From positions 1 to 37,963 of the forward strand of contig CAIOZW010000163.1 in NCBI GenBank assembly GCA_903862855.1: 37,963 nt of DNA, written 5' to 3'. A model generated the notes under the pieces. The model made no database searches. It was not told the DNA's origin and saw only the letters and a program-made list of their open reading frames with translations. Position numbers and translations under genes: made by a program. This stretch comes from an uncultured Acidobacteriota bacterium (GTDB lineage Bacteria; Acidobacteriota; Blastocatellia; RBC074). Positions 1 through 37,963 of the stretch are shown here, piece by piece (position 1 is the stretch's first letter; each line of letters opens with the position of its first letter).

Positions 1-876
1 GTATGGCTTGTCTTCATTAAAGGAACGGATCACATAGTCCCGGAAGGCCCAGAGATTGTTGACGATATGGTTCTGCTCAAAGCCCTTGCTTTCACCAAAA
101 CGGGCGACATCGAGCCAGTGGCGCCCCCACTGCTCACCATAGTGCGGACTGGCAAGCATTCGATCGACCAGCCTCTCCCAGGCTCGCGGATCGGGGTCAG
201 CAATGAAAGCTGCGACCTCCGCAGGGCTGGGCGGCAATCCGGTCAGGGAATAGTAGAGACGGCGAATGAGTGTCCGCCGATCGGCAGGTGGAGATGGTTT
301 GAGACCCTTCGCCGCCAATCCGGCATAGATAAACCGGTCAATCGGTCTCTTTGTCCACTCCGCTGGAATACCTGCGGGTAAGGGTGGGTCAACTTTGGAC
401 AGTGGTTGGAGCGACCACCAAGTCGCCTTGTCAGCACGCCTGGCGGATGTCGAGTTCGACGCGCCATTCTCTCCGGATGGCCAGCTGGCGCCGGAATCGA
501 TCCACGCCCGCAGAAGAGCCACTTCACGGGGCGTCAACCGCTCCCCCGTCGGAGGCATCTGTTCGGCGGCGTCCCGACTTGTCACCCGGCGTATCAACTC
601 GCTTCCCTGGCTCTTGCCGGGAATTATTACCGGCCCGTTCATCCCGGCAATTTGTGCACCTTGCGGACCATTTTCCGGACGATCGAGCCTCAATCCCCCC
701 TTCTGCTGTCCCGATCCGTGACAACCTGAACAGCGGGTGAGAAGCAATGGACGAATGTCCCGCTCGAAATCGACCTTCTCCTGGGCCGCGGCGAAACGGA
801 TGAGACCGCCCATCCACAGTGCGGCCACGAGGACCAACACAAGCATTACCGCAGAGCCGACTTGATACCTTCTCAT
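1..876 (-). CDS. Cytochrome-c / DUF1549 (PSCyt1-PSCyt2) protein, N-terminal part, runs off left edge
   Basis: The reading frame is open from an ATG at 874-876 to the window edge (292 codons, no stop), so the C-terminal part, where a DUF1553 domain is expected, is missing. A hydrophobic N-terminus (about residues 8-31, ending AAAQ) looks like a signal peptide. A haem-c motif CSGCH lies at residues 49-53, and QMPPTGE near residue 107 offers the axial Met. From about residue 170 the sequence matches the DUF1549 pattern (RPIDRFIYAGL, LTGLPPSPAEV, HYGEQWGRHWLDVARF). The start is supported by GGAGG about 7 bp upstream. Proteins of this architecture are abundant in Planctomycetes and Acidobacteria; they are secreted, and their enzymatic role is unproven. 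The gene is divergent from the HerA-like gene across a 235-bp spacer. Confidence 0.88.
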   Translation of the reverse strand, partial: MRRYQVGSAVMLVLVLVAALWMGGLIRFAAAQEKVDFERDIRPLLLTRCSGCHGSGQQKGGLRLDRPENGPQGAQIAGMNGPVIIPGKSQGSELIRRVTSRDAAEQMPPTGERLTPREVALLRAWIDSGASWPSGENGASNSTSARRADKATWWSLQPLSKVDPPLPAGIPAEWTKRPIDRFIYAGLAAKGLKPSPPADRRTLIRRLYYSLTGLPPSPAEVAAFIADPDPRAWERLVDRMLASPHYGEQWGRHWLDVARFGESKGFEQNHIVNNLWAFRDYVIRSFNEDKPY

Positions 877-1111
877 CGACACGCCTCCACGGGGCATCAC
901 CGCCCCTCTCAAGTCTTCATTGTTGCCAACGGCAGCACCGGCAAGATGATTATGCCGGCCTTGTATGAAAAACATCGTCCTTACTTGTCCCATAATAGTC
1001 AATAGTCAGTGATGCAGATCCCCCCTGACACTCAGTCTTGAGAATGAGGAGCCGACATCCCGGGGACGGTCAGAGAAGACGATCTTCGTGACTTCTCGCC
1101 AATAAATCACT

Positions 1112-2803
<1,692 letters not shown>

Positions 2804-2860
2804 TCATCCACAAGTTTTTTCCGGCATCTGTTTCTTCTGGTAATCCGATCCTGATTCAAT

Positions 2861-3661
2861 ATGCGCACTCTTAAATTGACCCTTGAATATGACGGCACCC
2901 GCTACAGTGGGTGGCAGGCTCAGTCCAATGCCAGGACCGTCGCGGGGACACTCCAGCAGGCAGCTGAAGAGTTCTTCGAGAGGCCGGTCGAGCTTGGAGG
3001 AGCCGGCCGGACCGATGCCGGCGTCCACGCTCTCGCCCAGGTCGCCCACCTCAAATTTCCACGCTGGGGCAGTTCACCTCCTGCCTTGAGGCAGCGCATC
3101 GAACGGCTTCGTCCCCGCGAGATCGTGCACGGGCTCAACGACCGGCTGCCTGCCGACATCAATCTGCTCGAGGCGGCCGATGCCGCACCCAATTTCCACG
3201 CCCGGCACGATGCCCTGCTCCGCAGCTACATCTACCGGATCTCGCTGCGCCGCACCGCCTTCGACAAGAAGTACGTCTGGTGGATCAAGGACCGGCTCGA
3301 TCTGGCAAGAATGGCTGAGGCGGCAACCCATCTGCCAGGACTACACGACTTCTCGGCCTTCAGTGAGTTCGACCAGCGTCGCGCCGACTTGTCACCACTG
3401 GTCAAAGTGGAGGAGACACAACTGACTCGCGAAGAGCATCTGCTGATCTTCCGGATCAGTGCCTCCCACTTTCTCTGGAAGATGGTCCGGCGACTCGTCG
3501 GTTCACTGGTCGAGATTGGGCGCGGAAATGCCTCGATCGACGACTTGACTGCCCTGCTTACAGAGCCCTTGGCAAGCAAACCCGGCGGCCGGCTCGACCC
3601 GGCGCGGGTCACGGCTCCGCCATCAGGCCTCTTTCTGGAGGAGATCGTCTACCGGCCATGA
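2861..3661 (+). CDS. truA: tRNA pseudouridine(38-40) synthase TruA
   Basis: 266 residues, the usual TruA length. The protein isomerises uridines 38-40 in the tRNA anticodon arm to pseudouridine. The family's catalytic motif GRTDAGVHA is at about residues 49-57, with nucleophile Asp52. An N-terminal EYDGTRYSGWQ strand and a later RSYIYRI segment (active-site Tyr region) are typical. No clear Shine-Dalgarno sequence precedes the ATG. The stop overlaps the start of queG by 4 bp (ATGA), so the two tRNA-modification genes are almost certainly translated from one message. Confidence 0.96.
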   Translation: MRTLKLTLEYDGTRYSGWQAQSNARTVAGTLQQAAEEFFERPVELGGAGRTDAGVHALAQVAHLKFPRWGSSPPALRQRIERLRPREIVHGLNDRLPADINLLEAADAAPNFHARHDALLRSYIYRISLRRTAFDKKYVWWIKDRLDLARMAEAATHLPGLHDFSAFSEFDQRRADLSPLVKVEETQLTREEHLLIFRISASHFLWKMVRRLVGSLVEIGRGNASIDDLTALLTEPLASKPGGRLDPARVTAPPSGLFLEEIVYRP

Positions 3662-4590
3662 GTTCGATCAGCTCGCGTGAGATCAAGGAGCAGGCCCGGT
3701 CTCTCGGCTTCGACCCGGTCGGTATCGTGCCAGCCGAGGTTCTGACCACCGAGGGCGAGCGTCTGCGTCAATGGCTCGGGCGAAACCTTCACGGGGAGAT
3801 GGACTATCTCAGCCGCCACGCGGAGATGCGAACCGATCCCCGTCAACTGATGCCTGGCGCTCGCTCGATCGTTTGTGTCGCCCTCAACTACTATCGCCCT
3901 GACAAGCACTCGGACGACCCCGAGATCGGAAAGATTTCACGATATGCCTGGGGCGACGACTACCACGATCTTCTGCGTGACAAGCTGAAACGACTACTGG
4001 CGTGGATAAGGGAACGCGATCCGCAGGTAGAGGGCCGCGCCTGTGTCGACTCGGCACCAATCATGGACAAGGCCTGGGCCGTTCGCGCTGGTCTCGGCTG
4101 GCTTGGCAAACATACCAACGTCATCACCCGCCAGTACGGCTCGTGGGTCTTCCTTGGCGAGCTGTTGCTCTCGATCGACCTCGAGTATGACAGCTTGATC
4201 GAACCGGATCACTGTGGCAAATGTACTGCTTGCCTCGATGCCTGCCCGACCGGGGCACTCACCGCCCCCTACCAGATCGACGCGACCCGCTGCATCTCCT
4301 ATGGGACGATCGAACTTCGCGCAGAGACTCTGCCTGAACCAATCGCCAGCAATCTCCAGAACTGGATCTTCGGATGCGACATCTGTCAGGATGTCTGCCC
4401 CTGGTCAAGGTTCTCGAAGCCAACCGACGAAGAGGGCTTTACGCCGCGGCCGGGTATCACGAGCCCTCGTCTCGATGAGCTGGCCGAGATCTCTCCAGAT
4501 GAGTTCTCGACACGCTTTCGTCGCAGTGCGATCAAAAGAACCCGGGTAACCGGACTCCGCCGCAATGCCCGCACCGCACGCCGTCGATGA
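3658..4590 (+). CDS. queG: Epoxyqueuosine reductase QueG
   Basis: 310 residues. QueG is a cobalamin-dependent, two-[4Fe-4S] enzyme that carries out the last step of queuosine biosynthesis, reducing epoxyqueuosine to queuosine in tRNA. The N-terminal domain (about 1-175) contains CVDSAPIMDKAWA (129-141), including the conserved acidic residue at 131. Ferredoxin-like cysteines are C186, C189, C192, C196 and C240, C243, C247, with C212 in RCISY. The protein stops soon after the FRRSAIKR segment, so it lacks the C-terminal HEAT-like extension found in longer QueG proteins such as that of E. coli; shorter forms are known. It overlaps truA by 4 bp. The basic tail (residues 297-310, many Arg) is slightly unusual. 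Confidence 0.95.
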   Translation: MSSISSREIKEQARSLGFDPVGIVPAEVLTTEGERLRQWLGRNLHGEMDYLSRHAEMRTDPRQLMPGARSIVCVALNYYRPDKHSDDPEIGKISRYAWGDDYHDLLRDKLKRLLAWIRERDPQVEGRACVDSAPIMDKAWAVRAGLGWLGKHTNVITRQYGSWVFLGELLLSIDLEYDSLIEPDHCGKCTACLDACPTGALTAPYQIDATRCISYGTIELRAETLPEPIASNLQNWIFGCDICQDVCPWSRFSKPTDEEGFTPRPGITSPRLDELAEISPDEFSTRFRRSAIKRTRVTGLRRNARTARRR

Positions 4591-4888
4591 TCTCTGACCG
4601 GCTGAAGATCCGGGTCTTCCATCCACCTGTCGCAAATGTTTGAATGCCATTGATTCCACGCCTGACCCTCAATACTCCCCTGACCGGTTTCATTATTTCT
4701 TTCTTGTCTTTCAGTACTTTGTGATACCCTCATCCCAGCTTGATCATTGATATCTCTGACAAAGAAAAATGTGCCGGGAAATTTTCTGGAAAATTGGCTC
4801 AAGGTCACTGATTGCGTTACACACACAATTTAGAGAGCGGTCAAATGACTCGGTCAGAGTCTCTGACAAGACTCTCGGGAGAGAACGT
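4591..4888. other. Intergenic region before the zinc-ribbon kinase-like gene
   Basis: About 300 bp between the queG stop and the preferred kinase-like start. The reading frame of the downstream gene is open back to an ATG at 4769, but that extension (40 codons) shows no recognisable domain and has no ribosome site, so I treat it as leader. It is more AT-rich than its neighbours around 4690-4830, so a promoter is likely there, but I cannot point to a convincing -35/-10 pair. No terminator-like hairpin is seen. Confidence 0.5.
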
Positions 4889-5863
4889 ATGACAACATAC
4901 GATTCAGACAATACTGTTCGAGAATGCATATCCTGCCAGCGTTGCTACTCGTCGAACCGGTCGATCTGTCTTCACTGTCAGATTGAACTGCGCCCTGTTG
5001 AGACAGTTCCAAACATCATCAACTACCGTTATCAGTTGACCAATGTGCTCAGCCACGGTGGGACAGGACATAGCTTTCTCGCGTTTGACGACAACCAGCA
5101 GCAGGTCGTCGTCCGCATAATCAGGGCCAGCGCACTCGCCGACCCTCGCGCACTCGACCGCTTTCGACGCGAGGCCAATATGGCCTGTCACTTTCACCAT
5201 CCCAATGTCGCAAGCATTATCGATTGCGGCATGTTACCTGATGCAAGCGGCTATCTGGTTAGTGATTACATCGAGGGACCGACTCTGCGGGAGGTATTAC
5301 AGCGACGTGGAAGGCTGACGATCAGGGAGGCAGTCCTGATCCTGGTCGATCTCTGCGACGCCCTCGACGCAGTTCATCGCGCCGGGCTGCTCCATCGTGA
5401 CCTGAAACCGGAGAGCATTATCATTCGTTACCTGCCGGATCTGCCCGATCCGATCATCCGCCTGGTCGGTTTCAGCTTTACCCGCATCGCCTTTGGCCGC
5501 CTCTACCGACCAGGAGCAACGGGACGACTGCAGGAGCAGGGTTTCCTGCCACTTTCTCCAGTCTACCTCAGCCCGGAGCAGTTCAGTGGTGAAGAGAGCG
5601 ATGTTCGCTCTGACATCTACAGCATAGGAGTGATCGGGTATGAGATGCTGACCGGTCACCCACCATTCATCTCGGAACGTACCGAGGATCTTCTCCTCCG
5701 CCACCTGTCCGAAAAACCAGCCCCACTCCGTTCACTCAACCCAGCCATCGAGGCCAGTCTTGAGTCTGAGATCCTGCGTGCCCTCGAAAAGGATCCTTTC
5801 ATGCGCCATCAGCGGGCCATCGAGCTGAAACGCGAGCTGGTCAACGTCGGACACCTGCTCTGA
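4889..5863 (+). CDS. Zinc-ribbon protein kinase homologue, probable pseudokinase
   Basis: 324 residues from the ATG at 4889, chosen because GGGAG lies about 7 bp upstream. An N-terminal Cys cluster (C13, C16, C19, C27, C30) suggests a zinc ribbon. A Hanks-type Ser/Thr kinase fold follows (about 46-320). Several landmarks are intact: helix-C Glu95, HRD at 169-171, Lys173, SPEQ at 228-231 and DIYSIG at 242-247. Others are not: the beta-3 lysine (VAIK) is Arg76 in VVVRII, the glycine loop is altered (LSHGGTG), the catalytic-loop Asn is Ser176, and DFG is replaced by GFS at 194-196. Loss of both metal ligands and the ATP lysine predicts weak or absent phosphotransfer. No transmembrane segment or C-terminal sensor is visible, so it should be cytoplasmic. 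Its stop is 5 bp from the stop of the convergent gene. Fold assignment is firm; the pseudokinase call is inference from residues. Confidence 0.88.
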   Translation: MTTYDSDNTVRECISCQRCYSSNRSICLHCQIELRPVETVPNIINYRYQLTNVLSHGGTGHSFLAFDDNQQQVVVRIIRASALADPRALDRFRREANMACHFHHPNVASIIDCGMLPDASGYLVSDYIEGPTLREVLQRRGRLTIREAVLILVDLCDALDAVHRAGLLHRDLKPESIIIRYLPDLPDPIIRLVGFSFTRIAFGRLYRPGATGRLQEQGFLPLSPVYLSPEQFSGEESDVRSDIYSIGVIGYEMLTGHPPFISERTEDLLLRHLSEKPAPLRSLNPAIEASLESEILRALEKDPFMRHQRAIELKRELVNVGHLL

Positions 5864-5868
5864 TCGTC

Positions 5869-8800
5869 TCAAAGCTGGATATTGACCCGCAGAATCCCAC
5901 TCGTCGTTGCGGGTGGCAGACCATTGTCCGTTACCGAAAAGGTGATGGTGTGGGATCCAATCTGGCTCGTCGTCGGCTTCCAGGAGATAACTCCTGCTCC
6001 AGGCTGCGTCTGGTTGAAAGACACTCCCGATGGAAGCTGGCCGGTTGTGATCCGCAAGGTCTGATCGGGCTCGACATCGGTGGCCCGTATCTCCATCACA
6101 AATGAGGTCCCATAACGGAAAGTCACCTCTTCTGGGAGCATCAGAACGGGTGGATCATTGACTGGAGCGATGACGATGGTCACTGTCGCCAGTTCACTCG
6201 TCCCCTGACCATCTGAAGCGCGATAAGTGAAGAGATCTGAACCAAAATAGTTTGCCCTCGGACTATAGATCAGGTTATTACCATTGCCGCTCAACGTCCC
6301 ATTGGATGGCGAGGACTCGACAATAAAGTTGAGCTGATCACCCTGGTCAATATCGAATGCTTCAAGCGTGATCGAAAGGTTCGTATCCTCAGTTCCACTT
6401 AAATTGAGATTAAAAACCTGCGGGAGCTGGTTCAGGTTGAGAACCTGAAGGCTGATAGTCAGACTTGAGGTTGCTCCAAGGTTATCAACGGCATTGACAA
6501 CGATACTGTATGTTCCAGCATCCATCAGACCTGGAGCCAGTCTGATGGCATATGTTTTAGAGTTTGTGGTGGATGGTCTGACAAGAGTCGCGAATGGTGG
6601 CCCCTGAATACTCAGGTTGACTGTCTGATTCTGATCAGGATCAGAGACGATCAGCGTATGATTGACGACCGAATTCTCGACCATCGAGAGTCGTGTTGAA
6701 GCAATAATGCCCGGTGGACGGTTCGTCTTCTGATCAGGCAGACGTGTCAATGGAACAAGAGTGATTCCACCCGGAACGGCAGTGCCTTCGGCGCTGGTTG
6801 CTCGATCAACCCTTCCTCCGGGGCGCTGCAGACTGATCTCTACCTTTACTTTATCTGACAACCAGGCTGGCACAGAACGAATCGCAAAACTGCCCGTCCC
6901 ATCGGTCGTCGACTGCTGACCGCGGAAGTTTGCCAATGCACCGCGGACAGGGGTGGTTCCGTCACTCTCGACGACACGACCAACTATTGTCGTAGTCTGT
7001 CTCAAGTTGGCGACGAAATAGGCACTGGTGATCTTGATGGCATTGAGCCCTGTCTCGATCGACCGCCCATCGGGGGTAACCACTGCTTCAGTCGATTCGG
7101 GAAGAAACGTCCCATCAGTATCGTTGAAACGGAAGAGAGTCAGTTTCGTTCCCGGAGCAAGAGCGTCCGTGTTCGGAAAGGTAAGTTTGGCCCCCGGCTC
7201 GATTCGAACATTGAATGGAGTTATCTGAACGATGGTTGGACTGTAGTAGCCGTAAGGCAGCGAGACAAACGTGCGTGCCCCCTCAAGTTTCGTCAACCAG
7301 ATGCGCCCTCCATACTGTCCGTTCGGGAAGGTGGCACTTGCCCCGGGCTGGACTTGAAGCTGCACATTGTCCGTCTGAATGATCGTCGATGCCTGCTCAG
7401 GTGAATTTTCGCGCAAGGGATCAATGTTATCCGGCACCGGAACCACGGTACCGGATGTTCCGATGGTCGCACTTGAACCCGTCGCCTGCTGAATGGCAAT
7501 TGTCTTTTGAAACGGGTTGTCACGATTGCCATAGGCGATGGTCTTGAGGGTCACGAGAGGAAATGGCGGTGAGGCATTGAGCAATCCACCATCGATCTCG
7601 ACGAGATGAACACCCGGTACCACATCGGCAAGGACAAAGGTTCCATCCTCGCTGGTCGTCGCCTTGATCGTCGTCCCGGATAGGCGGACGGTCAGGCCGA
7701 TGATCGGATTGCGCAAGGTGTCCTCGACGATGCCGCTGATGGAGGTTCGCACATTGAGTACCGTTGAGCTCGATCCCTCACCAGACTGATTCTTTACCTG
7801 CACGACACCGCTCGAGACCCCATACGGGACGACCACTTTCAACTGGGAGGCGGTCGCTGTGACCACTTCAGCCTCCTTCCCTGAAATGCGGACAATATTT
7901 TCACTGAGATTGGCGGAGAATCCGCTGCCATTGATCTGCAACTGCTGCCCGGCAAGAGTAGTTGCAGCGTCAAAACCACTTACAATCGGGCCACTGATTC
8001 CGGCGCTGGTAACGATCCCGCCCACTTCGATCTCGACCGGGTTTGAGCTCTGAGCATTGGCGACGGCCACAGTCAGGTTGACAAGCCCCCGGCCCAGAAG
8101 ATCACGGGGAATTTCAGCGTTGACCTGATCCAGACCGAGAAATTCAGGTTGCCGACCGGCGTAGAGTGGGGTCAGCACAGATCCACCCACGAGAAGGCTG
8201 ACCGATTCATTGAGATTGCCATCGCCATTGGTGTCGGTCGCCCCGCGCAGACCAGAGAGAAAGAGGACCAGAAATACCCTCTCCCCGACAGGGCCGAGGT
8301 CGATCGGTCGGGTAATGAACTGACTGGTCTGCTGATTGAAATCAGCGACCGGCTCATAGCTCTGGGTACCATCTGTCCTGACCCGAATAATGAAGGCGGC
8401 GGCAGCACCACGCCCGGACGAGTTGGCCGTAAATACTCCCGGAGCGACACGGGCCACACTGACCGTCCCGTTGGAGACGGTTCCGCTTGCCGCACGGATG
8501 ATCACAGGAACCAGACCGGGCGTGGTGGTCGCCGGAACGATATAGTTGATCTGGCCCGGCGAGACAAAGAGGATCTCGGCAAGCTTGCCCCCCACCTCGA
8601 CCGTTGAACCGCCGAGGGAGGTCGGAAGCTGGATACCAGCCTTGGCGGTATCGAGATCGCTCGCTACAACCGTCTGATTGGCCAGACTTGCTCCGAAAGC
8701 GGCGACAATCGAATCCGGCGCAACAGGCGTCGTCTCAAAACTGGCCGCGGAGACCGTTGTGACGGGTGTGGTCGTCACCTGAAGAGCTCCTTCAGCAACA

Positions 8801-8997
8801 TCACCCGACCAGACAAGGCTCAGGATGGTGGTAGCCATGACCAGCACCGCAAGCAGAGAGAGCCGACCAGTCGATATTGAATCACGGAGCGCGTGAGAGA
8901 TCAGACCAGGCTGCCCGAACTTGTCTCCGATCTTCAATCTCAATATCGAGCGGGATCGACCAGAGGCGGTCCGGGGTATGAATGAGCGAATTGGCAT
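5869..8997 (-). CDS. Secreted multidomain protein: TIGR03437, IPT/TIG, carboxypeptidase-regulatory-like and cadherin-like repeats
   Basis: 1042 residues from the ATG at 8997, preferred because GGAGG lies a few bases upstream; a second in-frame ATG at 9018 has no such site. A long N-region precedes a hydrophobic stretch (about 45-70), probably an export signal. Residues about 83-325 match the Solibacter TIGR03437 domain (VSPGQINYIVP at 146-156, LGLDQVNAEIP at 287-297). An IPT/TIG fold follows (about 333-420), then a carboxypeptidase-regulatory-like domain starting ISGIVED, a ZU5-like region rich in turns (about 540-665), another regulatory-like domain starting IVGRVVE, and three tandem Ig/cadherin-like repeats of about 100 residues to the end. 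It is likely cell-surface or extracellular and adhesive. It lies downstream of nfo in the same direction and tail-to-tail with the pseudokinase. Confidence 0.88.
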   Translation of the reverse strand: MPIRSFIPRTASGRSRSILRLKIGDKFGQPGLISHALRDSISTGRLSLLAVLVMATTILSLVWSGDVAEGALQVTTTPVTTVSAASFETTPVAPDSIVAAFGASLANQTVVASDLDTAKAGIQLPTSLGGSTVEVGGKLAEILFVSPGQINYIVPATTTPGLVPVIIRAASGTVSNGTVSVARVAPGVFTANSSGRGAAAAFIIRVRTDGTQSYEPVADFNQQTSQFITRPIDLGPVGERVFLVLFLSGLRGATDTNGDGNLNESVSLLVGGSVLTPLYAGRQPEFLGLDQVNAEIPRDLLGRGLVNLTVAVANAQSSNPVEIEVGGIVTSAGISGPIVSGFDAATTLAGQQLQINGSGFSANLSENIVRISGKEAEVVTATASQLKVVVPYGVSSGVVQVKNQSGEGSSSTVLNVRTSISGIVEDTLRNPIIGLTVRLSGTTIKATTSEDGTFVLADVVPGVHLVEIDGGLLNASPPFPLVTLKTIAYGNRDNPFQKTIAIQQATGSSATIGTSGTVVPVPDNIDPLRENSPEQASTIIQTDNVQLQVQPGASATFPNGQYGGRIWLTKLEGARTFVSLPYGYYSPTIVQITPFNVRIEPGAKLTFPNTDALAPGTKLTLFRFNDTDGTFLPESTEAVVTPDGRSIETGLNAIKITSAYFVANLRQTTTIVGRVVESDGTTPVRGALANFRGQQSTTDGTGSFAIRSVPAWLSDKVKVEISLQRPGGRVDRATSAEGTAVPGGITLVPLTRLPDQKTNRPPGIIASTRLSMVENSVVNHTLIVSDPDQNQTVNLSIQGPPFATLVRPSTTNSKTYAIRLAPGLMDAGTYSIVVNAVDNLGATSSLTISLQVLNLNQLPQVFNLNLSGTEDTNLSITLEAFDIDQGDQLNFIVESSPSNGTLSGNGNNLIYSPRANYFGSDLFTYRASDGQGTSELATVTIVIAPVNDPPVLMLPEEVTFRYGTSFVMEIRATDVEPDQTLRITTGQLPSGVSFNQTQPGAGVISWKPTTSQIGSHTITFSVTDNGLPPATTSGILRVNIQL

Positions 8998-9050
8998 ATG
9001 GCCTCCACGTTTTGGCAACTCATCACCTGACGATGAGTGGTCGGCAATTT

Positions 9051-9950
9051 TCAGCGCGTGGCGAGCGCGAGTGCGGCGGTAAGATTTCGGAGATCGTCGC
9101 CGGGTTCATCCTGGGGAGTCTCGAGAATGAACGGGCGATCGGCCAGACGCGGGTGGTTCAGGACACGTGCCAATCCGGTTGCACCTATCTCACCGGCGCC
9201 GATATGCCAGTGACGATCGACGCGTGACTGAAAAGGCGCCTTCGAATCGTTGAAATGGACAACGTAGACATTGTCAAGTCCAACCGTCTGGTCAAGTTCA
9301 TCAAAGGACTCAGCGGCAGCAAGCTGATCACGCCAGTCATAACCTGCAGCAAAGGAGTGCGCCGTATCGAGGCACATCCCCATCGGAAGACCAGGGCAGT
9401 GATCAAGGATCTGACGGACCTGACCGAAAGTCCGGCCAATCTGTTCACCCTGCCCGGCAGTGTTCTCGATCAGAATGCGCAGTCCCCCATCCAGCATTGC
9501 CCTCTCCAGACCGGCGGTCGCCGCGTGGAATGATCCGGCACACGTGGCGATCGCCTCCGCAATAGATGCACCACGGGCACTGCCGGGATGTATTACCAGG
9601 TAATTGGCACCGATCGCCAGACTTCGTTCGACCTCGTCACGAAATGCAGCAATCGACTTTGCCCGGATCTCCGCATCGGTCGCTGCCATATTTATCAAGT
9701 AACAGGAGTGGATGACACAGGGATCGAGACCGGCCGCGAGACGATGCTCCTTGAAGAGGTCGATCTCAGTGTCAGCCAGCGGTCGGGCCGACCATCCCCG
9801 TGGATTGCGCGAGAAGATCTGCCAGGTCAGGCACCCTTTGGTCTTCGCCTGCTCGATGGAGCGATGGAGACCACCGGCTATCCCAGTATGAAGGCCGAGG
9901 CGGGGAGTTCTCGACGCGGCTGGATTGAGACTATGACGTTTGGACTTCAT
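9051..9950 (-). CDS. nfo: Deoxyribonuclease IV (AP endonuclease, Nfo/EndoIV)
   Basis: 299 residues. EndoIV is a TIM-barrel, three-zinc enzyme that cleaves DNA 5' to abasic sites in base-excision repair. Family hallmarks are visible: LGLHTGIAGGLH near the N-terminus, YLVIHPGSARG, LRILIENTAGQGEQIG with the metal-binding Glu, GMCLDTAHSFAAGYD with the metal-binding Asp and His, VVHFNDSK, RHWHIGAGEIG, and PFILETPQDE at the C-terminus. The start lies 9 bp after the stop of the BON-domain gene, so the two are probably co-transcribed; the adhesin-like gene follows after 53 bp. Confidence 0.95.
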   Translation of the reverse strand: MKSKRHSLNPAASRTPRLGLHTGIAGGLHRSIEQAKTKGCLTWQIFSRNPRGWSARPLADTEIDLFKEHRLAAGLDPCVIHSCYLINMAATDAEIRAKSIAAFRDEVERSLAIGANYLVIHPGSARGASIAEAIATCAGSFHAATAGLERAMLDGGLRILIENTAGQGEQIGRTFGQVRQILDHCPGLPMGMCLDTAHSFAAGYDWRDQLAAAESFDELDQTVGLDNVYVVHFNDSKAPFQSRVDRHWHIGAGEIGATGLARVLNHPRLADRPFILETPQDEPGDDLRNLTAALALATR

Positions 9951-9959
9951 TGTTTCTCG

Positions 9960-11297
9960 TCAATCTCCCAACACCCAGCGTAGGGTAAATTCATAACGTC
10001 GACTGCCATTCTTTCTTGAATCATCGAGCCTCACGATCGCCACATAGCCATTCTCAGACGACGGGATCTGGGTTACACGAATCTCTTCTCCGGACTGGCC
10101 ACCCGGCTGGGCGGCGATGAGTGAAAGACGGACATCTGACCGGGGAATTGGCGCACTGAATGAGGCACGGACTGCGGTTGGATAGCTGCCGCTGAGATGG
10201 CGAATTTCGGCGGTATTTCCGGTGAGAAGAATATCGGCAACCCCATCGACAATCCCACTCCAGGCAATGCTGCCAGTCCGCAGAAAAGGCAGCTCACGCC
10301 GCACGACAGCCGACGGACGGGAGCGCTCTGACTCCTGCCGCCGCTCCTCCTCGCGTCGACGAAGATCCTCTTCGGCCTCACGTCGCAATCGCTCCTCGAT
10401 TGCCTGGCGGCGGGCAAGGTCGTCGGCCCGCTGCCGGAGCAGAGCCAGTTCACGGCGCAGACGTTCCGCCTCCCGTTCAGCCTCGGGATTGCCACCCGTG
10501 GCTGATCCCGGAACGGCTGGAGATTCGAGTGACGCCGACTGGGTGGCCTCCTGTTCCTGCAGATGCCTGCGCAGTGCGGCCTCGAGGACCCTGGCTTCGG
10601 CATCGTTGATCCGCAGCGGTGCCGCACCAGGATCAGATTTGACCGTCAGTCGATTGACAACCCTTTTTACACCACTCACCAGCCGCAGGACATTACCTGC
10701 ACCATCCTTCTCCGGCTGGTGATCGGCCTCACCCTCGAGCGTCACGACTCCTGCGACTACCTGGTATCGATACCTGGTGAATCCGAATGGATTGTAGGCC
10801 ATGAGCGTCGCCCTGATCGACTCTTCGAGCTGCTGATCCAGACCCTCCACTGCCGTTGCACCAGTTGGCGGTGGACCAGTCGGGACGACGGGTGAAGCGG
10901 ATGGTTGTGTAACCGCAGAAGCTGTCGCTTGTGAAGGAAGGTTGAAGATCTGCTCGTCCCGCTTCTGCTGGCGCCAGAGCAGCCATGCGATGATGGCTCC
11001 GACAAAGATGAGCACGACACCAATAATGATCAGTGTCACCTGCGCAGAGGTGAAGCGTGGAAATCGCCGTTCGGTATCGGGAGGCGAAAGATAGATGGCT
11101 TCGGGCAGCTGTCCCTCGAGCTTTGCCGGGTCTGGATCGGTGTGCGGTGCGGGGATGGCGAGCGCGGTCGGTGCAGGAACCAGAGTCAGATCGGTCGCCT
11201 CTTCGCGCACGGTGCCACACTTCGGGCAGACTTTCATGAACGGACGAAGCGTTATTCCACATTGTGTGCAGAGCAGCGATGTTGATTCCATAGCCAT
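9960..11297 (-). CDS. Zinc-ribbon, single-TM, BON-domain and coiled-coil protein
   Basis: 445 residues, no named family recognised for the whole protein. An N-terminal zinc ribbon (C10, C13, C24, C27) is followed by a Pro-rich linker and one transmembrane helix at about 87-108. A BON-like domain (about 153-219, with VVTLEGEADH and VKRVVNRLTV) should lie across the membrane and could bind lipid or peptidoglycan. A charged Arg/Glu coiled coil (about 270-335) follows, then a C-terminal beta-rich region of about 100 residues. With the zinc ribbon cytoplasmic, the BON and coiled coil would face the periplasm; this topology is inferred. A second in-frame Met lies two codons downstream of the first, so the start could shift slightly. 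It is the first gene of the probable BON-nfo unit, 43 bp downstream of the SDR gene. Confidence 0.82.
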   Translation of the reverse strand: MAMESTSLLCTQCGITLRPFMKVCPKCGTVREEATDLTLVPAPTALAIPAPHTDPDPAKLEGQLPEAIYLSPPDTERRFPRFTSAQVTLIIIGVVLIFVGAIIAWLLWRQQKRDEQIFNLPSQATASAVTQPSASPVVPTGPPPTGATAVEGLDQQLEESIRATLMAYNPFGFTRYRYQVVAGVVTLEGEADHQPEKDGAGNVLRLVSGVKRVVNRLTVKSDPGAAPLRINDAEARVLEAALRRHLQEQEATQSASLESPAVPGSATGGNPEAEREAERLRRELALLRQRADDLARRQAIEERLRREAEEDLRRREEERRQESERSRPSAVVRRELPFLRTGSIAWSGIVDGVADILLTGNTAEIRHLSGSYPTAVRASFSAPIPRSDVRLSLIAAQPGGQSGEEIRVTQIPSSENGYVAIVRLDDSRKNGSRRYEFTLRWVLGD

Positions 11298-11340
11298 CTG
11301 GTCCTGATCCTGAACGGACGTCGAATCCCTGCCCCTAGCC

Positions 11341-12102
11341 TCAGCGATTCAGCTCGAGATTGAGCGGACGCAGCAGTACTTCGCTCATCCAGGCCTGTGG
11401 GGGCTGGGAGAGCATCGAGAGGATTACGGCAGCCACCTCTTCCGGAAGCATTGCGTATCCCGCACTGCGCCCCGTACTCTCCTCATTCCCCTCCGGGAGA
11501 CGGTTGGCAACCCGGAAGAAATCGGTTGCGACCGATCCTGGCAGAAGGGCCGAGACACGGATATCCCAGGGGCGCACCTCGTGACCAAGTGATTCGGTAA
11601 AACCGATCAGGCCGAACTTCGACGCACAATAGGCAGACATGTTCCGGATCCCATTCCGGCCTGCCCCCGAGGAGACGTTGATGATCTGACCGCCTCTCTG
11701 ACGCTTCATTGCCGGAATGACTTCACGACAGAGCAGAAAGGGAGCCGTCAGGTTGGTATCAATGACGGTCTGCCAGTCGGCAAGCTGATAGCCGTCAACC
11801 TCTCCGTTGAGGCTCAAGCCGGCATTGTTGATCAGGATGTCGATGCGCTGAAAGCGCTCGATCGTTCCGGCAACAGCCACGCAGACAGCCGACTCGGCGC
11901 GAATATCTCCGCTGCAGATACTGACCTCTGCCGCTCCGGCCTGGAGTGAGGCCTCTGCTACTTCGTCAAGCCGGGTCTCCGAACGCCCCAGCAGGGCGAG
12001 CCGCAACCCTTTCGCCGCCAGCGCGATTGCCGTTGCCCGGCCAATCCCGGACGAAGCTCCGGAAATCATGGCTACCTTGGTCGAATTTAGCTCGTTGATC
12101 AT
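11341..12102 (-). CDS. Short-chain dehydrogenase/reductase (classical SDR)
   Basis: 253 residues, the usual classical-SDR length. A Rossmann cofactor motif GASSGIG lies at 15-21, NNAG at 92-95, and the catalytic triad is Ser144/145, Tyr158 and Lys162 in YCASK. GRSE at 39-42, after the second beta strand, has an Arg that would favour NADP(H). PGSVATDF (188-195) is the typical segment after the active site. Substrate cannot be told from sequence. It sits between the dienelactone hydrolase (73 bp upstream) and the BON gene (43 bp downstream) in the same direction. Confidence 0.92.
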   Translation of the reverse strand: MINELNSTKVAMISGASSGIGRATAIALAAKGLRLALLGRSETRLDEVAEASLQAGAAEVSICSGDIRAESAVCVAVAGTIERFQRIDILINNAGLSLNGEVDGYQLADWQTVIDTNLTAPFLLCREVIPAMKRQRGGQIINVSSGAGRNGIRNMSAYCASKFGLIGFTESLGHEVRPWDIRVSALLPGSVATDFFRVANRLPEGNEESTGRSAGYAMLPEEVAAVILSMLSQPPQAWMSEVLLRPLNLELNR

Positions 12103-12175
12103 TATTTTGGACCGTTCTTTTCAGGCCCCCTCGCCTTGATTCAGAGGATTGCGTGGGGAGATGGATTCCCGGGAC

Positions 12176-12871
12176 TCAATGCAGATGCTGCTTCAAAAAG
12201 TCGATCACTCTCTTCCAGGCATCGGCCGCATCGGCCGGACTGTAGACCTCGGGTCGCGTATCGTTGAAGAAGGCGTGGGCAGCCCCGGGATAGACCCGCA
12301 CCTCACCATTCCGCCCGTGCCGCCGCAACGCCTCCGCGAGACGATCCATCTTGGCAGTCGTAATCCAGGCATCCTTCTCACCGCCAATGAAGAGGAGCGG
12401 ACAGCTCAACCCGGCGATGAAACCGGTCTCTTCCGGCACGTCGCCATAGAAGGGGACGGCCGCATCCAGCTTTGTTTCGCAAGCGAGGCGCAGCGCAAAG
12501 GTACCACCCATGCAGAAGCCGGTCACTCCAACGGCTGTCACACCGGCCCGCGACCTCAGACCATCCAGCACGATCCCGAGACTGGTCAGCCCCTTCTCGA
12601 GACTCAACCCGGCCATCAAACGGGCGGCCTCGTCGGCATCACGGGTCGTCACACCATCGTAAAGATCAGGCGCAACGACCAGAAATCCCTCGGCAGCATA
12701 GCGCCGGGCAATATCTTCAATATGCTCCGTGACACCCCACCATTCATGGATGAGAATGAGGGCTGGGCGCGGGACGTCCCCGGCCTGGCACGCCTCATAT
12801 GCAGCAACTTTCAATCCACGCCCCTCGAACTCCACCCGCCCTGTCCGGATCTCACTCTCGGTTATCGTCAT
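12176..12871 (-). CDS. Dienelactone hydrolase family protein
   Basis: 231 residues, alpha/beta hydrolase. The catalytic triad typical of dienelactone hydrolases is visible: nucleophile Cys120 in GFCMGG, Asp167 in GGEKD and His199 in GAAHAFF. Glu43 in HEWWG matches the Glu that activates the cysteine in this family. The family opens lactone or ester bonds; many members outside chlorocatechol pathways have unknown substrates, and no aromatic-degradation genes lie nearby. The start has a very purine-rich ribosome site (GGGGGGA about 6 bp upstream). Just upstream is an 18-bp tandem repeat that itself contains an overlapping small ORF. Confidence 0.93.
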   Translation of the reverse strand: MTITESEIRTGRVEFEGRGLKVAAYEACQAGDVPRPALILIHEWWGVTEHIEDIARRYAAEGFLVVAPDLYDGVTTRDADEAARLMAGLSLEKGLTSLGIVLDGLRSRAGVTAVGVTGFCMGGTFALRLACETKLDAAVPFYGDVPEETGFIAGLSCPLLFIGGEKDAWITTAKMDRLAEALRRHGRNGEVRVYPGAAHAFFNDTRPEVYSPADAADAWKRVIDFLKQHLH

Positions 12872-13202
12872 TCTCTTCCCCCCTCTGCAGTTCCATGCTG
12901 ATCTGCAGTTCCATGCTGATCTGCAGTTCCATGCTGATCTGCCGCCAATTTTTGTCCCGCCAGTATCACGCCCCTGTAGTTGAATATAGAGATTAGCACA
13001 GCCCGGTGCAAGAAGTGTTCATTCACGTTTGCCATCTCTTACCAATTCATTTTTCTCTCTTTTCAGGCCATAATGTGCATCTGATCGACGTCTTCCAACA
13101 CCGACTCGACATCCCGGGCTGGGGCGACTGCCTTCGAATCTCCATTCAGCCAGCCATCCTTTAGACGACAGGAGATCAGATTACCACGGGAGGATCCGTT
13201 AA
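12872..13202. other. Divergent intergenic region between dienelactone hydrolase and crotonase genes
   Basis: 331 bp with no convincing gene. It should hold promoters for both divergent genes. The hydrolase side contains the 18-bp tandem repeats. The crotonase side ends in a good ribosome site (GGGAGG before the ATG at 13203). I could not identify a clear promoter hexamer pair. Confidence 0.5.
12884..12942. repeat. 18-bp tandem direct repeat, 3.2 copies
   Basis: Unit CTGCAGTTCCATGCTGAT, with perfect copies at 12885-12902, 12903-12920 and 12921-12938 plus a partial copy. It starts 13 bp upstream of the dienelactone hydrolase start codon. Read on the minus strand, each copy adds six codons (MELQIS) to a small ORF that begins at 12932 and runs out of frame into the start of the hydrolase gene. 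An 18-bp unit keeps that frame whatever the copy number. Confidence 0.95.
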
Positions 13203-13979
13203 ATGGCCGAGAATATCCTGATCGAACGCATCGACCGCATCGCGATCATTACCATCAACCGACCGGAGAAGCTGAACGCCCTCAACATCAGAACCCGTGC
13301 TGAACTGGCCCAGGCGCTCGATGAGCTGCGCGATGATTCTGAAATTCGGGTCGTAATCCTCACCGGTGCCGGTGAAAAAGCCTTTGTCGCCGGTGCGGAT
13401 ATCAGCGAATTTGAAGGACGTACCGCGATCGAGCAGCGGGCAGTCATGCGTTCACGCAATATCTTCACGACGGCCGAGGAGTTTCCCAAACCGCTGATCG
13501 CGATGATCAACGGTTTCTGCCTCGGTGGCGGCAACGAACTGGCCATGTGCTGCGATCTGCGAATCGCCGGAGAGAATGCCCGCTTTGGACAACCTGAGAT
13601 CAACCTTGGCATCATACCCGGCGGCGGTGGTACGCAGCGGCTGACGAGGCTGATCGGTGAAGGAAGATCGATGCAGATGATCCTGACGGGCGAGATGATC
13701 GACGCCCGGGAGGCCTGGCGCATCGGACTGGTCAACGAAGTCCACCCGACCGCTGAGCTGCGGGAGAAGACCCTTGCCATAGCATCACGCGTTGCCAGCA
13801 GGAGCCCGGTGGCGCTTGCCATGGCCAAGGCGGCGGTTAAAGGTGCCTCACGGAATACACTTCGCGCCGGGCTCGACCTCGAGATCGATCTCTTCTCGCT
13901 CTGCTTCTCCAGCGAGGACAAGGATGAAGGGGTTCGTGCATTTCTTGAGAAGCGTCAACCCGATTTCAAAGGACGATAG
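13203..13979 (+). CDS. Enoyl-CoA hydratase/isomerase family protein (crotonase)
   Basis: 258 residues, standard crotonase length. Both catalytic glutamates of true enoyl-CoA hydratases are present: Glu112 in GGGNELAMCCD and Glu132 in QPEINLG. Oxyanion-hole segments are AGADI (63-67) and LGGGN, and IIPGGGGTQRL (137-147) is the conserved loop. It most likely hydrates trans-2-enoyl-CoA in fatty-acid beta-oxidation, although the family is broad. A strong GGGAGG ribosome site precedes the ATG. The beta-barrel gene follows after 31 bp, probably on the same transcript, without obvious functional link. Confidence 0.94.
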   Translation: MAENILIERIDRIAIITINRPEKLNALNIRTRAELAQALDELRDDSEIRVVILTGAGEKAFVAGADISEFEGRTAIEQRAVMRSRNIFTTAEEFPKPLIAMINGFCLGGGNELAMCCDLRIAGENARFGQPEINLGIIPGGGGTQRLTRLIGEGRSMQMILTGEMIDAREAWRIGLVNEVHPTAELREKTLAIASRVASRSPVALAMAKAAVKGASRNTLRAGLDLEIDLFSLCFSSEDKDEGVRAFLEKRQPDFKGR

Positions 13980-14010
13980 AAGATCGCTCGTGAAGGAGAG
14001 AGCAGAAAGA

Positions 14011-15228
14011 ATGAAGATAAGCGTCTGGCTGAAACTGAGCCTGGTCACTGCCTTGATGGCTGCCGGCGGTCACGGCATTGTCCGTGCATTCCCCGACTAC
14101 CTGAAGACTTATGCCAATGACCCCCAATCCAAACCCGAAAGACGGGCCAGTTGTGCCGTCTGCCATGTCAACCCGCAGGGGGGAGGCCCGCGCAACAGCT
14201 TTGGAACGGCCTTCAAGAGTGCCGGCCTGCGGATCACGCCGGAGCTGCGAGCAAACTTTCCTGATCTCTTCCAGACAGCCACACCGGCAGTAAGATTTGT
14301 TGAAGGATCTGACGCTGAGGCCGTCGTGACCATCGACGGACGGCAGTATGTCATCAACACCCGAACCCGGACGGTGCAGGAAGTGAAGGAGAAGACTACC
14401 GTGGTCGCCACGCAGCGGAGCGAACCGCCCAGCGCTCCAGCCCGACCTGAGATCTATCAATCGCACGAACAGCGGCTGGTCAATCTTCCAACCGCCGCAC
14501 CGATTGCCGCCGGTTCACTCTGGACCGACTTCAATCATCGCTTCCCTTTTGGCAAACCGACCAATACGGCAGGACTCTTCGGCCTTGATGCCCAGGCACT
14601 GCCATCGTTTGGTGCCATCTACGGAGTCACCGATCGAATACACATTGGCGCCTACCGCTCACCGGGTGACCTTGGTCGTCCCATTCAACTGCTGGCCGGG
14701 GTCAGGCTGCTCGGCGAAGAGAAGGGCGATCCATTCTCGACCACGGTACGCTTCGGCATCGAAGGTCTCGACAATTTCCAGCGTAACTACTCCCGAAGTA
14801 TCGAGATTGCCATCGCGCGGAGCATCACCCGGCATGCCCAACTCTACTTTGTCCCGACGGTCACCTTCGGTGATCGGCCATTCAACACCGACCTGACGGC
14901 CTCGATCGATGGACGAACCGCCGTCGCCCTGGGCCTTGGTGGAGCATTCCGGATTCGGCCTTCACTCAATCTGCTGGCCGAGGCCAACTATCGAGTCAAT
15001 CAGAACTCGCGCTATCACGAGATCGGATCGGGGATCAGAAGACCGGTGGTCGGGTTCGGAATCCAGAAGGAGAGCGCGTCTCGACGCCACGCCTTCACCC
15101 TTACCTTCAGTAACGGTCCCGGGACGACAATGTCCCAGCGATCCCAGACCCGCGGCCTCTACTTTGCCGATGACGGGCTGCGTGGCCTGACGATCGGCTT
15201 CAACCTCTCACGTCGTTTCTTCAAGTAG
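14011..15228 (+). CDS. Secreted protein with haem-c motif fused to DUF5777-type beta-barrel
   Basis: 405 residues from the ATG at 14011. The frame is open upstream to 13792, but that part lies inside the crotonase gene and is a shadow; AAGGAG and a purine run precede 14011. A signal peptide (about 1-26, ending VRA) is followed by one haem-c attachment motif CAVCH at 48-52 in the context NPQGGGPRNSFGTAF. After a linker (about 95-155), residues about 160-405 resemble DUF5777 beta-barrels: SLWTDFNHRFPFG, YGVTDRIHIGAYRS, alternating amphipathic strands and a terminal aromatic (FNLSRRFFK). This suggests an outer-membrane barrel with a covalently haem-bearing N-terminal domain. Function is unknown. 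Confidence 0.82.
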   Translation: MKISVWLKLSLVTALMAAGGHGIVRAFPDYLKTYANDPQSKPERRASCAVCHVNPQGGGPRNSFGTAFKSAGLRITPELRANFPDLFQTATPAVRFVEGSDAEAVVTIDGRQYVINTRTRTVQEVKEKTTVVATQRSEPPSAPARPEIYQSHEQRLVNLPTAAPIAAGSLWTDFNHRFPFGKPTNTAGLFGLDAQALPSFGAIYGVTDRIHIGAYRSPGDLGRPIQLLAGVRLLGEEKGDPFSTTVRFGIEGLDNFQRNYSRSIEIAIARSITRHAQLYFVPTVTFGDRPFNTDLTASIDGRTAVALGLGGAFRIRPSLNLLAEANYRVNQNSRYHEIGSGIRRPVVGFGIQKESASRRHAFTLTFSNGPGTTMSQRSQTRGLYFADDGLRGLTIGFNLSRRFFK

Positions 15229-15239
15229 AGCAAAGAGGA

Positions 15240-15276
15240 AGAGCCCCGCCCGGGAGTTTCTTACCGGCGGGGCTCT
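15240..15276. terminator. Bidirectional intrinsic terminator between convergent genes
   Basis: Perfect 11-bp GC-rich inverted repeat: arms at 15240-15250 and 15266-15276 (core GAGCCCCGCC / GGCGGGGCTC), with a 15-nt loop. It lies between the stops of the beta-barrel gene (plus) and the SYLF gene (minus). T-rich tracts follow the stem on both strands, rather interrupted, so it probably serves both genes. Confidence 0.82.
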
Positions 15277-15285
15277 CGATCCAGC

Positions 15286-15981
15286 TTACTTTCTCTTCTT
15301 TGAATATCTGGCAAGTGTGTCGGCAAAGATCGCGACATCGGCGGCTGGCTCCTTGGTGCCCTTGAGAATCTCCTCGGCGCGGACATCTTCACCATAGACC
15401 GCCTGGTTGTCATCGGAATCCTGTTTGATAACCGTCCCCTTCAGCTCGAGACCGGCGAAGACCCCTTTCGTACGTGAATAGGAGAGAATCTGGGCATCGA
15501 GCCGCAGGTCGGTTCCGGCGCCAACTGTCCGTCCGACAGGGCCCGCCGCGACTGAGGCATCTCCACCCATCTCAAACTTGCTCTTGAGAAGGCTGTTCAT
15601 GCCATCCGACGAGACAAAGAGCAGAACCAGATCGGTAGCCTGAGCGCCAATCTGCAGTCCGATACTCCCCCCGGCAAGATCGAAGAAGGCCGGGGAGCTC
15701 CACCCCGTTGCAGTGCGACAGCTGGCGACTCCGCGCCCCTTCCGCCCACCAACGATCAGTCCTCCCTTGATCACGTCGGGAAAGACGGCCACGCAGACAG
15801 CCTTGTCCAGCACGCTCAAAGGAACGGAATTGTCCGGAACCCCCATGACCTCCTTGAAGACCTGGGCAGCCTTACGGGACTGCTTGATGGCATCCTTCTT
15901 GTCGGCCATTCCAGTCAATGGCAGTGCCAGGGTCAGGAAGATGCCCAGCAGCGCAACCTGTATTGTGTATCTTGTACTCAT
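15286..15981 (-). CDS. SYLF-domain (Ysc84-like) lipid-binding exported protein
   Basis: 231 residues from the ATG at 15981, chosen over the upstream ATG at 16044 because AGGAGGAG lies immediately before it. A signal peptide (about 1-26) is followed by a SYLF/Ysc84 domain: VCVAVFPDVIKGGLIVGGRKG, IGLQIGAQATDLVLLFVS, AAGPVGRTVGAGTD and YSRTKGVFAGLELKG are all diagnostic. The domain binds phosphoinositides in eukaryotes; bacterial homologues are periplasmic proteins of unknown role. The gene lies 134 bp downstream of nagA in the same direction and ends at the shared terminator. Confidence 0.92.
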   Translation of the reverse strand: MSTRYTIQVALLGIFLTLALPLTGMADKKDAIKQSRKAAQVFKEVMGVPDNSVPLSVLDKAVCVAVFPDVIKGGLIVGGRKGRGVASCRTATGWSSPAFFDLAGGSIGLQIGAQATDLVLLFVSSDGMNSLLKSKFEMGGDASVAAGPVGRTVGAGTDLRLDAQILSYSRTKGVFAGLELKGTVIKQDSDDNQAVYGEDVRAEEILKGTKEPAADVAIFADTLARYSKKRK

Positions 15982-16115
15982 TCTCTCCTCCTCTTGACTC
16001 GGGATGTCTCGGGCCGAAGATGACGGCCAGACTTTTTGATTCACCTATGGCAGCCACCAATCATGGTGCCAGTTTTTCGCACCGGTCTGCCAGGACCGAA
16101 GCCCACTGACCGGAT

Positions 16116-17315
16116 CTATTGAATCGCTCGCGACGTGACATCTTGATAAGCGACGACTCCCCCAATGATCGTCCGGTCGACAGAAAAATCCGGATTGAGC
16201 AGAGCGAAGTCGGCATCCTTGCCCATCTCGATCGAGCCCTTTTGGTCAGCAACGCCACAAACCCGGGCCGGTCCAGACGATGCCATCTCGGCAGCATCGA
16301 CCAGCGACATCCCGGTAAACCCAATGGCATTTCCGATCGCCCGGTTCATCGTCAGCACCGACCCGGCGATCGTCACGCCATCACCCAGGGTACAGAGTGG
16401 TCCACGAACATGGATCTCAAAGTCGCCAAGAGTGTAGATCCCATCACCGTGCCCCTGGGCAGCGGTGGCATCGGTCACCAGCGTCAGACCGCGCGGACCT
16501 TTCGCCTTCCAGGCAAGATCGATCATATGTGGGTTGACGTGAACTCCATCACAGATGATCTCGGCTTGAATCCCCGGCTCGCAGAGACAGGCCGAGGCCA
16601 GACCGGGTTTTCGATGGTGGACACCAGACATTGCGTTGTAAAGATGGGTCGCCCTGGTTGCACCAGCCTCGATCGCCGCCAGCGCCGTATCATAATCAGC
16701 AGTTGAGTGTCCCAGTGATGGAGCAACCCCGGCCTCGACAAGGAGTCGAATCAGATCGAGTCCGCCCGGCAGTTCCGGGGCGAGCGTCATGATCCTGACC
16801 AACCCTTCCCCGGCAAGCAGCAGCTCCCGACATTCATCCAGATTGGGATCACGAATACCCCATTCCGGCTGAGCCCCCTTGAAGCTGACATTCATAAATG
16901 GCCCTTCCAGATGGACTCCAAGAATGGCCGCGCCTCCCTTGGCCTCGCGGCGTGCGGTAATCGTATGCTCGACCGAACGAAGCAGTTCGTCATGGCGGGC
17001 GGCAATCGTTGTCGCGAGAAAACCTGTCGTACCAAACCGCAGCACCGATCGAGCGATCCGCTCCAACCCCTCGACTCCATCAGCCATGACATCGTCACCA
17101 CCGCTTCCGTGAAAATGGGTGTCGATGAATCCGGGCATGAGTATCTTTCCAGCGGCGTTGATGATCACTGAACCCGGTTCTGGATCGATTCCACGGCCCT
17201 CACCTGCCGGACCAATATGACTGATTCGGCCATCTTCGCACAGGACTATTCCCTCCTCGATCACTCCCAGCGGGGTCACCACCGCCGCTCCAACTATCGC
17301 CATTCGATCCGTCAT
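16116..17315 (-). CDS. nagA: N-acetylglucosamine-6-phosphate deacetylase NagA
   Basis: 399 residues from the ATG at 17315, preferred because GGAG sits about 6 bp upstream; the frame is open to 17351. NagA removes the acetyl group from GlcNAc-6-P during amino-sugar use and murein recycling. Amidohydrolase motifs are in place: GFIDTHFHG with His67 and His69, metal ligand Glu137 in HLEGPF, His203 in LGHSTAD, His224 in THLYNAMS and the catalytic Asp282 in VTDAT. No nagB, nagK or PTS gene is adjacent. A perfect 11-bp-arm palindrome lies about 80 bp upstream and may be its operator. Confidence 0.95.
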
Positions 17316-17394
17316 CTGCTTCTCCATCCAGTTCATTTCAGAGGAATTCAACTACTATCAGACCCCAACTGACCCTGCCGGCGGCCCGATCAGG

Positions 17395-17431
17395 GTATAT
17401 TGAAGACCAAACTTCAATATACGCCTTTTTT
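17395..17431 (+). promoter_or_regulatory. Perfect palindrome with T-tract: candidate nagA operator or terminator
   Basis: Arms GTATATTGAAG (17395-17405) and CTTCAATATAC (17412-17422) pair perfectly over 11 bp with a 6-nt loop, and a T6 run ends at 17431. In plus orientation it has the form of a rho-independent terminator, but no plus-strand gene ends nearby. Its position about 80 bp upstream of nagA and its AT-rich dyad also fit a repressor operator. I cannot decide between the two from sequence alone. Confidence 0.6.
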
Positions 17432-17688
17432 CGACCGGTGTCCTGAAATACCACTGGTCACTTCAAATATGGGTCGTGCCATTCCCACCAGAGAGTGTGA
17501 CATTTTGCCGCGGATGGGGTGAGAAAAATTGCCACGATTTGCAATCAAAAACACAAACAACTCGTTTAAACAGATTGTTTTCTGATACTTAAGCAATATT
17601 TTCCTGTACGATCTTGAATTGGCACAGTAATTGAGTGCATGCGGCGTTTGATAAACGTGAAGGAGTGCCCCACCGTTGAGTGGATACT

Positions 17689-17727
17689 GCACAACGCTTT
17701 GGCACAACGCTTTGGCACAACGCTTTG
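17689..17727. repeat. 13-bp tandem direct repeat, 3 copies
   Basis: Unit GCACAACGCTTTG at 17689-17701, 17702-17714 and 17715-17727, all identical. It lies 86 bp upstream of the ABC transporter start codon in the presumed leader or promoter region. Because 13 is not a multiple of three, a change in copy number would shift any reading frame crossing it. Confidence 0.95.
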
Positions 17728-17813
17728 ATAGATGATACTGATTGTAGCCAGACAGATCTGGCCAGAATGATTCAGATTAACGAGACCATGTGTGAAGTGA
17801 GGCTGAGGGAAGA

Positions 17814-19589
17814 GTGACCAAACAGAACGACCATCATCGGAGCCAGGGTCTGGGAGACCATCACGGAGGCCATCCGACTCCATATCAGCGGCTGTCAAGA
17901 CTGCTCCAGCTCGACCGGACCGACTATGTGGTGATCGTCATCTACACGATCCTGATCGGCCTCCTGACGCTGGCCGTTCCTCTCGCTGCCCAGGCCCTCG
18001 TCAACACGATTGCCGCGGGAATGCTGATTCAACCCTTGATCGTCCTGACACTCGGAGTCCTCGGAGCGCTGATCTTTGCCGGATTTCTGCGAGTATTGAA
18101 ACTGATCATTCTCGAGAAGCTTCAGCAGCGAGTCTTTGCCAGGGTCAGTCTCCACCTTGCCGATCACATTCCGCAGATCGAGCATGGGGCGATTGAGAAT
18201 GAGTTCCTTCCCCAACTGGTCAACCGTTTCTTCGATGTTTTGACGATTCAGAAGACGATGTCGAAGATCCTTTTCGACGGACCGGGTGCAGCGTTGCAGG
18301 TCTTCATCGCGCTCGTGCTGATGTCCTTCTACAGCCCCTATCTACTCGCCTTTGCACTGGGTCTGATCATCTTCATTGTCTTTGTCATCTGGGTTCTGGG
18401 GATTGGCGGTCTCTCGACGAGTATTCAGGAGTCCTACCGCAAGTACGACGTTGCCGACTGGCTGGAAGAGCTGGCCCGCTGCCACGTCAGCTTCAAGATG
18501 AACGCGGCGCCCAATTTTTCACTCCTCAAAGTCGACAGTCTGGTCATCAACTATGTGAATTACCGCCGAAGCCATTTCCGGGTACTTTTTCGCCAGGCAA
18601 TCGGCACCTATATTTTTCAGGCGATCACGAGCGCCGGTGTGCTGGCAATCGGCGGCTGGCTGGTCATCAATCGCGAGTTGACCCTTGGGCAGGTCGTTGC
18701 CTCAGAGATCGTCGTCGTCGGGGCGCTGGAGGGGTTGGAGAAGCTGATCCGACTTATGGAGAGTTTTTATGATCTGCTGACCGGTCTCGACAAGGTTGGT
18801 CATCTGTCGGATATGGAGACGGAGCGGACGAATGGTCGTGAGCTTCCGGTCATCGAACAGGGGGCCCGGGTGTCCTGCCGCAAGGTTCGCTTCTCTTACA
18901 ATTCAGAGCTGGAGATTCTCTCGAATCTCGATCTGACGGTTGAACCTGGTGAGCACGTCAGTCTGGTCGGAAAGAGTGGTGTCGGCAAATCGACCCTCGT
19001 CCAGATGTTTTGCGGACTTCACGAACCGACGCATGGGCTGGTGCAGATCAATGACCTCGACATTCGCGATCTCAGTCTGCCCAGCCTGCGACGTTCCGTC
19101 AGCATGGTGAGTGACACCAATGAGGTCTTTGCCGGTACGATCGAAGAGAACATTCTGATGGGGCGGAACTACATCAGCCACGCTGATCTGCAATGGGCGA
19201 TTGGAGTGGCACAGCTGAACGAGGAGCTGGCCCGTTTTCCCCGCGGACTCCAGTCACGACTGGTCTCGGAGGGGCGAAACCTCTCCCGTGGCCAGTTACA
19301 GCGGATCATGATTGCCCGGGCGATCATCAACCGCCCGCAACTGCTGATTCTCGATGAAGGATTTACCGGAGTCGACGAGAAGGACAAGCTCGCCATCTTA
19401 AATGAACTTTTCAATGCAGAGTACGGTTGGACGATCGTCGACATCTCACACGATCCGGAGATCGTCTCGCGAACGAAAAAGATCCACGTCCTGGCCGATG
19501 GACGTATCGTCGAATCAGGCTCGGTCCGCGAGCTCCTCGACCGTGAGGACTGCGAGCTGCACCGCCTCTTTCCGACTTTGAGTGCCTGA
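17814..19589 (+). CDS. ABC transporter, fused permease-ATPase (type I secretion-like)
   Basis: 591 residues with a GTG start preceded by GAGGGAAGA. The N-terminal permease (about 38-330) has hydrophobic segments at about 38-62, 72-98, 155-195 and 268-305. The ATPase follows: Walker A GKSGVGKS (386-393), signature LSRGQ (490-494), Walker B LLILDE (510-515) and switch His546. The Q-loop is atypical: where most exporters have VPQD this protein has VSDT (432-435), so the usual Gln is lost. No C39 peptidase domain is present. With the following hlyD-like and tolC-like genes it forms a complete type I secretion or tripartite efflux set. The substrate is unknown. Confidence 0.92.
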
Positions 19590-19641
19590 TCACCTGACGA
19601 TCTGGGCCGCAGTTGGCCGGGGCGAGGAGAGACTGGAGAAA

Positions 19642-21060
19642 ATGCATAGAGTTCACGCCAAGTACATTTCAAAAACACCGGAGATCATCTCACTGACCAT
19701 GATGGAGACGCAGCGGGGTCTGCGGTCGGTGGCGGTCGCCTTTCTGATCCTGCTTATTCTTTTGAGTATCTGTCTGGTCTATGTCCCATGGCAGCAATCG
19801 GTAACTGGTTATGGACGGGTGATTGTCTTCTCCCCGATGGAAAGACCACAGAGTATCGAAGCACAGATTCCAGGGCGAATTCGACGCTGGAATGTGGTCG
19901 AGGGGCAGACGGTGAAGGCGGGAGAGGTGATTGTCGAGATCCAGGACATCGACTCGAAGTTTCTCATCAGGGATCAGGTCCGGCTTCTCGAAGAACAGCG
20001 CCAGTACCTGCAGACCGGCCTGACTCAGTCGCAGGTGCGTGAAGTCGCGTTGAGCAGCCAGCTCAGTGATGTCACCAATTCGCGGAACGCTGCGATTCCA
20101 GCCGCAGAGCAGCGGCTTCGCCAGGCAGAGGATCGTCAGCGGGTGGCCGAGCAGAATGTCGAGCAGGCGAAACAGTCGGTCGTCACCGCCGAGTTGAATC
20201 TGCGCCGTATCGAGGAACTCTTCCGGAAAGGGCTGCGATCGAAACGAGATCTCGAGTTGGCCGAGCTGGAGATAGTCACCTCGCGAACACGGCTCGAGAG
20301 CAACCTTGCCTCGCTCGAGGTGGCCCGCCGAGATCTTGAGGTGGCGCGTCTCGACCGTGAGCGGGTGATCAATGATACCTCGGCGCAGGTCAACAGTCTG
20401 CGAGCTTCGGTGGCCGCAGTCCGTGAGACGATCGCCAAGACCAATAGCGATCTGCAGAAGATCGGTATCGACATCGGTAATGTCTCAGAGAGAAATGATC
20501 AGCGACTGGTTCGTGCCCCACGCGATGGCAAGGTAGTCAGAGTCATGCAGGTGGGCGAAGGCGAGACAGTCAAAGCGGGCGATCAACTGGCGATTCTGGC
20601 TCCGGTAAGTACTGATCAGGCCGTCGAACTCTACCTTTCCGATTACGATGCGCCGCTGGTCGAGGTCGACCGACGGGTTCGTCTCAATTTTGCGGGGTGG
20701 CCGGCATTGCAGTTTGTTGGCTGGCCATCGATTGCCGTCGGGACATTTGCCGGCCGGGTCAAGGTGATGGATGCGGTCGATGACGGCAGGAATCGTTTTC
20801 GGATCATTGTCGTGCCTGACGAAGAGGCGATCCGGAGCGGACGAGAGGAGACCTGGCCAAAGCTTGACCAGTTGCGTCCTGGCGCCGAGGTGAACGGATG
20901 GGTACTTCTCGACGTCGTCTCTATCGGGTTCGAACTATGGCGCCAGTTCAACGCCTTCCCGCCGACGGTCAACCGAGGACCGATCGGTGAAAAACCAAAG
21001 GTCGAATTTGACAGTAACAAAAATACGAAGAGCAAAGACGACGAGAAGGACGAGAAGTAG
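19642..21060 (+). CDS. HlyD-family membrane fusion protein
   Basis: 472 residues from the ATG at 19642, preferred over a GTG at 19582 (which would overlap the ABC gene by 8 bp) because GGAG lies directly upstream. One transmembrane helix (about 29-49) is followed by a split lipoyl domain: first half [20 protein letters not shown], second half [21 protein letters not shown] long alpha-helical coiled-coil hairpin rich in Arg, Glu and Gln lies between them. The C-terminal tail is Lys/Asp-rich. It would bridge the inner-membrane ABC protein and the outer-membrane TolC-like protein. Its stop directly abuts the start of the tolC-like gene. Confidence 0.92.
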
Positions 21061-22620
21061 ATGAGAGAGTGGAGCAACTTTTCACCAGCTGGCGGATTTC
21101 TTATTCTGGCCCTGCTCCTGGCTGGCGAACAACCAACCGTGGCACAGTCGCCATCGGAGGATGCCACCGCGTCGGTTCGATCTGCGTTGCGAGTGAGACT
21201 TGGCTACCCACCGCTTCCATATGCCATCGACCGGACTGATGATCAGACTTCTGAGAGCGGCCCTACACCGACCCAGACGAGGATCCTGACGGTCGACGAA
21301 CTGATTCGGGCAATCGATCTGTACCATCCAAAATTGCGTGGGGCCGATGCGACAAGACGAATCGCCTCGGCAAAGCGACTCGAGAAGCAGGGTGCCTTCG
21401 ATCCCGTGGTCTTTGCCGGATACGATTACCTGCGGTTCAACTCGGAGTTCGACCCGAAGTCACTGCGCGGCAAATCGGCCAGTTCGAACCTCGCCGATGC
21501 CGGGATCGAGTTTCTGACCCGGTCAGGGCTGAAGATCGGCGGTGGAGCGCGATATAATCTCGGCAAGATCAAGGCACCTCTCTCCCCGACCGGGGATAGC
21601 GGAGAGTATTTTCTGAGCATCAAGATGCCCCTGCTGCGTGGTTTCCGGATCAATGAGAAGGCCGCTGCCGAGCAGCAGGCATTTCTCGGAGAGCCCTTGG
21701 CCGAAGCCGAGTTCCAGCAGATCCGGCTCGAATTGATCCTCAAGGGGACCGACTCATACTGGGAGTGGGTGGCGGCACGGCAGAAACTGGATGTCGCCGA
21801 CAGCCTGCTTGCGCTGGCGCGTTTCCGGGCGAATGCAGTGCGCGATCGGGTCAAGGCCGGGGATCTGCCGGAGATCGATGGAGTTGAGGCCGATCTTGAG
21901 GTTCAGCGGCGGGAAGGGGGAAGGGTCAAGGCGGATCGGGATCTGCAGAAGACGGCCTTCAAGCTCTCGCTCTTCCTCTGGTCACCAAATGGTCTGCCAT
22001 CACCTGTCCCAACTGCAGCCAATGCACCGACCAGCATCGCGGCACCGGTTCAGTACAGTGCTGAGCAGGCAGACTTTGGTCAACGGCAGGCGCTCGACCG
22101 GCGACCGGAGCTGAAGGCGCTCGCCATCAACAATGACATTACGGAGATCGACCTCGACCTCGCACGCAACCAGCGATTGCCGGCGCTTGACCTGGTCTTC
22201 AGTCCCGGGCGCGATACCGGAATCGGATCGATCGGCAATACGGTCAAGGCCGGGGCCAGCTTCAGCGTACCGCTCCGCCAGCGCACGGCCGATGGTCGAA
22301 TCTCCCAGGCACGCCTCAAACTGGAGAAGCTGGCGCTCGAGGTAGTCAACGAGAGGCAACGCATCACGACCGAGGTTCTCGATGCCCTCTCGGCAATCAA
22401 CACGACGGCGACGCGTTATCTTGCCGCTCTGGCGGAGGTCAATCTGGCCAGACAACTCGAGGAGGGTGAGCGGGCCAGGTTCGAGCTTGGTGACAGTACG
22501 CTCTTCCTCGTCAACCAACGCGAACGGGCGACGGCAGAGGCACGGGTCAAACTGATCGAGATCCAGGCCGAATACGAGCAGTCCGTCGCCGCCTACCGTG
22601 CGGCGACAGTCCAGTTCTGA
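21061..22620 (+). CDS. TolC-family outer-membrane efflux/secretion protein
   Basis: 519 residues. A signal peptide (about 1-28, ending TVAQ) is followed by two outer-membrane efflux repeats: the first about 75-280, with [19 protein letters not shown] and SDTW-like helices, the second about 330-515, with [20 protein letters not shown] and the helical [20 protein letters not shown]. TolC-family trimers form the outer-membrane duct of type I secretion and RND-like systems. It begins immediately after the HlyD-family stop codon (0-bp gap), so translation is probably coupled. It completes the three-gene operon 17814-22620. Confidence 0.93.
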
Positions 22621-22685
22621 AGAGCGGTGGTTGACAGTCTCCCCCTCTCTTCAGCCCGAACCGGTCTGTCGGCCTCGGCTCAACG

Positions 22686-24503
22686 TCAATCCACCATCTC
22701 GACCGGACCACCCTTCCCGGCCTGCCTCTTCCACTTGAGAACTGACCCGGCAACGACCACCACCAGGCCGACCATCAGACAAGCCGTAATTCCGATGTTC
22801 AACCAGAGTGACTTTGGCAGATAGTTGTAGCGGATATTCTGATACCCAGCAGTCAGTTCGATGATGGTCAGAAAGGTGAGTGGAACGATCGTCACCCAGG
22901 CATAGCGCCCACGCCCGCGATTGAACAGCCAGGTCGTCCCAACGCAGAGTGCGACACAGGCCAGCATCTGGTTGGCCATTCCAAAGAGCGGCCAGATGGT
23001 CGCAATTGAACCGGTCCAGATCAGGTATGCCCAGGGAACGACCGCGAGGATGCTGGCAAGAAAGGCTCCGGGAATCCAGTCGGTACGGGCAAATTTAGGG
23101 TAGAGCAGACCGAGCGTCTCGTGCATCATAAACCGCGCGACGCGGGTTCCGGCGTCGACCGTCGTCAGAATAAAGAGCGCCTCAAACATGATCGCAAAAT
23201 GGTACCAGTAGCTCATGAGGCTGCTCATCCCACCGATGGCCGAGAAGATCTGGGCCATGCCGACCGCGAGACTGACCGCTCCACCCGTGCGCCCCGCCAG
23301 ACGCTCTTCGCCAACAGCACGGGTCAGAGCCTCGAGATTCGACTCGTTGAAACCCATCGAGCGGAGGGTTGCATCGATCTTCCCAAAGGCCTCGACTGGC
23401 ACGTTGATCTGAAAGTAGTCGTGCGGAAACATCGATGAGGCAGCGATGAGGGCCATGACCCCGACGATCGATTCGCAGAGCATGGCGCCATAGCCGATCG
23501 ACCGGGCGTGCGACTCCTTGTCGATCATCTTTGGCGTTGTTCCGGATGAGACCAGCGCGTGGAAGCCGGAGATCGCACCGCAAGCGATTGTAATAAAAAC
23601 AAATGGAAAGACCTTGCCGGGAATGATCGGCCCGCCACCGTCGACAAACGGGGTCACCGCCGGCATCCGCAGCGTCGGCATGACCCAGAAGATCCCGATC
23701 GCCAGAAAGGCGATCGAACCCAGTTTCATGTAGGAACTGAGATAGTCGCGCGGCGCAAGCAGCAGCCAGACCGGCAGAACCGAGGCGACAAATCCATAGC
23801 CAGCCACGAGCAGTGTGATGCCGTGGCGATCAAATTCAAAGTAGTGGCCAAATGACGAATCCTGAACGACCTTGCCATAAACGACTGCCAGGATGAGCAG
23901 GGCCACCCCAACGACCGTCGCTTCAGTAATCGCCCGGTGCGCCCCTCCCCGCCAGCGAAACATGTAGAGCCCCATGAGCAGCGCAATCGGAATGGTCATG
24001 GCGATCGTGAAGAGCCCCCAGGGGCTCTCGGCGAGGGCGTTGACGACGGCCAGTCCGACACCTGCCAGCGCGACAATCAGGATGATCAGAATTGCAATCG
24101 TGGCAACGGTCCCTGTCACCCGGTCGATCTCCCGCCGTGCAATCTCGGCGAGCGACTTCCCATCGTGGCGGATCGAGGCCACCAGGACAACGAAGTCGTG
24201 GACCGCCCCACCAATCACCACTCCGATCACCAGCCAGATCAGGCCGGGTAGATAGCCGAACTGGGCCGCCAGTACCGGGCCGATCAGCGGTCCCGGCCCA
24301 CTGATCGCCGCGAAATGATGGCCCCACAGGACGTAACGGTTGGTCGGCGTAAAGTTTGCCCCATCATTGAAACGGTGGGCGGGTGTGACTCGCGTGTCGT
24401 CGAGAACCAGCACCTTGGCCGCCAGAAAGGCACTGTAGTAACGATAGGCGATGGCATAGATGCAGAGGACTGCGATCAAGATGGGAACCGCATTGATGAT
24501 CAT
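22686..24503 (-). CDS. cstA: Carbon starvation protein CstA family transporter
   Basis: 605-residue polytopic membrane protein with about 15 hydrophobic segments. CstA hallmarks are clear: [20 protein letters not shown] near residue 45, [48 protein letters not shown], and [13 protein letters not shown] near the C-terminus. E. coli CstA (about 700 residues) is a peptide and pyruvate transporter induced by carbon starvation; this shorter form probably does a similar job. A ribosome site AGGAGA precedes the ATG. It is convergent with the tolC-like gene (65-bp gap, no clear terminator) and divergent from the mutase gene across 216 bp. Confidence 0.95.
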
Positions 24504-24719
24504 TCGGGTCTCCTGATTTTTCAGCTCTGGACTTGATTGATTTATCGATTAACAATCCTGACGGGTGCGGATTATAGCGCGAGATGCGTCGACTTGCCAT
24601 TGTCATCGAGATTCGGTTCTGTTTCCATCACCGTGATAGAATGCGAAATCCTGACAGAGGCAGTCCTGCCGGCGTTGGCAATGAACAATGGCAGCCACAT
24701 AATTTGGTGAGGAGAACCG

Positions 24720-26309
24720 ATGTCTGAGCAGAGAGAAAGCGGAACGGATGACAAGGTTATGACAACCTCGGGAATCGTCATGAAGAGATTTCACACAAAG
24801 GATGAGGAGAGAGACGAGGCGGAGACCCCCGGAACCTATCCGTACACGCGAGGCATCTATCCAAGCATGTATCGCGGACGGCTCTGGACCATGCGTCAGT
24901 ATGCAGGATTCTCCACGGCCGTGGAGTCGAACCGCCGATACAAATATCTTCTCGAACAAGGGACAACCGGGCTTTCAGTCGCCTTCGATCTGCCAACTCA
25001 GATTGGTTACGACAGTGATCACCCACTGGCCTGCGGTGAAGTAGGTCGCGTCGGGGTGCCGATCGACTCACTTGTCGACATGGAGACGCTTTTTGAAGGA
25101 ATACCGCTCGAGAGAGTCTCGACCTCCATGACGATCAATGCGACCGCCGCGACGCTGCTGGCCCTCTACCTGGCCGTCGCCCGCCGCCAGGGCATCGAGT
25201 TCTCGCGTCTGAATGGCACCATTCAGAACGATATTCTGAAGGAGTATATTGCCCGTGGAACCTGGATCTATCCACCACGCCCATCCCTGCGACTGATTAC
25301 CGACATCTTTGCGTGGTGTGCAGAGGAGGTACCGAACTGGAACACGATCTCCATCTCCGGCTATCACATTCGTGAAGCCGGCTCGAGCGCCGTCCAGGAG
25401 GTCGCCTTCACGCTGGCTGACGGAATCGCCTATGTTGAAGCAGCACTGAGCGCCGGACTGCCGGTCGATCATTTTGCACCCCGTCTGGCATTCTTTTTCA
25501 ACAGTCATAACAACTTTCTCGAGGAGGTGGCCAAGTTTCGCGCCGCCCGCCGGATGTGGGCAAAAATCATGCGCGAGAGGTTTGGCGCCCGCGATCCCAA
25601 GTCGACCATGCTCCGCTTTCACACGCAGACTGCCGGTTCGACTCTGACGGCGCAGCAGCCGGAGGTCAATATTGTCCGGACCACGATCCAGGCACTGGCA
25701 GCCGTCCTGGGAGGCACTCAGTCGCTCCATACCAATGCCATGGACGAAGCCCTCAGTCTGCCAACGGAGGAGGCGGCGCGGATCGCACTCCGCACTCAGC
25801 AGGTGATCGCTCACGAGTCGGGTCTGGTCGAGACTGCCGATCCACTCGGGGGCGCGGGCGCCATCGAATACCTGACCAATGAGATCGAACGTCTCGCCTT
25901 CGACTATATCGAACGGATCGACGCGATGGGCGGAATGCTCGCGGCAATCGAAGCCGGCTATGTGCAGCGTGAGATCGAGCGGTCGGCCTTTGAGTACCAG
26001 CGTAGCATCGAGACTGGTCAGAGCATCGTCGTCGGGGTCAATCGTTTCCAGATCGAAGAGGATTCAGACATCCCGACCCTGCGGATCGATCCCGCGATCG
26101 AGGCAGCACAGGTTGCCCGGGTGCGTGAAGTACGTGCGAGCCGCAACACTGCCACGACCGCGCAGAGCCTTGCCCAGGTTGAGCAGGCGGCTCGCGATGG
26201 GGCGAACCTCATGCCCCACATCCTGAGGGCGGTCGAGACCCTGGCAACCGTCGGTGAGATCGCCGACACGCTCCGCGGAGTCTTTGGTGAATATCACGAG
26301 GTCGGCTGA
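24720..26309 (+). CDS. Methylmalonyl-CoA mutase, catalytic (large-subunit) chain without B12 domain
   Basis: 529 residues: the TIM-barrel substrate domain only, with no C-terminal DxHxxG cobalamin-binding domain, so the B12 subunit must be encoded elsewhere. Residues that set substrate choice in the family can be aligned: RQYAGFST carries Tyr61 (Tyr89 of the Propionibacterium enzyme, Phe in isobutyryl-CoA mutase), YIARGTW carries Arg179 (Arg207, Gln in isobutyryl-CoA mutase), and Tyr215-His216 in SGYH match Tyr243-His244. This favours methylmalonyl-CoA/succinyl-CoA interconversion. AGGAG lies about 8 bp before the ATG. No epimerase, MeaB or propionyl-CoA carboxylase gene is adjacent. Confidence 0.93.
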
Positions 26310-26492
26310 GCTCTGCGCGTCCGGTTGCAAATATCGACGACCCACGATCGGCTTTTATGGTATCCTGCCGGATCAGACCTGAACTATTACGGGAGACCCA
26401 TCCGGACACTGATTCGGACGGTGAGAAGGACCAACCAAGGCAATTCAACCTCCTGGCTTGATTTGCCGGAATTTCAAGGAGTACGACCACCA

Positions 26493-27609
26493 ATGCTTGA
26501 CGCGATTGCCGTGCAGGATCTGCGCGCCGAATTCGAGGAACTGAAACCACGGGTTGAAGAACTGCGGAGGTTTCTTTGACGTCGAAGGCAAGACAGCCGA
26601 ACTGAATCGGCTCGAGGAGCAGGTCTCCTCACCCGACTTCTGGAATGATCAGGAGAGAGCGCAGAAGACGCTTCAGCACCGGTCGCGACTTGAGCGGGCG
26701 ATTAGCACCGCCGAGCGGCAGGCACGGCTGGTTGATGACATCGAAGTCCTCTTCGACTTCGCCACCGAAGACGAGGGTTCGGCCAATGAGCTCCGTGCAA
26801 GTATTGCCTCTCTGAACACCCAGGTTGATGAGAGCGAGACACAGATGCTGCTTGGTGGAGAGAACGATGGACGCAATGCCATCGTCGCCATCAATGCCGG
26901 CGCCGGTGGAACCGATGCCCAGGATTGGGCTGGAATGCTTCTGCGCCTCTACCTCCGCTGGACCGAACGACAAGGCATGAAGACCGAAATGATCGACTAC
27001 CAACCTGGCGAAGAGGCGGGAATCAAGAGCGCCACCTTCCGCGTCGAGGGCGATTACGCCTACGGTCTGCTCGCCAGTGAGGTCGGTGTCCATCGACTCG
27101 TCCGCCAGTCTCCATTCAACTCCGGCCAGAGCCGCGAGACCAGCTTTGCCTCCGTCTTCGTCACGCCGGAGATCGATGAGGATATCGAGGTCGAAATTCT
27201 GGAGAAAGACCTGCGCGTCGATACCTACCGCTCGACTGGAGCCGGCGGCCAGCACATCAACACCACCGACTCGGCTGTCCGGATCACGCATCTGCCGACC
27301 GGTATCGTCGTTACCTGCCAGAACCAGCGCTCGCAGCACCAGAATCGCGACGTGGCCATGAAGGTTCTCAAATCACGACTCTACGAGATCGAACTCAGCA
27401 AAAAGCGTGCGGAGAGCGACAAGCTCGCCGAATCGAAGCGGGACATCTCCTTCGGCTCACAGATCCGCAACTACGTTCTTCATCCCTACCGCCTCGTCAA
27501 GGATGTCCGGACCAAGCTCGAACGGAGCGATGTCGATACGGTCCTTGATGGCGACATCGATGGATTCATTCGCGAATTTTTGAAGGAGAGAGCGAAGGGC
27601 GAACTCTGA
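26493..27609 (+). CDS. prfB: Peptide chain release factor 2 (RF2), with programmed +1 frameshift
   Basis: RF2 releases peptides at UGA and UAA. The gene starts at the ATG 26493 (AAGGAG 11 bp upstream); 28 codons are read to an in-frame TGA at 26577-26579, then a +1 shift continues in the frame 26578-27609, giving 371 residues. The site has the classic autoregulatory layout: CGGAGG just upstream, then CTT TGA C. Downstream are the stop-recognition SPF motif (in RLVRQSPFNSG) and the catalytic GGQ (in STGAGGQHIN). When RF2 is scarce, ribosomes pause at UGA and slip, so the gene senses its own product. A separate upstream reading frame ending at 26579 is simply the first part of this gene. Confidence 0.96.
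26571..26580 (+). promoter_or_regulatory. prfB: prfB programmed +1 ribosomal frameshift site
   Basis: CTT TGA C at 26574-26580, with a Shine-Dalgarno-like CGGAGG ending 3 bases before the CTT. Leu-tRNA slips from CTT onto TTT, the first T of TGA is skipped and decoding resumes at GAC (26578). The downstream protein aligns with RF2 only if the shift occurs. Confidence 0.95.
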
Positions 27610-27805
27610 ATCTGAAGCGACGCGACTGGCAGTCCAGGTAATGGAATCATCATAAATTCCGCACCGATTGCCCTTGCGTCACTTCTGGCAACGGCAGTTC
27701 AAGCCAGTCGTCACTCTGCGGCGCAGCAGGTGACACGTCGACCGTTTCGCTGGCGGGCCTCTTCCCTTTCCAGACTTTTCTGACTTTTGTGGAATTTTCC
27801 AAGAT

Positions 27806-30439
27806 ATGATCGATCAATCCGAAGAAGCCGGGAAACCCGATCCGTGGAATGACGGGCCCTGGAATGAGATTGCCAGCCTGATCCTCTTCGTTGCCGGACT
27901 GGTGATACTGCTGGCACTGATCAGCTACAAGGCGAGTGACCCCTCGTGGAACAATCTGCCGAGTGAGAGTCAGGTCAATAATCTGGTCGGACCGTTTGGA
28001 GCCAACCTCTCTGACCTGCTCTATCAGCTCTTCGGCCTGTCGGCGCTGGCCATTCCCCCGGTGCTCATTGCACTTGGCTGGTGGCAGTGGAACGAGAAGC
28101 GGTCACCCCTCTCCCGAACCCGTATCCTTGGTCTGGTGATGATATTTATTGCGCTGACCGGTATCTTCACGATCATCTCCGGAAAGCAGCCGCCGAGGGC
28201 CTTCTACATGGGCGGGACGATCGGACGACTGCTCGTCCACGACAAGGTTGTCGGGTTGGCCGTCTTTCTCGGCCCGATCGGGGCCGTTTTTGCCCTCGTA
28301 CTGATCCTGATGATCGGTCTGGTCATTGCGACGCGGATCTCGATTGTCGGGACCGTCGTCCAGCTCAATCCGCTCGAGAACCCGCTTGAACGGCTGCGAC
28401 CGCTGCGGAGAGATTTCTGGGCCCGCCTTGGCCAACATCAATCGGAAGATGGACGGGAATCGAATGACGGGAACGGGGCAATGACAACAGATGGGCTGTC
28501 GGCAAATGAGTTGGCCACACCCGATATCTCCGCAGTTGTCGAGAGAAGAGAGCGGCGCTCCGGTTCGCTGCGCCCAACCACGGGTGGGCTCTCACTCCCC
28601 ACACAGACCTCCCCGGCCAAAACTGCGAGACCCCTCAAACCGACAATTATCGAAGCTCCATATCCGAAGATGGGTCTGACCCAATCCGTCAGCAGCTCTA
28701 CAACCGCCGCCACTGGAACGGTCGTGCCTCCCAATCCCACAACGCGTCGGTCAACCCGCAAGACATCCCAATTCGTTGATCAACCACCCTGGCTCGTGGA
28801 GGGAGATAACGAAGCGCCTGACCTCGACGCAGCTGCCCCGACTGCCTCCAAAAGATCAGTCGACGATATGCTGACCAACGTCTCGGTGGTGCGCAACAAC
28901 GCGGATGGTGAGGACGAACGCCAGACAACGCGCCCGATCAAGGTCCCCAAAGCTGCTCCGCGCCCCGGGTTCGAATACAAGCTGCCCTCGACCGATATGC
29001 TTACACCACCTGCGCCGCGATCGGAGCAGGCCGAGAACGATCTGCTCGAACGAGCCCGCCAGTTGGCCGAGAAGTGCAGTGAATTCAACGTCTCCGGCCA
29101 GGTGATGCAGATCAGTCCCGGCCCCGTCGTCACGACTTTCGAGTTCAAGCCCGATCCCGGCGTCAAGTACAGTCGGGTCACCAGCCTGGTCGATGACCTC
29201 TGCCTGGGACTGAAGGCCGAGTCGATCCGCATCGACCGCATCCCTGGAAAATCGACGGTCGGTATCGAGGTTCCAAACTCAAATCGTGAGATGATCCGAC
29301 TCCGCGAGGTGATCGAATCAAACAAATTTACCGAGGGAGGCTCACGGCTCACTTTTGCCCTCGGTAAGACCATCGACGGCTCAAACTATGCTGCCGATCT
29401 GGCAAAGATGCCCCATCTGCTGATCGCCGGCGCAACTGGCGCCGGTAAATCGGTCATGCTCAACGCCATCCTCGTCTCCCTGCTCTATAAGTCGACCCCG
29501 GATGAGGTGAAGATGATCCTCGTCGATCCAAAACGGCTTGAGCTTGGACTCTACGCCGACATTCCCCATCTCCTGACCCCGATCGTCACCGACCCGAAAA
29601 GGGCCAGTTACGCGCTCAAATGGGCCGTCTCAGAGATGGAGAACCGGTACAAGCACCTTGCACTCTTCGGTGTCCGCAACATCGAGCAGTACAACAAAGA
29701 GGTCTGTGGACCACGCCGCTCGCGAACCCAGCCGGACCCTGACGCCCCGGCGCCACTCCCCTTCATTGTCGTCATCATCGACGAACTCGCCGACCTGATG
29801 ATGGTCTCGGCACGTGACGTCGAGGAGAGCATCACCCGACTGGCGCAGATGGCCCGTGCCGTTGGCATTCACCTTGTCCTCGCCACCCAGCGACCTTCGG
29901 TCGATGTCATTACCGGTCTCATCAAGGCCAATTTCCCCTCCCGGATCTCCTTCCGTGTCTCATCGAAGGTCGATTCACGAACGATCATCGATACCAATGG
30001 TGCCGAACAACTGCTCGGTCAGGGCGACATGCTCTTCCTCCCCCCGGGCACCGCTCGCCTGATCCGTGTCCACGGCGCCTACGTCGATGAGAAGGAGGTC
30101 AAACGTATCTGTGATTTTGTCCGCTCCCAGGCCAATCCAAACTACGATGAGAAGGTGGTCATGAGTGAGAAGGAGGTCGATGGCGGAGCGGATGGTGAGC
30201 TGGCTCGTGATGAGAAGTATGATGACGCTCTTCGTGTCGTCCTCCAGAGCGGCAAGGCCTCGACCTCGCTCCTTCAACGAACTCTCCGCATTGGCTATGG
30301 ACGCGCCGCCTCGATCATCGATATGATGCACCGCGAGGGGATCGTCGGACCTGAAGATGGCAGTAAACCCAGACAGGTCTTGGTTAAGCCGGACTTCCTT
30401 GAACGATTGGTTCAACTAAATGAGGAAAACCCGCTCTAG
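27806..30439 (+). CDS. ftsK: DNA translocase FtsK/SpoIIIE
   Basis: 877 residues. Four N-terminal transmembrane segments (about 22-41, 73-92, 106-125, 150-178) anchor it at the septum. A Pro/Thr/Arg-rich linker (about 190-400) follows, then the RecA-like motor: Walker A GATGAGKS at 542-549, LVDPKRLEL, Walker B FIVVIIDELADLMM and LATQRPSVDVITG. The C-terminal gamma winged helix (about 805-870, RIGYGRAASIIDMMHREGIVG) would read polar KOPS-like sequences. FtsK pumps chromosome ends through the division septum and activates XerCD at dif. The ribosome site is weak. A DnaA-box cluster lies directly downstream. Confidence 0.96.
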   Translation: MIDQSEEAGKPDPWNDGPWNEIASLILFVAGLVILLALISYKASDPSWNNLPSESQVNNLVGPFGANLSDLLYQLFGLSALAIPPVLIALGWWQWNEKRSPLSRTRILGLVMIFIALTGIFTIISGKQPPRAFYMGGTIGRLLVHDKVVGLAVFLGPIGAVFALVLILMIGLVIATRISIVGTVVQLNPLENPLERLRPLRRDFWARLGQHQSEDGRESNDGNGAMTTDGLSANELATPDISAVVERRERRSGSLRPTTGGLSLPTQTSPAKTARPLKPTIIEAPYPKMGLTQSVSSSTTAATGTVVPPNPTTRRSTRKTSQFVDQPPWLVEGDNEAPDLDAAAPTASKRSVDDMLTNVSVVRNNADGEDERQTTRPIKVPKAAPRPGFEYKLPSTDMLTPPAPRSEQAENDLLERARQLAEKCSEFNVSGQVMQISPGPVVTTFEFKPDPGVKYSRVTSLVDDLCLGLKAESIRIDRIPGKSTVGIEVPNSNREMIRLREVIESNKFTEGGSRLTFALGKTIDGSNYAADLAKMPHLLIAGATGAGKSVMLNAILVSLLYKSTPDEVKMILVDPKRLELGLYADIPHLLTPIVTDPKRASYALKWAVSEMENRYKHLALFGVRNIEQYNKEVCGPRRSRTQPDPDAPAPLPFIVVIIDELADLMMVSARDVEESITRLAQMARAVGIHLVLATQRPSVDVITGLIKANFPSRISFRVSSKVDSRTIIDTNGAEQLLGQGDMLFLPPGTARLIRVHGAYVDEKEVKRICDFVRSQANPNYDEKVVMSEKEVDGGADGELARDEKYDDALRVVLQSGKASTSLLQRTLRIGYGRAASIIDMMHREGIVGPEDGSKPRQVLVKPDFLERLVQLNEENPL

Positions 30440-30683
30440 TCAAGCTCCCTGTGGAAAGTTTTTTCGCATGTGCCCGTCTTTATTGATCTTTGTGATCGGC
30501 GGAAACTAAATTATTGATAATAAACCACTTAGCACGCTGTTGAAATATTGTGCAAAGTGCTGTAAGTTGTGATTTTAGACCAATTTAAGGTCTATTTTCA
30601 CAGGTTTTCCACAGAGTTTTCCACAGGGGCTGTGGATATTCGGAACGTGACCCGGAAGCGCCCTGAGCATCAGGATTTGGCCA
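30440..30683. promoter_or_regulatory. DnaA-box-like cluster with AT-rich tract between ftsK and HPS-like gene
   Basis: Six nonamers match TTWTNCACA with at most one mismatch: 30450-30458 (reverse), 30549-30557 (reverse), 30594-30602, 30605-30613 (exact, TTTTCCACA), 30617-30625 (exact, TTTTCCACA) and 30631-30639 (reverse, ATATCCACA). Four are packed in 46 bp, two of them spaced 12 bp apart. The adjacent stretch 30477-30600 is strongly AT-rich, and a small dyad TAGACC/GGTCTA lies at 30576-30594. This is the layout of a replication origin or another DnaA-binding locus; no dnaA, dnaN or gidA gene is in the window, so I call it only a candidate. Confidence 0.55.
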
Positions 30684-31313
30684 ATGAAACTGCAACTGGC
30701 ACTCGACACCGCAGATCTTGCCGTCGGCCTTGAGCTGGCCGGAAAGACCGCCATGCACGTCGATTTGATCGAGGCTGGCACGCCGTTGCTGATCCGGGAG
30801 GGCATACGGGCGATTCGTGAACTTCGTCGCCGGTTCCGCGGTCGCCCCATCGTCGCCGATATCAAGGTCATCGATGCCGGAGAACCGATCGCTGAACTCG
30901 CCTTTGCTGCCGGAGCAACCATTGTCACCGTCCTCGGTTGTGCCTCTGATGAGGTGGTCAAAAAGGTTGTCCACGCCGCCCGCCGCTACGAAGGTCTGGT
31001 CATGGCCGACAGTCTGAGCGTCAACGATATCGGCAAAAGAGCCTACGAACTCCGCCTCCTTGGCGTCAACTCTCTCTGTCTCAACCGGCGTGGCCTCCGG
31101 GAGACCCGGAACCGCGAAGAGCGCATCCGCCTCATCGAAGAGCTCCTTCCGACGATCGATCTACCCGTCTATCTCGCTGGTGGAATCGATACAGCGGAGC
31201 TGGCCTCGCTCCGCCATCTGCCACTCGCCGGTGTCATCGTCGGTGCAGCCATCGCCGAAGCCTCATCTCCTGGCGAGGCGGCCAAAAAGATGCGTTCCAT
31301 CCTCGATGGCTGA
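30684..31313 (+). CDS. Hexulose-6-phosphate synthase-like protein (OMP decarboxylase superfamily)
   Basis: 209 residues, a TIM barrel of the orotidine-5'-phosphate-decarboxylase superfamily, closest by eye to 3-hexulose-6-phosphate synthase and 3-keto-gulonate-6-phosphate decarboxylase. MKLQLALDTA starts like HPS. Glu30, the DxKxxD motif (Asp59, Lys61, Asp64 in ADIKVIDAG) and the phosphate-binding YLAGGID (163-169) and VIVGAAIA are present. Where HPS normally has a VHxG segment, this protein has CLNRRG (132-137) with Asn134, so the reaction may differ. No hxlB isomerase is adjacent. A ribosome site CAGGA lies about 9 bp before the ATG. Confidence 0.8.
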   Translation: MKLQLALDTADLAVGLELAGKTAMHVDLIEAGTPLLIREGIRAIRELRRRFRGRPIVADIKVIDAGEPIAELAFAAGATIVTVLGCASDEVVKKVVHAARRYEGLVMADSLSVNDIGKRAYELRLLGVNSLCLNRRGLRETRNREERIRLIEELLPTIDLPVYLAGGIDTAELASLRHLPLAGVIVGAAIAEASSPGEAAKKMRSILDG

Positions 31314-31612
31314 TCCCTTCGCCTATGCCCCTCAGGTAAAAACTGCCTTTCGATCGGAAAATTATTCTCACTCCACTCGCAGTATTTCAACCTTTCCCGG
31401 AAGGACTGTCACCGGAAATGGACACCCTGTCGCGCCGGTCGTCACTAGGTGTAGACACCATGTTTGCGTCCATAAACAAAGAATCCACTGCAACTCGATC
31501 AGAGTGGCAGTGGAATTCCGAAATCAATCTTTTATGACCTACTGTTGGCTGGAGCCTGGTGTAATCTGTCCCGATAAGCCAATAGTGACGAGAGGAGATT
31601 GCGTGCAGACGA
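31314..31612. other. Intergenic region between convergent HPS-like and small membrane protein genes
   Basis: About 300 bp with no gene that I can support; ORFs crossing it are extensions of shadow frames. It holds the hairpin at 31484-31514. Confidence 0.5.
31484..31514. terminator. Stem-loop between convergent genes, probable terminator
   Basis: Arms TCCACTGC (31484-31491) and GCAGTGGA (31507-31514), then one A/G mismatch and an inner ACTC/GAGT stem around a 5-nt loop: 12 base pairs in all. On the minus strand a T-rich stretch (TTCTTTGTTTATG) follows, fitting termination of the small membrane protein gene about 100 bp downstream of its stop. On the plus strand the tract is poorer. Confidence 0.6.
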
Positions 31613-31870
31613 TCAAAATGCAGCGGTAATCCGATCCGGCACAATATCAAAACGATCCGGGATGATGTCGCCGTAGTAGACCTCTATGGCTGCCTTGATC
31701 AGGCAGATGACCGGAAGGATATCCAGCACGATTGCCAATGCGCCCATCATATACCCCTTGCGCCGAATGACGACCGGCGCTCCGGCCAGGACAAAGAAGT
31801 AACCAACCACCGGCATCACCTTCAAGGCACGCCAGAGAATGCTTAAGAACTGTTCCATTCGCGGACTCAT
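31613..31870 (-). CDS. Small two-helix membrane protein of unknown function
   Basis: 85 residues, no family recognised. Two hydrophobic segments (about 17-34 and 39-66) are separated by the basic loop RRKG, which should be cytoplasmic by the positive-inside rule. The C-terminal tail contains a short duplicated motif, IIPDR and IVPDR. The gene is supported by a strong ribosome site (AGGAG 6 bp before the ATG) and hydrophobic periodicity rather than by homology. A perfect TATAAT hexamer on the minus strand (32008-32013) may be the -10 of its promoter, though no good -35 is seen. It is divergent from the phosphate-uptake pair. Confidence 0.7.
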   Translation of the reverse strand: MSPRMEQFLSILWRALKVMPVVGYFFVLAGAPVVIRRKGYMMGALAIVLDILPVICLIKAAIEVYYGDIIPDRFDIVPDRITAAF

Positions 31871-32235
31871 TTACCTCTCCTTTGATCAGAACGTCGAAGT
31901 CGACCGATCCGGGGTCGCGATGGTGTAACGCAATAACTATGCCACTTTATCGCCATCAGCACCTCTCAACCGGCGTCTTTGATGTGGTGGGGACGGAAAA
32001 GGTTTGTATTATATATATGTTAAGTTATCTCTTTTGTGACGGATGAAATTGCAGTCAAATTGTCTAAATCGATCAGGTGATTTATGCTTTGACTTACTGT
32101 TGTAGAGAGTGGCCATTCAATATTGTAAACAATGCCGCCCCGGCAGACTGAACATCTCTGGCCCTTGGTCGGCGGTGATCTGAGAGCTCTGGAGATCTGC
32201 AAAGGGCATCAATGGCAGAAAGGGAGATTGGGTCT
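31871..32235. other. Divergent intergenic region upstream of DUF47-pit and the small membrane protein
   Basis: 365 bp, AT-rich in the middle (31995-32135, including a TATATATAT tract). It contains TATAAT on the minus strand at 32008-32013 and a small dyad ATTGTAAACAAT at 32122-32133. I looked for a Pho box, expected upstream of phosphate genes, and found no convincing match. No gene is supported. Confidence 0.5.
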
Positions 32236-32853
32236 ATGTTTCGATTACTACCTCGGGAGGACAAGTATTTCGAGCTGTTCAACCGACAGGCATCCTATGT
32301 CGTCGAGGCAGCGGTGCAACTGCGCCAGCTTTTTGATGACTTCGACAACCGGGAGGGCCACGTCGACCGAATTACGGAGATCGAGAATCTCTGCGATGAA
32401 GTGACCCACCAGATCATCAAGAAACTGAATCAGACCTTCATCACACCGATCGACCGTGAAGATATCCACGCGCTGGCCGGCGGATTGGACGATATTGTCG
32501 ATGCGATCGAGTACACGGCACGACGCGTCATGCTCTACCGGATCGGCGAATCGACCGACTACGCGCAGAATATGTCGCGCGTCCTGCTTGAACTGGCCCG
32601 CGAACTGGAGAAGGGTATTCAGTCTCTCGAGAACGACGGTGAGACAGCCATGAAGTGCTGCCTCGAGATACATCGCCTTGAGAGTGAAGGGGACGTCTCG
32701 CACCGGGCGGCGATCGATTCGATCTTTGCCAATGAGACCGATGCCCTGAAGGTGATCAAGTACAAGGAGCTCTACGAAAAGCTTGAAAGGTCCATGGATC
32801 GCTGCGAAGATGTCGCCAACGTCATCGAGGCAATCGTGTTGAAGAATTCGTAG
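32236..32853 (+). CDS. DUF47 / PhoU-like phosphate transport regulator
   Basis: 205 residues from the ATG at 32236, preferred because GGGAG lies about 9 bp upstream and homologues begin near MFRLLPRE; an alternative ATG is at 32212. All-helical PhoU-like protein of the DUF47 (TIGR00153) family. Acidic metal-binding clusters typical of PhoU folds are visible: EIENLCDEVTHQI in the first half and RLESEGDVSHRA in the second. Genes of this family sit beside pit in many bacteria and are thought to control Pit activity. The pit gene follows after 60 bp. Confidence 0.93.
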   Translation: MFRLLPREDKYFELFNRQASYVVEAAVQLRQLFDDFDNREGHVDRITEIENLCDEVTHQIIKKLNQTFITPIDREDIHALAGGLDDIVDAIEYTARRVMLYRIGESTDYAQNMSRVLLELARELEKGIQSLENDGETAMKCCLEIHRLESEGDVSHRAAIDSIFANETDALKVIKYKELYEKLERSMDRCEDVANVIEAIVLKNS

Positions 32854-32913
32854 GATGGAACGGGCATCAGACCTGTTCTGACATCCCCGAGGACCGATAC
32901 AAACGAGGAAAGT

Positions 32914-33930
32914 ATGATCTCCGTCTCAACCCCACTGCTGATTGTCGGGCTCATTGTCTTGGTTGCGCTGATCTTCGACTACACCAACGGTTTCCACGAT
33001 GCGGCAAATTCGATCGCCACCGTTGTCTCGACACGGGTTCTCTCACCCGGTCGTGCCGTACTGCTCGCCGCCTTCTTCAATTTCATTGCGGCCTTTGGTT
33101 TTCCGACGCACGTCGCTTCGACGATCGGCAAGGGGCTGATCGACATTGCCCAGGTCAACTCGGCAGTGATCCTCGCCGGCCTGCTCGGAGCCATCATCTG
33201 GAATATCATCACCTGGTACCTCGGGCTGCCAACCAGCTCTTCGCACGCGCTGGTCGGAGGTTACGCTGGTGCGGCGATTGCGAAGTCCGGATTTGGCGTT
33301 CTTCTGTGGAACAACTGGCCAAAGGGCTGGCCGGGGACACTCTCATTCATCGTCATTGCCCCCTTGCTGGGAATGACCCTGGGAACGAGTCTCATGGTTC
33401 TTGTCTCGTGGCTCTTTCGAAATGTCGCGCCGGGAAGAGTCGATCGGCTCTTCCGGATGCTTCAGATCCTGTCGGCGTCACTCTACAGTCTTTCACACGG
33501 CTTGAACGACGCCCAGAAGACCATGGGCATCATGATGGCCGCGCTGGTGACCGGCGGCTTCTTTGCGGCCAATGACGACATACCGATGTGGGTCATCCTC
33601 TCTGCACACGCGGCGATTGCACTGGGGACACTCTCGGGAGGCTGGCGAATCGTCAAGACCATGGGGAGCAAGATTACCAAGCTGAAGCCGGTCGGTGGTT
33701 TCTGCGCCGAGACGGGCGGTGGTATCGCGATCATTTTTGCATCAATCTTTGGCGTGCCGGTCTCGACTACGCATACGATCACCGGAGCGATCATGGGGGT
33801 CGGTGCCGTCCACCGCCTCTCGGCAGTCAGGTGGGGGGTGGCCGGACGGATTGTCTGGGCCTGGGTGCTGACGATTCCGATGGCGGCGACCATTGCGGCC
33901 TTGACATACGGATTGCTCTCACTCCTCTGA
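32914..33930 (+). CDS. pit: Low-affinity inorganic phosphate transporter, Pit family
   Basis: 338 residues with about 10 transmembrane segments. The two inverted PiT signature repeats are present: YTNGFHDAANSIATVVSTRV (about residues 24-43) and HGLNDAQKTMGIMMAALVTG (about 193-212). Pit proteins import phosphate as a metal-phosphate complex with protons or sodium. The start has GAGGAAAG just upstream. It forms an operon with the preceding DUF47 regulator, an arrangement known from many genomes. Confidence 0.96.
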   Translation: MISVSTPLLIVGLIVLVALIFDYTNGFHDAANSIATVVSTRVLSPGRAVLLAAFFNFIAAFGFPTHVASTIGKGLIDIAQVNSAVILAGLLGAIIWNIITWYLGLPTSSSHALVGGYAGAAIAKSGFGVLLWNNWPKGWPGTLSFIVIAPLLGMTLGTSLMVLVSWLFRNVAPGRVDRLFRMLQILSASLYSLSHGLNDAQKTMGIMMAALVTGGFFAANDDIPMWVILSAHAAIALGTLSGGWRIVKTMGSKITKLKPVGGFCAETGGGIAIIFASIFGVPVSTTHTITGAIMGVGAVHRLSAVRWGVAGRIVWAWVLTIPMAATIAALTYGLLSLL

Positions 33931-34014
33931 AAATGGTGCGAGTCGCTCGATCATTACCGGCACTGTGTGTCCCGATATTGACCTGATTACTGCGAGATGA
34001 ATGCCAAATCATTG

Positions 34015-34044
34015 TTGACAGCAGATCGATTCATCAGATAGTCT
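34015..34044 (+). promoter_or_regulatory. Candidate sigma-70 promoter upstream of rpmE
   Basis: A perfect -35 hexamer TTGACA at 34015-34020, then an 18-bp spacer and TAGTCT at 34039-34044 as a weak -10. It lies about 150 bp upstream of the rpmE start, in an AT-rich stretch. Confidence 0.45.
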
Positions 34045-34191
34045 AGCGGTTTGTTATTATTGAATTGATTCTGTGACATCAATCCAGTCTCATCTTCGGG
34101 TGTAAAAATGAATCCTTTGCCGCAGGCACTGGCACCTCATCACCTTTACCGACAGGTTGAGTTTCAGAAGATCGTGACGTGACAAGGAGAA

Positions 34192-34416
34192 ATGACCGTG
34201 AAAGAGAATATCCATCCTAATTACATTGAGTGCCAGGTAAGTTGTGCCTGTGGGGTAAGCTGGACGACGCGTTCGACCAAGAAAGAGATCCAGGTCGAAA
34301 TCTGCTCGAGCTGCCATCCCTTCTTTACTGGAAAGCATAAACTGGTCGACACGGCTGGGCGAGTCGAGCGTTTCCAGCGCAAGTATGGCAAGAAGAGTTC
34401 GCCGGCCTCGGCCTGA
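34192..34416 (+). CDS. rpmE: 50S ribosomal protein L31, zinc-binding type
   Basis: 74 residues. L31 sits at the subunit bridge of the ribosome. IHPNYIEC at the N-terminus and [20 protein letters not shown] are diagnostic. The four zinc-binding cysteines are C18, C20, C38 and C41 (C16, C18, C37, C40 in E. coli), so this is the C+ form, with an extra Cys14. AAGGAG lies directly before the ATG. Its place ahead of DUF1385, prfA and prmC is a common bacterial gene order. Confidence 0.97.
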
Positions 34417-34738
34417 TCCGCTGCCAGTCCCGAACGCCTCGAATAGGGGGGAAGACCCGTGCGCACAAGTCCCTTACCGACCAACGTGTCGTTGATCCGG
34501 AGTGAGACCCAATCCACACTTTCTTGCAATTCGTGTGGATTGGTCGTGTGCGGACATCACTAGATATACAAAATCCGAGCCATCGTGCCGAAAGGTCGAT
34601 CCATCGATTCGATGTCGATTCGACCCAGGGATTCCCTCCCGTCGGCATGATGGCTTTTCTGGTTTTTTCTGTACCAGAGCTTGAATCGAAGCGGCCGGAA
34701 CTATGAAAATTATGCCGAGATTCTGAAGGGGGTCGGAG
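34417..34738. other. Intergenic region between rpmE and DUF1385 gene
   Basis: 322 bp with two overlapping 60-codon frames that I do not support: no ribosome site, no homology and odd composition. It contains the stem-loop at 34509-34543 and a short direct repeat TCGATTCGA at about 34611-34632. Confidence 0.5.
34509..34543. terminator. Strong stem-loop downstream of rpmE
   Basis: Perfect 11-bp inverted repeat, CCAATCCACAC at 34509-34519 and GTGTGGATTGG at 34533-34543, with a 13-nt loop. It lies about 95 bp after the rpmE stop. No T-run follows on the plus strand, so it may be a processing or attenuation element rather than a simple terminator. Confidence 0.5.
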
Positions 34739-35788
34739 ATGAGCGAGCAGAAAGAGATCATCGTCGGTGGCCAGGCGGTCATTGAAGGGGTGATGATGCG
34801 CGGTCCGAATTCCTGGGCGGTCGCGGTGAGACGCCCTGACGGACTGATCGTCTCAAAAGCCGAGCCTCTCCCCTCGCTCAGCAACCGGTATCCGCTACTG
34901 AAGGTGCCGGTACTGCGTGGCAGCGCCGTCCTGATCCATTCGATGGTCCTGGGAATCAGAGCGATCAATTTCTCTGCGGAGATTGCCCTCGACGAGGGAG
35001 GAGAAGGGCCGGAGGCATCGAGCTCGACACAGAAGCTGGGAGCGGCTGGATCGATCATCTCCGCACTCATCTTCAATATCCTGCTCTTCGTCGTGTTGCC
35101 GCTGCTGCTGACCAATGCAATCTTTCTCTATTTCGGCTGGGGTCACAGTGCGGACGCGATCGAGATTACCAATGGGAGCTGGCTTGAAAGTGCATGGTCG
35201 TGGGGACGGGCCTGGACGCGCCCGGTACGCCCCTCGGTTGGATTCAACCTCCTTGACGGTCTGATCAGGATGGCCCTCTTCCTGTTGATGATCTGGAGTT
35301 TCTCAAGGCTTGAAGAGATTCGGCGACTCTTCGAATATCACGGTGCCGAACACAAGACTGTCTTCACCTGGGAGGCCGGGGCGGAGCTGACGGTCGAGAA
35401 TGCCCAGCGTTATCCACGGCAGCACCCGCGATGTGGTACGAGCTTTCTGATGGTAGTCATGCTCGTCTCGATCATCCTCTTCTCGGTCGTAAAGTTCGAT
35501 TCCCTGCTGCTCAATCTTCTGACACGGGTCGTGCTGATCCCACTGGTAGCGGGCATCTCTTACGAGATCATCAAGTCGGCCGGTCAGAAGGAGACGAGCC
35601 CGGTCTTCCGCTTCATGACGCTTCCGGGACTCTGGCTGCAGAATGTGACGACCCGTGAACCGTCTCACGACCAGCTCGAGGTTGCCATCTACGCGCTGAA
35701 AGAGTCTCTCAAGCTGGAACCACAGCCGGCGCCGAGCGGACTCGCCTGTCAGACCGCTGGTGCCAGTTCACCTGGACCGACGTTATAA
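34739..35788 (+). CDS. DUF1385 family membrane protein
   Basis: 349 residues. DUF1385 signatures are visible: [20 protein letters not shown] near the N-terminus, then [35 protein letters not shown] and [15 protein letters not shown] in the middle. About four transmembrane segments are present (about 102-132, 175-195, 235-260, 258-280). The conserved His/Glu/Cys residues suggest metal or cofactor binding, but function is unknown. Good purine-rich ribosome sites precede the ATG. The gene sits 28 bp upstream of prfA, the usual neighbourhood for this family. Confidence 0.94.
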
Positions 35789-35816
35789 ATAGTCGACGAG
35801 AAGGAGTCGATCTCTC

Positions 35817-36905
<1,089 letters not shown>

Positions 36906-36908
36906 GCC

Positions 36909-37802
36909 ATGTCGAACGCTGCCACGATTGCCGAGACCCTGCAGGATGCGACGCGACGGTTGCGGGTGGCCGGTGTTGCGAATGACCTCCTCGATGCCCA
37001 GACACTGCTCTGCTTCACCCTTGGGCGTGACCGGACCTGGTTGATCATCAACTATCGTGAGCCGATCCCAGAGGGTGTGGCGAGCCGATATGCCGAGCTG
37101 GTCGAACGCCGTGCCAAAGGTGAGCCATTGCAGTATATCACCGGGCGCCAGGAGTTCTTTGGTCTCGATTTCGAAGTCGCACCGGACGTGCTGATTCCCC
37201 GCCCAGAGAGTGAACTGATGGTCGAGGAGGTCGTGCGGCTGGTAACGACAGAGGTGCTGGGGAAGCCGCTGATCGTCGATGTCGGGACCGGCTCCGGATG
37301 CCTTGCTGTCGCGATTGCGCGCGAGGTACCAGAGGCGCAGTTGATCGCCATCGACATCTCTGCGGCAGCACTCTGCATTGCCCAAAGGAATGCGGTCCGG
37401 CATGGAGTCGAAACGCGAATCGAATTTCTGACTGGAGATCTGCTCACTCGACTGAGAGATAAGGCAACGATCATCGTCTCCAATCCGCCCTACATTGCGG
37501 CAGAGGAGATGGCCGGCCTCCAACGGGAGGTTCGCGACTGGGAGCCGCGGATCGCACTGACCGACGAGGGGGACGGACTGGGCTTCTACCGGCGATTGCT
37601 GAGTGAAGCTCCTGGGCACCTCCAACCTGGTGGCATCCTCATCTGCGAGGTCGGATACCAGCAGGCTGACAGGCTGCGCGCGCTGGTCTCCAGTACGCAC
37701 TGGCAAATGCCGCGCTTCTTGACTGACCTTCAGGGATACGAACGGACGATGGTCGTCAGATTGCAGACTGATCCATCAGCAATCACCGTAACGTCGGAAT
37801 GA
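36909..37802 (+). CDS. prmC: Release factor glutamine N5-methyltransferase PrmC (HemK)
   Basis: 297 residues. PrmC methylates the glutamine of the GGQ motif in RF1 and RF2 with S-adenosylmethionine. The N-terminal helical domain contains [16 protein letters not shown]. The methyltransferase domain has the SAM-binding [14 protein letters not shown] and the catalytic NPPY at 192-195. It starts 3 bp after the prfA stop, so the pair is co-translated or nearly so. Both substrates are encoded in this window. Confidence 0.97.
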
Positions 37803-37856
37803 GCGATGAGGGTGTCGACCCAGACCGTCACGCTGGATGGCCTCTGATAAAGAATA

Positions 37857-37963
37857 ATGCCGCGAAAAGCGACCCGTAAATCAAATCCGATCAATGATCT
37901 CGACCTGGAACGGTGGAAAGAGTACGACGATATTCTGACCGATTCACTCTGGTTCTTTCCGGA
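37857..37963 (+). CDS. Probable site-specific DNA methyltransferase, N-terminal fragment cut by window edge
   Basis: 35 codons from the ATG at 37857 to the right edge, frame open. After a basic start, the segment DLDLERWKEYDDILTDSLWF resembles, from memory, the N-terminus of a family of N4/N6-type DNA methyltransferases in which a DSLW motif is followed by a domain with DPFxGSGTT. That catalytic part lies outside the window, so the call is tentative. There is no strong ribosome site; the start is 54 bp after prmC. Confidence 0.5.
   Translation, partial: MPRKATRKSNPINDLDLERWKEYDDILTDSLWFFP

Follow-up and report, generated by a model that had tools for sequence, protein, structure and literature searches.

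In a stretch of 37,963 nucleotides from an uncultured acidobacterium (the window) there is a gene for a PknB-type kinase fold that follows an N-terminal five-cysteine ribbon, and in which residues of the catalytic center have been replaced. Comparison with its orthologues gives good support to a conserved, lineage-specific pseudokinase; the mechanism set out below is one that we infer.

The reading frame is uninterrupted (Table 1), and its start agrees with the orthologue starts (MTTYDSDNTVREC / MPAYDPTDTVREC), so that the ATG further upstream at 4769 is not likely to be the start. A scan for promoters and terminators gave nothing exceeding chance. The product passes the gathering threshold of Pfam Pkinase (PF00069), which is 31.7 bits, with a score of 99.6 bits, retains the SPEQ and DIYS motifs, and ends after the kinase domain with no fusion partner domain. 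The PASTA Ser/Thr kinase family NF033483 matches only residues 41-319, with 219 bits against a cut-off of 450, and there are no PASTA domains; we have therefore rejected membership of that family. Modeling of the structure had been proposed in a reading of this DNA from its letters alone (the sequence-only reading). The AlphaFold2 model, calculated from a six-sequence alignment, has a pLDDT of 80 and a pTM of 0.80, with a poorly determined activation loop (pLDDT below 50). Its top matches in the PDB are structures of M. tuberculosis PknB, with a TM-score to the target of about 0.8-0.9, and PknB is also the nearest solved structure by sequence, with 32-33% identity.

Table 1. Positions of the pseudokinase gene, its motifs and its neighbors in the window.
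Feature	Positions	Strand	Basis or context
Zinc-ribbon pseudokinase ORF, 324 aa	4889..5863	+	Open frame, orthologue comparison, Pfam match, codon check, AlphaFold2 model
GGGAGAG, Shine-Dalgarno-like, 5 nt ahead of ATG	4877..4883	+	Sequence; putative
Five-cysteine ribbon (C13, C16, C19, C27, C30)	4925..4978	+	All five Cys in 8/8 orthologues with N-terminus
R76 (CGC) at beta-3 Lys site, private to window genome	5114..5116	+	Codon check
Beta3-alphaC entry RASALADPRA (residues 79-88), strongly conserved in orthogroup	5123..5152	+	
HRD (169-171), catalytic Asp retained 9/9	5393..5401	+	Orthologue alignment, codons
S176 at Mg-binding Asn site; S/G/C in 8/9 orthologues	5414..5416	+	Orthologue alignment, codons
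GFS (194-196) at DFG; GFS x7, NFS x1, DFS x1	5468..5476	+	Orthologue alignment, codons
Altered activation segment, GxxFxPGTTxxLQxxGQLPLRPTYLSPEQF in orthogroup, vs GTPxYMSPEQ	5483..5584	+	
queG	3658..4590	+	Upstream neighbor of pseudokinase
truA, part of common HerA-truA-queG neighborhood	2861..3661	+	ORF list, synteny
Convergent TIGR03437/Ig/cadherin-repeat protein	5869..9018	-	Directly downstream

Codons read in the DNA are CGC for R76, GAG for E95, GAC for D171 of HRD, AAA for K173, AGC for S176 and GGT TTC AGC for G194-F195-S196. Together with the Pfam score these bear out the triple substitution of Arg76, Ser176 and GFS on a kept kinase fold that the sequence-only reading had described. 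A pseudokinase is defined by sequence as lacking at least one of the beta-3 Lys, the HRD Asp and the DFG Asp (PMC12599244), and the window protein falls within this definition by virtue of R76 and G194. Its Gly-loop, SHGGTG, has in addition lost the first glycine.

Motifs could be scored in nine orthologues, comprising the window protein and those of eight other genomes, the fragment from G009 being excluded. The DFG Asp is substituted in eight of the nine, the single DFS being that of G002, and the DFG Gly is Ser in all nine. At the catalytic-loop Asn position, replaced in 8/9, there is Ser in six, Gly in one, Cys in one (G004) and Asn in one; the last is again G002, which thus retains both metal ligands. 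The HRD Asp, the alphaC Glu and K173 are invariant. The beta-3 Lys is present in 8/9, including the same-genus relative, with Arg in the window protein alone. As Lys is kept in all relatives K76R is private, and the losses of metal ligands are older and common to the orthologues. The Gly-loop is intact (GRGATG) in G006 and G008; that of G002 is damaged, and in G005, where the sequence reads SVAA, it is absent. A gatekeeper-like Met is changed to Ser in seven of the nine, and the P+1 'GT' to 'LR' in most. These last two changes, and the losses of the DFG Gly and of the first loop glycine, had been overlooked by the sequence-only reading. It had also named the protein by its lack of the ATP lysine and described the residues as substituted 'at once'. 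Lack of the Lys is no mark of the family, since every relative keeps it, and G002, with Asn and DFS, shows that the losses were not simultaneous. Hence we reject a single simultaneous loss. Homologues with intact motifs were to count against the proposal; the Lys is intact in all relatives, and among the orthologues Asn with the DFG Asp is found in G002 only.

Orthologues occur in 10 of the 11 genomes of the window's family, the window genome included and one of them fragmentary, as found by searching first 58 genomes (own and relatives) and then all 11 of the same family. They are full-length, with 45-55% identity, in G001, G002, G003, G004, G005, G006 and G008; that of G010 is truncated by the contig edge before residue 41, and that of G009 is a contig-edge fragment of residues 1-130. 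G007, which is 88% complete, is the only family member in which no orthologue was found. When 396 Acidobacteriota genomes from 211 genera were searched with a profile, orthologue-level scores came from the family alone, and no score lay between 521 and 285 bits; scoring covered the five top candidates of each genome, so that distant members could be missed. As judged by these sequence searches, the substitutions are limited to one family and not spread over the Acidobacteriota. Of the three substitutions whose conservation was to be checked across the phylum, GFS (seven of nine) and Ser (six of nine) recur within the family, and Arg does not.

The ribbon has the five cysteines noted in the sequence-only reading, spaced CX2CX2CX7CX2C, in line with the zinc-ribbon pattern of at least four Cys in CX2C...CX2C. 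The Pfam scan matched no named zinc-ribbon family; only zf-C2H2_11 appeared, below the cut-off with E=0.25. The active zinc-ribbon kinases of the Acidobacteriota have the ribbon in the same position and a kinase domain, with about 33-40% identity. They differ from the pseudokinase in having VAIK, HRD, N and DFG intact wherever scorable (a few rows are poorly aligned), and usually much longer open frames. Their ribbons mostly have three Cys and an Asp, of the form CX2C...CX2D, and 13 of the 19 active paralogues have Asp where the pseudokinase has C30. The pseudokinase owes its ribbon to active zinc-ribbon kinases, and the conversion of that ribbon to an all-Cys, five-Cys form is the special feature. 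C30 in place of Asp is fixed or near-fixed in the orthogroup and different in the active kinases, as are the Ser at the gatekeeper-like position and LR at P+1. Chance is excluded, as the substitutions turn up again in divergent orthologues and the motifs are intact in the active paralogues that we compared.

The window genome has 11 Pkinase hits, of which nine are apparently intact, one is the pseudokinase and one is a second degenerate protein. The latter lies on another contig of the genome (C81; L070 2-1585, minus strand) and consists of a C-lobe only, with a catalytic loop HGAICPAN that has no HRD Asp, no DFG, and SPEQ present; after it come what is probably a transmembrane segment and TPR-like repeats. 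Both genomes of the window's genus (G000, G001) have 11 kinase hits, compared with at least 39 in other family members, and the genus keeps the pseudokinase despite this low number.

The orthogroup is monophyletic among zinc-ribbon kinases (support 100/100), on a long stem of 1.1-1.4 changes per column. The tree places G002 with G005, but a tree in which G002 branches first is not rejected by an AU test (p=0.30). On these sequences G002 may have reverted, the loss may have happened more than once, or a single loss may have followed the split from G002. dN/dS is 0.04 for G006/G010 and 0.11-0.12 for G006/G008 and G008/G010, where dS is 0.7-1.0 among these three closest members and saturated for most other pairs. 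The pseudokinase evolves faster than its neighbors, with 82-94% identity against 93-96% for gyrB among the same three genomes. We compared column entropy in the orthogroup (n=9) with that in 19 active paralogues, contrasts that are relative in that the orthologue set is small and less divergent. Constraint is relaxed at the Gly-loop (+0.80 bits, p=0.0001) and DFG (+0.61, p=0.006), and tightened in the activation segment (-0.55, p=0.004) and at the alphaC entry (-1.21, p below 1e-4); the entropy of the ribbon is also lower. Tightening at alphaG was not significant (p=0.19), and we have discarded it as a docking hot spot.

Upstream of the pseudokinase lie HerA, truA and queG in the window, G001 and G003, truA (2861..3661, forward strand) being named from its sequence. 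In G001, of the same genus, queG and the pseudokinase start overlap by ATGA. In genus g5 the pseudokinase precedes genes that we take from their sequences to be recF and gyrB, and in G008 it ends 3 nt before recF. From this overlap and this spacing the pseudokinase is evidently translated. Neighbors vary by subclade (queG or recF), and none is constant such as to name a partner. The convergent protein directly downstream, with TIGR03437 (Soli_cterm) and Ig/cadherin-like repeats, is predicted to be secreted; a protein of this type is found downstream in 6/9 genomes, the copy in G005 being assigned by visual inspection of its C-terminus. In the window this protein has 1049 aa, compared with 1532-1674 aa for the copies that adjoin the pseudokinase in G002, G003 and G004. 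Given 23-74 hits to this family per genome in the window's family, the opposite strand and the lack of adjacency in g5 genomes, we reject a functional link and treat the adjacency as inherited synteny. Further along the window, 9960-11297 on the minus strand encodes a protein with a zinc ribbon, a transmembrane part (judged by eye) and a BON domain.

The loss of metal ligands and the relaxed nucleotide site, with a tightened activation face and ribbon under purifying selection, fit a pseudokinase in which binding has been kept. We consider it probable, reasoning from sequence comparison, that the protein is a pseudokinase specific to this lineage, which has been retained for binding or allosteric regulation and not for catalysis. 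Its ancestor, a PknB-like Ser/Thr kinase with a zinc ribbon, would have split off at the root of a single acidobacterial family. All members have lost the DFG Gly, and nearly all have lost the two residues that bind Mg2+ (Asn and the DFG Asp); the product would have been kept as a stand-alone soluble protein. Such a protein should not carry out Mg-dependent phosphotransfer. Its most likely route of action would be docking through the activation-segment/alphaC face and the ribbon onto a partner, putatively an active paralogous kinase or the substrate of that kinase, which would be modulated allosterically or competitively in a mode that might be likened to STRAD or MviN. Most members keep HRD and the Lys-Glu pair, which could permit metal-independent nucleotide binding; in the window protein K76R probably weakens such binding further. 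A scaffold or sensor role, suggested in the sequence-only reading for the ribbon protein, is likewise something that we infer. Some observations sit uneasily with a non-catalytic module: the gene neighbors are not the same in all subclades, the invariant alphaC Glu, HRD Asp and K173, with the beta-3 Lys in 8/9, are more than a pure scaffold needs, and G002 keeps Asn and Asp.

The three invariant residues and the beta-3 Lys speak for the main rival, a residual kinase of the CASK type, metal-independent or Mn-dependent and making slow transfer to a specialized substrate by means of Lys, the HRD Asp and the Gly-loop, which we think unlikely. The Cys of G004 at the Asn position is the residue of CASK too, and the intact loops of G006 and G008 point the same way. 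CASK is active without the DFG Asp (PMC2639636, PMC4718504), and in plants ILK1, which carries GFG, shows activity with Mn2+ (PMC9403797). Against this, the Gly-loop is relaxed, being lost in G005 and damaged in G002, the P+1 'GT' is gone and the DFG Gly is Ser, and the window protein in addition carries R76 and lacks the first glycine of the loop. On its residues the window protein looks to be one of those with the least prospect of activity, and more STRAD-like with R76 and its damaged loop; CASK-like activity would be likeliest in G006 and G008, where the Gly-loop is intact. The stronger proposal of a bacterial counterpart to CASK, which would have given up both Mg2+ ligands, kept Lys, HRD and in some members the Gly-loop, and phosphorylate a dedicated target without divalent metal, with G002 as a near-ancestral intermediate, we hold to be improbable. 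A nucleotide-responsive sensor, binding ATP, ADP or another nucleotide without catalysis and signaling through the ribbon, seems to us improbable as well, if anything a little more so: the retained Lys-Glu pair and HRD would suit it, and pseudokinases of the STRAD type bind ATP while inactive (PMC2639636), but the Gly-loop is relaxed and in G005 absent, and the gatekeeper-like position is altered. There is precedent among bacterial pseudokinases (PMC12599244) for a kinase fold put to other chemistry, AMPylation or glutamylation as in SelO or SidJ, and Lys and HRD are conserved here; yet SelO and SidJ retain the metal-binding Asp (DYG/DLG, PMC12599244 Table 1) that the pseudokinase has lost, and the SelO family was unmatched in the Pfam scan, making such a transferase very improbable. 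Lastly, a gene decaying toward loss could explain the private K76R and the faster evolution, but with frames intact in nine genomes, low dN/dS and new motifs invariant we give this almost no credence, and the earlier view of a kinase repurposed rather than decayed is upheld by the conserved frame, the strong purifying selection and the two metal-ligand losses held in common.

Bacterial pseudokinases have been little studied. Here there is a natural series, from the near-complete catalytic set of G002, through G006 and G008, which lack only the DFG Gly and the metal ligands, to the window protein in which the Lys is lost too; with many active paralogues it allows one to ask in what order activity was lost and which surface was retained. 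In the open-access literature searched we found no description of acidobacterial or zinc-ribbon pseudokinases. A 2025 review names the bacterial families ActPs1-3, GLW, CP1, DYD and DLHK (PMC12599244), and its text mentions neither zinc, zinc ribbons nor Acidobacteria. DLHK, CP1 and ActPs2 resemble our protein as bacterial Ser/Thr pseudokinases with a degraded DFG (PMC12599244), but by their descriptions we have rejected each. ActPs2 has Lys changed to Arg, shared by the window protein only and not by its eight relatives, HRD Asp changed to Asn, a DFG deletion and large insertions, where our pseudokinase keeps HRD and has GFS in 324 aa. DLHK has lost Lys, kept HRD and Asn, and is commonly fused to DEAD or DNA2, unlike our pseudokinase with Lys in its relatives, Asn lost and no fusion. 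CP1 has a kinase domain linked to COG3899, and ours ends after the kinase domain.

Among known kinases the resemblance is to PknB, StkP and PknA, PknB being closest by sequence and fold, with HRD, SPEQ and DIYS kept; the pseudokinase differs in the absence of the PASTA and transmembrane part, Asn, DFG and P+1 Thr, and in its extra ribbon. CASK has the motifs GKGPFS, FAVK, HRD and GFG, and an intact Gly-loop with the beta-3 Lys is reported to be the best predictor of CASK-like activity (PMC2639636, PMC4718504). Orthologues such as G006 share with it the beta-3 Lys, HRD and Gly for the DFG Asp, and the feature set is present in G006 and G008 (GRGATG, Lys, HRD, GFS), where the window protein has SHGGTG and R76. 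Unlike CASK, the pseudokinase has a relaxed Gly-loop, Ser for the DFG Gly, Arg76 in the window and an unrelated domain architecture. STRAD binds and activates an active kinase. It has VTVR at beta-3 and GLR at DFG, and binds ATP though inactive (PMC2639636). The VxVR at beta-3 and altered DFG of the window protein recall it, as a working analogy only, the pseudokinase differing from STRAD in retaining the HRD Asp.
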